NCBI GenBank assembly: GCA_026388715.1
Contig: JAPLJF010000002.1
Coordinates: forward strand, 43,305-107,304
Length of the DNA stretch: 64,000 nucleotides
Origin: Deltaproteobacteria bacterium
GTDB taxonomy: Bacteria; Desulfobacterota; Desulfobulbia; Desulfobulbales; Desulfocapsaceae
Direction: 5' to 3'
Positions 1-64,000 of the stretch are shown here, piece by piece. The notes beneath the pieces were generated by a model. It made no database searches. It saw nothing but the letters and a program-made list of their open reading frames with translations, and was not told the origin of the DNA. Each line of letters starts with the position of its first letter. The first letter of the stretch is position 1. The position numbers were made by a program, and so were the translations under genes.

Positions 1-658
1 TGGTCCGATCAGAAGCATTCTGCTCCTGCTGGCCATGGTCAGTCTCATGGGGATGCCCTATTCCGTGCTGGTGCCGGTCTTTGCCAAGGAGGTCCTGCAT
101 GGTGGCGCCCATACCTTTGGATTTTTGATGGCGGCAGCAGGCAGCGGCGCCATGATCGGCACGCTTTATCTTGCCTCCCGTCAGAGTGTCCTCGGGCTTG
201 GCCGGGTGATTGTGATGGCGACGATTTTTTTCGCTGTCGGTATTGCCACCTTTGCCCTTTCCAGCAATTTCATCCTCTCGCTTACGGCGCTGTCGGTGAC
301 AGGATTTGGGGGAATGACCCTGGTTGCCTCTTGCAACACGGTTCTGCAGACGATTCTGGACGAAGACAAACGCGGCCGGGTCATGAGCTTTTTTACCGTG
401 GCGTTTATGGGGGTGGCGCCGTTTGGAAGTCTCGGCGCCGGGTCAATGGCCGGCATTATCGGCCCGCGTACCACCTTGCTTCTCGGCAGTATTGGCTGCC
501 TTGCCGGGGCTGCCGTTTTTGCACGATACCTGCCGCAGATCAGGGAGAAAGTGCGCCCCATTTATCTGCGCATGGGAATTATTCAGGAAGTCGCCAATGG
601 CATGGAGAGTGCGGCAGAACAACCGCCATTGCCGGAAGACCATTCATCTGAAAAATAA
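1..658 (+). CDS. MFS transporter, C-terminal part (5' end outside window)
   Basis: Hydrophobic multi-TM ORF (35..658) with MFS-like glycine-rich helices; reading frame appears to continue upstream of the window. Confidence 0.7.
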   Translation, partial: GPIRSILLLLAMVSLMGMPYSVLVPVFAKEVLHGGAHTFGFLMAAAGSGAMIGTLYLASRQSVLGLGRVIVMATIFFAVGIATFALSSNFILSLTALSVTGFGGMTLVASCNTVLQTILDEDKRGRVMSFFTVAFMGVAPFGSLGAGSMAGIIGPRTTLLLGSIGCLAGAAVFARYLPQIREKVRPIYLRMGIIQEVANGMESAAEQPPLPEDHSSEK

Positions 659-765
659 TTGCGGCTTGAAACAGCCTCTTTGACCTTCCCAGGAGATAAG
701 AGGACATCCATGATTGAGCAAGGATCTTCAGAATATGGTAACGACGAACACCCGTCCGGCACGTC

Positions 766-1083
766 TTAAAACGTCTTCAGGATATGCTCGGCGATCGCCT
801 TGGCGTCGCTGTCGGGCAGGACGTTGCTATCGAACTTCGACATGCCCGGCCCGGGGTTGCGCATCTTGTCAACGATTGCTTCGACGGTGTTGACCTCCCG
901 TTCCCCCTTATATAGAGTTTCGTGAGGTTTGATGATGTTGCCGCCGTTCGGATGGCAGACACTGCAGTGTTGCTTAAAAAGCTCTTCCCCGGTGGCTGAA
1001 GCCTGTGCGGTATTTGCCGTTGATATCCACAGACAGATGGCTGACAAAGTAAGTGTAAGGGTAACAAGTTTTTTCATTTTCAT
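766..1083 (-). CDS. Exported mono-heme c-type cytochrome
   Basis: Signal peptide MKMKKLVTLTLTLSAICLWISTANTAQA and one CSVCH heme motif. Confidence 0.85.
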   Translation of the reverse strand: MKMKKLVTLTLTLSAICLWISTANTAQASATGEELFKQHCSVCHPNGGNIIKPHETLYKGEREVNTVEAIVDKMRNPGPGMSKFDSNVLPDSDAKAIAEHILKTF

Positions 1084-1103
1084 AATCCTTATCTATTAAA
1101 GAG

Positions 1104-1448
1104 TTATTTTTCGTCGGTACCATATTGTGCGGCAAGATAACTGCTGATGGTTTTGGCATCCTCGTCGGAGATCGGCGCACCAAAGACCTTGATCATCTTG
1201 TGGACTTCGCTATCCCAGGTTTTCGCAGGCAAGCGGGGCTGCATCGGAATGTAATCGGGGCTGTGACAGATGCCGCACAAGGTCATCACCTTGTCTTTGC
1301 CGGCCCCTTCTTTTAACTCGGCAGGAATAGTCGGCAGGGTGATTGAATGAACAGGCCCCATTTCTTCGGCCTGCACCATCGGGACATGATGCTGAATAAG
1401 GAAAGCTCCGGCTGATACCAGTATGGCGAATACGATATTTTTTTTCAT
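1104..1448 (-). CDS. Exported mono-heme cytochrome, probable sulfite dehydrogenase cytochrome subunit (SorB-like)
   Basis: Signal peptide, CGICH motif, directly downstream of a SorA-like molybdoenzyme. Confidence 0.75.
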   Translation of the reverse strand: MKKNIVFAILVSAGAFLIQHHVPMVQAEEMGPVHSITLPTIPAELKEGAGKDKVMTLCGICHSPDYIPMQPRLPAKTWDSEVHKMIKVFGAPISDEDAKTISSYLAAQYGTDEK

Positions 1449-1456
1449 ATCCCCTC

Positions 1457-2647
1457 CTATCCGACGATGACGTCGACTTTTTCAATATTGTTGAGCATAT
1501 AGCCAGCCGGATTCCACAGACGGTCAAAAGGCTGGGACTCTCCGATACTGTTAGTTGCTCGCGCCATCAGGGTGTGTTTTCCTTTCTGCGCCGGCTTCCA
1601 GGGCAGCGTCCACTGGACCCAGGAGTACTTGCCGAGATCCTTGCCCAATTTGGTCTCCTTCCAGGTCTTGCCGCCATCCACCGAAACAACGACATCCTTG
1701 ATGCCGTAACCGCCAGAGAAGGCAAGGCCGGAGATAGCCACCTCCTTGCCCGCCGGCAACCGGTTGCCTTCGGAGGGCTCGATGATAAGCGAACGGGTAT
1801 TCATCCGGTTGATCGGCACGGTCTTGCCGGGCTTTGTGCCGGGCGGTACACAGGCACAGGGATTGGCCGGGATGCGGTAGGCCGGATCCATCCAGAATGT
1901 TTCCAGCGGTTTGGACAGCACGGTCACATCGCTGAGCGCCTTTACCCAATACGACGCATACCAGCCCGGCACGACCAGTCGGGCCGGAAAGCCGTTGAGC
2001 ATGGTCAGCGGTTTGCCGTTCATCTCGTAGGCGATGATGATATCTTCTTCCAGGGCCTTGTCTACCGGCAGCGACTTGACCAGGTCCGGGACGGTGGGAA
2101 GCGGCCCGGAATCGAGGCCATTAAAGGCCACTTCCACCGAATCTCCCTTGATTCCGACCTTGGCCAGAATGTCCTTCAGGCGGACGCCGCCCCAGGTGAT
2201 ATTACCCATGGCGCCGTTGCCCCACTGCCCCCCGGGAACGCGCGGGTCAAAGAAGCTGCGGCCGTTGCCGGCACATTGGATGACGGCGGTATAGGTGACC
2301 TTGGGGAGTCCTTTCAGGTCATCCATCGAGAGTTCCAAGGGCCGCTCGGTATTGCCGCCGACCTTGAGACGCCAGGTCCGCAGATCGACTGAGGTGGGGA
2401 TATTGGCGATATGCCAGCGGACAAAGAGCGCTTCGTTCGGCGTGATCAGTTCCTTGAAAAAATGTTTGGGCGTCTCCAGCTGCGGTGGTCGTGAGGTGAG
2501 GAGGATCAGGTCCGTCTTTTCGGGGAAACGGACCAATTTCCCCTCACTGGCAAAAAGATCGGTTGGTATCCCCCCAAAGGCGGTTATCATGCCGATAGAA
2601 CTTGAGGTTTTCAGGAAATCCCGACGTGAAAAAAATCTACTCTTCAT
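1457..2647 (-). CDS. Tat-exported molybdopterin sulfite oxidase family protein (SorA/SoxC-like)
   Basis: Start at MKSRFFSRRDFLK (twin-arginine) with GGAGGGG RBS; sulfite-oxidase fold signature QCAGNGRSFFDPRVPGGQWGNGAMGNITWGGVRLKD; the 443-aa ORF in the track starts too far upstream. Confidence 0.85.
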   Translation of the reverse strand: MKSRFFSRRDFLKTSSSIGMITAFGGIPTDLFASEGKLVRFPEKTDLILLTSRPPQLETPKHFFKELITPNEALFVRWHIANIPTSVDLRTWRLKVGGNTERPLELSMDDLKGLPKVTYTAVIQCAGNGRSFFDPRVPGGQWGNGAMGNITWGGVRLKDILAKVGIKGDSVEVAFNGLDSGPLPTVPDLVKSLPVDKALEEDIIIAYEMNGKPLTMLNGFPARLVVPGWYASYWVKALSDVTVLSKPLETFWMDPAYRIPANPCACVPPGTKPGKTVPINRMNTRSLIIEPSEGNRLPAGKEVAISGLAFSGGYGIKDVVVSVDGGKTWKETKLGKDLGKYSWVQWTLPWKPAQKGKHTLMARATNSIGESQPFDRLWNPAGYMLNNIEKVDVIVG

Positions 2648-3047
2648 ATACCCCTCCTTCAATGGAATTGTTTTGAAAAAAGACCTCCGACTGCATTTCA
2701 TTACGGCAACAATGATTAGGAAATGAAAAGATATGAACATCCACAGGTGAAGAACATAGCGTGGAAACTTTAATGAATTATTTACCACGATAAATTATCA
2801 TACCGCGGCCGGATATTAAAACTTTTTTTGCCTTGGAAACTCAAAATAAAACAAAGGGACTTCACACATGTTTTTCTCCCTCTTTCCCTTCCAGCCGGGC
2901 AATTGCCGCTTGAGCGTACGACGATTACCATGTAAAGAATGGCATGCTACATAAACTGTTCTTAAAACTGGAGGAACCCCATCTCGCAGAAGATGTTTCA
3001 CTTTCCCCGGAACAGTTGGTCCAACCTGAAAAGGCCAACCCTCAAAA

Positions 3048-3579
3048 CTACGGCTGCATTTGCACGTAACCTTCCTGTATCAACTGGATCAGGCGGCCCA
3101 CTGCTCCTGAGTTCACCTTCACGCCCGGCAGCAGGTCTTCATTGCCCCATTTGTGGTTTTTCATGGAGACCGCACATTCTTCTATCTGCACCCCCTGTTT
3201 GAGCAATTCGGCGATACGGTCTTTATAGGGGTTGCCGGTGCTGACATGGCGATACGCGTTGTAAGCTTTGTCGTTCAAGGTCATGTATGCTGCATCACCA
3301 TGGAAGATGCTGATAATCTGGCCTTTTGTCCCTTGTTCCTTGAAACGGTTGGCCAGCAGATGCATATAGTTAATGCCAACGGGTAAATCTCCGGCAAACG
3401 CCAGATGATCCATATTAAACACGACATTCGCTTCGTTAAGCACCACGGGAATATCAACATGAATAGCGTCTGCGGCCTTGCCATCTTTGTTTTCAGCGGC
3501 CAACAGTGATCGCCTCTGCCCCAAAACTTACAACCAAAATCATTATAAACAAAATTTGCGCCCATTTGCTTCCTGCCAT
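3048..3579 (-). pseudogene. Exported DsrE-like protein, frameshifted
   Basis: GGAGG-preceded signal peptide MAGSKWAQILFIMILVVSFGAEA starts at 3579 in one frame and stops at 3493; the DsrE-like body (VVFNMDHLAF...IISIFHGDAAYMTLNDKAY) is in another frame from about 3524. Confidence 0.7.
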
Positions 3580-3693
3580 TTTAGTTCCTCCTTCTTTTGT
3601 GATGACTCATGTTACCTCGTTTATTTGCAAGCAGTTATTGTTTTCCCGAATCCCTCCTCACCTCCTTTGTTGGCCGAAAACGCCGACACCTTC

Positions 3694-5142
3694 TTATACC
3701 GCCACAAAAGTGCCCCTGAGTTCTGCGTGAATGGGATGATGAGCAGCCAGATACTTTCGCATGGCATCTATCATTCGCTCAGATCGGTTTTCACGATTGC
3801 GTCCATATTTCGGAGGGACCCCTTGCGGGGTTACGAATGCTGCGGGGTAGTATCGGCTGGGGTGTACCTCTTCGTTGCCGGCAAATAATTTTTGAATCCG
3901 CTGCCCTGGGGGATTCTCTATCTTGAAGTACACATTAAGACCGAGACAGCGCTTGACATAGCCTCCCATCTGTAGATAAGGATCGCAAGAGAATGTCCTT
4001 TCAAGGTTCTCCTCCAGCATCGCCTTGATTTCCTCTCCCGTCAACTCTACTGTTGAGACCGGCGGATTCATGGGAATGATGTTGTAAAGGTCATTCAAGG
4101 TTACCTTTCCGGGAACTATTGGTGCGCCGTAGCGCCAGCCATTTGAAAATGCCAACTGTGCCCCGGTGCTTTCAAGCAACGCCTGGAGGAGGAAATTATC
4201 CATAGTGGCCTCCAGGGTTGTTCCCCGGTTGAGCGCGGTGGCAGTTTCGCCGACAACCTCCGAGAGGTCATGTTTATACGGTGCGAGTGCCTGTCTTACC
4301 AGGTCATCTACTATGGGATCAGGTTGTATAGCTGCTTCGACCTCAATCAACCGATGCCGGTAATCGACGATTTGTCCGCCCTCCACCTCCAGATCCAGGC
4401 GACCCAAAAAGGAACCATGGCAGCCTGACTGCATAACTATGGTTTTACCATTAAGAACTGGCTGATACAGGCGATTATGGGTATGGCCGCTGAGACAAAT
4501 ATCTACGCCATGCACCTCGGACAACAGCTTCATCTCCTGCGGAAATCCGAGGTGGGAGACCAATATGACCAAGTCGACCTTTTCCTGGGCGCGTAACATA
4601 TCGACAATCAGCGGAAGTTCGTCCCTGCCCAGGGTAAAGGAGATGCCTTCGCTATAAGAAGGCGGCATAGCCTTATCCACAATATTTGAGGCTATCCCGA
4701 CAAGGCCGACTCGCAATCCGCCAATCTCTTTCACAACATACGGCTGATAGACCAGCTTCTTGGTCTCTTTATCGTAGACATTGTTTGCCAGCATCGGATA
4801 ATGAAGCTCAGCAACTCGTTGCTTAAATACCTTTGGGCCATAGGCAAACTCCCAGTGAGCGGTCATGGCATCAAGCCCCAACGAGTTCAAGATGGGAACC
4901 AAAGCCTGCCCCTGTGTATCCAAGGCAGGGTAGGTGCCATGAATGGTATCGCCACAGTCGCAAAAGAGAGTACGTCCCTGACTTTCAGCCCGGATCTGTT
5001 TTACAAGCGTGGCAATGCGGGCGTACCCTCCCGCTGGACGGTATTCTGCGTGGTCGCCCTGCCAGAACAACTCCTGGTGCAAATCAAAATAGGCATGGCT
5101 GTCGTTCATTTGAACTATTGAAAGTATCTTTCTGCTCTTCAT
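3694..5142 (-). CDS. 5'-nucleotidase/UshA-family metallophosphoesterase with SoxB-like active-site motif
   Basis: QMNDSHAYFD, DCGDTIHG, TAHWEFAYG (SoxB-type HWEF rather than NHEFD), LSGHTHNR motifs; 482 aa; no obvious signal peptide. Confidence 0.8.
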   Translation of the reverse strand: MKSRKILSIVQMNDSHAYFDLHQELFWQGDHAEYRPAGGYARIATLVKQIRAESQGRTLFCDCGDTIHGTYPALDTQGQALVPILNSLGLDAMTAHWEFAYGPKVFKQRVAELHYPMLANNVYDKETKKLVYQPYVVKEIGGLRVGLVGIASNIVDKAMPPSYSEGISFTLGRDELPLIVDMLRAQEKVDLVILVSHLGFPQEMKLLSEVHGVDICLSGHTHNRLYQPVLNGKTIVMQSGCHGSFLGRLDLEVEGGQIVDYRHRLIEVEAAIQPDPIVDDLVRQALAPYKHDLSEVVGETATALNRGTTLEATMDNFLLQALLESTGAQLAFSNGWRYGAPIVPGKVTLNDLYNIIPMNPPVSTVELTGEEIKAMLEENLERTFSCDPYLQMGGYVKRCLGLNVYFKIENPPGQRIQKLFAGNEEVHPSRYYPAAFVTPQGVPPKYGRNRENRSERMIDAMRKYLAAHHPIHAELRGTFVAV

Positions 5143-5293
5143 TTCCTTCTCCTTCCTTTCAGTCAGGTCACTGCCTTCTTCTCTGATTGATAATCTTCAC
5201 CAACCTCCCGCGGACATCTGCCGTCAGGCTCCCGAAAACCGATAGACAGCGCCATGCTAAAATGGTAAGATTCATAATACTCTCCTCAAGAGT

Positions 5294-7189
5294 TTATTCA
5301 TGATGGTATTTCCCCCCGCTTTCCAATATCTTGTCGTATCCGGCTTTTTCTTCAGCATATGCCCTCTTGTCTCTTATCTTCGGGATGGAAAAGTTTCCCT
5401 TTAAACCCCACTTGCCTGACAGGGGCTTAAGTCCCTCCGGGGTCGATGTCCCATCGGCCCCGGAAAGGTTTTCAATCCTCAAACCCTTTCTGTCAGCCAC
5501 AAGCGTGAAACTGCCTGACAGGACATCCTTATAAGCGGTATCAGGGTTTTCCATCCACTTGTAATCCACTACAACCTTTTGCGCCCCTTCTGCTCCGTGA
5601 CAGCTCTCACAGGTTCTGGCCTTTGTTACGGCATGGGCAACCTTGTCGATATTCAACCAGGCCATGACCGTGCCTTCATCCTTGCTGCCTTCATAGGTTC
5701 CCGTGACAGCAAAGGCATCATCGGACGGATATTCCCTCTTCATATTTACATCCGGCTTGCTCCTGAAGATAAGCTTCCCTGTCAGCTTTATCTCCTCCTT
5801 CTTAACATTGGTTGAGATGTGCGGGACTATGTGATAGGGGTTCCACTGGTCTTTCTTATTCTTAAGGATGATGGGGGCCATTGCATTAACCGTATAAAGT
5901 GGATGCCTGTTCAGGGGGGTCTCCACCCCGAATTTTTTTCCAGGCGCCCAGAAGTTAAAGGCATAGCCTGCTATTAAGGGGGTATGGCAGGCCTCGCAGG
6001 AGAGATTCCTGTGCATTCCCTTCTTATGGTTAGATACCTCTTGTTTATGACATTTTGCACACTGCACTGGCTCGGGACTCCTTATCTGATCTCCCATATT
6101 ATGGGTTTTGTGATTCTGATTATGACAGTCCACGCAGGTTATGCCTTTGGCAAAGTGTATGTCGGGGGTCTCAATATATTTTTTTGAGTTCTCATTCTGC
6201 GGATCAGCCACAGCATTCCTGGCAAAATTCCCCTTTATAAATCCATCGCCCCTCCGTCTTTCCATGGGGCCGGCGTGACATATCTGGGCCCTGCCGCCGC
6301 CCATGCACGAAAGCGCCGGAGGTTTAAAGGAAAAGGTATGAACGCCTGCCTCTTTTGGGCTGCCCTTACTGTCTCTGGCCTCTTTATTAAAAGGACTGTA
6401 ATGACAATCCAGGCAACCTGCATGGCAGGTATTACAGTTTCTCTGGTTGGCGAATGCCTGCTCTTTGCCAAGATGGGCAGTGCTGACAGCATTGTATCTC
6501 TCCATATTTTTGGCAGTAAAGCTGTCATTGTCGGGCGTTGTCGTGGCTGCTGTCCAGAGGCCGCAGGTCTGAGGACCAGTAGGGCCGACCCAGGTTACAT
6601 ACTGGCTCTGGGTCAAGGCCAAACCCATTGTTGTCTTCATATAGCTTTTGACAGCCTCCGGGTGGCAGGTTCCACAAGTCTTCTCGGCAATGCCCGGATT
6701 AAAGGCACTAGTATTGATATCCTTGTCATGCCATTGGATAACCGACACCCTTGGGTTAAGCACAGGTTTTCCATCCTTGCCGATTACTCTTGGGAAAAGG
6801 GCATTGCCGGCAAAGTCACCTTTCGGCTTCAAACTTTTGATGGATTCCCTGTCTTCTCCTGTAAGCTCCCTCCTCGAAACTGCAACAGATCCCTTCTTCA
6901 TGACCACAGCTAACCCCAGGATGCCTTTATGCGCCCCTTCAATGGTATTGTCCTTGGGGTTTCCCTGATGACACATCTCGCAGGTTGCAGGCATGCCGGA
7001 CTGCTTTTCCACTGTCTCCTCGGTTATGGTAAACTCCGGATAGCCCAACTCCTGCATCTTTTTTTCATTGCTATGGCACTGAAGACAGGTGCTGGTTTCT
7101 TTAGGTCCCTGTTGAGCAATGGTCTTATGACTGGTAATAAGCAATATGCTTATACTTAGCATCAGCCCGAATATTACTTGTTTTTTCAT
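5294..7189 (-). CDS. Exported multiheme c-type cytochrome
   Basis: Signal peptide and nine CxxCH motifs (CLQCH, CEMCH, CGTCH, CNTCH, CLDCH, CVDCH, CAKCH, CEACH, CESCH) plus one CX8CH (CMGGGRAQICH). Confidence 0.9.
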   Translation of the reverse strand: MKKQVIFGLMLSISILLITSHKTIAQQGPKETSTCLQCHSNEKKMQELGYPEFTITEETVEKQSGMPATCEMCHQGNPKDNTIEGAHKGILGLAVVMKKGSVAVSRRELTGEDRESIKSLKPKGDFAGNALFPRVIGKDGKPVLNPRVSVIQWHDKDINTSAFNPGIAEKTCGTCHPEAVKSYMKTTMGLALTQSQYVTWVGPTGPQTCGLWTAATTTPDNDSFTAKNMERYNAVSTAHLGKEQAFANQRNCNTCHAGCLDCHYSPFNKEARDSKGSPKEAGVHTFSFKPPALSCMGGGRAQICHAGPMERRRGDGFIKGNFARNAVADPQNENSKKYIETPDIHFAKGITCVDCHNQNHKTHNMGDQIRSPEPVQCAKCHKQEVSNHKKGMHRNLSCEACHTPLIAGYAFNFWAPGKKFGVETPLNRHPLYTVNAMAPIILKNKKDQWNPYHIVPHISTNVKKEEIKLTGKLIFRSKPDVNMKREYPSDDAFAVTGTYEGSKDEGTVMAWLNIDKVAHAVTKARTCESCHGAEGAQKVVVDYKWMENPDTAYKDVLSGSFTLVADRKGLRIENLSGADGTSTPEGLKPLSGKWGLKGNFSIPKIRDKRAYAEEKAGYDKILESGGKYHHE

Positions 7190-7223
7190 CTCTTCCCCTT
7201 CTGGTTTTGTAAGTGTTGCACAT

Positions 7224-7775
7224 TCACGGGGTTATTTCCATGTAGCCGGATTTTTCGAAATCAACCACAGCCCCGATGCCGGATACCACGATGCGGCTGA
7301 AAGGGAAAATATCTTCCAGTTTATAGCCTTTCAATTTCATGGCCACATGACACTCGTACATCTTCACCCCGCCTCTGTGCATGGCTTCAATCATCGCCTT
7401 GTTGGGATTGCCTTTGGGATGAGGCTGCTTAACTTTGAGATTATACGCCTCATCAGTCAGCAGAAACTGGGCTCCATCGCCCCTGAAAACCATAATGATC
7501 TCATAGTCTTTTCCGGACTTCATACCGAGGGCGGTATATTGATCATAAAGGTTTTTGGTCGCCATGACCTGCTTGCTTATGCCGTTCGGTATGGTGTCCG
7601 CATAATTTATTTGAGCAACCACTTTAATCCCTGTTTGATTAACAATCTGCAGCGGGGGCTTTGTATTTTCTGCTTCTACCCCATCTGTTTCAGCCCAGGC
7701 AACATGTTGGCAACCTGTCAGGAAGAGGACAGAGAGTCCGAATACCATTGCCAAAAAATTAGTTTTTCTCGCCAT
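7224..7775 (-). CDS. DsrE-like lipoprotein
   Basis: Lipobox LTGC near N-terminus; body similar in pattern to the 3048..3524 ORF (IIMVFRGDGAQFLLTDEAYN). Confidence 0.7.
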   Translation of the reverse strand: MARKTNFLAMVFGLSVLFLTGCQHVAWAETDGVEAENTKPPLQIVNQTGIKVVAQINYADTIPNGISKQVMATKNLYDQYTALGMKSGKDYEIIMVFRGDGAQFLLTDEAYNLKVKQPHPKGNPNKAMIEAMHRGGVKMYECHVAMKLKGYKLEDIFPFSRIVVSGIGAVVDFEKSGYMEITP

Positions 7776-7777
7776 AA

Positions 7778-8479
7778 TTATTCTCCATTTTTGATTTTCA
7801 CCTGCTGGGTCCGGTGTGAAGAGTAGTTGCCAACAAGACTGGCCACCATTACAGCCAGATAAAACTGGCCGATTGCCGCTTCAAGATAAGCCAAGGTGCG
7901 CACCAGGACGCCGACCGGCACGATGTCTCCGTATCCAAGGCCGGTCAGCGTGACAAAGCTGAAATAGGTCAGCGCGGGGAATTGTGGCTGCCCACCCTCG
8001 GCGAGGCTACCGGAAAATGCTGCCCATCCGAACGGGTACAGCAGTTGATACATGATGGCCCAGATCAGCCCCAGCAACAGGTAGACACAGAAGGCCCCGA
8101 CCAGTGAATTGAGGTCGGCCTGGTGCCAGACGAACACGTTGCGCGCGGCGATCAGACAACTCAGGATGTCGAATATCAATACCAGCAGAAACCTTAAGGG
8201 TTCGAGAATCTGGTGGTCGTCGAAAACTTTGATTGCGGTAATGACTAAAATGGCCACAACCAGCAGCATCCCGATGCGAAAAATGCGGCGCGAGGCCAAC
8301 ATACTCCAAACACTGACCAGCATGGACAGGTTGAATATCAGTATTACGGAGTAGCGCCCGATGCTCGGGAATACACTCATAAAAGGCAGCGCCAGCAAGA
8401 TGAGCAACAGACCTGCTAACAGGTACCAAAAATTCCCGCTTCGGTGGGTCTTACCAAGTGTTTGCATTTTGCTCTCCAT
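7778..8479 (-). CDS. Two-pore-domain-like ion channel (Ion_trans_2 type, K+ channel-like)
   Basis: Multi-TM with selectivity-filter-like TLTGLGYGDIVPV. Confidence 0.75.
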   Translation of the reverse strand: MESKMQTLGKTHRSGNFWYLLAGLLLILLALPFMSVFPSIGRYSVILIFNLSMLVSVWSMLASRRIFRIGMLLVVAILVITAIKVFDDHQILEPLRFLLVLIFDILSCLIAARNVFVWHQADLNSLVGAFCVYLLLGLIWAIMYQLLYPFGWAAFSGSLAEGGQPQFPALTYFSFVTLTGLGYGDIVPVGVLVRTLAYLEAAIGQFYLAVMVASLVGNYSSHRTQQVKIKNGE

Positions 8480-8626
8480 ACGTTTTACCTAAAGTCGTTA
8501 TTACTGGCGAGTGAGTCTATGCATGGTGGTAAATGGCCTAATGGTTCAAGGCGCAGCGGGTTTTTCCGCGGCTGCCGGTGGTTGGGCATTGAATGTTGCC
8601 ACGATCGGATCGTGGGATCATCGCTG

Positions 8627-9040
8627 CTAAGTACTATGGATTAAATAAATTACAAGAAAGATTCCGATTGCAAGAATTGTGGCGGCAAGCAGCATGTCAA
8701 GTATCAATGAGGGTTGATATGTATCTTCATCTATTTGCTTTTCAACCTTTTTATATCTGATAAAAGCAAGCACACCCATTAAGGCGCCAAGGCCAACAAG
8801 GAATATTCCCAAGATTGATGAATATCCATGAGAAGGAGGAGGAGCGGTTTTATCAATATTTGACGTCCCCAAAAAATATGACACTTGTTTTATGAACAAT
8901 GAAAACTTCTCAACAACAAAACCAAATGCCATTACCCCAATGCTCGTTCTTATCCATGCAAGAAATGTCCTCTCATTTGCCATGTGGACACGGCGGTTAC
9001 GGATCTTTTCGGATTTTGTATCTTCTGTTATCTCCGGCAT
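8627..9040 (-). CDS. YidH/DUF202 family membrane protein
   Basis: NRRVHMANERTFLAWIRTSIGVMAFGFVVEKFSLF is diagnostic of DUF202. Confidence 0.9.
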   Translation of the reverse strand: MPEITEDTKSEKIRNRRVHMANERTFLAWIRTSIGVMAFGFVVEKFSLFIKQVSYFLGTSNIDKTAPPPSHGYSSILGIFLVGLGALMGVLAFIRYKKVEKQIDEDTYQPSLILDMLLAATILAIGIFLVIYLIHST

Positions 9041-9168
9041 ATTGCTCTCTCTAAATATAAAAAATTCTTGCTGATAATAGTTTTGCTACTCTAAGACCGA
9101 CAATCGCTGCGACTGAAGCACCGGAAGGAAAGTGAGCAGTATGCCCCTTCCTTTACACCCGTTCCGGA

Positions 9169-10182
9169 TCACTTCCCGCCGATGTAGGGTTTGAAGCCAT
9201 AACGCTCGAAGATCTCCAGCGCCTCCGGCGACACCAGGAAGTCCAGCCATTGCTTGACGGCCTGTGGATGGGCCGCCCCTTTCACCATGGCTGCAGCGTA
9301 GACCGCCGTGGTGTTGTCCTTGGCTGGAATAGGTATGTGGCTTATCGGGTGTCCCGCCTGTTCCTGAAAAATAGCCTCGGACTTCCAGGTTACACCCGCA
9401 TCTGCCCGTCCCTGCATTAAATAGAGCGGCGTCTGCCGATGATGGATCTGGGTAAGGATCGTCTCCTCTTTCTTTACCTTGGCGTCGTAAACCATCTGTT
9501 CGAGAGGCTTGCCGCCGACCTTTTCCAGAGAAACCTTGATCTGCCGTGCCACCCCCTCGTACTCCGGGTTGGGCATGACCAGCCGCACCCCCGGTTTGCC
9601 CAGGTCCGCAAGCCCCGTGATATGGGCAGGGTTATCCTTGGGGATCATTATGGTGAGATCATTGGTGACGTACGGTATCGCAGGACCTGTCAGCGTTCCC
9701 TTGTGAATGAGCATATCCACCGTTTCCAGGTCGGCGGCGTAGACGTCCGGATGGACAGTCCATGTCATGTTGCCGACGGTGATGGTGCCTCCATTCTCCA
9801 TCTGCTTGATCAGGATGCCTGGTGGTAAGGTTTCGTAGTAGATCCTGCCCTTGAGATCCGGGTGATCCTTCTCAAAGGCCGCCACCAGCGGGGCCATGAC
9901 GAAGAAGTAATTGCCGCCTGCAAAGATTACGAATTGGGGGTTGTCGATGCTTCCGTGGAAGTCCGGCAGGTTGTCCACTTCCGGTACCGTGAATTCCAAC
10001 CCCTTGTCGATGGCCGGATTGTTCTTGCCATGACTCCAGGGCGGGAATATCTGTTCTTGATAGCTTGGTGTTTTCATATGGCCCCCAAAACCCATATCCG
10101 CTCCCTGGGCACTCACGCCCGATAAGGACAGCAAGATCGCAGCCGCCAGGGCTGCCACACGATGATACATTTGTTTTAGCAT
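9169..10182 (-). CDS. Periplasmic substrate-binding protein, molybdate-type (ModA-like)
   Basis: Signal peptide from MLKQMYHRVAALAAAILLSLSGVSAQG; SBP_bac_11-like organisation; no permease or ATPase adjacent. Confidence 0.65.
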   Translation of the reverse strand: MLKQMYHRVAALAAAILLSLSGVSAQGADMGFGGHMKTPSYQEQIFPPWSHGKNNPAIDKGLEFTVPEVDNLPDFHGSIDNPQFVIFAGGNYFFVMAPLVAAFEKDHPDLKGRIYYETLPPGILIKQMENGGTITVGNMTWTVHPDVYAADLETVDMLIHKGTLTGPAIPYVTNDLTIMIPKDNPAHITGLADLGKPGVRLVMPNPEYEGVARQIKVSLEKVGGKPLEQMVYDAKVKKEETILTQIHHRQTPLYLMQGRADAGVTWKSEAIFQEQAGHPISHIPIPAKDNTTAVYAAAMVKGAAHPQAVKQWLDFLVSPEALEIFERYGFKPYIGGK

Positions 10183-10198
10183 TTTTCTCTCTTTTGAA

Positions 10199-11011
10199 TT
10201 ATTTCGCATACTGATAACCAGCCAACATAAGCTCTGGTAAGGTGCCGACAATACCGGGTGTGAGCACTACCCCAGGTATGAGATGGTTGGTGAACTCTGC
10301 GGTCATCTGCGCGTGGGTGAGGCGGTCCGGATTAACCCCCTTTTGATGAAGGGATAGTGTCAACTCCCAAATCCCGTTGTGGCAGGCCAAAAAGACCGCC
10401 CCTCGTTTTTGGAGAACCGCAACGCTGTCGCCGCGGGGGGAAAAGACGCCATCCGGGTTTTCGAAATCCGCCGGGTTATCCTGGTCGGTCGGCACATCCT
10501 TAATGAAAACGTTGGTCTGGTATTTGTCCTTGGTAAGTTTGGAAAGCTGATATTTATCCCAGAGGAAATCGTCATAGAGCGCCAGATGCGCGGTGCCATG
10601 GGTAGCGGAGAGCGCTAAAAAATTCGGGTGTTTGAAGGACCAGATCTGGACATTCATGGAATTTCGCATCAGTTTCAGCCAAGGTCCCTCCAGATCGGTA
10701 TTATCCCAGACCTGTTTTGGGGCGCCGGCATACTGTAGGAGCTCATTTAACGCTTTTTCGTCCCATTGCGAGGGATCGGTCAGGATCATCGGCACCGTTT
10801 TGAAATCCCGCCGCCTGGGCGCCTTCTCCAGTCTGTTACTTAACTCTTTGAGCGTAACTGCCCCGGCAGGTAACAAGTCAGCCGGAGCACTGCTCATACC
10901 ACTGGCCCATGCCACGTGACCAGCGCCAACAGCCGCTAGACCTGCGCCGAGGCCAAGCATCATATTCTTCAGTGCCTCTCTGCGGCCCATCAAACCGTTT
11001 CGATCACTCAT
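10199..11011 (-). CDS. Tat-exported DsrE-like superfamily protein
   Basis: MGRREALKNMMLGLGAGLAAVGAGHVAWA signal; C-terminus FLACHNGIWELTLSLHQKG...LIPGVVLTPGIVGTLPELMLAGYQYAK is DsrE-like. Confidence 0.6.
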   Translation of the reverse strand: MSDRNGLMGRREALKNMMLGLGAGLAAVGAGHVAWASGMSSAPADLLPAGAVTLKELSNRLEKAPRRRDFKTVPMILTDPSQWDEKALNELLQYAGAPKQVWDNTDLEGPWLKLMRNSMNVQIWSFKHPNFLALSATHGTAHLALYDDFLWDKYQLSKLTKDKYQTNVFIKDVPTDQDNPADFENPDGVFSPRGDSVAVLQKRGAVFLACHNGIWELTLSLHQKGVNPDRLTHAQMTAEFTNHLIPGVVLTPGIVGTLPELMLAGYQYAK

Positions 11012-11085
11012 CATTCTCTCCTTTAAAAAAGTTAATAATCTCATACGCTACACTCGTGATAAACATAAAAATCTCGAGAGCTTTC

Positions 11086-12534
11086 TTATACCGCCACAAA
11101 GGCGCCCCTGAGCTCTGCGTAAAGGGGGCGGTGACCGGCCAGGTATGTCCGCAGTGCATCTATGATATGTTCCGACCGGTTTTCACGATTACGGCCGTAT
11201 TTCTGAGGGACCCCTTGCAGAGTGACGAATGCCGCTGTGTAGTATTGGCCGGGCTGCACCTCTTCATTGCCTGCAAATAATTTTTGAATACGCTGACCTG
11301 AAGGGTTCTCTATCTTGAAGTAGACATTAAGACCGAGACAGCGCTTGACATACCCTCCCATCTGCTGGTACGGGTCGCACGAAAACGTCCTTTTGAGATT
11401 CTCCTCCAGCATCTCCTTGAGTTCCTCTCCCGTTAACTCTACTGTGGAGACAGGCGGATTCATGGGGATTATGTTGTAAAGGTCATTCAAGGTTATCTTC
11501 CCCGGAACTATCGGTGCGCCGTAGCGCCAGCCGTTAGAAAATGCCAATTGCGCACCGGTGCTTTCGAGTAAAGCCTGAAGGAGGAAATTGTCCATAGTGG
11601 CCTCCAGGGTTGTTCCCCGGTTGAGCGCGGTGGCAGTTTCACCGACAACCTCTGAGAGGTCATTCGTATAGGGTGCGAGTGCCTGTCTTACCAGGTCATC
11701 CACTATGGGATCAGGTCGTATAGCTGCTTCGACCTCAATCAACCGGTGCCGGTAATCGACGATTTATCCGCCCTCCACCTCCAGATCCAGGCGGCCTAAA
11801 AAAGAACCATGGCAACCTGACTGGATTACAATAGTTTTCCCATTGAGAACCGCATTGTAAAGGCGGTTATGGGTATGGCCGCTGAGACAAACATCTATGC
11901 CGTGCACCTCGGATAAAAGCTTCATTTCCTGAGGAAATCCAAGGTGCGAGACCAAAACGATTAAGTCCACCTTTTCCTGAGTGCGTAACATATCGATGAT
12001 CGGCGGAAGTTCGTCTTTACCCAGGGTAAAGGAGATGCCTTCGCTGTAAGAAGGCGGCATGGTCTTGTCCACGATATTTGAGGCGATCCCCACAAGGCCG
12101 ATCCGTAATCCGCCAATCTCTTTTATGATATACGACCGATAGACCGGCTTCTTTGTCCCTTTATCATAGACATTGTTGGCCAGCATCGGATAATTCAGTT
12201 CAGCGACCCGCTGGTTAAATACCTTCGGACCATAAGCAAATTCCCAGTGGGCTGTCATGGCATCAAGTCCCAACGAATTCAAGATAGGGATCAAAGCCTG
12301 TCCCTGCGTGTCCAAGGCGGGATAGGTGCCGTGGAGGGTATCACCGCAGTCGCAAAAGAGTGTGCGTCCCTGGCTCTCAGCCCGAATCTGTTTTACAATC
12401 GTGGCGATGCGTGCGTAACCTCCCGCTGGACGGTATACTGCGTGGTCGCCCTGCCAGAACATCTCCTGGTGTAAATCAAAATAGGCATGGCTGTCGTTCA
12501 TTTGAATTATTGAAAGTATCTTTCTGCTTTTCAT
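11086..12534 (-). pseudogene. Second SoxB/UshA-like phosphoesterase paralog interrupted by one in-frame TAA
   Basis: Two ORFs in the same frame (11764..12534, 11086..11742), colinear with 3694..5142 (482 codons, no indels); CAA (Gln257) of the other copy is TAA at 11764-11766. Confidence 0.9.
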
Positions 12535-12554
12535 TTTTTTCTCTTTCCTTTCAA

Positions 12555-12815
12555 TCAGGCTGACGCCGCGTCCTTCATGATTTTGACAATCGTGTCCTCC
12601 ACTTCCTGCGCCACCCCTGCCAGTGGCGGCGCATTGAACATCGCCAGTAAAGTGGTTGGCTTCAAAGTAGCGAGAATGGTTTTACCGCCCTTCTTCGCCA
12701 TGGACTCTTTGAGGTTGTGAACCTGCATAACGCTAAAGTGATTGGCCTGAACGGCGACTTCCAAGACAGTTGCCGCTTCCCTCACGGTTTTGTCAGTGGA
12801 TACTTTGATCAGCAT
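12555..12815 (-). CDS. DUF302 family protein
   Basis: LEVAVQANHFSVMQVHNLKESMAKKG...ILATLKPTTLLAMFNAPPLAGVAQEVEDTIVKIM pattern. Confidence 0.6.
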   Translation of the reverse strand: MLIKVSTDKTVREAATVLEVAVQANHFSVMQVHNLKESMAKKGGKTILATLKPTTLLAMFNAPPLAGVAQEVEDTIVKIMKDAASA

Positions 12816-12869
12816 AGGTTTCCTCGCATGTTTAACGGTTCACTTCACCGGCGGGTCGTGAACGCACCA

Positions 12870-12995
12870 TTATTTTTTGGATAGCTTGTTAATTGCGACG
12901 ACCAGCAGGACCACCACCAGTACGCCGATCACCATCAAAATCCACATCCCTCCGCCCGCCCATCCGCCCATCCATCCGTTTGTATGCATCATCAT
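12870..12995 (-). CDS. Small single-TM glycine/tryptophan-rich membrane protein, 41 aa (not in ORF track)
   Basis: MMMHTNGWMGGWAGGGMWILMVIGVLVVVLLVVAINKLSKK with AAAGGAG upstream. Confidence 0.6.
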   Translation of the reverse strand: MMMHTNGWMGGWAGGGMWILMVIGVLVVVLLVVAINKLSKK

Positions 12996-13103
12996 AAAAC
13001 TCCTTTGGTTGTCGTTGCGCTGCGACTGGCCCACCACCGGGCAAACAGGAACGTGAGTGGGGGCAGAGCAACGTCATTTGCAGTAGCGGCCACAGGCCCG
13101 CCA

Positions 13104-13820
13104 TTAGCCGGCGTTCTGCAGGGCAAATTCCCAGTTGATCAGCTTGTCGAGCACGGCGTTTACATAGTCGGCACGGCGATTCTGATAAACGAGATAATAG
13201 GCATGCTCCCATACATCAATGGTAAGCAGTGGCTTTACGCCTGTTGTCAAAGGGGTATCGGCATTGGCGGTCTTTACTACCTTGAGCTTATCGCCATCAA
13301 GAACAAGCCAGGCCCAGCCACTCCCGAACTGTGAAACGGCCGCGCTGGCAAGCTCCTTCTTGCAGGCGTCGACGCTGCCGAAGGATGACTCGATTCTCTG
13401 CTTGAGTGCGGCAGGCGGTTCGCCGCCGCCCTTTGGTTTCATGCTGTTCCAGTAGAAGGTGTGGTTCCAGATTTGCGCCGCATTGTTGAAGATTGCGCTT
13501 TTTTCACGCCGTCCTGCGGTACCGGTAATAATCTTCTCCAATGACAGGTCGGCGTATTCTGTTCCGCCGATAAGCTTGTTCAGGTTGTCCACATAGGTTT
13601 TGTGATGTTTCCCGTAATGAAAACTGATCGTGCGGGCTGTTATGACCGGTTCCAATGCGTTCTCACCATAAGGGAGAGGGGGTAAGACATGGGGTGATGC
13701 TGCCTGTGCAGTCCTGGAAAGACCGCCCATTGCGAGCCAGGCAGCGGTGCCAGCAGATGCAATAAGAAAACTGCGACGATCAAGCACGGTTGAAGAATTG
13801 GTTGTGTCTTGTTTGTTCAT
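13104..13820 (-). CDS. Fe/Mn superoxide dismutase with Tat signal peptide
   Basis: [21 protein letters not shown] signal; SOD motifs [45 protein letters not shown]. Confidence 0.9.
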
Positions 13821-13976
13821 ATCGGTCTCCTTACAGTTGGTGGGGGATGATGTATAACATTGGCAGGCTTGATTGTTAGAAGTCGCGACCACCTGCATGA
13901 ATCGCTACGCGTGGTGAGTATGTCACTGGCCCGACTGCACAGTCGGTGGCGCCTGAATGGTCGTTGCCAAGCGACC

Positions 13977-14403
13977 TTAGGCGTTGAGGAATGCCAGCAG
14001 GTCGGCGTTGAGCTGGTCTTTGTGCTTGTATGCGAGACCATGGGGTGCGCCCGCGTAGATCTTCACGGTCGCGCCCTTGCCAGCTTCGCTGAGCGGAGGA
14101 GCGCGTCGCCGATCGGCACGATCGGTCGTCGTCGCCATGGACGATTAGCGTCGGCACGTCGAATTTCTTGAGGTCGTCAGCATAGGTGTCCATCTCGTTG
14201 CCACTTCAGGGCTGGCTCGACCGCCCATGGCCGCGAAGGTCATGGGCAATGCAGCGATAGCCGTTGGCGGCCAGGAACAGCATCTGAGCCTCCCCCAGCT
14301 ATCCGCAACTGAGGGGCCAGCCGTGGCTGAACACCACAGGCTGTCCTGTGCCCCAGTCCTTGTAATAGATCTGCGTACCGTCTTTCGTTGTAATTGTGCT
14401 CAT
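13977..14403 (-). pseudogene. Truncated, frameshifted alpha/beta hydrolase (haloperoxidase type)
   Basis: N-terminus [32 protein letters not shown] and C-terminal [15 protein letters not shown] parts match the intact copy at 30241..31065; about 400 nt missing internally. Confidence 0.8.
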
Positions 14404-14490
14404 TGTTTGCCGTCTTTGTCGCTTACATCCACGACGCCCGTGTCTTGTCTGATATCCGCTACTTTCAAAAGCACCTGGCCGCCTCTCCTG
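14400..14490 (-). pseudogene. KatE C-terminal remnant
   Basis: [26 protein letters not shown] matches [29 protein letters not shown] of KatE at 26186..28294. Confidence 0.75.
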
Positions 14491-14504
14491 CAGACAGACC
14501 AACA

Positions 14505-14590
14505 TTGGTTTTACCAGCCGTACGGTCTCCAGGTCCAACTCTTTGGTATACTTGCAGTATGGTCCTTTTCCATTTCGACACCTCCGTTTA
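14505..14590 (-). mobile_element. Possible IS3-family orfA N-terminal remnant
   Basis: [17 protein letters not shown] resembles the KYTKEFKLEAVRLV start of IS3-type OrfA. Confidence 0.35.
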
Positions 14591-14659
14591 TCAGTCATTA
14601 TAAACTTTGGTGTCCATTCTTTTCACCTGCCTCAGGAAGACGCGCCAGTGTAGGGAAAA

Positions 14660-14890
14660 CCGAATACATTGTCACGATTCATCGTTGCGATGTATTTGAG
14701 GGCTTCCTGTCATGTCAGAGGAACTTCAGCCATATTGGCATTTTTTGCCCATACGAGTCTCGTCAACCTATCGAGAACCGTATCGTCAAGGACCTCGAAT
14801 CGTGGTGCAGGCCAAGACACGCCGCTCCTGAAGTCCGCGTCCTGGCCGCCCCCGATGCAATCGATAGTGAGGCCCCTCTATCCCCTTGCT
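14660..14890 (-). pseudogene. DUF1566-like domain remnant
   Basis: CIGGGQDADFRSGVSWPAPRFEVLDDTVLDRLTRLVWAKNANMAEVPLT*QEALKYIATMNR has DUF1566 repeat character with an internal TGA. Confidence 0.5.
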
Positions 14891-14901
14891 TCCTGGCCTG
14901 C

Positions 14902-16893
14902 TTATTTCTTTTTCTGCGCTGCCTTTATTGGCTGGAACGGTCCGTACTGATGCTGTTCCTGAGAAAAATCATCCGCATAGGGTGGATACGGGCAGTCCAC
15001 CGCTTTTTTCTCCAGTTTCGGATAGTCCTTCTCCAGTCCGCTCATCTGCGGCCGCTCCTTGGAGCTGAGATAGGCGGCGACATCGTAGGTGTCTTCATTG
15101 GTGATTGCCGGCTGGTTCCACACCGTTCCCAGCGGCATGTTGCTGTGAATAAACGCGGCGGTGGTCAACAGCCGGTTCATTCCCGCTCCATTGTTATAGC
15201 TGTTTGCTCCCCAGAGCGTCGGGGCGACATGGCTGCCCGAACCTCCGGCCGACATTGACTGATAGCCGTCCCCATTTTTGCCATGGCACGACATGCAGAA
15301 CCGGTTGTACACTTCTTCGCCTTTTTTCACATCGGCCCTGTGGTTCGGACCTTCGTATTTGGGTGTTACCAGGCCAAAAACATCCTTGGGCATGTCTTTC
15401 GACAACCAGTTCACGTAGGCGACCATTGCCTTCATCTCCCTGCTGTCGGCAGCCATTGCCTTGCCGTTCAGGCTGCGCTCGAAACAGCCGTTAATCCGCT
15501 GCTCAAGACTCTGCACCTGGTCTTCGCGGCCTCGGTATTGGGGGTATGTCTGGCTAACCCCCATCCAGGGGAGTCCGAACTGCTTGGTGCCGTTATCCAG
15601 GTGGCAGCTCGTGCAGTTCAGGACATTTCCGGAAAAACGCATTTTCTCATCCTTCACTTCAGAGCCGAGCTGCGCATACGTATCGGTTAAAAGCAGTGCG
15701 CCGTAACGGATGAGATCACCTTCCTCTCCCTGGGGAATATTCTTCAACAGTGGCGGTACCCAGGCGGCAGAAGATCCTTTTCCCTCTATTGGCGGCGCGG
15801 TGGTGCGCTCCGCATCGGCCAGCGTGGTCAAAAATCTGAGGATATTGTTGATTTCTTCGTCCTTTAGTTTCTTGTCCAACTGCAAGTAACCCATTTGATC
15901 CACTGCCGCCGCCAGGTTGCCCACCTCACCGTCATGGAAATAAGGGGCGGAAAGGGTGACATTGCGCAGCATGGGAACCTTGAAGACATATTTATCACTT
16001 TCCAGGTTGGTGACCTTAAAGCGTCCAGGATCCTTGTCGTTAGTGTACTTATGGAACACACCTATTTTCTGGAAGGTCATCCCGCCCAGATTGGGGCCGT
16101 TGTGGCACTGCACGCAACCGACATTGATAAAGGTACGCATCCCTTCCATTTCCTGCCCGGTGAGGGCCTGTTTGTCCCCGGCCATGAACCGGTCGAAGCG
16201 GCCCCGGCTTATCAGCGTTCGTTCAAAGGCGGCAACCGCTTTGGCAAAGTTGTCGAAAGTCACGGGGTCTTTCTCGCCGGGAAAGGCCTTTTTGAAATCA
16301 GCGGGATACTCAGGTATGCCTTTCAGCCGTTCGGCCACCGCTTCACCATTGGGCATGCCCATTTCAATGGGGTTGAGAGGGGGCCCCTGAGCCTGATCTT
16401 TCAGAGTGGCCGCGCGTCCGTCCCAGAACTGCGCAATCTGGAAACCGGCATTCATGGTTGGCGGATCGTTGCGGTCGCCAGATTTTCCTATCGCGCCTTT
16501 GCCGGTCTTGAGATTGTCCACGCCTGCGCCTTTGTTGTCAATGGGATGGCAAGAGTTGCAGGATTGGGTTTTGTTGATCGAAATGGCTTCCTCGAAATAG
16601 AGTTTCTCCCCCAGCGCAATCATGGCGGGGGTGTCCTGCTCACTCCCCGGCATGGTTGCAGGAAGTTTGCCGAAAAGCGCCTGCGCCTGCATCAGCAGCA
16701 CACCATCTGGGGTGCCGGGTACCGCTTTGATTGTGCACGAGGCATCCACTACCTGGCTCTTGGCCGCTTTTTTGGGTGTTTCCTTTGTGGATTTGGCAGA
16801 GGCCTGCGAGATCAGATTACCCCCCATATCGTAAAAAATTAGTGCGCTCAGCCCCGTTATCAAAAAAACGGCTGGTCCTAGCTTTTTTCGCAT
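14902..16893 (-). CDS. Tetraheme fusion: di-heme cytochrome c peroxidase (CCP/MauG) domain + TsdA-like thiosulfate dehydrogenase domain
   Basis: Single ORF with CNSCH, CVQCH, CTSCH, CMSCH. N-half: MIALGEKLYFEEAIS..PPTMNAGFQIAQFWDGRA..APYFHDG (CCP). C-half: NCTSCHLDNGTKQFGLPWMGVSQTYPQYRGREDQVQSLEQRINGCFERSLNGKAM..MVAYVNWLS and PTLWGANSYNNGAGMNRLLTTAAFIHSNMP (TsdA). Confidence 0.85.
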   Translation of the reverse strand: MRKKLGPAVFLITGLSALIFYDMGGNLISQASAKSTKETPKKAAKSQVVDASCTIKAVPGTPDGVLLMQAQALFGKLPATMPGSEQDTPAMIALGEKLYFEEAISINKTQSCNSCHPIDNKGAGVDNLKTGKGAIGKSGDRNDPPTMNAGFQIAQFWDGRAATLKDQAQGPPLNPIEMGMPNGEAVAERLKGIPEYPADFKKAFPGEKDPVTFDNFAKAVAAFERTLISRGRFDRFMAGDKQALTGQEMEGMRTFINVGCVQCHNGPNLGGMTFQKIGVFHKYTNDKDPGRFKVTNLESDKYVFKVPMLRNVTLSAPYFHDGEVGNLAAAVDQMGYLQLDKKLKDEEINNILRFLTTLADAERTTAPPIEGKGSSAAWVPPLLKNIPQGEEGDLIRYGALLLTDTYAQLGSEVKDEKMRFSGNVLNCTSCHLDNGTKQFGLPWMGVSQTYPQYRGREDQVQSLEQRINGCFERSLNGKAMAADSREMKAMVAYVNWLSKDMPKDVFGLVTPKYEGPNHRADVKKGEEVYNRFCMSCHGKNGDGYQSMSAGGSGSHVAPTLWGANSYNNGAGMNRLLTTAAFIHSNMPLGTVWNQPAITNEDTYDVAAYLSSKERPQMSGLEKDYPKLEKKAVDCPYPPYADDFSQEQHQYGPFQPIKAAQKKK

Positions 16894-16910
16894 AATCAAT
16901 CCTCCTTTGT

Positions 16911-17084
16911 TTAACAGATATTTTTCGTTGACGTTGGCACCCATACCTTCTAATCGTTATCTGTCAAAGCATATCACCTCCCTTCAACAATGCTTAAAAT
17001 CAGAGTTGAATTTTTCGATTAAGGTTGGATTTTTTCAAGGTCACTCCGTGACTTTGGCCTAATGTTATCCTTCAGCGCCGCGCC
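16911..17084 (-). promoter_or_regulatory. Upstream region shared with 20249..20423
   Basis: About 174 bp visibly similar to the region upstream of the second peroxidase gene. Confidence 0.6.
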
Positions 17085-17176
17085 ACTTGCGCCCCGTCCG
17101 TTGCTGGTGTTGAATGGCCGACCGGTATGTTTTTCCGTACCGGCGCCACCAGCCAGGAGGCACCGGTACGGCGACC

Positions 17177-17558
17177 TCAGGTCTTAAGGAACGCCAGCAG
17201 GTCAGCGTTGAGCGGGTCTTTGTGCGTGTATGTGAGGCCGTGGGGTGCGTCTGCGTAGATTTTCAGGATCGCGTCCTTGATCAACTTCGCTGAGCGAAGA
17301 GCCGCGGCGCCGATCGGTACGATCTGGTCGCCGTTGCCGTAAAGGATCAGCGTCGGCACGTCGAACTTCTTGAGGTCTTTGGTGAAGTCCGTTTCAGAGA
17401 ACGCCTTGATGCAGTCGAAAGTGTTCTTGCGACCGGCCTGCATCTATTGGAGCCAAAACGAGTCGATCATGCCCTGCGAAATCTTGGTGTCGGGCCTGTT
17501 GGACCCGAAGAACAGGCCGCTGGCGAGATTTTTGTAAAGCTTGCGACCGCTCAGGCTG
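17177..17558 (-). pseudogene. C-terminal half of alpha/beta hydrolase (second degenerate copy) with internal TAG
   Basis: [47 protein letters not shown]... aligned with the intact copy at 30241..31065; abuts the SOD stop codon at 17562. Confidence 0.85.
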
Positions 17559-17561
17559 CCA

Positions 17562-18188
17562 TCAACCAAGGTTTTCTGCCGCGAAATCCCAATGAATCAG
17601 TTTATCCAGCACTGCGTTGACATAGTCCGCTCGTCGGTTCTGGTAATCCAGGTAGTATGCGTGTTCCCACACATCGATGGTCAACAACGGTTTCATGCCG
17701 GTGGTCATAGGCACCTCTGCATTGGCGGTCTTGACCACCTTGAGCTTGTTGCCATCCAGCACGAGCCACGCCCAGCCGCTGCCGAACTGGGCCATTGCCG
17801 CAGTCGCCAACTCCTTTTTGCATGCATCCAAGGTGCCGAAGGAAGCCTCGATCTTTTGCTTTAACACTGCGGGCGGTTCACTACCGCCCTTCGGCCTCAG
17901 ACTGCGCCAGTAAAACGTGTGGTTCCAGGTTTGTGCCGCATTATTGAAGATCGCGGTTTTGTCAGCTTTGCCGGCTGTCTCGGTGATGATTTTTTCCAAC
18001 GGCAGGTCCGCAAACTCCGTTCCTGCTACCAGCTTGTTCAGGTTATCGACATATCCCTTGTGATGCTTGCCGTAGTGGAAGCCAATCGTATTTGCGGAGA
18101 TTACGGGGGTCAGCGCGTTATCCGCATAGGGCAGGGCTGGCAGGGCAACATGCGAAGCTGCACTTTCAATCTTGTTATTGCTCATCAT
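17562..18188 (-). CDS. Fe/Mn superoxide dismutase (second copy, no signal peptide)
   Basis: [48 protein letters not shown]. Confidence 0.9.
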
Positions 18189-18389
18189 TTTTCCTCCTAT
18201 GTGGTGAGGTAACAGCCGAACAGTGCAATAAGGGGGGATTTTGTTCATCATATAACCCCCTATGAGTGGATGGAATTGCCACTTATTCTTGTATTATTGA
18301 ACTATGGACAATTAACCCGTTTTTTGTCCGCTTATTGTCTTTTTATCTAGTTTTTTCCATATTCTTATCTGATCGTATCGCGATAGGAT

Positions 18390-18494
18390 ATGGGAAGTCA
18401 AAAGAAAAATAAACCGAAATTTCTCCCGAATCCCGGCCTCAAACCCATAGATCAGGTGAGCGAGGTGCTCTGGAAAGAGGTAAAAAAAGATTAA
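18390..18494 (+). pseudogene. N-terminal remnant of a tyrosine/integron-type integrase, truncated at a 180-bp-element copy
   Basis: MGSQKKNKPKFLPNPGLKPIDQVSEVLWKEVKKD* resembles the N-terminus of environmental IntI-like integrases; its stop overlaps the element boundary. Confidence 0.45.
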
Positions 18495-18645
18495 GAGCTT
18501 GTCCGTAAATAAATTTTTGGTGCTCGCATCCGGCTTTTGGCCGTCTTTGATCGCTCCTCAATCGCAAAATCCTCGCCGTAGCGCTGCTACGGCTGCGGTT
18601 TTACTCAATCGTCTCGGCCAAATTCGTCTCAAAATCCGGCGCGTC
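18495..18645 (+). repeat. 180-bp TIR element, copy A (right end missing)
   Basis: Starts GAGCTTGTCCGTAAATAA after TAA; internal sequence matches 47159..47338. Confidence 0.85.
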
Positions 18646-18848
18646 CGCGTGCTCAACAGTCAAGGTCACCGACGCGCAGCCCTTGAGTTTCACGCAACTA
18701 CTCTCCACTTCCCCCGCGCATGCGCTTGACCCTGTGGTGAGGCCTACCGACTGAAAAGATACATAAAACATCTCTTTTCAGAGATAGGCCTCGCTTGGAA
18801 TCGGGACATCATACAGAGCGTCCATCATTCAGACAAGCTGAACCAGTC

Positions 18849-20231
18849 TTACAAGGATTTCAAGAAAGCAACCAGTTCCTGCTTTTCCTGGGTGGTCAAT
18901 TGGAGTTGCTGTACAAGGTTGAAATATTCCACCGTATCCTCAAGCGTAAAGCACCGGCCATCGTGCAGATAGGGCGGGGAGTCCTTGATGCCTCTCAAGG
19001 GAAAGGTCTTGATGGGCCCGTCGTGGGCCATCATCATGCCATTTGCTAACTCCGGCTTGTAAAAACGCTCAGCCTTGAGGTTGTGCATGCTATTGTCGGT
19101 GTAGTAGGGGGCAGGATGGCATGCGGCGCATCGAGCCTTCCCGTTAAAAAGCGTCTCACCGCGTAGTTCATCTGGGCTAGCCTTGGTCCGGTCGAGTTCG
19201 CCATAGATATTGAGCTTGGGCGCCGGAGGAAAATCAAGGATCGCCAGAAATTCCGCCATGAAATGCACTTGTGATCCCCTTTCAAGAACGTTGACACCCT
19301 TCTTGGCAGCCATACATTGGTCGCCGTCAAAGTAGGCGGCGCGCTGCTCGAACTCGGTGAAATCCTCCACTGTCTTCAAAGCACGCTGCGAACCGAAGAG
19401 CCGCTGGATGTTCACTCCCCGCAAGGTGGGCGTTTCGATACGATGTCTGAATTCCTGTGGGCGAATGTCGCCGACAAGATGGTTGGCCCCGTTGGTATGA
19501 CCGTTGGCGTGACAGTCGAAACAGGTTACACCCAAGCTGGGCCTGTCGGTCCGGCGGTCTTCAGTCGCGTTAAATTGCTGTTGCGGAAACTGGGTCACGA
19601 GAAGGCGCAGGCCTTCCAGTTGCTTGGGGTTCAGGATACCGTTGAAAATCTCGTAGTAGTTGTCGATGGTAATCAGACGCCCTTTTGCCACATCACCAAG
19701 GTCGGGCCGAGTGGTCAGGTAAATTCCAGGAGCCGGGTCCGGAAGGATATGCTCGGGCAGGTCGAAATCCAAGTCAAAGCGTACCAACCGTGGCAGTGGT
19801 TTCGTGATCATCGGTGGGAAGAGCATACCCCCCTCCGCGTGGTCTGCAAACGGCAGTGGTTTGTATGGGAAAATTCCTTTCTCTTTGATTTGTTCAGGAG
19901 TCATCTTACCAAGCTGCTCCCACGTTACGCCCTGGAGTTTGGTTGTCGGCCCCACGGGAAGGGGTTTTCCCCCTGACATAACGGACTCGGCGTTGACTTT
20001 CTTTGAGAGGTCATAGCGGGAGTTCAGTAATTCCATGTGCTGTTTAGCCCGTTCGGCTTTTACCGCCATACGCGTGGCTTTAATCTGGTCGAAGGTGACG
20101 TCCTGGTTCGTCGGTCCATAGCTGGAGACAACCTTCTCCTGCTGTGCAGAGATAGCTGCAGTGGCGGCCCCCGCGACCATCAGAATGCAGATTGCGATCA
20201 ATGCAAAACGGTGCTTCTTTTGTTGGTTCAT
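18849..20231 (-). CDS. Di-heme cytochrome c peroxidase/MauG-family protein
   Basis: CFDCH and CAACH motifs, TFPLRGIKDSPPYLHDGRCFTLEDTVEYFN; signal/anchor N-terminus. Confidence 0.8.
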   Translation of the reverse strand: MNQQKKHRFALIAICILMVAGAATAAISAQQEKVVSSYGPTNQDVTFDQIKATRMAVKAERAKQHMELLNSRYDLSKKVNAESVMSGGKPLPVGPTTKLQGVTWEQLGKMTPEQIKEKGIFPYKPLPFADHAEGGMLFPPMITKPLPRLVRFDLDFDLPEHILPDPAPGIYLTTRPDLGDVAKGRLITIDNYYEIFNGILNPKQLEGLRLLVTQFPQQQFNATEDRRTDRPSLGVTCFDCHANGHTNGANHLVGDIRPQEFRHRIETPTLRGVNIQRLFGSQRALKTVEDFTEFEQRAAYFDGDQCMAAKKGVNVLERGSQVHFMAEFLAILDFPPAPKLNIYGELDRTKASPDELRGETLFNGKARCAACHPAPYYTDNSMHNLKAERFYKPELANGMMMAHDGPIKTFPLRGIKDSPPYLHDGRCFTLEDTVEYFNLVQQLQLTTQEKQELVAFLKSL

Positions 20232-20248
20232 TTCAGAGGTCTCCTTTT

Positions 20249-20423
20249 TTAGCAGATATTTTTCGTTGGCGTTGGCCCTCATACCTTCTAGTCGTTATCT
20301 ATCACAGTATATCACCTCCTTTCAAAAATGTTTAAAACCAGAGTTAAATTTCCCGACCAAGGCTGAATTTTTTCAAGGTCACTCCGTGATTTCGGCCTAA
20401 CGCTATCCTTCAGCATCGCGCCC
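20249..20423 (-). promoter_or_regulatory. Upstream region shared with 16911..17084
   Basis: Shared blocks CAGATATTTTTCGTTG, TCGTTATCT, TTTTTTCAAGGTCACTCCGTGA, GGCCTAA, TATCCTTCAGC. Confidence 0.6.
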
Positions 20424-20470
20424 TTGACCAAGCTTCTTTGAGCGGAGAGCCGCTGCGCACAGTCGACTTT

Positions 20471-20862
20471 CTATTCCGTTGTTTTACCGTCGAAGTGCTC
20501 GTTGTCGGCCTCCGCCTCGGCGCGGGTATGGTGGACAACGCAGTCCCGATGATTCGGCGGTGCATAGAGCGTATAAAGCTTCAGGGGAATACTGCCGGTA
20601 TTGATGATGTTGTGATCTGTCCCAGCAGGGATGAGCACGGCGAAGCCCGCGCTGATCACCGTGTGCACGCCATTGAGAACGGCCTCACCCATCCCTTCCT
20701 CCACGCGAAAGAACTGATCGAGCTTGTGCACTTCCATCCCGATCTCCTCCTTGGGCTTCAACGCCATGACAACGAGCTGACAGTTCCTGGCCGTGTAAAG
20801 CACCCGGCGAAACTCTTCATTCTTGACGGTAATGCCTTCAATGTTTTGTATAAAACCTTTCA
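20471..20862 (-). CDS. Cupin-domain protein
   Basis: Small beta-barrel pattern: EIGMEVHKLDQFFRVEEGMGEAVLNGVHTVISAGFAVLIPAGTDHNIINTGSIPLKLYTLYAPPNH. Confidence 0.8.
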
Positions 20863-21063
20863 TAGTAACTCCTCCAGTTGGCGATTTTAACATCGTCATA
20901 AAGTTAAAAGGGATCAGCCCCCGACCACAGGATAAGCTCCTCTATTTCCTTAAATTAATTCGTGCTCCGTTAAATCATCTTTCTACGTCGCGTTCGGCAG
21001 GGCGCCGTTTTCCGCATCCACTGCGGCAGCCTCTCCGCCCGAACAACTTGGCGCCGCCGGGGC

Positions 21064-21647
21064 CTATTCCTGCCCGGTTTGATCCGCTTTTGAACCATAT
21101 GCGTGCGAGTATACCCAGGTAAACTCGGTGCCGAGTAGAAAGATCTGCGCCGTGAAATAGACCCACACCAACAGAACGACGAGCGAACCTGCAGCGCCGA
21201 AACCGGATGCTATACTGGTTTTACCCAGATAAAGGCCGATGAGGAATTTGCCGATTTCGAACAAGAACGCGGTTACTGCCGCGCCGACCCACACGTCCCG
21301 CCAGGTGATTCTGGCCCGCGGCATAAGTTTGTAGATCATCGCAAAGAGTAAAGTTGTCATAGCGAAAGAGATGCTGAAATCCAAGATGTCCTGAGCGGCC
21401 TTATTGGCGCTTTTCAGCAGGCCATTGCGCCTTCCCGTCCGATGAGGCCTTGTATCTGGGCGACGATTTCTCCCCGGGCTGCTTTCTGGCCAAAAACAAG
21501 TCCAGCCATCGCAAGGGCGATTATGAGCAGCGGGGTAATCGAGAACAGCGTATAGTAGGCAAGCGCAGCGCCCATGCTCGGGGTGTAATCGTCTACCCAC
21601 GCCTTTACGGATTTTCTGATCAGATCCAAGATCTGCTTGAGGTGCAT
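21064..21647 (-). pseudogene. YihY/BrkB family membrane protein, frameshifted with internal deletion
   Basis: N-part MHLKQILDLIRKSVKAWVDDYTPSMGAALAYYTLFSITPLL..QGLIGREGA in one frame; C-part ITWRDVWVGAAVTAFLFEIGKFLIGLYLG..LVVLLVWVYFTAQIFLLGTEFTWVY in another; central helices absent. Confidence 0.8.
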
Positions 21648-21777
21648 GCCGGTCTCCTGGTGTTGGTGGCTTTGCGCTGCTCGCTTGCCTTCGCGTGTCC
21701 ATTTTGATTTAGAAATGGAATAACATCTCTTGATCGGATAACTTTTGCGCATTAAATGCCCGTGCGGGAAGGGCAAG

Positions 21778-22281
21778 TTAACTTCGGAGCTGTTTCATGA
21801 TCTCACGCATGAACGCAGGGAGATCGGCCGGTTGCCGGGACGTGACCAGATTGGCGTCAACAACCAGCTCCCGGTCCTCATAGAGCGCGCCGGCCTTTTT
21901 CAGCTCATCCGCCACCGACCTGTAGCAGGTGGCACGTCGCCCCTGTAAAAGGCCGGCGCTGATCAAGATCTGCGGCCCGTGGCAGATGGCGGCAACCGGT
22001 TTGTTCCCCGCAAAAAATTTCCGGGCGATCTCCAGCGCCTTCGGCTCTTGTCTCACCACTGCCGGCGCCGCGCCCCCGGGCAGGATCAGGATTGCATAGT
22101 CGTCAGGATTGATTTCGTCAAAGGTCTTGTCCACGGCCACTTCGTAGCCGTGCTTGCCCGTGATGGCCCCGCTGTTCAGGGAGGCCACTACCACTTCAAC
22201 GTCCGCCTCCTGCAGCCGGTAGTAGGGAACCAGCAATTCAGAGTCCTCAAAATTGTCCGCACTTAAAATTAAGGCCTTCAT
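21778..22281 (-). CDS. PfpI/DJ-1 family protein
   Basis: [42 protein letters not shown]. Confidence 0.9.
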   Translation of the reverse strand: MKALILSADNFEDSELLVPYYRLQEADVEVVVASLNSGAITGKHGYEVAVDKTFDEINPDDYAILILPGGAAPAVVRQEPKALEIARKFFAGNKPVAAICHGPQILISAGLLQGRRATCYRSVADELKKAGALYEDRELVVDANLVTSRQPADLPAFMREIMKQLRS

Positions 22282-22331
22282 GTTTCCTCCGTAAAAGAAT
22301 GTAGATTTTGCTCCTTGATCTTTTATCCCGT

Positions 22332-22910
22332 CTAGTTAAGCCGGGCCTCGACTGCTTTCCAGTCAATGTTTTTGAAAAACGCCTCGATATAATCGGCCCG
22401 TTTCAGGCCGTAATCGAGCATGAAGGCATGTTCAAAGACATCCATGACCAGTATCGGCATGCAGCCCGCTGGATGCCCCGCATCATGCTCATTGATCCAG
22501 CAGTTAAAGAGCCTGCCGTTGACATTGTCCTGGTAGAGAACGGCCCAGCCAATCCCGCGCATGGCCCCGACAGCCTTGAAATCCTTCAGCCATGCCTCGA
22601 TACTGCCAAAATCCTCAATCTTCTTACGCGCCAGCCGGCTGTTGCTGTCGACTACCCCATTTCCACCCAGCGTATCAAAGTAGTATTCGTGGAGCCGCAT
22701 GCCGTTGAATTCCCAGCCGAGTCGCCGCTTCAGTTCTGCAAACTCGGGGGTGGCGGTCTTTTCTTCTTTCAGTATTTGTTTCAGGGTGTCCAACACCTTG
22801 TTGGTATTGGTCACATACCCCTGGTAGAGGGTAAAGTGGTTATTCAGTAGCGCCTCACTGAGCCCCTCCATTCCGAGAAGCCTTGCATAGTTTTTTGCCG
22901 TGTACGCCAT
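22332..22910 (-). CDS. Fe superoxide dismutase-like protein (third copy, divergent)
   Basis: HFTLYQGYVTNTNKVLD, FGSIEAWLKDFKAVG, MDVFEHAFMLDYGLKRADYI. Confidence 0.85.
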   Translation of the reverse strand: MAYTAKNYARLLGMEGLSEALLNNHFTLYQGYVTNTNKVLDTLKQILKEEKTATPEFAELKRRLGWEFNGMRLHEYYFDTLGGNGVVDSNSRLARKKIEDFGSIEAWLKDFKAVGAMRGIGWAVLYQDNVNGRLFNCWINEHDAGHPAGCMPILVMDVFEHAFMLDYGLKRADYIEAFFKNIDWKAVEARLN

Positions 22911-23042
22911 GATGTTTCCTCCGTTCTTTGTCTGTGCGTTTAAGGGAAAGGGGTGACTTATTAAAAGAACAGCCCATCCCAGGACTTTTCTTCTCCGCTC
23001 TCCGCCATGAGTCTTCTCCCGAGTCACGGAATTAAGTTCGTA

Positions 23043-24683
23043 CTAAACCAATAAATGCCAAAGTGAAAATAAAATGAGAAATAAAAAAATAGAGTCGATA
23101 AGGTGTGGCGCTTTAATTGTATATAAGCTGTCGTCAATTTTTGATAAAATCTTAATCCACAGGGGTCGATATTGATCTAAAACTTCAACGCGGTCGTCAA
23201 TCGCTTTTGCGGCTCTTCTGCCACTTTCCACGGCGCCTTCAATGCTCCATACCTGCGCTTGAGTCTGAGTGTGGGCTCCGGCTAAAAACAGATTTAAAAC
23301 CGGAGTTTTCTGGGCGGGTAAATATGCCTGGGTATTTGTTGTATTAACCCATTTCGGTTGCAGAGGTTTAATCCCTGCACTGGAAAATTCCCACTCACGC
23401 CAGACTTCAATTTTAATAAGTGGAAATTCTTTTAACCCTCTGCCATTATTAGCTTCTTTGATTAAAGCATTAAGCGCGCCGCAGCTAAAAATTTGAGCCT
23501 TAACCTCTTCGATAAATTCTTCTTTCGTGCAAGTATTTACCGGCTTATGGTAAATCCTTCCAGGAACGCTGCTGATACAAGATGTGCCCGTCCACAGCGA
23601 TCTAATGTTTTGCCCTAAATCCACTTCTTTGTCCCAGACTTGTTCTTCGGCAAAAAGGGTTAAATTAAATTCGGAATCACTTACCACTACGGCAGTCCTC
23701 ACCCGGGGAAATTTAATTTTCTCGGAAAATGCCAATCTAAAAGAGACTTGGATGTGAGGGCCACCTTGAATAAGAGGTTTAAATAATTTTAATTCTTCCT
23801 GCCTTTCAAGCGCGGGGGTCTCACTTAAAATATCAGCCGTAATAAAAGGATTAATCGCCAGGATATAAATTTCGCCTTGAATTTTTTCTTCGCCACAAAA
23901 AGCGGAGATAATATGAGTGCCATCAAACTCTAATTTTGTGAGAGCTTTTTCCCAAAAGAATTTTACGCCTTTTTCTTTAAGGTATTTAACCCAGGGGTTA
24001 AACCAGTATTCACTGCTGGGACCTTTAAGGAGCAGCCAGCCGATTCCGGCGTCTTGTGTCCACGCGGGACCATCTTGATCCGCTTTATGGGGGTGTGGAG
24101 GTTTTGACGTGAGTTGTTTTTTAAAAAATTCACCGGTAGTCTGTAATGAAACCTTTGACCAATCCGAGCCAATCCACGGACCAAAACAGGACCGCCAGGT
24201 TTTATAGGCTTTATCTTTCAGTAAAGGTTTCCAGGCCTGCGCGGCATTGAGCTTGTCATATTTTATTTTACTTCTCTTGTTGGAGGTCCAGGTTTTAAGC
24301 ATTAAGTAAGACCATTTTATAAACTGCCACGTGTTCATCCTGAACATTTTAGGAATACTTTTAAGTCCCACATAAAATTGCGCTTTATCGGTATCCGGGA
24401 AAATTCCGAAATCAAGGGGGCGCGAGAGGGCCAAATCATAGGTGCTGCCTTTTTCATTAAAAGGAATATGCTGCATTAAATCAAAAGTATTATGATACCA
24501 GGGTCCCATGCCGTGCCAGGAATACTCCGTCGGCATGTTGTTTTGACTCAGCCGGGAACTTCTAAAAAAACCACCCGGCTGATCAGTAACTTCATACACT
24601 GAAACACTATATCCTAATTGGGCTAATTCATGGGCAGCACTTAATCCAGCTATGCCAGCTCCAAAAATGACTATTGATTTCAT
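23043..24683 (-). CDS. FAD-dependent oxidoreductase (phytoene desaturase/hydroxysqualene dehydroxylase-like)
   Basis: MKSIVIFGAGIAGLSAAHELAQLGYSVSVYE Rossmann motif; C-terminal LFLAGAHTQTQAQVWSIEGAVESGRRAA. Confidence 0.75.
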   Translation of the reverse strand: MKSIVIFGAGIAGLSAAHELAQLGYSVSVYEVTDQPGGFFRSSRLSQNNMPTEYSWHGMGPWYHNTFDLMQHIPFNEKGSTYDLALSRPLDFGIFPDTDKAQFYVGLKSIPKMFRMNTWQFIKWSYLMLKTWTSNKRSKIKYDKLNAAQAWKPLLKDKAYKTWRSCFGPWIGSDWSKVSLQTTGEFFKKQLTSKPPHPHKADQDGPAWTQDAGIGWLLLKGPSSEYWFNPWVKYLKEKGVKFFWEKALTKLEFDGTHIISAFCGEEKIQGEIYILAINPFITADILSETPALERQEELKLFKPLIQGGPHIQVSFRLAFSEKIKFPRVRTAVVVSDSEFNLTLFAEEQVWDKEVDLGQNIRSLWTGTSCISSVPGRIYHKPVNTCTKEEFIEEVKAQIFSCGALNALIKEANNGRGLKEFPLIKIEVWREWEFSSAGIKPLQPKWVNTTNTQAYLPAQKTPVLNLFLAGAHTQTQAQVWSIEGAVESGRRAAKAIDDRVEVLDQYRPLWIKILSKIDDSLYTIKAPHLIDSIFLFLILFSLWHLLV

Positions 24684-25180
24684 TTTTATTAACCCCTATC
24701 GGCGATAGCTATCGCTCTTTGATCTAAGAAAGTGTTATCTGTTCGGGTTATTTTATTCCAAGAGAATAATAAAAAATAGGTAAACCACTGGCCCTGCCAG
24801 TGGACTCTCAAAGTTTGACAGTTCCTGAATTTGTAAAAGTTTATGCTGAATGTTTTTTTTAGCTATGTCTCGATTGGTCTATCGGTAGAAGTTTGCGACC
24901 TAAGGTTCGAAGGTTCTTGCCGGTAACTATTTGGTTTGGCGAGCATGTGTCATGCCATAAAGTAGGAACTTGAATTTTAAGACAGGAACTGTTTGTAGCT
25001 CGAATAAGTAGCCCGAAGGGCTCTGCGGCTTTGAGCCGCTACAACATTAAAGCCATCGGCTTTGCCGGTGGATATTTACAAAAGGTCAAAGTTTCGAACC
25101 GTAACATATTAAAGTTACTGTTGTTTTTTAGCCTCACCATCTTGTTTTGCGCTCCGGACCCCTCTTATCCCTCCTTCGGC

Positions 25181-26143
25181 TTACTTCGGCTTCAGCTGTT
25201 GCAACCGTTGCGGCTCCTCTCCCAGCCACTCCGGGTTTCGGGCGGTACCGTCAAACAGGGATGAGGTCTTGAATGGCTCGAAATCGCCGTGCGCGGCCGC
25301 CTCGGCGGTTTTCGACAGCAAGAACCGTACCTCCCCAGCGCTCATCGGGCGAAACGTCCGTACCGCTTCGCATGCCTGATCCAGAATTTCCATGCTGTCG
25401 ATACCCGTTATGACTACGGAGGTGGGCAGATTCAGCGCGTAATGCAGGCACTCGATCGGGGTCACTGTTTTCGACTGCAGCAGAATCCCGTTCGCCATGC
25501 TCTTCATTCCGAGGACCCCTGTTTTCTGCCTGACCAGTTCCGGTAATACCTCTTTTTCAAAACTCCGATAATGGGCGTCCATTACGTTGAGCGGCATCTG
25601 GACTGTATCGAAAGCGAAACCGTAATCCGCCGCCACTTGCAGCATATGCAGATGGATCTTTGGGTCTTTGTGCCCCGTGAAACCGATATAGCGGAGTTTT
25701 CCTGCTTCCCGAGCCTCCACGAGCGCACCATTGGCCCCTTCAGCATCAAAGATCCGGTGCGGGTCTTCGTACCGGAGCACCTCGTGGTGCTGGACGAGAT
25801 CGATCATGTCGACCTGGAGGCGACGGAGCGATTGATCGAGCTGCCGCGCCGCTTCTTTCTTTGATCGGCCGTCGATCTTCGTCATCAGAAATACCTTATC
25901 CCGGTAACCATCGCGCAGCGCTTTGCCCATCCGGATCTCGCTGGTCCCCTTGTTGTAATCCCAGCAGTTATCCAGGAAGTTGATGCCGCGGTCTACGGCG
26001 GTGCGAATGATGCGGATGCTCAACTCCTCATCCACCCCCTTCAAGCCAAGATGCCAGCCCCCGATCCCGATCGCCGAGACTTTCTCTCCCGTGCTGCCGA
26101 GCGTTCGGTAGAGCATCCCGGGCATGGCTGTACTGTTGGACAT
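25181..26143 (-). CDS. Aldo/keto reductase
   Basis: LYRTLGSTGEKVSAIGIGGWHLG, DNCWDYNKGTSEIRMGKALR, VDMIDLVQHHEV. Confidence 0.9.
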   Translation of the reverse strand: MSNSTAMPGMLYRTLGSTGEKVSAIGIGGWHLGLKGVDEELSIRIIRTAVDRGINFLDNCWDYNKGTSEIRMGKALRDGYRDKVFLMTKIDGRSKKEAARQLDQSLRRLQVDMIDLVQHHEVLRYEDPHRIFDAEGANGALVEAREAGKLRYIGFTGHKDPKIHLHMLQVAADYGFAFDTVQMPLNVMDAHYRSFEKEVLPELVRQKTGVLGMKSMANGILLQSKTVTPIECLHYALNLPTSVVITGIDSMEILDQACEAVRTFRPMSAGEVRFLLSKTAEAAAHGDFEPFKTSSLFDGTARNPEWLGEEPQRLQQLKPK

Positions 26144-26185
26144 GGATTCACTCCTGTTTGGGCGGAAGCTCTGCGGAACCGGCGG

Positions 26186-28294
26186 TTATGCCAATGTTCG
26201 AACGGACTTTTCCCGGTCCCATTGCCGTGTCTTTGCCGCAGCAATAAAGGCGTCTTTGTCGCCTACATCCACGACGCCCGTGTCTTGTCCGATATTCGCT
26301 CTTTTCAAAAGCGCCTGGCCACCCTGGTCGGCGGCGATTGCCTTGAGATGACCGAAGGCATCTCGCACGAAATCGATCGCGGCGCCTTCCTTCGACAGTG
26401 CCTTGGCGCCTTCGGCGGAAAGGATGATGGCGACTGCGTCGAAGAGTACAGAAGGCGAACCGGCCAGTTGTCCGTCAGCCGCCAGCATCGAGCCATCGGC
26501 AAGCTTCGCGCCGCCTACTTTGGGGGCGACGATCTTAACGGTAGCACCCGCATCGGTCGCGGCCTTTTTTATCTTTTTGATGACTGCGCCGTCGGAACCA
26601 TCCGCGATCAGGATGCCAACCGCGCGCCCAACCAGCGTGTCTTTCATCTTGCCGATGATCTGCAATGCGGGCGAAGGCTCCATCTTCTGCACGGGCGCCG
26701 CAGCCACCGGCGCAGCGGGCATTTTGTCGAACCCAAGCCCTGCGGCGACCCGCTTGGCTAAGTCTTCTTCGATATGGCGCAGGTGACCAACCATCGCCGC
26801 ACGCACGTGCAGATGTTCAACCTTGGAAAGCTCAAACACTAACGCCGAGGCGATGTGGGTCTGCTCATACGCGGTCTGGCTGAGAAAGAACTGCCGCGCC
26901 TGGCTGTAGTGGTCGGCGAAGCTCTCAGCACGGATGCGGCCTTTCTTGCCCGTTTCGGTTACTGCGGCGCTATGAAAGCCTTTGGGCGTCTCGCGTGGCG
27001 ACTTGTCGGACAAGGAACTGGGCTCATAGGCAACACGGCCAGCCGGTTGCGCCATCTGCATGTGTCCGTCGCGTTGATGGTTGGCGAACGGGCATTTGGG
27101 CGCGTTGATCGGGATTTGATGAAAATTGGGCGAACCGAGTCGCGAAAGCTGCGTGTCGTGATAGGAGAACAAACGGCCTTGCAACAGGGGATCATTCGAG
27201 AAATCGATGCCCGGCACGACATGGGAAGGACAGTAAGCAACCTGTTCGGTTTCAGCGAAGAAATTGTTCGGCCAGCGATCCAGCACCATGCGGCCGATTA
27301 CTTGCAGGGGCACCAGTTCTTCGGGAATAAGCTTGGTCGCATCGAGGTGATCGAACGGGAATTTGTCCGCCTCCTCTTGCGTGAAAAGTTGCACTGCGAA
27401 TTCCCATTCGGGAAAATTGCCGGCTTCAATGGCCTCGAACATGTCGCGGCGGTGGAAGTCCTGATCGGCGCCGGAAATTTTGACGGTCTCATCCCAGATC
27501 GTGGACTGCAGGCCGAGCTTGGGACGCCAGTGGAATTTGACGAAGGTCGAAATGCCTTCGTCGTTGATCAGGCGGAAACTGTGCACGCCGAAACCTTCGA
27601 TCATCCGTAGCGAACGCGGCAGGGTGCGGTCAGACATGATCCACATCACCATGTGCATGGATTCCGGCGTGAGCGAAATGAAATCCCAGAAGGTGTCGTG
27701 CGCGGTCGCCGATTGCGGAAAGCCGCGGTCGGGTTCCATCTTGACGGCATGGATGAGGTCGGGAAATTTGATGGCGTCCTGGATGAAGAAAACCGGGACG
27801 TTGTTGCCGACCAGATCCCAGTTGCCTTCCTTGGTGTAAAACTTGACGGCAAAGCCGCGGACGTCACGCGGGGTATCGACCGAACCCGCGCCGCCGGCGA
27901 CGGTCGATATCCGGGTAAACACGGGGGTCTTCTCGCCTACCTCTGTGAGTATCCTGGCGGTGGTGTACTTTTTCAACGAGGCGGTCAGCTCAAAGAAACC
28001 ATGCGCGCCCGTCGCCCGCGCGTGGACGATACGCTCAGGGATTCGCTCGTGATCGAAATGGGTGATTTTCTCGCGGAGGATGAAATCCTCCAGAAGCGTC
28101 GGACCGCGCGGATTGGCCCTGAGCGAGTTTTGATTATTGGCAAGCGCGACACCCTCGTTGGTCGTGAGTGGTGGGTGCTTTCCACCGGCGAGCTGCACCA
28201 GATCGCCGCCTGCGGCCTGTTGTGAGTTTTCCTTGTGCCCTGAGCCCCTTTTTTGTTTGCGTATTCCAGGATTACTCTTGGTTTTTTCTTTGCT
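26186..28294 (-). CDS. katE: Large-subunit catalase HPII
   Basis: [64 protein letters not shown]-type motifs; C-terminal flavodoxin-like domain. Confidence 0.93.
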
Positions 28295-28423
28295 CATGAT
28301 CGATCTCCTTGGTAAATGGATTTCCTGATTGCCGACTATTGTCATGTATTGTCAATTTCCTTACTTCTTTTTGGGCTTTCGCCTATGACAAAGCTCACTT
28401 GTTGCAGGAGCACCTCCATCTGG

Positions 28424-29638
28424 CTACTTGCGGGGTTCTATCAGGTGCTTGTTGGTTTGCTTATGGCGAAACTCGGACAAGTGCCGATATATCTCAACCC
28501 TCGCCCGGTTGATGCCGCCGATCGGTCGATGTTCAATCAAGGAATGCGCCGGGGAGAATGACAAATCCTCAGCCAGTTCCTCACGTTCCTGGGTACGGAA
28601 GGCTTGGGGAGGAATGCGAAGGGTGGCCACTTTGATAAAGGGGGATTCTTTTTCGCTCCAATCCACACCGGCATCCTCAACCGGCATCCGGACAGGGTCT
28701 TTTTGAACTTGCATCATGAAATCAAAGCTTGCCTCATTTGTTGCCAGGTGTTTTTCCATGTTTTCAGTGAGATAATGATCGGTAAGCATTGGCGGCAAGG
28801 AACTTTTTATGCGTGAAGTGGGAACGAGGGAATATTTTACACTGTGATCTGGCCCGCAGAGATAAGGAGTTGTACTCCAATAGCGGATGTCCAACGGAGA
28901 GGTCTGGTTTTGCCTCGCCTTGAGTAGTTCGTTAATTATATGGAACTTGCCGGACACAACCAGACGAGAAAAAAAGACAAGGGGCGACCATTTGATGCTG
29001 TAGTACACCGCATCATGGAACAGTTTGACCGTTCCTAAAGGCATAGTTGGATGGCTTATTAATATAAAGTCCTGTGTTTCTTTTTCCTCGTTTTGCGTCT
29101 GAAACCGCTCCCCTTTGACCCCCATGATTTTTATGGCAAAACCACGGAGGTCTTTGACTTTGTCCGACTGGATCTTACCGCTTGAACTGGAAATTCGAAT
29201 CCAAGCGGGATAGGTTTGGGGAAACTCAAATATTCCCTTCTTCAGATCCGCCGGGATGTTCGGTTCCACAATGAATTCTGCTTGCAGGCAGGCCAGATTT
29301 TTCGGGTGCGCGTCACGTCTGGTTTGGCCTGCGGGATAATCTGTGGACATCTTTTCTTGTAATAAAACTTCCATGTCTTTGATCAGGCGTTCTTCATCGG
29401 CAGGGACCTTTTCAAATCTGGTTATGCCCCCTAATTTCCCGTTAGAAAACTGCACATTGTCCCTCTCATCGGATTTATCGTTTTGGGCAAGCTCATCCTC
29501 AGCTTTGAGCTGGTCACCTTGATTTTCTTCCGTGTCGGAGCCGAAACGGACATCAGCTTCTTTGGTGGTGATAGCTTTAGCACAGGCAAAGCTCACCAAT
29601 GCCAATGCTAACAGAATCATACCAAGATTTTTCATCAT
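28424..29638 (-). CDS. Exported catalase-like (heme peroxidase, catalase family) protein, putative lipoprotein
   Basis: RRDAHPKNLACLQAEF, RGFAIKIMGVKG, TQDFILISHPTMPLGTVKLFHDAVYYSIKWSPLVFFSRL; N-terminal signal with SFAC lipobox-like site. Confidence 0.75.
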   Translation of the reverse strand: MMKNLGMILLALALVSFACAKAITTKEADVRFGSDTEENQGDQLKAEDELAQNDKSDERDNVQFSNGKLGGITRFEKVPADEERLIKDMEVLLQEKMSTDYPAGQTRRDAHPKNLACLQAEFIVEPNIPADLKKGIFEFPQTYPAWIRISSSSGKIQSDKVKDLRGFAIKIMGVKGERFQTQNEEKETQDFILISHPTMPLGTVKLFHDAVYYSIKWSPLVFFSRLVVSGKFHIINELLKARQNQTSPLDIRYWSTTPYLCGPDHSVKYSLVPTSRIKSSLPPMLTDHYLTENMEKHLATNEASFDFMMQVQKDPVRMPVEDAGVDWSEKESPFIKVATLRIPPQAFRTQEREELAEDLSFSPAHSLIEHRPIGGINRARVEIYRHLSEFRHKQTNKHLIEPRK

Positions 29639-29861
29639 GATTTCCTTTGAATAGCCTCTTGGGTTGGGCTGCAAATCCTAAATAAAGTGGTCAAGAAAAA
29701 AATACACCCTGAATACACCCTGAATAGAGAGCTTCCAAAGAGAGTACAGCTAACCGATCCAACATCTTGAGTTGCTGTTGATCGCTTCTAAGCCGCCAAT
29801 GAGCAGCCACCGCTGACGAAACCCGGATGGAGTTCTGCCAGCGGATATAACCATGTTTGAA

Positions 29862-30134
29862 TTAGCTCTGGTTTTTTCCATCTTTGGCTTCCTGTTCCAT
29901 TTTTTTTAAACGGGTGTAGTAATCGGCAAACTCGTTGAGATGCGCGAGTGCGATTTTGCCGGTGAGGATGGGGTCGTTGCCTGTCACGTCTGTTGACGGG
30001 TCATGCAGGCCATGTTCCAATTCAACATTCAAACCCATGCGGAACTGTTCCACGTTGGAGCGGCTCCAATCAATACCCAGCTTGTCGCCGATTTTACGGG
30101 CTTGCTCAGTCGTGAAATGTTGCTTGGCTGACAT
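29862..30134 (-). CDS. DUF5661-like small protein
   Basis: ARKIGDKLGIDWSRSNVEQFRMGLNVELEHGLHDPSTDVTGNDPILTGKIALAHLNEFADYYTRLKKME. Confidence 0.75.
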   Translation of the reverse strand: MSAKQHFTTEQARKIGDKLGIDWSRSNVEQFRMGLNVELEHGLHDPSTDVTGNDPILTGKIALAHLNEFADYYTRLKKMEQEAKDGKNQS

Positions 30135-30240
30135 TTCGTTTTTCTCCTTCAGTGTGATTTACTATAACTAATAGTATAGACACGAAGCGCCGCGAACCCT
30201 TGATAACGGTTGGCTTTGCAGCGGTGCCGGTAAAGCGATC

Positions 30241-31065
30241 TCAGGTTTTAAGGAATGCCAGCAGGTCGGCGTTGAGCTGGTCTTTGTGCGTGTACGCGAG
30301 GCCGTGGGGCGCCCCCGGGTAGATTTTTAGGGTCGCATTACTGACCAGCTTCGATGAGCGGAGCGCTGCGGCACCGATCGGTACGATCTGGTCGTCGTCA
30401 CCATGAATGATCAGCGTCGGCACGTCGAACTTCTTGAGGTCTTCGGTGAAATTCGTCTCGGAGAACGCCTTGATGCAGTCGAAGGTGTTCTTGTGACCGG
30501 CCTGCATCCCCTGAAGCCAGAACGAGTCGATCATGCCCTGCGAAACCTTGGCGTCGGGTCTGTTGGCCCCGAAAAACGGGCCGCTGGCGAGATCCTTGTA
30601 GAACTGCGAGCGGTCGGCGATGGAGCCAAGACGGATCTCGTCGAATTTCTCAATCGGCAAGCCGCCGGGATTGGCCTTTGTTTTCAGCATCAGTGGCGGG
30701 ACGGCGGAGATCAGGGCGGCCTTGGCCACCCGTTTCGTGCCATGACGGCCGATATAGCGGGCAACCTCACCGCCGCCCGCAGAGAAGCCGATGAGGACAG
30801 CATTTTTCAGGTCGAGCGCCTGGATGAGTTCCGAGAGGTCGTCGGCATAGGTGTCCATCTCGTTGCCACTCCAAGGCTGGCTTGACCGGCCATGGCCGCG
30901 ACGGTCATGGGCAATGCATCGATATCCGTTGGAGGCTAGGAATAGCATCTGGGCCTCCCAGCTATCAGCGCTGAGCGGCCAGCCGTGGCTGAATACCACA
31001 GGCTGGCCTGCGCCCCAGTCCTTGTAATAGATCTGCGTACCGTCTTTCGTCATAATCGTGCTCAT
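30241..31065 (-). CDS. Alpha/beta hydrolase, non-heme haloperoxidase type (intact copy)
   Basis: [54 protein letters not shown]; full length. Confidence 0.9.
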
Positions 31066-31189
31066 TGTTGTGTCTCTTTTCAAAACGATACCTCCTTCGT
31101 TAGTTTGCCCCACGGGGGTGCGTTCGATCAGCATAACTGTATCTTGATTCATATGACTGCTTCCGCCAATTGCGCAGGGAAGGGCAAGC

Positions 31190-31573
31190 TGAAGCCGAAT
31201 CTGTCTCATGACCTCGCGCATGAACGCGGGGAGATCGGTCGGTTGCCGGGACGTGACCAGATTGCCGTCAACAACCAGCTCCCGGTTAGAGCGCGCCGGC
31301 GCTGATCAAGATCTGGGGCCCGTGGCAGATGGCGGCAACCGGTTTGTTCTCCACAAAAAAAGTCCGGGCAATCTCCAGCGCCATCGGCTCTTCTCTCACC
31401 ACCGACGGCGCCGCCCCCCGGGCAGGACCAGGATTGCATAGTCGTCAGGATTGACCTCGTCAAGAGTCTTGTCCATGGCCACTTCGTAGCCGTGCTTGCC
31501 AGTGATGGCCCCGTTGCTCGGAAATCTTTTTCCCATGTGTCAACGCTGCCGAAGATCTCGCCCATCGACCGCC
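31190..31573 (-). pseudogene. Chimeric remnant: PfpI pieces joined to an SOD fragment
   Basis: 31190..31518 is near-identical in stretches to 21778..22281 with deletions; 31519..31573 encodes RRSMGEIFGSVDTWEKDF (SOD); abuts copy B of the 180-bp element. Confidence 0.75.
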
Positions 31574-31576
31574 TTA

Positions 31577-31716
31577 GAGCTTGTCCGTAAATAAGCTTTT
31601 CAGGGATCGCGCCGGATTTTGAGACGAATTTGGCCGAGACGATTGAGTAAAACCGCAGCCGTAGCAGCGCTACGGCGAGGATTTTGCGATTGAGGAGCGG
31701 CCAAAGACGGCCAAAA
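31577..31716 (-). repeat. 180-bp TIR element, copy B (reverse orientation, one end missing)
   Basis: TTA then GAGCTTGTCCGTAAATAAGCTTTTCAGGGATCGCGCCGGATTTTGAGACGAATTTGGCCGAGAC, reverse complement of copies C and D. Confidence 0.85.
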
Positions 31717-31741
31717 CCGCTTCCTCTCTCGGCTAAACCCT

Positions 31742-31933
31742 TTACTTCCCTATACGAATCGTTGAGATGTTTCCTATGAGTCCGAAGACATTCAAGAGCC
31801 ATATAATCACCACAATAACCACTACCACATTCAAGATTTTCTTTATGGTAGACTGCATCGGTATATAGCTGTTAATCACCCATAGGATCACTCCAACGAC
31901 AACCAAAACAATCACTAATTGAATCAATGGCAT
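31742..31933 (-). CDS. Thivi_2564-like small membrane protein
   Basis: MPLIQLVIVLVVVGVILWVINSYIPMQSTIKKILNVVVVIVVIIWLLNVFG. Confidence 0.75.
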   Translation of the reverse strand: MPLIQLVIVLVVVGVILWVINSYIPMQSTIKKILNVVVVIVVIIWLLNVFGLIGNISTIRIGK

Positions 31934-32107
31934 AGATTATCTCCTTTTTATCTTGTTGTCTTGTGTACCCGTTCCGTTATTTTGTTACAGTTACATTTGA
32001 ACTCTTTTACTTCGAAGAGCTTATGCCTTTCGGGATCATGGTTGTGGTGTGTCATGCACCCGCAGTCGGGGCTCAAGGACACGCAGGGGCAGGACACGCC
32101 GCTCTCA

Positions 32108-32287
32108 CTACTTCCCCAAAACCTTCTTGACCTGGCCGATTTTTCCCTGAACTTTGCCGGCTATCTTTTCAGCGGTACCTTCATCTTCCAACTTTGGATT
32201 ATCACTTAATTTTCCGGCGATCTCCTTGATCTTACCCTTCACTTCGTGAATCTTGCCTTTTGCCTGGTCCTTCGTACTGGATTTCAT
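32108..32287 (-). CDS. CsbD family stress protein, 59 aa (below ORF-track cutoff)
   Basis: MKSSTKDQAKGKIHEVKGKIKEIAGKLSDNPKLEDEGTAEKIAGKVQGKIGQVKKVLGK with AGGAGA upstream. Confidence 0.85.
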   Translation of the reverse strand: MKSSTKDQAKGKIHEVKGKIKEIAGKLSDNPKLEDEGTAEKIAGKVQGKIGQVKKVLGK

Positions 32288-32351
32288 GGTATTCTCTCCT
32301 TTAGGATTTCGATATGACTGCTGAGATTTTATCCACAGTTAACACCGTAAC

Positions 32352-32828
32352 TTACTTGATTTGCTCCCGGATCTCCCCATTAGGGTTGGCATCGGTGTGA
32401 ACATTGACGTAGGTATCACCCGCTTTGATAAGCTGTACCAGATCATTGAGTGATTTTCCCATGAGGTCACCTGACAGATCTTTAGCTGTAATGGTTCCCT
32501 CAGATAGTTTTCCGCTGAATTTACCTTCCTTTTTGGGACCGCTAAAGAGACTTACAAGCGGCTGACCGTTTTTCCCCTTCATGCCACGGTGAATGTGTGC
32601 AGCAGTGGCGTTATTGATGTTTTTTACCTTCAGCTTGTAGCTCAGTTCCTTGCCATCGCTGCTCAACTTGAACTTGATATTGCCTGTGGCCTCTGTCTTG
32701 ACGCTCGGCACCTCGTTGTTCCCCGTCAGTTTGGCATGGAAACTCTTTTCAGCGGCAAATCCGGCCGAGACAGCCAGAGTGGTGGACAGGATCACAAACA
32801 ACAACAGTTTTGCAATATTCATTTGCAT
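32352..32828 (-). CDS. Exported CHRD-domain protein
   Basis: FHAKLTGNNEVPSVKTEATGNIKFKL..AAHIHRGMKGKNGQPLVSLF..VNVHTDANPNGEIREQI. Confidence 0.9.
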   Translation of the reverse strand: MQMNIAKLLLFVILSTTLAVSAGFAAEKSFHAKLTGNNEVPSVKTEATGNIKFKLSSDGKELSYKLKVKNINNATAAHIHRGMKGKNGQPLVSLFSGPKKEGKFSGKLSEGTITAKDLSGDLMGKSLNDLVQLIKAGDTYVNVHTDANPNGEIREQIK

Positions 32829-33058
32829 TTCTCCTTTGTCGTCAGTTAGCTGGTTGATTAAATCTAACTTTTATTGTTTTTTGGTTCCTTGTAAGCATAC
32901 CTCTCGACAATCGCATTCATAATGCAACCAGGAAGGGAGATGATGCTTCTTACCTCGCATCAGACTTTTAACCTCCCATTTCGCACCTCCTGTTGAGCTG
33001 TAGTCTTTGCCACTGGCATTGATCTCCGTTCACTCGATACCGATTTTTCCAGAAAATT

Positions 33059-33625
33059 CTACCGGAACCTGTCTATATCCATTGCTAAGGAATCAAGCCG
33101 ACGGGAGATGTCTGCACTCTCTTCGTACGTAGCGGGTCTGCCTCCCTCCGTGGTCCTTAAATATTCTCTCCGAATGGAGTCTAATCTGGCCTGAAATTCT
33201 CTTTCCTCTGAACGAGGCAAACGCCCGCTGATTCTTCCATCATCAATTCTCCTTTGGAGTGTGACAATCGTGTCCCCATTCCTTGGGTCTTCAATTCTTG
33301 TAGTCCGGGCATGTGCCCTGTTTATATCCTCTCCAAGCGCATCAAGTCTTGCATGAAGGTTATCCCATTCTTCCTGATAGACAATTTTGTCTCTCAGCTC
33401 CGCATAGTCTGTTCGAATAATCCTCAGTCTCGTCAGAAACATCTGGGACTGATCAGGGGTAAGCGCGCCGGTTTTCAGCCCATCTCCAATCCTCTCCTGG
33501 ATTACAATCATTTTATTTTCTGCGCTTCTTTCCTGATCTGGCCACGTGTGCATCATAGAGGCACAGCCTGAAAACAAGGACAATCCAAAAAGTATGAGCA
33601 CTGTTATAAAAATATTCTTCTTCAT
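33059..33625 (-). CDS. Lipoprotein of unknown function with heptad-like internal repeats
   Basis: Lipobox LFSGC; charged helical body with ERIGDGLKTGALTPDQ / RRIDDGRISGRLPRSE internal similarity. Confidence 0.65.
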   Translation of the reverse strand: MKKNIFITVLILFGLSLFSGCASMMHTWPDQERSAENKMIVIQERIGDGLKTGALTPDQSQMFLTRLRIIRTDYAELRDKIVYQEEWDNLHARLDALGEDINRAHARTTRIEDPRNGDTIVTLQRRIDDGRISGRLPRSEEREFQARLDSIRREYLRTTEGGRPATYEESADISRRLDSLAMDIDRFR

Positions 33626-34133
33626 TTTGCTCCTCCTGTCTTTAACTTATTATTATAGTTACTTTTGGAGTCTTTTCCTTCGCAGACATCCTGCCTTTTC
33701 TTTCGTTCTTGTGAGTACCATGTCTCATAAAACGCTCTCTTTTTTAAGCACTGGTGGGGTTCTCCCGCGCCGCGGTTGTTTTCGAAGGGGTTATGATAAT
33801 ACTTTTTTGGTGAGTCTGGGTTGGTCAAGTGAGCTCCGAAGCGATCCTCGAATGGCTCATTTTGAGGACTGGATGCTAACTCAACATCACTTTACTCCCA
33901 TAATCAACGCTATAAACTGTGCTGGCCGTGATTTGACGTGTGGCGTTATGGACGGGATCTTGTGTTCTGTGTTAAACAATTCATAGACAGCAGGCAATTT
34001 GTGCCATTATTCACTATTTCTTATTTAAGCAATCCTTGTGCCAGGTTTCTAATACTCAGCGTCACGCCATCTATCATTTTGATTATTAAAAATAATTAGC
34101 TTAAAAAGCATTTTTAGAACTGTCTTTAATAGC

Positions 34134-34186
34134 CCGGTAAAAAGGGTTGTATCTAACCAATGGTTATATACAACCCTTTTTACCGG
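34134..34186. repeat. 53-bp near-perfect palindrome
   Basis: CCGGTAAAAAGGGTTGTATCTAACCA-A-TGGTTATATACAACCCTTTTTACCGG: 26-nt arms with one mismatch. Confidence 0.95.
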
Positions 34187-34343
34187 TTTCTTTGGTGTTG
34201 TAGATTGGAAATGATAAATGATACGCTCGCGGCAATACTTGTATCCACGTCTGTCGTGGAACCGATGAAATCGTTTGAGGATCGACATGGTGACGATGCT
34301 GTTCAGGAACGTGAGCCGGTTTACCTGCTCCACATAAAGGAAA

Positions 34344-34462
34344 GACAACGTTCAGGCAGAGCTGGCGCGGCTAAAGAAAGAAAAACAGTGTTTGAGAATG
34401 GAGTGTAAAATTTAAAAAAAGCGGCGGCTTTTTTTAAGTCTCACCAGCTTGTTTCTCTGTGA
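34344..34462 (+). mobile_element. IS3-family orfA remnant
   Basis: DNVQAELARLKKEKQCLRMECKI, then +/-1 shift to LKKAAAFFKSHQLVSL*; typical IS3 OrfA C-terminus. Confidence 0.65.
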
Positions 34463-34604
34463 GCGAGTCGGGGTGCGGTATCAAATGATTGAAGGCGTCA
34501 TTCGTATGTGGGCTCTATCAGTCCAAAGGAATTTGCCGAAATGCGGCTTTTGGAAAAAGATGCTTCACAAACTGTCTATTTTTACTTGACTACATCAAAG
34601 AGAA

Positions 34605-35234
34605 TCAGACAATCCGTTGAATCTCCGGGATTTCATGGATGGCGGTGGTGCAGACATTGAGGTCTTTGAGGATGCCGTCGCTGACCCGGTAGATCCAGCC
34701 ATGCACGGCCAGTTCCTGGCCTGATGCCCAGGCATTCTGGACAATGGTGGTATGGCAGACATTGGCCACCTGTTCAATGACATTGAGTTCGCACAGCAGG
34801 TCAAGCTTGTCCTTCTCGTCGTCCAGGGCGTCAATCTGTTTCTTGTGAAATCGATATACATCCTTGATATGGCGGAGCCAGTTGTCGATGAGACCATGCT
34901 CGCGGTTTTCCATGGCGGCGGTGATGCCGCCGCAATCATAGTGACCGCAGACAATGATGTGCCTGACCTTGAGCACCTCCACCGCATACTGGATTACCGA
35001 TAGGCAGTTGAGGTCGGTATGCACCACCACGTTAGCGATATTACGGTGGACAAAGATCTCACCGGGCAGCATGTTGACGATTTCATTGGCCGGCACCCGG
35101 CTGTCGGCACAGCCGATCCACAGGTATTCTGGACTCTGCTGATTAGCGAGTTTGGTGAAGAACTCAGGGTCGTCCTCTTTGATGGCGGTGGCCCAGCTCT
35201 TGTTGTTATCGAAAAGGTGCTTCAGCACTTTCAT
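34605..35234 (-). CDS. can: Beta-carbonic anhydrase (cytoplasmic)
   Basis: WIGCADSRVPANEIVNMLPGEIFVHRNIANVV, HIIVCGHYDCGGI. Confidence 0.93.
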   Translation of the reverse strand: MKVLKHLFDNNKSWATAIKEDDPEFFTKLANQQSPEYLWIGCADSRVPANEIVNMLPGEIFVHRNIANVVVHTDLNCLSVIQYAVEVLKVRHIIVCGHYDCGGITAAMENREHGLIDNWLRHIKDVYRFHKKQIDALDDEKDKLDLLCELNVIEQVANVCHTTIVQNAWASGQELAVHGWIYRVSDGILKDLNVCTTAIHEIPEIQRIV

Positions 35235-35401
35235 GAATATATGCCCTCCTGGCTTGTTGAGAAACAGTATACTGAATTGTCTGCTGGTAGTAAAGACGTC
35301 CTGAAGTAAAATGGCGTTAGGATTTGCATTCAGGGGGGAGCATTGATAGGATTAATTGTCTTGGTGCACAGTGATGAAATCGGATGACAGGGGGATCCAT
35401 T

Positions 35402-36868
35402 ATGCCAGACAATAAGAATAAAGCCTGTGATTTTGCAATATTCGGAGTTCTTGGTGATCTGTCTCGTCGCAAGCTGATCCCTTCTCTCTATCAATTGGAT
35501 CGGGAAGGGTTGCTGCATCCTGATACCCGAATTCTTGGTATTGCCCGCCATGACCTCAGTCAGGCTGACTTTGCCGAGAAGATGCGGGAGGCACTCGAGA
35601 CCTTTGTGCAAGGCGGCCTGGATGAAGATGTGACGGCGCGTCTTCTGGCCCGCCTGAGTTATGTCCTGATCCATATTGATCGACCCGATGATTATCAGAA
35701 ATTGCTGGAGGTCACCGATCAGGGCAGGCGGGTGCTGGTCAATTATTTCTCTGTTGCCCCCCATCTCTTTGAAGATATCTGCCGGGGGCTTGATCACGCC
35801 GGCATTATCACCCCGGAAACCCGGGTGGTACTCGAAAAGCCTATTGGCCGGGATCTGGCTTCATCACAGGAGATCAATGATGTGGTGGCCAGGGTCTTTG
35901 CTGAGAGTCAGGTCTATCGGATTGATCACTATCTGGGCAAGGAAACGGTCATGAATCTGCTGGCCTTGCGTTTTGCCAATTCTATTTTTATCACCAACTG
36001 GGATCACGACACCATTGATCATGTCCAGATCACCGTGGCGGAAGAGGTGGGCATTGAGGGGCGCTGGGGCTATTTTGATGAATCAGGCCAGTTGCGGGAC
36101 ATGGTCCAGAATCATCTGATCCAGATCCTCACCCTGGTGGCCATGGAGCCGCCAGCGAATATGGACGGGGACTCCATCCGCAACGAGAAGCTCAAGGTAC
36201 TCAAGGCCCTGCGTCCCATCACCGTTGACAATGTCGATGATAAAACCGTGCGCGGCCAGTATGCGGCCGGTTTTATTAAAGGCAACCCGGTTCCCGGCTA
36301 TCTGCAGGAAGAGGGCGGAAATCCCAAGTCCACTACCGAAAGCTTTGTGGCCATCCAGGTGGATATCGATAATTGGCGCTGGGCTGGCGTCCCTTTTTAT
36401 CTGCGCACCGGCAAACGGATGACCACCAAGCGTTCAGAGGTCGTTATCTTTTTTAAACAGTTGCCCCATAACATCTTCAAGGACAGTTACAAGGATCTGC
36501 CGCCCAACAAGCTGGTGATTCGTCTCCAGCCTGATGAAGGGGTGGAGATCGAGATGCTCAACAAGGTGCCCGGTATCGGCAAGGGGATCAAGCTGCAGAA
36601 GACGATGCTGAATTTGAGTTTTTCCGATGCCTTTTCGGGCGAGCACATTGCTGACGCCTATGAACGTTTGATCCTGGAGACGATGACCGGTAATCAGTCC
36701 CTCTTTATCCGCCGTGATGAGGTGGAGAGCTCCTGGGCCTGGATTGACTCCATCCAGGAGGCATGGGCCCGCGTGAGTGGGCCACCCCGGAGTTATCCGG
36801 CAGGTTCCTGGGGACCGGTGGCCTCGGTGGCGCTGCTGGCCAGAGACGGCAGGGAGTGGGAGGAGTAG
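35402..36868 (+). CDS. zwf: Glucose-6-phosphate 1-dehydrogenase
   Basis: FGVLGDLSRRKLIPSLYQL, RIDHYLGKETVMNLLALRFAN. Confidence 0.95.
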   Translation: MPDNKNKACDFAIFGVLGDLSRRKLIPSLYQLDREGLLHPDTRILGIARHDLSQADFAEKMREALETFVQGGLDEDVTARLLARLSYVLIHIDRPDDYQKLLEVTDQGRRVLVNYFSVAPHLFEDICRGLDHAGIITPETRVVLEKPIGRDLASSQEINDVVARVFAESQVYRIDHYLGKETVMNLLALRFANSIFITNWDHDTIDHVQITVAEEVGIEGRWGYFDESGQLRDMVQNHLIQILTLVAMEPPANMDGDSIRNEKLKVLKALRPITVDNVDDKTVRGQYAAGFIKGNPVPGYLQEEGGNPKSTTESFVAIQVDIDNWRWAGVPFYLRTGKRMTTKRSEVVIFFKQLPHNIFKDSYKDLPPNKLVIRLQPDEGVEIEMLNKVPGIGKGIKLQKTMLNLSFSDAFSGEHIADAYERLILETMTGNQSLFIRRDEVESSWAWIDSIQEAWARVSGPPRSYPAGSWGPVASVALLARDGREWEE

Positions 36869-36870
36869 GG

Positions 36871-37578
36871 GTGAGCATCGAACAGGGTGATTTTTTTGAG
36901 TTTCCGTCTTCCGGGATGTTGGTGGCGGCCCTGGCGACACGAATCAGTGATCTGCTGCGTGATGGCATCCACAGGCGCGGTCGGGCAAGTCTGGCCGTGT
37001 CCGGCGGCAGCACCCCTATTCCGCTCTTTGCCCGCTTGGCAGAGATGGATCTGCAATGGAACAAGGTCACTGTCTCCCTTGTCGATGAGCGCTGGGTCGA
37101 GCCGGAAGCACGGGACTCCAATGAGAATCTGGTGCGTACCTGGCTGCTGCGTTATAAGGCGGCGGCCGCCCGTTTTATCCCCATGAAGACGCGAGACGCC
37201 ACGGTGGTGCAGGGGGAGGAGGCCTGCGCCATTTTGCAGCGCGAGATTCCTCTCCCGTATGACTGCCTGATTCTGGGGATGGGCAATGATGGGCATACCG
37301 CTTCCCTTTTTCCTGGCGCCAAAAATCTGGAGGCGGCGGTTGATCTCCATTCCGGCAAGATCTGTATGGCCATACAACCACCAGCGGCCCCCTATGAGCG
37401 GATGACTTTGACTCTGCCCGCTATCCTTAACAGTCGTCAACTCTTCCTGCATCTGCAAGGTGAGGAGAAGAAAAAGGTGCTTGCCAGAGCGCGGGAGGAA
37501 GGGGATGCCCGGGAGATGCCCGTCCGTTTTATCCTGCGCCAGGAAACAACACCCCTTGCCGTCTATTGGTCGCCATAA
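36871..37578 (+). CDS. pgl: 6-phosphogluconolactonase (GTG start)
   Basis: LAVSGGSTPIPLFARLAEMDLQWNKVTVSLVDERWVEPEARDSNE, LGMGNDGHTASLFPGA; GTG at 36871 with upstream GGAGGAG. Confidence 0.93.
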   Translation: MSIEQGDFFEFPSSGMLVAALATRISDLLRDGIHRRGRASLAVSGGSTPIPLFARLAEMDLQWNKVTVSLVDERWVEPEARDSNENLVRTWLLRYKAAAARFIPMKTRDATVVQGEEACAILQREIPLPYDCLILGMGNDGHTASLFPGAKNLEAAVDLHSGKICMAIQPPAAPYERMTLTLPAILNSRQLFLHLQGEEKKKVLARAREEGDAREMPVRFILRQETTPLAVYWSP

Positions 37579-37598
37579 AAGCCCCAAAGGAGAAAAAT

Positions 37599-39431
37599 AT
37601 GAACAGTGTGGTCCAAAAGGTGACGGAGCGTATCATAAGGCGCAGTGAAGAGCATCGAGTCCGGTATCTGCAACGGCTGCAAGAGGCCCGCAGTGATATC
37701 CCTTTCCGTCATCATTTGCCCTGCAGCAATCTGGCCCATGTGGCAAGCTGCGATAACGGCGCCTGCATGATTATCCGTGATACCAAGATGCCTGATATCG
37801 GCATCATCTCCAGTTATAATGATCTGGTTTCCGCCCATCAACCGTACGGCAGATATCCCGATCTGATCAAGGCTGTGGTGACTGAGGCTGGTGGCATCTG
37901 CCAGTTTGCCGGCGGTGTTCCGGCCATGTGCGATGGCGTGACCCAGGGGGAACCGGGCATGGATCTCAGCCTGATCAGCCGTGATGTTATTGCCATGGCC
38001 ACGGTCATTGGACTTTCCCATAATGTCTTTGACGGCGTCCTGCTGCTCGGGGTTTGTGACAAGATTGTCCCCGGTCTGCTCATGGGTGCCCTGCAGTTTG
38101 GTCATCTGCCCATGCTCCTGGTTCCTGCCGGGCCTATGGAGTCAGGGATTGCCAACAAAGACAAGGTCCATGCCCGGGAGCAGTTTGTCCAGGGTGAGAT
38201 CAGTCGGGAGCAGATGCTCGAGTATGAGCACCATGCCTACCATAGTCCCGGTACCTGCACTTTTTACGGGACTGCCAATTCCAACCAGTTGATGGCGGAG
38301 ATGCTGGGGATGCACCTGCCTGGCGCCTCTTTTGTCAATGCCGAAACCCGGATGCGCGATCTGTTGACCCAGGCCGCGGCCAGTCGGGTAACGGTCTTGG
38401 CTGGCCCGGACGCAGGAGATGTCCCCTATTCGCCAATAGGTCATATCATTAGTGAAAAATCGGTGGTCAATGCCATGGTTGGCCTGCTGGCCAGTGGCGG
38501 TTCCACCAACGAGACCATGCATCTGGTGGCCATTGCTCGGGCCGCTGGTATCAGGATCACCTGGGATGATTTTTCCGAGCTCTCCGATGCGGTGCCCCTG
38601 ACCGTGAACATTTATCCCAATGGCGCAGGCGACATCAACTCCTTTCAGCGGGCTGGCGGCATGACCCTGTTTATGAAGGAGCTGCTGGAAAATGGCTATC
38701 TCCACGAAGATGTGCTGACGGTCGCTGGCCCTGGACTGACCAGGTACACCATGATGCCTGAGGAAAAAGATGGGGCGCTGGTCTGGGAAAAGACCCCTGA
38801 ACGATCCTCTGATCCGGCCGCCTTGGCTACTCTTGCTCAGCCCTTTGCCCCAACCGGCGGGATCAGGCTCTTGACCGGGAATCTGGGCCGGGCCATCATC
38901 AAGATCTCGGCCCTGGCCCAGGGGGTTAATACCGAACTGACTGCCCCGGCCATGATCTTTCACACCCAGGAGGAGGTGGCGGCAGCCTTTCAGGCTGGAG
39001 CGATGAATCGGGATCTGATGGCGGTTGTCAGGTTTCAAGGGCCAAGGGCTAACGGCATGCCGGAATTGCACAAGCTGATCACCTATCTTTCCATCATCAT
39101 GGACCGGGGCTATGCAGTAGGTCTGGTTACGGACGGCAGGCTGTCCGGGGCCTCCGGCAAGGTGCCTTTTGCTATCCATCTGACCCCTGAGGCCCTGGCT
39201 GGCGGGATGATTGCCAAGATTCAGGACGGCGACCTGATCACCTTGAGTGGCAGCGGCGTCCTCCAGCTTCTGGTCAGTGATGAGGAGCTGGCGGCGCGGC
39301 CCTTGGCCCGGCCGGATCTCAAGGCCGCGCGTTCCGGTCTGGGGCGGCAGATCTTTACTTCCTTGCGTAAAAACCTGTCCGGCGCCGAAGAGGGAGCAAG
39401 CTCCATTTTTACCTATAGTGAAGAAGACTGA
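37599..39431 (+). CDS. edd: Phosphogluconate dehydratase
   Basis: [57 protein letters not shown]. Confidence 0.95.
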
Positions 39432-39517
39432 AGACGGAAGGCTGAAGATTTTTCGGGATAAATAATGGGTAATCATGCAACATATCGGGATTGTTGATAT
39501 GTTGCAGCCTTCAGTCT
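39425..39517. repeat. Short palindromic interspersed repeat, copy 1
   Basis: AGACTGAAGACGGAAGGCTGAAG ... CAGCCTTCAGTCT with core similar to copy 2. Confidence 0.7.
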
Positions 39518-39542
39518 AAATACTGTTTAAATTGAGGAAAAC

Positions 39543-40193
39543 ATGGCACAGGCACAGTGGAAGATACAAGCATTAGAGATCCTGCAGGCCGGTCCGGTGG
39601 TGCCGGTCATGGTGATTGATAAACTTGCGCATGCCGTGCCCCTGGCCAGAGCGCTGGTGGCCGGCGGGGTCAGGGTGCTGGAGATTGTTCTGCGGACTCC
39701 GGTGGCCATCGATGCCATTCGGGCCATCGTCCGGGAGGTGCCTCAGGCCATTACCGGAGCGGGGACGGTTCTGAATGGCCAGGATTTGCGGGCGGTCACT
39801 GAGGCCGGTGCCGTTTTTGCCATCAGTCCCGGCCTGACCAGAGAGCTGCTTGATGCGGCATTGCAGGGGCCCATTGCCCTGATTCCTGGGATAGCAACCA
39901 TCTCCGAATTGATGCTCGGGCTCGATAAGGGCTACCAGCAGTTCAAGTTTTTCCCGGCTGAGGCCGCGGGCGGCATCGCGATGCTCAAGGCCATTGGCGG
40001 GCCTTTTCCCCAAGCAACTTTTTGTCCTACCGGTGGTATCTCCGCTGCCAACTACCGGGACTATCTGGCCCTGAAGAATGTGGCCTGTGTCGGCGGTTCC
40101 TGGATTGTTGCCAGTGATCTTATTGAGGCGCAGAACTGGAGAGCGATCACGGAGCTCGCGGCCAAGACCATTGCCGCTGCTGGTCGCTCTTGA
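39543..40193 (+). CDS. eda: KDPG/KHG aldolase
   Basis: [59 protein letters not shown]. Confidence 0.95.
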
Positions 40194-40417
40194 TCCATCC
40201 CTGGGGCGAACGACACCGGGGCATTCATGCCCGGCGTCCCTGGTTCCCGCGGCATATGCTCCTGAACTGATTGACGAAGTGGATATCGTGCAGTATCTGT
40301 GTTGTAGTCGGAAAAAATTTGAGACTTGACAAGCCGTCTTGAAAAGGACTACAGAGATTTCATGGTTAAAAAGGAGTTTTTTTTGTTATTTTTATCACTT
40401 AAAAGGGGAAGTATCCA

Positions 40418-41203
40418 ATGAAGAAAATGATCAGGCCGTTTGCCTATGCGTGTTGTCTCCTGGCAGCCACGGCGGTTTCAACCCATGCCAGCAGTAGTGC
40501 CCAAAAGCCTGCTCCCGCAGAGATTGTGAAGATGTTACAGGAGGGAAATTCCCGTTTTGTGGCGAATAAATCCATTCATCCGCATAGTGACACCCAGCGT
40601 CTCATCCAGGCTGGTAAGGAAGATCAGGGGAATTACGCCTATGCCACGGTTATCTCTTGTTCGGATTCCAGGGTTCCTGTGGAACAGATATTTGATGCCG
40701 GGGTCATGGATATCTTTGTGGTCAGGGTGGCAGGTAATGTGGTTGATGTTGATGAGGCCGGCTCCATTGAGTATGGTCTGCTTCATGTCAATACCCCGGT
40801 TCTGGTGGTGTTGGGGCATACACAGTGCGGGGCGGTTACCGCGGTTACCAGTGAGGTTGAAGGTCATGGCCATGCCCTTGAGCGCAATATCCCGCCCTTG
40901 GTTGATAATATCGAGCCGGCGGTCAAGAAGGCCATGGCAGCACATCCGGACAAGCATGGCAAGGATGTTATTCCATATGCTATTGAAGAAAATGTCTGGC
41001 AAGGAATCGATGATCTTTTCATGAAAAGTCCAGCCGTCCGGGAACTGGTGAAAACCGGTAAGGTCAAGGTTGTCGGGGCGATGTATGATGTGGCCACCGG
41101 TAAAGTTGAGTGGCTGCCTGAGGCCAAGGTGAGTGAAATCCTGGCGAAGGTTGAGCAGAATCCGGCCAGGGCCATGGAGGCCATGGCCAAAGCTGGCCAT
41201 TAA
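40418..41203 (+). CDS. Exported beta-carbonic anhydrase
   Basis: Signal peptide; VISCSDSRVPVEQIFDAGVMDIFVVRVAGNVV, VVLGHTQCGAV. Confidence 0.92.
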   Translation: MKKMIRPFAYACCLLAATAVSTHASSSAQKPAPAEIVKMLQEGNSRFVANKSIHPHSDTQRLIQAGKEDQGNYAYATVISCSDSRVPVEQIFDAGVMDIFVVRVAGNVVDVDEAGSIEYGLLHVNTPVLVVLGHTQCGAVTAVTSEVEGHGHALERNIPPLVDNIEPAVKKAMAAHPDKHGKDVIPYAIEENVWQGIDDLFMKSPAVRELVKTGKVKVVGAMYDVATGKVEWLPEAKVSEILAKVEQNPARAMEAMAKAGH

Positions 41204-41294
41204 AGATCTTTCGGTCCGTCATCCGGCCATGAGGCGTTGCTTCATGGCCGGTTTTTTTTATTTCCTGATTCATGATTCAGGTGGGTAGGTGGAT

Positions 41295-41388
41295 AGGCTG
41301 AAGTCTGAAGGCTTTTAGGAATGAAGAATGCATGATCATACAAAATGTCGGGAGTTTTGATATGCTTCGGTCTTCAGCCTTCAGCCTG
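41295..41388. repeat. Short palindromic interspersed repeat, copy 2
   Basis: AGGCTGAAGTCTGAAGG ... TCTTCAGCCTTCAGCCT; core GATCATACAAAATGTCGGGAGTTTTGATATG resembles copy 1. Confidence 0.7.
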
Positions 41389-41427
41389 ACTATCTAATAA
41401 GTTAGAAAATCTTGTAATTTAGGGCTG

Positions 41428-43086
41428 ATGCGAAACAAGCAGGTACATGGTGCAGGTATGGAATGTGATTTTTTGATTATTGGGAGTGGAATAGCCGGGC
41501 TCTCTTTTGCCATACGTGTGGCCCGGTTGGGTTCAGTCATTATCATAACAAAAAAAACCGAGGTTGATACGGCGACGAACCTGGCACAAGGGGGGATTGC
41601 GGCTGTTTTATCGCGGAATGATGCAACGATAAACCATATTCAGGATACGCTTACAAGTGGGGCCGGATTGTGCAATGAGGATGTTGTCGCCCTGGTTGTG
41701 GAAAATGGGCCGGAAAGGGTGAGGGATTTAATAGCCCTGGGAGTTGATTTTGTCAAAGATGCCCAGGACTCATCAGGGTTGAATTTAGGTCAAGAGGGTG
41801 GACATTCCCGGCGACGGGTTGCGCATGCCCATGATTTTACCGGCAGGGAGATAGAGCGAGCCCTGTTGGAGAAGGTGAAGCAGAACCCCAGAATACAGAT
41901 CCTCGAAAATCACCGGGCGATAGACCTTCTCATGGTGGCGGATGAGGGGAGTGAGAAGGGGGAATCGACCCGTTATTGTGCCGGCGCCTATGTCCTCAGT
42001 GGCGAGAGGACGGTTGAGGTCTATAAGGCCAAGGTTACCACCCTTTGCACCGGAGGAACCGGAAAGGTCTATCTGTACACAAGCAATCCTGATATTGCCA
42101 CCGGAGATGGACTGGCAATGGCATTCAGGGCTGGGGCGGTGATGGCCAACATGGAGTTTGTCCAGTTTCATCCTACCTGCCTTTATCATCCCAAAGCCAA
42201 GAATTTTTTAATTTCCGAGGCGGTGCGGGGCGAAGGTGCCATACTTGTCGACCAGAATGGTCGGTCATTTATGGAGAAGTATGACAGTCGCAAGGAGCTT
42301 GCGACGAGGGATACCGTGGCCAGGGCGATAGATCACGAGATGAAAGAGAGCGGGGCCGATTGTGTTTTTCTTGATATTACCCACAAAGACAAGGAGTTCG
42401 TAAAAAAGCGTTTCCCCACGATTTATGGGCGGTGCCTGGAGTATGGTATTGATATTACTAAGGAACGTATTCCGGTAGTCCCCGCGGCTCATTATATGTG
42501 CGGCGGGGTGCAGACGGATACCTGGGGGAGGACGTCTCTTGACGGCCTGTTGGCCCTGGGTGAGACTGCGTGTACAGGATTACATGGCGGAAATAGACTT
42601 GCCAGCAACTCATTGCTTGAAGCAGTGGTTTTTGCGGAAAGGGCATCTCAGTATTGTGCTGAGCACTGGGAAACACTGTCGCAACGAGTCTTTCCGCCAA
42701 TAGAACCATGGAAGGCGGGCGGGGCCAAACTATTGAATGAGGAGATCCTGATTCATCATAATTGGGATCTCATCAGGCGTATTATGTGGAATTATGTGGG
42801 GATCGTGAGGACGGTCAAGAGGCTGCAACTGGCAAAAAAGCATATGGAGGGGATTTTTCAAGAGATAGAACAACACTATAGGGATTATTTTGTTACCCCC
42901 GACATGATTGAATTACGGAATATCGCCCTCGTCTCTTTGTTAATCATTCAGTCGGCATTGACCAGAAAAGAATCGCGCGGGTTGCATTATCTTGTTGATT
43001 ATCCTGAACCGGTGGCGGCCTTCGTGCATGATACTCGATTTAAGAAAAAAAAAGGCGGTCAACCCGGAGAAATTGAGTTGTGTTGA
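41428..43086 (+). CDS. nadB: L-aspartate oxidase
   Basis: DFLIIGSGIAGLSFAIRVA, NLAQGGIAAVLS, SRRRVAHAHDFTGREIERAL. Confidence 0.95.
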   Translation: MRNKQVHGAGMECDFLIIGSGIAGLSFAIRVARLGSVIIITKKTEVDTATNLAQGGIAAVLSRNDATINHIQDTLTSGAGLCNEDVVALVVENGPERVRDLIALGVDFVKDAQDSSGLNLGQEGGHSRRRVAHAHDFTGREIERALLEKVKQNPRIQILENHRAIDLLMVADEGSEKGESTRYCAGAYVLSGERTVEVYKAKVTTLCTGGTGKVYLYTSNPDIATGDGLAMAFRAGAVMANMEFVQFHPTCLYHPKAKNFLISEAVRGEGAILVDQNGRSFMEKYDSRKELATRDTVARAIDHEMKESGADCVFLDITHKDKEFVKKRFPTIYGRCLEYGIDITKERIPVVPAAHYMCGGVQTDTWGRTSLDGLLALGETACTGLHGGNRLASNSLLEAVVFAERASQYCAEHWETLSQRVFPPIEPWKAGGAKLLNEEILIHHNWDLIRRIMWNYVGIVRTVKRLQLAKKHMEGIFQEIEQHYRDYFVTPDMIELRNIALVSLLIIQSALTRKESRGLHYLVDYPEPVAAFVHDTRFKKKKGGQPGEIELC

Positions 43087-43093
43087 CAACGAC

Positions 43094-43474
43094 TCAGTTT
43101 GTATCGCTTCCTTTCTTGCTGGAAAATTGTAACAGCTTCCCCTTCTTTTCCTTTTTCGGTTGCGGCTGGCATTTGGCACAGGTTTGACAACTGTTGATCA
43201 TACTGTGGATTCGTTGGAGCAAGGTGGTGCGACATTCCGGGCAAAGTTGGAGAATGATTTCCTGGTAGATGTCATCAAGGAGTTCCTGTGCCTCCTTATT
43301 TTCAAGTTCTGCCAGGGCCTGCGCTATGATCCGGTCAGGATATTTGAGTTCTGCCCGGGTCTGGTCATGGCCGGCAATAATTTCGGTACGGCAATGATAG
43401 AAGAGCTCGCCCTCTTTAATGGTCATGCCGCAGGAGTCACAGTTACGGGTGCTGATATCTGGTATGTCGATCAT
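43094..43474 (-). CDS. Conserved hypothetical protein with Cys-pair zinc-binding motifs
   Basis: NCDSCGMTIKEGELFYHC, LCPECRTTL, CQTCAKC. Confidence 0.6.
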   Translation of the reverse strand: MIDIPDISTRNCDSCGMTIKEGELFYHCRTEIIAGHDQTRAELKYPDRIIAQALAELENKEAQELLDDIYQEIILQLCPECRTTLLQRIHSMINSCQTCAKCQPQPKKEKKGKLLQFSSKKGSDTN

Positions 43475-44250
43475 CGGAGGAGCCTCTCGCCTTTTTGTCT
43501 CAGAATGCGGTTTAAGCGTTCTTGGTTGAGATTCAGTTTTTTGAGTCGTTGTATGGCCTCTATTGATTATCCCAAGGGGAGTCACTGCCAAAGAGGAGAT
43601 AGTCGGCTGGGTGCTCATTGAGCATTCTTACAGCCTGTTCAGGGGAAAGATAACTTAGCGCAAAGGAAATTTCCATGAGGATCTCTTTGCCGATAAACAT
43701 TTTTTCTACTTCTTCCCAGATCTCCCAGTCGCCAAAATGGGTGGTGATCAGCTTGAGGTCCGGGAATCGTTTCTGTACGGTTAAGATCTGGGCCGGATCG
43801 GCTCGTCGTATTCGGGGAAAGGTGATGTCGTATCCACAATGGATGACCCAGAAATATCCCTGCCTCGCTCAACGCCGCATAGAGTGGGCTCAGCCGCTCC
43901 TCATTGAGGGAAAATCCTGATAATAGGGGTGCATCTTGATGCCTGAAAAACCTTCATTCTTGAGTTGGAAGACCTTGGCCGCCGTATCCGTATCGGCCGG
44001 ATGGATGGCAGAGCGATAAGACGCGGCGATTGAATACTTTTGGACCAGGCAAGAATAGGCCCAAATTGGGCAGGGCGGGTGGCGATGGAACAGACAACGC
44101 TGGTAGTGATTCCGGCCCGGTCCATGGAGGCAAACAGTGATTCGACCGTTCCCTCGGTATGGGCCTTGACATTGCCTTCTTTGGCCAGGGCGGGAATGGT
44201 CTTGACGGCAACTGCATCCGGGAAGGCGTGGGTGTAAAATCTATAATCAT
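43473..44250 (-). pseudogene. Amidohydrolase (TIM-barrel metal-dependent hydrolase) broken by about five frame changes
   Basis: Reassembled across frames: MIIDF/YTHAFPDAVAVKTIPALAKEGNVKAHTEGTVESLFASMDRAGITTSVVCSIATRPAQFG.../HPADTDTAAKVFQLKNEGFSGIKMHPYYQDFP/LNEERLSPLYAALSEAG/YFWVIHCGYDITFP..LLFGSDSPWDNQ/EAIQRLKKLNLNQERLNRILRQKGERLLR*. Confidence 0.8.
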
Positions 44251-44459
44251 TCTGCGTTATCCTGAAATGATAGAGTTAAAAGAGTTGTTAGCATGATAAC
44301 TCCTATTTATACTGTCTGAGAGGTTCATTTGGCAAATCAATTAAGGCCACCCTTAACTTTTCAGGAAATATTTATGTGAAAAAGCCTGGCGCCATTCTTG
44401 TTGGCGGGATGGCAGCGAGAGTCGATATCAAGACCAAGACCAGACAATAGGATTTTGCC

Positions 44460-45500
44460 ATGCGCTATGCACACGTTTGTCTCCACACCTTTGCTTATGT
44501 CCTGCCGCCGATAACGGTCAGCTCGGAAGAGCTGGAACGGCGACTGGCCCCGATGTATGAGCGGCTCAAATTGCCTTTCGGCCGACTGGAAATGATGAGC
44601 GGGATCAGGGAGAGACGTTTCTGGGCCCCTGGAACCAGGCCCAGCGAGGGTGCGGCCCTGGCCGGCCGGCAGGTTCTGGAACAGGCAGGTTTGGCTCCTG
44701 ATCAGATTGAGTGTCTGATCTTCACTTCGGTCTCAAGAGACATGATGGAGCCGGCAACGGCCTCTTTTGTCCATAACAGTCTTGGATTGTCTGATAATTG
44801 TCTGCTGTTTGATCTGTCCAATGCCTGTCTCGGGTTTCTCGATGGGATGGTGATGCTGGCCAACATGATCGAACTCGGCCAGGTGAAGAACGGCTTGCTG
44901 GTGGCAGGAGAAACCGCCGAGGAGTTGGTGGATTCAACCATTGCGGCCCTCTTGGCTGATAAGGCGTTAACCCGTAAGTCGATTAAATCTGCCTTCGCGT
45001 CCCTGACTATTGGTTCTGGCTCTGTGGCCCTCTATATGTGTCGGGCAGAAGCAGATATGCATCAGCCACGTCTGATTCACGGTGCCTGGCGGGCTAATAC
45101 GAAGCATTCCAACCTTTGTCAGGGGAGTCAGTGTGGGAGCGCGACAACGCTGATGAATACCTCTTCGGAGGAATTGTTGCAGCGAGGGGTGGAGACGGCA
45201 CTTATGACCTGGCAGGCCTTTTCTGCTGAACCCGGTTGGCAGGCGGCGGATATTGACCGCTTTTTCTGTCATCAGGTCGGTTCGGCCCATGCCAAGCTGC
45301 TCTTTGATTCTCTTGGCCTGGAGCCGGAGAAGAATTTTGAGACCTTGGCCTTATTGGGTAATGTGGGTTCGGTCTCAGCTCCCATTACTCTGGCCATGGC
45401 TATCGAGCAGAAGGCTTTTGGGCCGGGTCAGAGGGGGGCTATTCTGGGAATTGGCAGTGGTATAAATTGTTTGATGCTTGGTGTAGACTGGGGGAAATGA
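44460..45500 (+). CDS. 3-oxoacyl-ACP synthase III family (FabH-like)
   Basis: Active-site DLSNACLGFLDGM; FFCHQVGSAHAKLLFDSLGL; LLGNVGSVSAPITLAMA. Confidence 0.85.
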   Translation: MRYAHVCLHTFAYVLPPITVSSEELERRLAPMYERLKLPFGRLEMMSGIRERRFWAPGTRPSEGAALAGRQVLEQAGLAPDQIECLIFTSVSRDMMEPATASFVHNSLGLSDNCLLFDLSNACLGFLDGMVMLANMIELGQVKNGLLVAGETAEELVDSTIAALLADKALTRKSIKSAFASLTIGSGSVALYMCRAEADMHQPRLIHGAWRANTKHSNLCQGSQCGSATTLMNTSSEELLQRGVETALMTWQAFSAEPGWQAADIDRFFCHQVGSAHAKLLFDSLGLEPEKNFETLALLGNVGSVSAPITLAMAIEQKAFGPGQRGAILGIGSGINCLMLGVDWGK

Positions 45501-46072
45501 TGATGCAAGATCATGTAACGAAAGAGCAGGGGGGCCTGTTGTTACGGTTGGCCCGGGAGACTATTGCCGAGAAGCTGGGCAAGAGGATGGAGGAAAAAAC
45601 CACTATCGTGGATCCGGCTTTGCAGGCCGAGTGCGGAACCTTTGTTACCTTGAAGATCGGTGGTCAGTTGCGGGGGTGCATCGGCAATCTGGAGCCTGCG
45701 GGCTCAATCGTTGAAAGTATCCGGCGCAATGCCCTGAATGCCGCCTTTCATGATTATCGATTCCCGGAGCTCACCGCCGAAGAGCTTGCACAGGTGCATA
45801 TTGACATCTCCATCCTGAGCCAACCGCAATCTCTGGCCTATCGTGATGGCGTGGATCTGGTTGCCAGATTGCGTCCTGGTATTGACGGGGTCATTCTGCG
45901 ATTGGGCCGCTGTAGCGCCACCTTTTTACCGCAGGTCTGGGAGCAACTGCCGCTGGCCGAGGAATTTTTAGGGCATCTTTGCCGGAAGGCGGGTCTGTCT
46001 GATACGGCCTGGCTGGATTCTCATCCTGAGGTGGAGACCTATCAGGTCCAATGTTTTGAAGAAGGAAAATGA
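45497..46072 (+). CDS. AMMECR1-domain protein (AmmeMemoRadiSam system protein A-like)
   Basis: GTFVTLKIGGQLRGCIGNLEPAGSIVESIRRNALNAAFHDYRFPELTAEELAQVHIDISILSQPQ; start overlaps FabH-like stop. Confidence 0.93.
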   Translation: MMMQDHVTKEQGGLLLRLARETIAEKLGKRMEEKTTIVDPALQAECGTFVTLKIGGQLRGCIGNLEPAGSIVESIRRNALNAAFHDYRFPELTAEELAQVHIDISILSQPQSLAYRDGVDLVARLRPGIDGVILRLGRCSATFLPQVWEQLPLAEEFLGHLCRKAGLSDTAWLDSHPEVETYQVQCFEEGK

Positions 46073-46073
46073 G

Positions 46074-46715
46074 ATGAAAGAGGTGCAACTGAGTCTTGAT
46101 CAGGTCAGTCGGATGGGACAGATCTATGAGGAGATGGAGAGGGGATATGAGCAGGTGGCCGCCCAGTTGCGGTTCAGTTGTGACGGTTGCCCTGATAATT
46201 GTTGTGACTCCTATTTTCAGCACCATACCTTTGTGGAATGGGGCTATCTCTGGCTGGGATTTCGCCAGCTTCCCGAGACGCGGCAGGCGGAGATCCTTGA
46301 GCGCAGCCGCTTGTATAATACAGCCTGTGAGCAGGCCCTGGCCCGCAATGAACGTCCGCAGGTCATGTGTCCCTTGAACGAAAACGGCCGGTGTATTCTC
46401 TATGCCCATCGCCTGATGGTGTGCCGGACGCACGGAGTTCCGGCTACCATGCAGCGACCTGATGGTAAGCGGCTTGATTTTCCCGGTTGTTTTCGTTGTC
46501 AGGAGCTTGTCAAAAAAACATTTACCAATGAATCAGAAGTGCCACGCGCGGACCGGACACTCTTGCTGCGCAAACTGGCAATGCTTGAAAATGAATTGAT
46601 GGGAGGCAAGAGGCATCTCTATCCCCGGATAAAATTGACCATTGCCCAGATGTTGGTCAATGGTCCGCCCAGCGTTGCTACGCCTCATTGTGAACGAAAA
46701 ATTTGCGGTGAATAG
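46074..46715 (+). CDS. YkgJ-like cysteine-cluster protein
   Basis: CDGCPDNCCDSYFQHHTF, CPLNENGRCILYAHRLMVCRTHG. Confidence 0.75.
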   Translation: MKEVQLSLDQVSRMGQIYEEMERGYEQVAAQLRFSCDGCPDNCCDSYFQHHTFVEWGYLWLGFRQLPETRQAEILERSRLYNTACEQALARNERPQVMCPLNENGRCILYAHRLMVCRTHGVPATMQRPDGKRLDFPGCFRCQELVKKTFTNESEVPRADRTLLLRKLAMLENELMGGKRHLYPRIKLTIAQMLVNGPPSVATPHCERKICGE

Positions 46716-46748
46716 AAGAGAGGAAGTGAAAAGTTACAGTGAGATGTC

Positions 46749-46991
46749 TTAAAAGAGCATTTCTGTAAATCGTTGATGGAAGGCGGTGAGATCTTCGTCA
46801 CATTCTCCGCAGATCAGTCTGACAGGGCCCAGGATCTGGGAGCTATCCTCTTCAGGGGTGAAACTGCCATCAGGATTCTGGATATATTGAGTGGTAATAA
46901 TGACGTTCTCCGCAACTTCAATAAAATCTTCATTATTCCCGCAAGATGGACAAGAGATCAGATTGACTGGCGGACGATCTTTAATCGGCAT
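46749..46991 (-). CDS. Small zinc-ribbon-like protein, 80 aa
   Basis: CPSCGN ... CGECDEDL. Confidence 0.55.
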   Translation of the reverse strand: MPIKDRPPVNLISCPSCGNNEDFIEVAENVIITTQYIQNPDGSFTPEEDSSQILGPVRLICGECDEDLTAFHQRFTEMLF

Positions 46992-47077
46992 GGTGTGTTA
47001 ATTGTGTAAGATGGCGGACAGAATATATTCAGGAAGAAGGCTGAGCTTCACCAAATAATCCATCAATCGTATTTGTT

Positions 47078-47130
47078 AGGGGCCGTTACGAAATAATCAT
47101 TCTATTTTTATCTATTTCGTTATGGTCCCT
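47078..47130. repeat. Short inverted repeat (about 17-bp arms), copy 1
   Basis: AGGGGCCGTTACGAAAT ... ATTTCGTTATGGTCCCT. Confidence 0.8.
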
Positions 47131-47158
47131 TTTACAGTTATTTTTGAACGACGGCTTA

Positions 47159-47338
47159 GAGCTTGTCCGTAAATAAATCTTTGGTGCTCGCATCCGGTTT
47201 TTGGCCGTCTTTGACCGCTCCTCAATCGCAAAATCCTCGCCGTAGCGCTGCTACGGCTGCGGTTTTACTCAGTCGTCTCGGCCAAATTCGTCTCAAAATC
47301 CGGCGTGATCCCTGAAAAGCTTATTTACGGACAAGCTC
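47159..47338 (+). repeat. 180-bp TIR element (MITE-like), copy C, complete
   Basis: GAGCTTGTCCGTAAATAA ... TTATTTACGGACAAGCTC, flanked by TTA/TTA (47156-47158, 47339-47341). Confidence 0.92.
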
Positions 47339-48394
47339 TTAGTGTGTGGTTGATACCATGGGGGAGATGTTCTTTCTGATTTTGACAGGCACGGCATTAA
47401 TTTTTGCAATGGTATTTTCCTGAGATTGTTTTGACAGGGAAGCGATAGCGATAATTTTTTTGCTTGCCACCGGCTTGATCTCATCAATGGCGACCCCTTT
47501 GGAAAGATCTGCTGTTTGCATGAATGCCACAGGATCGATTAGTTTTCCATTGAGGCATAATTCATAATGAAGGTGAACGCCAGTGGAGCGGCCACTGCTC
47601 CCCGCTAATCCTATGACCTGGCCCCGTTTGACCTTGTCACCTTTTTTCACTTTATATTCCTGAAGATGGGCGAAATGGGTGGTGAAACCGTTTCCATGGC
47701 TGATCTCAACGAAATGGCCATAGTCGCCATTGTTACTGGCTTGAATGACCGTGCCATCTGCCGTGGCTAATACTTTTTCTCCACGCTTGGCTTGCATGTC
47801 CACCCCGGAATGAAAGGCTTCTTTGCCATTAACCGGATCTTCTCTGTCGCCAAACTGAGAGCTTATAGGCCCTGAAACTGGACGTCCGAGTGGGGTGCGG
47901 CGCAGGATGTCAAGATTTTTGTCGGTACGCAGGAGCAGGTCTTCCTGCTGGGATGCAGAGTGAGGGATAAAGGGGCCACCGCTGTTGGCTATGGGTGTAT
48001 GTTTTTTTATTTTTACCCCTATATTCTTGATGATATTCTCAATGAGTTGATTTCGCTCATTGAATTCAGCGAGGGTTTTATTGACCAAGGCCTCTTTTTC
48101 CGCCTCAAATGTTGCTGTCTGCGATGTCTTCTTGGAAAGAAGGTCATCGATCCGGTCAGCGTAATTTCGACTTTCCTGGGTGCTCTCGATCAGTTTGAGA
48201 TTCATGGCGGTAACTTGTGCGTTCAGATTGCTGTTTTCAACACAAATACGGGTGCAAATGACAGCACCAATAACAACAGCACACAGGAGACCCGCGCTGA
48301 GCGCAAGACCCAGCTTGAGTTTTTTTCTGGAAAGAAGGATGGTCCTGGCCTTTTCTTTGGCCCCGGTAATAATGATATGAATATGGTCGCTCAT
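47339..48394 (-). CDS. M23 family (LytM-type) metallopeptidase with N-terminal TM/coiled coil
   Basis: FHSGVDMQAKRGEKVLATADGTVIQASNNGDYGHFVEISHGNGFTTHFAHLQEYKVKKGDKVKRGQVIGLAGSSGRSTGVHLHYE. Confidence 0.93.
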   Translation of the reverse strand: MSDHIHIIITGAKEKARTILLSRKKLKLGLALSAGLLCAVVIGAVICTRICVENSNLNAQVTAMNLKLIESTQESRNYADRIDDLLSKKTSQTATFEAEKEALVNKTLAEFNERNQLIENIIKNIGVKIKKHTPIANSGGPFIPHSASQQEDLLLRTDKNLDILRRTPLGRPVSGPISSQFGDREDPVNGKEAFHSGVDMQAKRGEKVLATADGTVIQASNNGDYGHFVEISHGNGFTTHFAHLQEYKVKKGDKVKRGQVIGLAGSSGRSTGVHLHYELCLNGKLIDPVAFMQTADLSKGVAIDEIKPVASKKIIAIASLSKQSQENTIAKINAVPVKIRKNISPMVSTTH

Positions 48395-48621
48395 TGCAGT
48401 TTATCCCGATTGATTGTATAAAAGAGGTTGGCGGCAAATTGAAACTGTCGAGAATGATTCTCTTTTCTTACAATTTAAATACGTAAAGCTGAATTGTTAT
48501 AATCGCAGCTTGCGCAATAATCAATAAAAAAGCCACCTTGTTCCTTTACTGATGGCTTCCCCATCTCTTTAATCAAAGAATATTCAGGTCTTACCAGCCC
48601 AAACCAGCATTCATTTTTTTT

Positions 48622-50472
48622 ATGGCACATCTTCTCAGTTGTCAGTCCTTGAGCAAGTCTTTTGGCGCTCAAACCTTGTTTAAAAATATTTTTCTTTCGA
48701 TCAATGATGGCGACCGGATTGGTCTTATCGGCCCTAACGGCAGCGGCAAATCGACCCTGCTCAAGATCATCTGCAATCAGATTGATGCCGATGAGGGCAA
48801 GATCCTGGTGCAGCGGCATGTGCGTACGGCCTATCTGGCCCAAACGGATCTCTTTGACGAGGAGAAGAGTGTCGCCGAGAATCTGCAGCAGGCCCTTGCC
48901 GGCCTCGATCTCGATGAGACCGAGCAGTATAATCGGGTTCATGCCCTTCTGAGCCGGGCCGAATTTCCCGATCCCACTGTCCCCGTTCGCGTCTTGTCCG
49001 GTGGCTGGCGCAAGCGCCTTTCCATCTGTCGCGCCTTTGTGGTGCGGCCTGATATCCTGGTGATGGATGAGCCCACCAACCATCTCGATATCGAGGGGAT
49101 CCTCTGGCTGGAGAAGATGTTGCGCAACCCGTCTGCTGATGGGCCGTCCGCAGTCCTGCTGGTGAGTCATGACCGTCGTTTTCTGGAGAATACGGTCAGT
49201 CGGGTGGTGGAATTGTCGGCCGTGTATCCTGAAGGCTCCTTTCAGGTGCAGGGCGCCTATGGCAAATTCCTGGAAGAGCGCGAGGCCTTTCTGGGCCAGC
49301 AGTTGCAGCAGGAAGAGCGGTTGTCGAACAAGGTCCGGCGTGAGACCGAATGGCTGCGGCGTGGCCCCAAGGCCAGGGCCACCAAGGCTCGTTATCGTAT
49401 TGATGAGGCGCACAGGCTGCAGGACGAACTGGCGCAGGTCAAGACCCGCAACCGGTCAACGTCCAGTGTGCAGATAGGATTTGATGCCACCGGCAGAAAG
49501 ACTCGCAAGCTCCTTGAGGCCCACGTTATTGGCAAGAGTTATGGCGGGCAGGTGCTGTTCTCGGGTCTGGATATGGTCCTTTCTCCCGGCACCAGGCTTG
49601 GGCTTCTGGGGAGAAATGGCTGCGGCAAGTCGACGCTGATGCAGCTCCTGGCCGCTGCTGGTGGTGGAGACGGGGCGGTCGCTCCTGATTGTGGCGAGAT
49701 CAAGGTGGCGGACGGGGTGCGTATCGTCAGTTTTGATCAGCGGCGCGAAAAGATCAATCCGGCCGTGACCTTGCGCCGCGCCCTGGCCCCTGATGGTGAT
49801 GCCGTCGTCTGTCAGGGCCACTCCATGCATGTGATCTCGTGGGCCAAACGCTTTCTCTTTCAGCCCGAACAGCTGGAAACTCCGGTGGGACAACTCTCTG
49901 GCGGCGAGCAGGCCCGGATCCTCATTGCCGAACTGATGCGGCAGCCAGCCGATATCCTGCTTCTTGATGAACCCACCAATGATCTTGATATCCCCTCTCT
50001 GGATGTGCTGGAAGAAAGCCTTCTGGAGTTTTCGGGGGCGCTGGTGCTCGTGACCCATGATCGTTTTCTCCTCGATCGCGTCTGCGACCGGGTGCTTGGT
50101 TTTGATGGGCGCGGCGGCCTGGAATATTTTGCCGATTATGAGCAGTGGCTGGCGGCCCTGCAGGAGAGCGGCAAGGATAATGAAAAATCATCCATAGCAA
50201 TAACGCCTGTTGCCGGCACTCCGGGAAAAAAGAAGAAGACAAGTAAGCTCTCCTATCTCGATCAACGCGAATATGACCAGATAGAAGAAAAGATCCTGGA
50301 GGCCGAAGAAGAGCAGGAAAGGCTTCAGGCGCTTCTGGATGCCCCGGAGACGGTCTCAGACCCTGCACGTCTGCATGAGTGCTGGGAAGAGTTGCAGGAG
50401 GCGCAGACAGCGGTGGCGCAACTGTATGAACGTTGGGATGTACTGGAGGAAAAGAAAAACGGGAGTGAGTGA
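48622..50472 (+). CDS. ABC-F family ATPase (Uup-like)
   Basis: Two ABC domains: GLIGPNGSGKSTLLK / LSGGWRKRLSICRAF and GLLGRNGCGKSTLMQ / LSGGEQARILIAEL; coiled-coil C-terminus. Confidence 0.92.
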   Translation: MAHLLSCQSLSKSFGAQTLFKNIFLSINDGDRIGLIGPNGSGKSTLLKIICNQIDADEGKILVQRHVRTAYLAQTDLFDEEKSVAENLQQALAGLDLDETEQYNRVHALLSRAEFPDPTVPVRVLSGGWRKRLSICRAFVVRPDILVMDEPTNHLDIEGILWLEKMLRNPSADGPSAVLLVSHDRRFLENTVSRVVELSAVYPEGSFQVQGAYGKFLEEREAFLGQQLQQEERLSNKVRRETEWLRRGPKARATKARYRIDEAHRLQDELAQVKTRNRSTSSVQIGFDATGRKTRKLLEAHVIGKSYGGQVLFSGLDMVLSPGTRLGLLGRNGCGKSTLMQLLAAAGGGDGAVAPDCGEIKVADGVRIVSFDQRREKINPAVTLRRALAPDGDAVVCQGHSMHVISWAKRFLFQPEQLETPVGQLSGGEQARILIAELMRQPADILLLDEPTNDLDIPSLDVLEESLLEFSGALVLVTHDRFLLDRVCDRVLGFDGRGGLEYFADYEQWLAALQESGKDNEKSSIAITPVAGTPGKKKKTSKLSYLDQREYDQIEEKILEAEEEQERLQALLDAPETVSDPARLHECWEELQEAQTAVAQLYERWDVLEEKKNGSE

Positions 50473-50689
50473 AAAAATTTGAAGGGTGGCAATTTCCGCT
50501 CACCTCTGCGCGGAGGAGTACTCAAGGGTTTACAGAGGCTTGCTGTCTTTAGCTCTTGGCTCCCTGAGTCAGAGATTCACTACGTATATACAGTAGTAAG
50601 GTCAACTTGAGGACAGTTGAATAAAATCAGAAATTCGATGTGGCAATATTAACGTCATGATCAGCCAGCCATCGAACTATTTTTGGAAC

Positions 50690-50842
50690 AGGTCGCAAGG
50701 CAACCATTTTCAAAGTTCCAGAAGCTGCCAAAAAAATAACTGGCGATTCTCGCTATTGAGACTGATAAAACCCAGCAAGCGCTTTTGTCAGAAGCCCTTA
50801 ATGATTTATTTAAAAAATATGGCAAACAGGCTATAGCGTAGG
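50690..50842 (+). pseudogene. Ribbon-helix-helix antitoxin-like remnant
   Basis: KVPEAAKK (frame break) LAILAIETDKTQQALLSEALNDLFKKYGKQAIA*. Confidence 0.5.
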
Positions 50843-50908
50843 TTATCGTTTTACAAATAAAATGGAGAGTATCTATTTTCTCTGTCTAATATATTATCAG
50901 GGTTTAGA

Positions 50909-51376
50909 ATGAACGAGATATTTCGAAATTTTATCGAAACGTTAGAACCTTCGTATCAAAGGCTAATGGAAATGAAACCTGTAACAGTATCTACATTGCC
51001 AAAAGAGATACCATCTTCTGGAATTTATTTATTTTCAGAGGATAACCTACATCTTTATGTTGGTAGAACTAATACTATCCGTAAAAGATTAAAGAAACAT
51101 TGTTATCCCAGCTCCGGACATAACGCAGCAACTTTTGCATTTAGACTTGCAAGGGACATAACAGGGCAAACAACTGCAACGTACAAAGAAAAGGGCTCGC
51201 GTCAATACCTGCAAAAACACCCTGCTTTTGAGCCCATATTCATAGCGCAGAAAGAAAGAGTGAAAAAGATGAGCGTCCGTTTTATATCTGAACCAGACCC
51301 TGTGAAGCAGGCACTCTTGGAAATGTATATTTCAGTTAGTTTGACTACGCCGCATAATGATTTTGATAATCATTAG
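50909..51376 (+). CDS. GIY-YIG domain protein
   Basis: SSGIYLFSEDNLHLYVGRTNTIRKRLKKH. Confidence 0.7.
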   Translation: MNEIFRNFIETLEPSYQRLMEMKPVTVSTLPKEIPSSGIYLFSEDNLHLYVGRTNTIRKRLKKHCYPSSGHNAATFAFRLARDITGQTTATYKEKGSRQYLQKHPAFEPIFIAQKERVKKMSVRFISEPDPVKQALLEMYISVSLTTPHNDFDNH

Positions 51377-51436
51377 ACGCCTACTGGGCTGAGCTTGTAG
51401 TTCTGCAGATACAATTTTAATTTATTAGGATTAAAA

Positions 51437-51958
51437 ATGTCTGAGACACTTTCTGGTTTTATTTTTGTAATTTTTGTGATTGCGAGTTTATGTTATAAAA
51501 CTTCTTCAGACATGAAAAGGAGGGAAAAAAGAGACAAACTAACAGAGTATCATGTTTATAGTAATTTACTGAACCAATGCCTTGTTGTTTTATCATTATT
51601 GGAACATCATAAAGATGAAATATTGTCTTATAAAGATGAGACGTTACCAGCTATATCAGAAAAAAAAATATATGAATTGCGTAAAATTATTACAGCTAAA
51701 TCTTATGCTTTATCACATATTCTCTTAACTTTAATTAAAACAGATCTCACAAACAATGGGTTCGGAGCAGATAGTTGTATTCAAACAAGTCATGAAAAAT
51801 TAATTACACTTTCACTGCATGAATTATATGGAGAGGTTGGCAAACAATATGATATTTCATCAGGTCAAGATCGATATAGAGAAATATTCTGTATTATGCA
51901 CAAAATTAGTGGCCTCAAATTTAAAAGCTATGTGCGTCACATATTTGGTATAGATTAA
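51437..51958 (+). CDS. Hypothetical protein with N-terminal TM helix, AT-rich
   Basis: Intact 173-aa ORF in AT-rich DNA; MSETLSGFIFVIFVIASLCY anchor. Confidence 0.55.
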   Translation: MSETLSGFIFVIFVIASLCYKTSSDMKRREKRDKLTEYHVYSNLLNQCLVVLSLLEHHKDEILSYKDETLPAISEKKIYELRKIITAKSYALSHILLTLIKTDLTNNGFGADSCIQTSHEKLITLSLHELYGEVGKQYDISSGQDRYREIFCIMHKISGLKFKSYVRHIFGID

Positions 51959-52616
51959 TGATGACAGATCATATTTATTACCGGATCAGCATCAGATCTG
52001 GCTTGAATATTTTGTGATATTCGCCACTCTCGGCAGATATCACTTTCACAAAGGTATATGCCAACCGTGGCACATGTCTTGCCGCTCATTTCAATTTGTT
52101 TAGCACATATTGCACAAACACACGTCATGGTTTTGGTACATTTTCGGTGATAAGAATCGCTTTCCAGTGGAAAAGTACAGCCGACAAAAACAAGCATTTT
52201 CCCCTCCCAACCGTTACGGGATATACCCTGGATTGTTCTCTGAGGACGATCTTTAATCCCTACCACCGATAACACTCTCGGCAGCAAAAACCCAAAAGTC
52301 ACAACCCATTCCAATTCCAACCAAAATCAGTAAAAAAATACCCTATAATAATACTCCTAACCAAACAACAACATCAAAACAGAAATATCAGAAGGGAGCC
52401 AGGGGTAAGGTTAAGCATTTAAGAAAAACCGTAAGTTGACCTTCTTCCTGACTATATATCCTGCCTGACAGTTTTTAGGTCAGGTCGTAACTTGTTGGGA
52501 CATTATTGTATTTTCAAAAAGCACATAAAAAAGAGGGGAAGCAAGCCCATTACTGGGAACGTAGTTTAGTTGGTTGACTTGCTTTATAGTTTAAAGTCTC
52601 TCTTGTCTTCCCTGAC

Positions 52617-53435
52617 TTATTGCTTATTCCCAAGCTTTTCAAACACTTTCATCAACTCAATTGGAAGGGGGAAAATGATGGTGCTGTTCTTCTCTACGGC
52701 GATCTCGGTAAGCGTCTGTAGGTAGCGCATCTGCATGGCGGCAGGGTTCTGGCTGAGGGTATTAGCGGCTTCCAGTAGCTGTCGGCTGGCCAGAAGTTCA
52801 CCTTCTGCAGCAATAACCTTGGCACGCTTTTCCCGCTCGGCTTCGGCCTGCTTTCCCATGGCGCGCTGGATCTGTTCTGGAAGGTCCACACTCTTGAGTT
52901 CGACGGCGGAGACCTGGATGCCCCATGGTTCGGTGGAGGAATCGATGATCTCCCGGAGCCTCAGGCTCAGCTTCTCGCGATCCGCCAGCAGTTCGTCCAG
53001 TGTCACCTCACCGAGAATGGATCGCAGAGTGGTCTGTGCAATCTGACTGGTGGCATAGTTGTAGTCCTCCACGCCAAGGATAGCCTGTTTGGCGTCCATC
53101 ACCTTGAAGTAGACAACAGCACTGACCTTCAGACTCACGTTATCACGAGTGATTATGTCCTGGCTTGGCACATCCAGAACCACGGTGCGGAGGCTGATGC
53201 GTACGGCCGTCTGAAAGGGGCGGAAGACGAAGACAAGGCCAGGGCCTTTGGGAGCCTTGTTCACTTTGCCGAGTGTGAACACCACCAGCCGTTCATACTC
53301 GTTCACTACCTTAATGCAGCTCATGAGCCAGACAAATGCGATAAGAATGAATGGTCCGAAGCCTATTACCATGTTGTACAGTGCTTGCATGCTGTCCTCC
53401 GGGGAAATGGATAGAAATTTGAGTAATTCATTCAC
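52617..53435 (-). CDS. Slipin/stomatin-like SPFH-domain membrane protein
   Basis: VNEYERLVVFTLGKVNKAPKGPGLVFVFRPFQTAVRISLRTVVLDVPSQDIITRDNVSLKVSAVVYFKV. Confidence 0.93.
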   Translation of the reverse strand: MNELLKFLSISPEDSMQALYNMVIGFGPFILIAFVWLMSCIKVVNEYERLVVFTLGKVNKAPKGPGLVFVFRPFQTAVRISLRTVVLDVPSQDIITRDNVSLKVSAVVYFKVMDAKQAILGVEDYNYATSQIAQTTLRSILGEVTLDELLADREKLSLRLREIIDSSTEPWGIQVSAVELKSVDLPEQIQRAMGKQAEAEREKRAKVIAAEGELLASRQLLEAANTLSQNPAAMQMRYLQTLTEIAVEKNSTIIFPLPIELMKVFEKLGNKQ

Positions 53436-53631
53436 TTAACAAATTAGTATATAGTTTCTTACTCAGTTGGTATCGGTCGTACATATCAGCTGGCTCCAGT
53501 GCATGGCGGATTGAGTGCTGGTGGGGATCGGGGTTTTTTGTGGGCAGAGATCAGGTGGCATTGTGCCTGTCACCATGCGGGGCTCTTTTTCCTCTCTTGG
53601 CAGCCCCCCGGATCTCTCATGTTTTCTTGAA

Positions 53632-53976
53632 TCAGCCGGGTGGCCATTGCAGCTGGCGGCCACCCAGGATATGGAGATGGATGTGAAAGACGGTCTGTCC
53701 GGCACCGGCGCCATTGTTAAGGACCATACGGAAGCCGTCAACCAGTCCGAGATCTTTGGCAAGCCGTGCTCCGGTGCGCATCATCTTGCCGATCAGCTGT
53801 TCATCTTCTTCTTCCATGAATGCCGGTCCGGCGATATGTTTTTTGGGGATGACCAGAAAATGGACCGGCGCTTGCGGTGAGATATCCCGGAAGGCCAGAA
53901 ACTCATCGTCTTCATAGAGTTTATCCGCAGGGATCTGGCCGGCAATGATCTTACAGAAAAGACAGTGTTCGTTCAT
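53632..53976 (-). CDS. HIT-family (HINT-like) protein
   Basis: CLFCKIIAGQIPADKLYEDDEFLAFRDISPQAPVHFLVIPKKHI, HIHLHILGGR. Confidence 0.95.
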   Translation of the reverse strand: MNEHCLFCKIIAGQIPADKLYEDDEFLAFRDISPQAPVHFLVIPKKHIAGPAFMEEEDEQLIGKMMRTGARLAKDLGLVDGFRMVLNNGAGAGQTVFHIHLHILGGRQLQWPPG

Positions 53977-54021
53977 GTTTATTCTCTTACAATATCGGAT
54001 GGATATTCATCCAAATTATTT

Positions 54022-54073
54022 AGGAGCCGTTACGAAATAACTGTTATTTTTGTACAATTTCGTTACGGCTCCT
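54022..54073. repeat. Short inverted repeat (17-bp perfect arms), copy 2
   Basis: AGGAGCCGTTACGAAAT ... ATTTCGTTACGGCTCCT. Confidence 0.85.
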
Positions 54074-54108
54074 TATGCCGTTTTTGCTGTTTAAAAGGTC
54101 AGATTATT

Positions 54109-54669
54109 TTATGCCGATGGCTTAGGGCCAAAAGAATCTTCAAAAAGTTTGATGATGGCCTCACGCCCGGCATCGCTGAGATATCTGGTGCCTGAGCCCA
54201 CAAAGGTATTGTATTCAATGACCGGGGTATCTTCGTGCCACTGGTTCTCTTTCCAGGTAAACCATTGTTTGCGGGGCTGGTCAAAGACGTGGAGGGGGCG
54301 GTTGAAGAGCTTGGCCAGTTCCACGGCCCAGCCGGTGCCGCCTTTGACGGAATTGTCTTCGAGGATGGTGCCGATGACAAAGATCTGGTGGCCGTTGTTG
54401 ACCATATGAAAGATGGTTTGCAGCACCTTTCTGATCTTGGTGGTCTCGTAATAGGTGCGGTTGAGCATCTTTGAGGCCAGCTCCATGCTGATATCGCCCC
54501 GTTCCAGTTCCTGCTGGCTGAGAAAGACCGCGTTTTTCTCCCGGTGCAGTTTGTGCCCTTCAAAGGTGTAGATAACCTCGTTTACGCCCCACTGTTCTGC
54601 CGCTTCACCAAAGGTTGCCTCGGCCCCTTTCAGGCCGCCGCTGCAAAGGGTACAGGATTTCTGATCCAT
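54109..54669 (-). CDS. Conserved hypothetical protein (Rossmann-like, possible nucleotide-binding)
   Basis: Intact 186-aa ORF; YLSDAGREAIIKLF, GGTGWAVELAKLFNRPLHVFDQ. Confidence 0.6.
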   Translation of the reverse strand: MDQKSCTLCSGGLKGAEATFGEAAEQWGVNEVIYTFEGHKLHREKNAVFLSQQELERGDISMELASKMLNRTYYETTKIRKVLQTIFHMVNNGHQIFVIGTILEDNSVKGGTGWAVELAKLFNRPLHVFDQPRKQWFTWKENQWHEDTPVIEYNTFVGSGTRYLSDAGREAIIKLFEDSFGPKPSA

Positions 54670-54712
54670 ATATGTGCTCCTTGTTAAAAAAATATCAGGC
54701 TGTCATCATTAA

Positions 54713-54892
54713 GAGCTTGTCCGTAAATAAATCTTTAGTGCTCGCATCCGGATTTTGGCCGTCTTTGGCCGCTCCTCAATCGCAAAATCCTCGCCGTAGC
54801 GCTGCTACGGTTGCGGTTTTACTCAATCGTCTCGGCCAAATTCGTCTCAAAATCCAGCGCGATCCCTGAAAAGCTTATTTACGGACAAGCTC
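54713..54892 (+). repeat. 180-bp TIR element (MITE-like), copy D, complete
   Basis: Same ends as copy C; flanked by TAA/TAA (54710-54712, 54893-54895). Confidence 0.92.
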
Positions 54893-54995
54893 TAAATATC
54901 AGTGCAGCTCTCTTATCGTATCGTCGATTGACTATTTTTAATTTTATACCATACCTGCATTCAAAGGCAAGTGTGGCCATGTCTATTCTTTATTC

Positions 54996-55997
54996 TCAGG
55001 CGGCTGCGGTCCCTTTTTTCCAGCCGCGCAGGAAGACGCGGTGCGGGGCCGGATACCCTTCCACGGTCAGCGTTGGGTCCCGCGGATCGATGAAATCGCG
55101 GTACGATTCAAAGGTCATCCACGCGGTGGATCGTTGTTCTTCTTCGCTCATCGGGTGCTGGCAGAAGAGCTCGACCTGGTCGAAGCCCGCCTTTTCCATC
55201 CACAGCCGAAGGCAATGACCGGTGGGGATAAAATAGGTGCCGGGCGCCTTGGCATAGGTCTTGTCGGGGAAGAGGGCGATGGGTGCATCTCCCGGGATGG
55301 CCTGGGATTCCAGAAGCAGCGTGCCGCCGGGGCGCAGGGCCTGATAACAGTCACGGAGCACATCAATGGGTGAGGCGCGGTGGTAGATGATGCCCATGAG
55401 GAAGAGGACATCAAAGCAGTCAGGGAAAAGCGAGAGATGCTCGACGCCGAGCAGGTCAATATGGAGCGCCTCCTGTCTGGCCATGCTGTTCAAGGCCTTG
55501 AAACAGTAATAGTGCTGCATGGATGGTTCCAGGCCCAGCACCAGTTTGGGGCGATAGGGGGCCATGCGGAACATGTAATAGCCGTTGTTGCAGCCGATAT
55601 CCGCGATGATCTTGCCCTCCAGATCGGGCAGCATGGGCAGCAGGCGCTGCCATTTCCTTTCGCTCCGCCACTCGGCGTCGATGTCGATGCCAAAGACCGA
55701 AAAGGGACCTTTGCGCCAGGGCATGAAGGCGCGCATGGCCGCTTTGACCTGCGCCTGATCGTTGGCGCTCAGCTCATCGGGACGGCCGATGATGACGGTA
55801 TCGCCGGTGCAGTCGACGCTCTTGGCCACAAAAGGGGCGACCGATTCATAGGGCGTGCGGTAGCGGAGAAAGCCTTTCTTGGGCTGGTTGACCCACTGCT
55901 GCCGCTCCTGGTGGATGGCGAGGATCTCCTGACGGCGGGCTGCGGCCGGGAGCTGAGAGAGATAATCGATGGATGATGGCATCTGGTTCTGGCTCAA
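54996..55997 (-). CDS. cmoB: tRNA U34 carboxymethyltransferase
   Basis: WRKGPFSVFGIDIDAEWRSERKWQR, DIGCNNGYYMFRM; overlaps cmoA start. Confidence 0.95.
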   Translation of the reverse strand: MSQNQMPSSIDYLSQLPAAARRQEILAIHQERQQWVNQPKKGFLRYRTPYESVAPFVAKSVDCTGDTVIIGRPDELSANDQAQVKAAMRAFMPWRKGPFSVFGIDIDAEWRSERKWQRLLPMLPDLEGKIIADIGCNNGYYMFRMAPYRPKLVLGLEPSMQHYYCFKALNSMARQEALHIDLLGVEHLSLFPDCFDVLFLMGIIYHRASPIDVLRDCYQALRPGGTLLLESQAIPGDAPIALFPDKTYAKAPGTYFIPTGHCLRLWMEKAGFDQVELFCQHPMSEEEQRSTAWMTFESYRDFIDPRDPTLTVEGYPAPHRVFLRGWKKGTAAA

Positions 55998-56731
55998 CCT
56001 GGCTTGATGGCAATAAAGGAGACAAAATTAAACCACTGGAAGAAGGTCTCCACGCTTGCAAATCCGGCGCCCAGCAGGAGTTCCCGGTTTTCTTCAATGG
56101 AAAACGGGATCAGGATATTTTCCAGGGCCTCTCTTTTTTTGGCAATCTCCAGTTCCGAATAGCCGCGTTCCAGCTTGAACTGATGGTAGATATCGATATA
56201 TTTGCGGTTGAGCAGAGGGTCGTGGGAGATCTTTTTTTCACTGAGGATCAGGACGCCGCCGGGTCGCAGGTTGTCGAAGAGCCGGTGGATAAACTCTTTC
56301 CGTCTGAGGGGGCGGATGAACTGGAGGGTGTAGTTGAGGAGAAAGGCCCCGGTATCGGTTTGGTCCAGATCGGTGATGTCCTGGGTAATAAAGGAGACCA
56401 TGTCCTGTTTTGAGAACATCTCGGCCTTCAGGCGGGCCTTGTGGAGCATGGCTGGCGAGTTGTCGATGCCGGTGAATTGCAGCCCCTTGTCCGGCAACAG
56501 TCGCGCCAGTTGCAGCAGGGTGGTGCCGGTGGAGCAGCCAAGGTCGATGACCGTGTCGTTTTGGCGGAGAAAGATGTCGAGGAGCCGGGCCGTCCCGGTG
56601 ATGACTTCCTGGTAAAAAGGAATGGAGCGGTCAAGCATGTCATCGAAGACCTGGGCGACCTGTTCGGTAAAGACAAAATCTTCGTGGACCTGGTCGACAG
56701 CAAAAAGGGTATCTTTGGGAGTGGGCAACAT
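55994..56731 (-). CDS. cmoA: Carboxy-S-adenosyl-L-methionine synthase
   Basis: FDDMLDRSIPFYQEV, DLGCSTGTTLLQL; adjacent to cmoB. Confidence 0.95.
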   Translation of the reverse strand: MLPTPKDTLFAVDQVHEDFVFTEQVAQVFDDMLDRSIPFYQEVITGTARLLDIFLRQNDTVIDLGCSTGTTLLQLARLLPDKGLQFTGIDNSPAMLHKARLKAEMFSKQDMVSFITQDITDLDQTDTGAFLLNYTLQFIRPLRRKEFIHRLFDNLRPGGVLILSEKKISHDPLLNRKYIDIYHQFKLERGYSELEIAKKREALENILIPFSIEENRELLLGAGFASVETFFQWFNFVSFIAIKPG

Positions 56732-57056
56732 GGCGACAATAAAGAAATCAGGATGGGACAGGATTGTGCTGATTGATTGATAAACTGTAAAGTATAGTTT
56801 ATATACTCTTTTAAATAATATTTTACCATTATTGACTGGGCGGGAAACCAGAAAAGGGTAATGGTGGAACTCAGCAGGATAGACAATCGGCTCAGAAAAG
56901 ACAAGGGATCATGAAAAAATACATCATTGGCGCGATCTGGGTCGTGCCCCTGTGCAGGGCAGCTCTCGCCAGTCGCCCTTCCGCCGGAGCGATCCCTGGC
57001 TCTTGCGGCATGAGGACATTCCTGTCCATTACTGTTATGCTAAAGAATGAGGACAA

Positions 57057-57395
57057 ATGGCTGCTATAGCAATAATCAAATCAATATTCTATTTTGTTTT
57101 GGCCGGTCTGTGTGAAATTGGCGGTGGATATCTTGTATGGCTGTGGTTACGTGAAGGAAAATCCTTGGGGTACGGTATTATTGGAGCATTTATACTTGTT
57201 CTTTATGGAGTGATTCCTACATTGCAACCAGCAAATTTTGGTCGTGTTTATGCAGCATATGGGGGAGTTTTTATTGTCCTCGCAATCCTTTGGGGATGGC
57301 AGATCGATAAGATAGCACCGGATAGATTCGATATACTCGGTGGTTTGGTGGCCTTGATTGGTGTAATGATCATTATGTATTGGCCCCGAGGCTAA
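57057..57395 (+). CDS. YnfA/UPF0060 family membrane protein
   Basis: [45 protein letters not shown]. Confidence 0.95.
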
Positions 57396-57511
57396 GGATG
57401 AACAATATTTGAGGCATACAAGTTGCTCAAGAGGGATGCGGCATAAAGCCGTCGCGCCCCTTAGCTTGGGCGTTGAACAATCGTGAGATCAGGTCGAGAC
57501 TTCATCATCTT

Positions 57512-59527
57512 ATGAGCAATAATTGTTCTCATTCAGCCGGGAAATCCCTGCTGATCTACCCGCCTTTTGCCGATCCTACCTGGCCCTATGTGAGTCTGCC
57601 CACCCTCAAGGGATATCTGGGCCGGCGCGGGATCCAGGTAACAGTCCGGGATCTGAACGTCGAGGTCTTTTCGTTCCTGACTTCTGAGCCTACCATTGCC
57701 GGGTGGCGGCAGCATCTGGCGGCGCGGTTTCAGGTGCTCAATGGTCGGGAGCGGTTGAGCCTGTCCGAGCAGATGGAATACCGGCGGGTGGCAGAGGCGC
57801 TCCCTCTGGTGCAGCAGGATTTTGGCGCCCTCCTGACCGTGATGCGGGAGGAGGGGAGTTTTTATGACCGGGCCGCCTATGCAGCAGGCCGTGATGGCGT
57901 TGAAGACCTTTTCCAGATCATGGAGGCGGTCTATTTCCCTTTCCGCTACAACTGCAACCGGGCGGATCACCTGGTGGCGCCCTGGGATTTCCAGCTTCTG
58001 GACTCCTATATCGCCAATCGCACCAGTCCCCTTGACCAGTTTTACCGGCAGCAGTTGGCGGGGATGGCGGCCCCGGGCTTTGTCGGGATCTCGCTGACCT
58101 TTGTCTCCCAGATCCCGGAGGCCTTTTATCTCTGCCGCCTGCTCAGGGACGTCTTTCCGAACTGTTTTCTGATGCTCGGCGGCCCCTGTGTCGATCTGAT
58201 GGTCCGTCATGGCCGGCCGGAGGTGGTGGCCTGGATTTTAGACCATGTCGACGGTATCACCGTGCAGGAGGGGGAAAAGACTCTGGAGCAGCTTCTGCCC
58301 CTGCTTGCTGCTGGTCGTTTTCCTGATCGGCCGCAACTTGCCGCCATCCCCAATCTTATCACCCGCGATCCGGTCAGCGGCGCCATTCAGCAGGGGCCGC
58401 CATGGGTCCTCGATCTGACCGAGAGCGCGGCGCCTGACTATTCCGATCTCGATCTGACGCTCTATCCGGCGCCTTCCCCCATGCTCCTCTACAGTCCGAC
58501 CCGAGGCTGCTACTGGAATAAATGCTCTTTCTGCGGTTACGGCTTTAATCAGTCCGGGGCCCATGCCTACCGCGAGATCCCGGTGCAACAGGCCGTGGCC
58601 GATCTGCAGGCCTTGCAGGAGAAATACGGGGCAGCCAATTTTTACTTTTCCTGCGATGTCCTCTCCCCTGATTACGCCTTCCGTCTGGCCCAGGCGATTC
58701 TCGATACCGGGCTTGAGGTCCGTTGGTCAACGGACCTGCGCATCGAGGCGGCCTATACCCCTGAGCGCTGCCGTCTGCTCTATCGGGCTGGCCTGCGGGC
58801 CGTGGCCTTCGGCGTTGAGAGCGGGTCACCGAAAGTCTTGCGCCTTATGCACAAGGGGGTCACGCCGGAGCGCATTCGGGCGGTCAATCGTCATTTTCAT
58901 CAGGCCGGGATTTCCACCGCCTGGATGACCTTTCTCGGCCATCCGGGTGAGGGGTTCAAGGAGGCCCAGGCTACACTCGATCTGCTGGCAGCGGAACGAA
59001 AGGTCGTGGATCAGTTTATTGTCGGCGCCTTCGGTCTGACCCCAGGGTCAAAGATTGCCTGCCGGCCGGAGGAGTTCGGCATTGAATCCATCTCCTTTAC
59101 GGCCGGTGATGTGTTCAGGTTCTTCCCCATTTACAGCGACCGGACTGCCAGGATCAATGCCAATGACCAGCGATTTGCGCAACTGGACACGCAGATTGAT
59201 GATCTTTCCTCCCGCTATCAGCTCGATCATTACCCTTGGGCCGGGGCCATCTCTACCCATCACTCGTTTTTGTATCTGCTGCGTTACGGCCAGAGGGTCT
59301 TTGCCAAGGCATGGCCTCGGCCCCAGAAAAAGAAGCAGAGGGCCGGGGCCGGCAAGAAGATTCATCCCCGTTTTCCCCTGGCCGAGTTGCGCCAACGGGA
59401 AGAGCAGTTCATGGGCCAGTATCTGGAATGCGCCCTGCGGCCCGACCCGGAGACGGGACTGACGCCTCTGTGTTTTGATCATTTTCAGGCCGCGCTGGCC
59501 CGGGAGTCTGAGAAAGAGAGGCGATGA
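57512..59527 (+). CDS. B12-binding-domain radical SAM protein
   Basis: N-terminal cobalamin-like domain (PTLKGYLGRRGIQVTVRDLNVE); radical SAM cluster GCYWNKCSFCGYGF. Confidence 0.9.
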   Translation: MSNNCSHSAGKSLLIYPPFADPTWPYVSLPTLKGYLGRRGIQVTVRDLNVEVFSFLTSEPTIAGWRQHLAARFQVLNGRERLSLSEQMEYRRVAEALPLVQQDFGALLTVMREEGSFYDRAAYAAGRDGVEDLFQIMEAVYFPFRYNCNRADHLVAPWDFQLLDSYIANRTSPLDQFYRQQLAGMAAPGFVGISLTFVSQIPEAFYLCRLLRDVFPNCFLMLGGPCVDLMVRHGRPEVVAWILDHVDGITVQEGEKTLEQLLPLLAAGRFPDRPQLAAIPNLITRDPVSGAIQQGPPWVLDLTESAAPDYSDLDLTLYPAPSPMLLYSPTRGCYWNKCSFCGYGFNQSGAHAYREIPVQQAVADLQALQEKYGAANFYFSCDVLSPDYAFRLAQAILDTGLEVRWSTDLRIEAAYTPERCRLLYRAGLRAVAFGVESGSPKVLRLMHKGVTPERIRAVNRHFHQAGISTAWMTFLGHPGEGFKEAQATLDLLAAERKVVDQFIVGAFGLTPGSKIACRPEEFGIESISFTAGDVFRFFPIYSDRTARINANDQRFAQLDTQIDDLSSRYQLDHYPWAGAISTHHSFLYLLRYGQRVFAKAWPRPQKKKQRAGAGKKIHPRFPLAELRQREEQFMGQYLECALRPDPETGLTPLCFDHFQAALARESEKERR

Positions 59528-59586
59528 TCTCGGAGAATATGCCAGCAATCGTTGTCAACTTTTAACCTTCACCATTCAACTTTCCT

Positions 59587-60102
59587 ATGCTTCCTATTAT
59601 TACCTTTATCGGCTGGCACAACAGCGGCAAGACCACCCTGGCGGCGCAGGTTGTCACCCATCTCAAGCAGCATGGCTATCGGGTGGCGGTGATCAAATCG
59701 ACCAAGGAGCAGGGGATCACCTTTGATGCGCCGGGCACTGATACCGCCAGGCATCGGCAGGCCGGGGCCGATACCGTGCTTTTGGTGGCGCCTGACCAGA
59801 TGACCATGGTCACCGGCAACAAGGGCAAGTCCCTGGTCGATCTGGCCCAACGTTTCTGCTCAGATGTGGATATTGTCATCGGTGAAGGATTTAAAGGTGG
59901 AGAGGGGGTGCCCAAGATCGAGGTCAGAAGGGAGGAAGATCAACCCTTGTTGCGGGAGCAGGTAAAGGGGGTCATTGCGGTGGCCACCGATCTTGCGCTC
60001 CCGGATGATCCAGGCTGTACTCTGTTCCGGCTTGATCAGGGTCTGGAGATTGCCGTCTTTATTGAGAAATATTTTCATCTGGATGGTATTGCAACAGACT
60101 GA
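59587..60102 (+). CDS. mobB: Molybdopterin-guanine dinucleotide biosynthesis protein B
   Basis: ITFIGWHNSGKTTLAAQVVTHLKQHGYRVAVIKST; VIGEGFKGG. Confidence 0.93.
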   Translation: MLPIITFIGWHNSGKTTLAAQVVTHLKQHGYRVAVIKSTKEQGITFDAPGTDTARHRQAGADTVLLVAPDQMTMVTGNKGKSLVDLAQRFCSDVDIVIGEGFKGGEGVPKIEVRREEDQPLLREQVKGVIAVATDLALPDDPGCTLFRLDQGLEIAVFIEKYFHLDGIATD

Positions 60103-60291
60103 TTCCGGCCTCATCGAAACCAGAAATTTGGCCATGATAATTGCCGCCAAGGTTGAGCAGCAGGTGGCAATCAGGGTTGGGATAAAGATGGAGGCCGGAT
60201 CGGTGGCCCCCGCCGCCGCCCGCACCGTGATCACCCCCAGGGGCAGGATGGTGACGCTGGAGGTGTTGATTGCCGATGGTTTTTGTTTCAT
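60103..60291 (-). pseudogene. C-terminal remnant of SpmA/nucleoside-recognition-domain protein
   Basis: SAINTSSVTILPLGVITVRAAAGATDPASIFIPTLIATCCSTLAAIIMAKFL. Confidence 0.6.
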
Positions 60292-60431
60292 GTTGCGACC
60301 ATTTGCATTCAAGCCGGCACCTTCGTCGGCTGCGCGGCGCGGCTCCTCACCGTACTACCCGTACTGCTTCGTCGCTGCTCGTTTGCCTTCTCGGTGTCAA
60401 CTTGAATGCTTTTTGGAACAAGACCCCGCAA

Positions 60432-61841
60432 TCACACAATGAACGATTGCAACGATTCAGGGATCACCACGTTCTTCAGACCCAGTTCGGTCTGGAGATC
60501 ATGGGCCAGGGTCTGGGATGCCTCCTCTTCGCCGTGGACGATGAAGGTCTGTTCCGGTCTTTTTTCCATCACCCGCACAAAGTCCATGAGCCCATCATGG
60601 TCAGCGTGGCCACTGAAGCCGGTCTGGATTTCAACGTGGGCCTTCATCTGAAATTCCTCTCCAAAGATGCGCACGATCTGCTCTTTTTCGACAATCCGGC
60701 GGCCAAGGGTATTCGGGGCCTGCCAGCCGGTAATGAGAATCGTATTACGGGGATCCTCGATGCGGCTGCGTAGATGATGGAGGATGCGGCCGCCCTCCAT
60801 CATGCCGCTGGCGCTGATGATGATCATCGGGCCTTTCCTCTCGTTCAGCGCCTTGGACTGCTCAACCGACTGGGTATACTGAAGCTTATCAAAACCAAAG
60901 GGATTGCTGTTGTTGTCGGCCAGGATAAAGGCCAGGATCTCGGCATCATAGACCTCGGGATGGAGCTTGAAGATATCCGTGGTCCGGGTGGCCAGGGGGC
61001 TGTCCACAAAGATGGGCAGCTCGGGGATGGACCCGCTGCTGTGCAGTTTATGGAGGGAATAGACCAGCTGCTGGGTCCGGCCCACGGCAAAGGCGGGAAT
61101 CAGCAGGGTGCCGCCGCGCTGCACGGTCTGGTTGACGATCCGTTCCAGCTCTTTTTCCGTTTCCAGGTACGGGGGGTGAGTGCGGTTGCCATAGGTGCTC
61201 TCCATGATCAGGATGTCGGCGCCGGCGGTAAGCGGAACAGGGTCGCGGATGATGGGAATACCCGGCCTGCCGATGTCGCCGCTGAACACCAGGCGCCGGG
61301 CCTTCCCGGTGTCCTGGTCATCAATATCAAGGATGACATGGGCGCTGCCCAGCATGTGACCGGCATCCATCAGGGTCAGATGCACCCCTGGGAAAAGCTG
61401 GTGGCGGCGATTATAATTCAGGCCCACGAACTGCGCCATGCTCCTGGCCACATCTTCCTGGGTATAGAGCGGCTCAAAGGGCATCTGTCTGTTTTTCTGG
61501 CGTCGTTTATTGACGAATTCCACATCCTTTTCCTGGATAAAGGCGCTGTCCATGAGCATGACGGCACACAGATCACGGGTGGCGGAGGTGCAGATAATAT
61601 CACCGCGGAAACCGTTTCTGACCAGACAGGGGATGCGGCCCGAGTGATCGATGTGGGCATGGGAAAGGATGAGGGTATCGATTTTCTTGCCCTGGCAGAA
61701 TTCGCTGCGGTTCCGTTCAAATGCCTCTTTGCGTTTCCCCTGATAGAGACCGCAGTCCAGCATGATTTTTCTGCCGTTAATCTCAAGAAGATGCTGGGAG
61801 CCGGTAACGGTCCGGGCGGCCCCGTGGAAGGTGATTTTCAT
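60432..61841 (-). CDS. MBL-fold/beta-CASP metallohydrolase (RNA-processing family)
   Basis: LSHAHIDHSGRIP, SGDIGRPGIPIIRDP, MESTYGNRTHP, SASGMMEGGRILHHL, FSGHADHDGL. Confidence 0.95.
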   Translation of the reverse strand: MKITFHGAARTVTGSQHLLEINGRKIMLDCGLYQGKRKEAFERNRSEFCQGKKIDTLILSHAHIDHSGRIPCLVRNGFRGDIICTSATRDLCAVMLMDSAFIQEKDVEFVNKRRQKNRQMPFEPLYTQEDVARSMAQFVGLNYNRRHQLFPGVHLTLMDAGHMLGSAHVILDIDDQDTGKARRLVFSGDIGRPGIPIIRDPVPLTAGADILIMESTYGNRTHPPYLETEKELERIVNQTVQRGGTLLIPAFAVGRTQQLVYSLHKLHSSGSIPELPIFVDSPLATRTTDIFKLHPEVYDAEILAFILADNNSNPFGFDKLQYTQSVEQSKALNERKGPMIIISASGMMEGGRILHHLRSRIEDPRNTILITGWQAPNTLGRRIVEKEQIVRIFGEEFQMKAHVEIQTGFSGHADHDGLMDFVRVMEKRPEQTFIVHGEEEASQTLAHDLQTELGLKNVVIPESLQSFIV

Positions 61842-61916
61842 GATTTCCTTTTGTTTTTTGCTTTGTTGATCATGGACAAGATGTCCTTGTTTCCTCAGGT
61901 CAGAGAGAGTTTCAGG

Positions 61917-64000
61917 TCAAGATCCAACTGTTGGCAGGTCGGTTTCATGTGCTGGTATTGTTGAGCTGGTTACCGTTTGCAAGGTGCGGAGCGCTTCGTC
62001 AAAATTGAATCCCTCAATCTGGTGCGAGAGTTCATTGAAGTGTGCCCCGAGCGCGGCATGTAACAAAGGGGCCGATTCCCGTAAAAGCAGATTGGCGCGG
62101 CCGTTGTTTTCCGCCAGCAGTCCCTGCAATTCGGTTACAATCTGTTGCAGACGGACCGGATCCGGTTGGGCGATGTCTGGGGAGTCCTTTTTTGTCGCTC
62201 CTGTGCCGTCCTTGGCACCCGCGACACTGGGCCATCCCTGGCCTGCGTCTTCCGGTAAGGCAAGAATTGCTGCGGTCAAGAGTGCCTGTTCCTGGGCAAG
62301 GGCCTTGGTCAATGGCTCGGTTTCGCTGGCTGGCTGTTGCGCCCTGAGGGCGATTTCCAGTTGGGCCGCCAGGTCCCGAACCCTGTTTGCCCCCATGGTG
62401 GCGGCAACCCCTTTGAGGCCATGGGCAAGATCCCGGCCTGCCTGGAAATTACCGGTGGTCAGCAGTTCAGTGATCCGGGCGGCATCATCCCTATGGGACA
62501 GGGCAAACTGGCGGAGGAGCTGGACGTATATATTTACATCACCGCGCAGATTGGTCAGACAGAGCGTTAGATCGAGATCAGGAATATGTCCTAACAGCTC
62601 GTGCCAGTCCCTGATCTCTGGGGTCAGGGCATCCTGGGCCAGAGGAGCGGGGGCGGGGAATGTCTGTTCCGGCAGCCATTTCAACAGGGCGGCAAATAAT
62701 ATCTTCGGGTCCACGGGCTTGGCGATGAAGTCATTCATGCCCGCCTCTATACAGATACGGCGGTCTTCATCGAAGGCGTTGGCGGTCATGGCCAGGATCG
62801 GCAGCTTCGTTCGGTTCGGCAACTCGCGAATCAACCGCGTTGCCGTCAGCCCATCCATCTCCGGCATCTGTATGTCCATCAGGATCAGGTCGTAGGCGGT
62901 GATGATGGTTTTCTCCACGGCTTCGAGGCCGTTTTGTGCGGTGTCCACTTCAAGGCCAGCCCCATGCAGCAGTTCCAGGGCCACTTCCCGATTGACGGCA
63001 TTGTCTTCGACCAGCAGCAGACGGGCGCCACCATGGCATCGACGCAATGTCGCCTCGATGTTCCTCTCGGTCACGGTTGACGTCGAATTCATGATCCCGT
63101 GGCCTCGGCTGAGTCTGGCGGTGAACCAGAAGGTGCTGCCTTGGCCCAGTTCGCTTGCAACACCTGTCTCGCCCCCCATCAGATGTGCCAGCCGGGAGGT
63201 GATGGCCAATCCAAGACCGGTGCCGCCATACTTGCGGGTGGTTGAGATATCCGCCTGTTCAAAGGCCTGGAACAGAATGGGCAACTGCTCGGCAGCGATG
63301 CCGATTCCGGTATCCTGGACCTCAAAATGCAAATGGATCTCGTTGTTGGTTTCTTCCAGAAGAAGGGCGCGCAGGGCAATGGAACCGTGTTTTGTGAACT
63401 TGACGGCATTAGCGGCGTAGTTAAGCAAGGCCTGACCGAGCCGGGTTGCGTCGCCCCGCAGCCAGCGGGGGACATTATCCGTGTCTACAGTGATGATTAT
63501 CCCTTTGCTCCTCGCCTGTTCCGCGATCAGGGAGTGGACATGGTCAAGGACAGCATCGAGGGAGAAGTCCGTCACCTCCAGTTGCAGCCGACCGGCCTCA
63601 ATCTTGGAGAGATCGAGGATGTCATTGATGATGGTCAGCAGATGGTGAGCGGCGGCGGTAATCTTGGCCAATTTATCCTGCTGTCCTGGATCGTGGTTGT
63701 CGCGTTGCAGCAGATGGGTCAATCCGACAATGGCGTTCATGGGGGTACGGATTTCATGGCTCATGTTCGACAGAAACTGCTGTTTTGCCTTTACTGCGCT
63801 TTCGGCCGTTTTTGTTGCACTTTCTGCATGTGTTTTTGCCTCCTCCGCAATCGAAGTTGCCAGTTCGGCAAAAACAATGGCCTCTGTAAGTTCCTTTTCA
63901 ATTCTTTTTTGATCCGTAATGTCCCTTCCTACAACCACCGCACCAAGCACATTCCCCTGGTCATCCTTATAAACCGAGCCATTAAATAACACTTCGGTTA
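61917..64000 (-). CDS. Hybrid sensor histidine kinase (PAS end, HisKA, HATPase, REC, Hpt), 5' end beyond window
   Basis: [59 protein letters not shown], Hpt [15 protein letters not shown]. Confidence 0.95.

Follow-up and report, generated by a model that had tools for sequence, protein, structure and literature searches.

The peroxidase-dehydrogenase gene and its surroundings

The window examined here is a stretch of 64,000 nucleotides from the genome of a deltaproteobacterium of the Desulfocapsaceae. It contains a gene in which a di-heme cytochrome c peroxidase (BCCP) is joined by a linker to a thiosulfate dehydrogenase (TsdA) (Table 1). The frame is uninterrupted and stays open back to position 16944 (14902-16944, reverse strand, 680 aa). 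Its start is placed at 16893, where a Shine-Dalgarno sequence, AAAGGAGGATTGATT, precedes the ATG and a Sec-type leader follows. Ribosome-binding site, leader, and frame all agree with the initial annotation, which had chosen this start and described one unbroken open reading frame. Counted from this methionine, the four CxxCH motifs lie at residues 112, 260, 427, and 533.

Table 1. Features of the fusion gene and its neighbours (window coordinates).
Feature	Position	Strand	Evidence
Fusion gene BCCP - linker - TsdA, 663 aa, tetraheme, predicted secreted	14902..16893	(-)	ORF and RBS, Pfam, full-length homologues
Putative Sec-type signal peptide MRKKLG...LISQASA, residues 1-33	16795..16893	(-)	Read directly from sequence
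BCCP half, residues ~65-368	15790..16701	(-)	PDB to 4.5e-74, CCP_MauG 8.7e-52, Foldseek TMt 0.75-0.77
CNSCH, peroxidatic (P) heme	16546..16560	(-)	Invariant in 22 fusion rows
Ala134, replacing the P-heme distal His (His71 P. aeruginosa, His75 N. gonorrhoeae)	16492..16494	(-)	Alignment
CVQCH, electron-transfer (E) heme; sixth-ligand candidate Met334	16102..16116	(-)	Motif and alignment
TsdA half with C-terminal tail, residues ~379-663	14905..15759	(-)	PDB phmmer 2.1e-40, Foldseek TMt 0.93, rmsd 1.7
CTSCH, TsdA heme 1 (active site)	15601..15615	(-)	Motif, alignment, invariance
Cys470, heme-1 Cys ligand (AvTsdA Cys96)	15484..15486	(-)	Alignment and invariance
CMSCH, TsdA heme 2	15283..15297	(-)	Motif, alignment, invariance
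Asn585-Met586, heme-2 ligand pair	15136-15141	(-)	Alignment; PMC5146829
5' leader of the fusion, 188 bp, 86% identical to the leader of the MauG-like gene 18849-20282	16902..17089	(-)	Only two copies in genome
SBP_bac_11 solute-binding protein	9169..10251	(-)	Homologue directly downstream of fusion in L040, L044, fragment L049, apparently L156
TetH-type thiosulfate dehydrogenase	10199..11044	(-)	NF052225, above cut-off
Fe/Mn superoxide dismutase with Tat-like leader	13104..13898	(-)	Sequence
Fe/Mn superoxide dismutase without leader	17562..18251	(-)	Sequence

Three Pfam families are found in the frame: CCP_MauG (8.7e-52), SoxA-TsdA_cyt-c (1.3e-14), and Cytochrom_C (1e-18). These are the families that a domain search, proposed in the initial annotation as a check, was expected to return. 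Among proteins in the PDB, the N-terminal half matches solved BCCPs (Geobacter 3hq9, 4.5e-74; N. gonorrhoeae 6qkn/6fu3, 2e-73), and the C-terminal half matches, by phmmer, TsdA (4wqc, 2.1e-40) and TsdBA (5lo9, 1.6e-36). No plasmid record spans at least 80% of the query, and an Rfam search of the window gives no match.

The flanking genes fall into two groups, as the initial annotation recognised when it placed the fusion in a ROS-defence island next to a sulfur-oxidation array. On one flank are a SorAB sulfite dehydrogenase, a DsrE-like protein, a SoxB-like protein with a broken second copy, a nine-CxxCH cytochrome, the solute-binding protein, and the TetH-type thiosulfate dehydrogenase. The other flank carries superoxide dismutases, a di-heme MauG-like protein, a cupin, and DJ-1. 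Because one of the dismutases has a Tat-like leader, superoxide may be converted to H2O2 in the fusion's own compartment. Conservation of the neighbours across fusion loci is patchy: SoxB-like genes recur at three other loci (L024, L028, L043), DJ-1 at three (L023, L026, L045), and superoxide dismutase at one (L041).

The genome, which is 94% complete, has the fusion as its only detected CCP_MauG domain and its only detected TsdA match. The shared leader, found just twice in this genome, suggests that the fusion and the MauG-like gene are regulated together. The latter encodes a 477-aa protein with two CxxCH motifs and a MauG-like C-terminal half, for which no Pfam family scores above its cut-off.

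The two SoxB-like genes (11086-12534 and 3694-5142) are closely similar, and the 11086-12534 copy is broken by a single in-frame stop; selenocysteine was rejected as an explanation since the codon is TAA. Decayed and duplicated pieces of superoxide dismutase and alpha/beta-hydrolase genes surround the fusion (12900-18300 and 30200-31100), which indicates tandem duplication of the island. A dispersed repeat of about 154 bp lies at 18490-18643, with copies at 47158-47305, 54708-54861, and 31608-31716. Most copies are 92-100% identical, about 29 occur in the genome, and the repeat is possibly a MITE-like element.

Conserved residues and predicted structure

Residues were compared in 22 fusion rows, two of which (L113 and L038) have identical domains. 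In the BCCP half, Trp157 is the counterpart of the relay Trp, Gln167 and Glu177 are those of the catalytic Gln and Glu, and Met334 is that of the E-heme Met; all four are present in every row. The roles of these residues in BCCPs have been described (PMC10094543). The CCP fold, Trp relay, Gln/Glu, and His/Met E heme of a classical di-heme BCCP are thus all found, but the distal His is missing.

At the position of this distal P-heme His, which in classical BCCPs closes off the heme of the oxidised enzyme, all 22 rows have Ala. A fusion of the reverse order and a tandem gene pair (both described below) have the His, as do 29 of 45 stand-alone CCPs. Four stand-alone CCPs also have Ala there, so the loss of the His may predate the fusion event. 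Its absence suggests that the P heme is always open, without a need for reductive activation.

In MauG, the distal ligand of the second heme is Tyr rather than Met. The N-terminal half, initially called CCP/MauG-type, is therefore better described as a BCCP of the His/Met type. Its CCP character stands, and the MauG identity is rejected, as Met334 is kept in all fusions and the MauG model scores 126.7 against a cut-off of 443.85.

In the TsdA half, Arg456, Arg466, and Ser474 lie near Cys470 and align with Arg82, Arg92, and Ser100 of the A. vinosum enzyme. All four, and the heme-2 ligand Met586, are found in each of the 22 rows. Their A. vinosum counterparts are Arg109, Arg119, Cys123, and Ser127 in precursor numbering, and their roles are known (PMC4423706). 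The Ser is the residue that separates TsdA from SoxA. Together with two CxxCH motifs in a SoxA/TsdA fold, these residues identify the half, which the initial annotation had called TsdA-like, specifically as TsdA; fold and profile agree. A generic cytochrome c is ruled out by the TsdA-specific residues and fold, and SoxA by a score of 58.6 bits on the NCBIfam SoxA equivalog, where the cut-off is 110.

The Asn-Met pair at heme 2 is shared with TsdBA of Marichromatium purpuratum (MpTsdBA) and with 49 of 51 stand-alone homologues. In C. jejuni, TsdA has the same Asn-Met at heme 2 and acts in vivo as a tetrathionate reductase (PMC5146829). Since the pair is so common among homologues, it does not decide the direction of the reaction.

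The fusion was modelled with AlphaFold2 from a 48-row alignment (mean pLDDT 80.6), and the model was compared by Foldseek. The pTM of 0.83 is no more than a hint that the two halves pack in a defined way. The predicted TsdA half superimposes closely on A. vinosum TsdA (TMt 0.93, rmsd 1.7). The BCCP half is more similar to activated, mixed-valence BCCPs (TMt 0.75-0.77) than to oxidised ones (0.63-0.67); the model is poorest at the distal loop of the P heme, where pLDDT falls under 50 (mature residues 96-125). Across both halves TsdBA superimposes poorly, with an rmsd of 14, and the overall arrangement is not shared.

Recurrence and origin

Loci in a genome collection were scanned and their frames scored with each half. 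Among 79 loci, 20 besides the window carry full-length, uninterrupted fusions, 50-90% identical; at other loci the fusion is cut off by the end of the contig, and one copy (L045) is frameshifted. Together with the window, alignment A1 comprises 21 rows. Of 258 genomes of the class to which the window belongs, 9 encode a full-length fusion; this number counts the window and some assemblies shared with the collection scan. A search of the phylum gives further ones. Altogether, the fusion occurs in about two dozen genome assemblies.

The fusion loci are labelled Desulfobulbaceae, Desulfocapsaceae, Desulfobacteraceae, Desulfarculaceae, Desulfuromonadaceae, Rhodocyclaceae/betaproteobacteria, and Kiritimatiellae, although single MAG contigs may be mis-binned. 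One carrier is a cultured strain not labelled as a MAG, Desulfosarcina cetonica JCM 12296 (L036). The search for proteins of the same order that the initial annotation had suggested is thus answered in quantity, and recurrence in other assemblies excludes misassembly or chance: the fusion is real. Frames of 752 aa in three genomes (G203, G215, G216) were considered as further fusions and rejected; TsdA in these genomes is encoded by a 291-aa ORF next to a bd-like oxidase.

Domain trees describe how the fusion may have arisen. On the TsdA side, the fusions fall into a single clade (support 99). They do so on the CCP side too (98), with one long-branched stand-alone CCP (L051) included, and monophyly of the fusions on the CCP half is not rejected by an AU test. 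The branching orders of the two trees largely agree, which suggests that the forward fusions go back to a single fusion event and have been inherited as one conserved unit.

A second association of TsdA with BCCP exists. A reverse-order TsdA-CCP fusion of 638 aa is encoded in the window's genus (G008, L101:5873-7789), and tandem tsdA-ccp genes are found in another genome (G012, L100) and in a distant family (L155). The CCP of this association is of the MacA type and has the distal His. A tree in which this association shares a clade with the forward fusions is rejected for the CCP half (p-AU 3.3e-7) but not for the TsdA half alone (p-AU 0.31). Genome G012 contains both systems.

Other TsdA arrangements were seen in the same data. 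One TsdA (L139:2761-4128, G229) is fused, in a 456-aa frame, to an N-terminal membrane-anchored domain resembling DUF305. TsdA of another type lies beside a pair of bd-oxidase-like membrane proteins with c-type heme motifs (L026:4447-8368, L040:3391-7228, L044:3472-7240, L133, L134, L138, L156:6922-10732). This pair with its TsdA is possibly a thiosulfate-linked oxidase, and it adjoins the fusion in L026, L040, L044, and L156.

Proposed reaction, alternatives, and related enzymes

The fusion is probably a periplasmic tetraheme thiosulfate:H2O2 oxidoreductase. In this model, a two-electron oxidation would be coupled to a two-electron reduction, with the net reaction 2 S2O3(2-) + H2O2 + 2 H+ -> S4O6(2-) + 2 H2O. 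Thiosulfate would be bound by Arg456, Arg466, and Ser474 and oxidised at the Cys470-ligated heme 1. Electrons would then pass through heme 2 (His/Met586) to the E heme of the BCCP half (His/Met), and from there by way of Trp157 to the P heme. Cleavage of H2O2 at this heme would be the task of Gln167 and Glu177. Lacking its distal His, the P heme would be permanently open. We infer the transfer between the halves, its direction, the open P heme, and the physiological role, which would be that of a thiosulfate-powered peroxidase in anaerobes meeting O2.

The H2O2/H2O couple lies far above +198 mV. This value is the potential of the tetrathionate/thiosulfate couple (PMC9562282), so the reaction would be strongly downhill. 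A direct wiring of peroxide reduction to thiosulfate oxidation had been put forward in the initial annotation. It is supported in part: the residues conserved in both halves, the second, differently ordered association, and the sulfur and ROS neighbours all favour it.

Alternatively, both enzymes may be active but each may use soluble periplasmic cytochromes, the fusion merely holding them in one place. This would fit the completeness of both halves and their sharp similarity to enzymes that stand alone and use soluble partners. Functional coupling is nevertheless favoured by two associations of opposite order and by inheritance as one unit, and MpTsdBA is a precedent for TsdA fused to its own electron acceptor, so simple co-localisation is unlikely. 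Somewhat less likely still is that the TsdA half reduces tetrathionate, in which case the BCCP hemes would serve as a relay for incoming electrons or as an alternative outlet. Asn585-Met586 does recreate the C. jejuni ligand environment (PMC5146829), but the wide occurrence of this pair in MpTsdBA and stand-alone homologues leaves direction undecided, and the invariance of the catalytic Gln and Glu would be left without a reason.

The sulfur substrate could also differ. SorAB, SoxB-like, and DsrE-like genes lie nearby and the TsdA Cys reacts with sulfite (PMC9562282), which would fit oxidation of sulfite, polysulfide, or an organic thiol with H2O2 as the oxidant. Such a substrate has a slim chance, as every thiosulfate-binding residue of TsdA is kept, the TsdA-specific Ser included. 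A misassembly or an ordinary cytochrome in place of a true two-enzyme fusion has practically no probability left; no finding speaks for it, and it is refuted by more than 20 uninterrupted loci elsewhere, the cultured strain among them. Coupled thiosulfate oxidation and H2O2 reduction remains the preferred reading.

Defence against peroxide and the oxidation of thiosulfate are usually treated as distinct periplasmic processes linked by shared cytochromes. No description of a TsdA-peroxidase fusion was found in the open full-text literature searched. Both enzymes are known; what is new, as far as this open literature shows, is that they are combined, that the combination recurs in two orders, and that the His which gates the P heme is absent. 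The odds are evenly balanced on whether this amounts to an undescribed enzyme class, a self-contained thiosulfate peroxidase with four hemes in a single chain and a permanently open P heme, in which coupling evolved at least twice and peroxide defence is independent of the respiratory chain. A single enzyme oxidising thiosulfate with H2O2 would let anaerobic sulfur bacteria use this abundant inorganic compound directly as an antioxidant and would produce tetrathionate at oxic-anoxic edges. It would also be a convenient system in which to study how electrons move through hemes from one active site to another. Because the family includes a cultured strain, the function can be tested.

Classical BCCPs, such as those of N. 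gonorrhoeae and P. aeruginosa and MacA of Geobacter, share two hemes, the Trp relay, the catalytic Gln and Glu, and the E-heme Met with the fusion. They have the distal P-heme His that the fusion lacks, and they receive electrons from soluble cytochromes or azurins, whereas the fusion carries its donor enzyme with it. The CCP of N. europaea (1iqc) has a P heme that is open without reductive activation; the same is predicted for the fusion from the missing His, not from spectroscopy. Unlike the fusion, it is a stand-alone protein. YhjA of E. coli, a non-classical tri-heme peroxidase, likewise joins a BCCP to a heme domain that supplies electrons. There, the addition is a single N-terminal heme in a membrane-bound protein with a quinol donor, while in the fusion it is a catalytic C-terminal TsdA with an inorganic donor.

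The TsdA enzymes of Allochromatium vinosum and Campylobacter jejuni resemble the TsdA half in their di-heme fold, in the Cys/His ligation of heme 1, in the Arg/Arg/Ser substrate site, and in the heme-2 Met, and the Asn-Met pair of the fusion is of the C. jejuni type. They differ from it in being stand-alone di-heme proteins that exchange electrons with other proteins. TsdBA of M. purpuratum (PDB 5lo9) is also tetraheme and also has a C-terminal TsdA behind an N-terminal di-heme c-type partner. This partner, TsdB, is an electron-acceptor cytochrome and not a peroxidase. The fusion is not itself a TsdBA, as its N-terminal half belongs to the CCP_MauG family: a BCCP holds the N-terminal place of TsdB.
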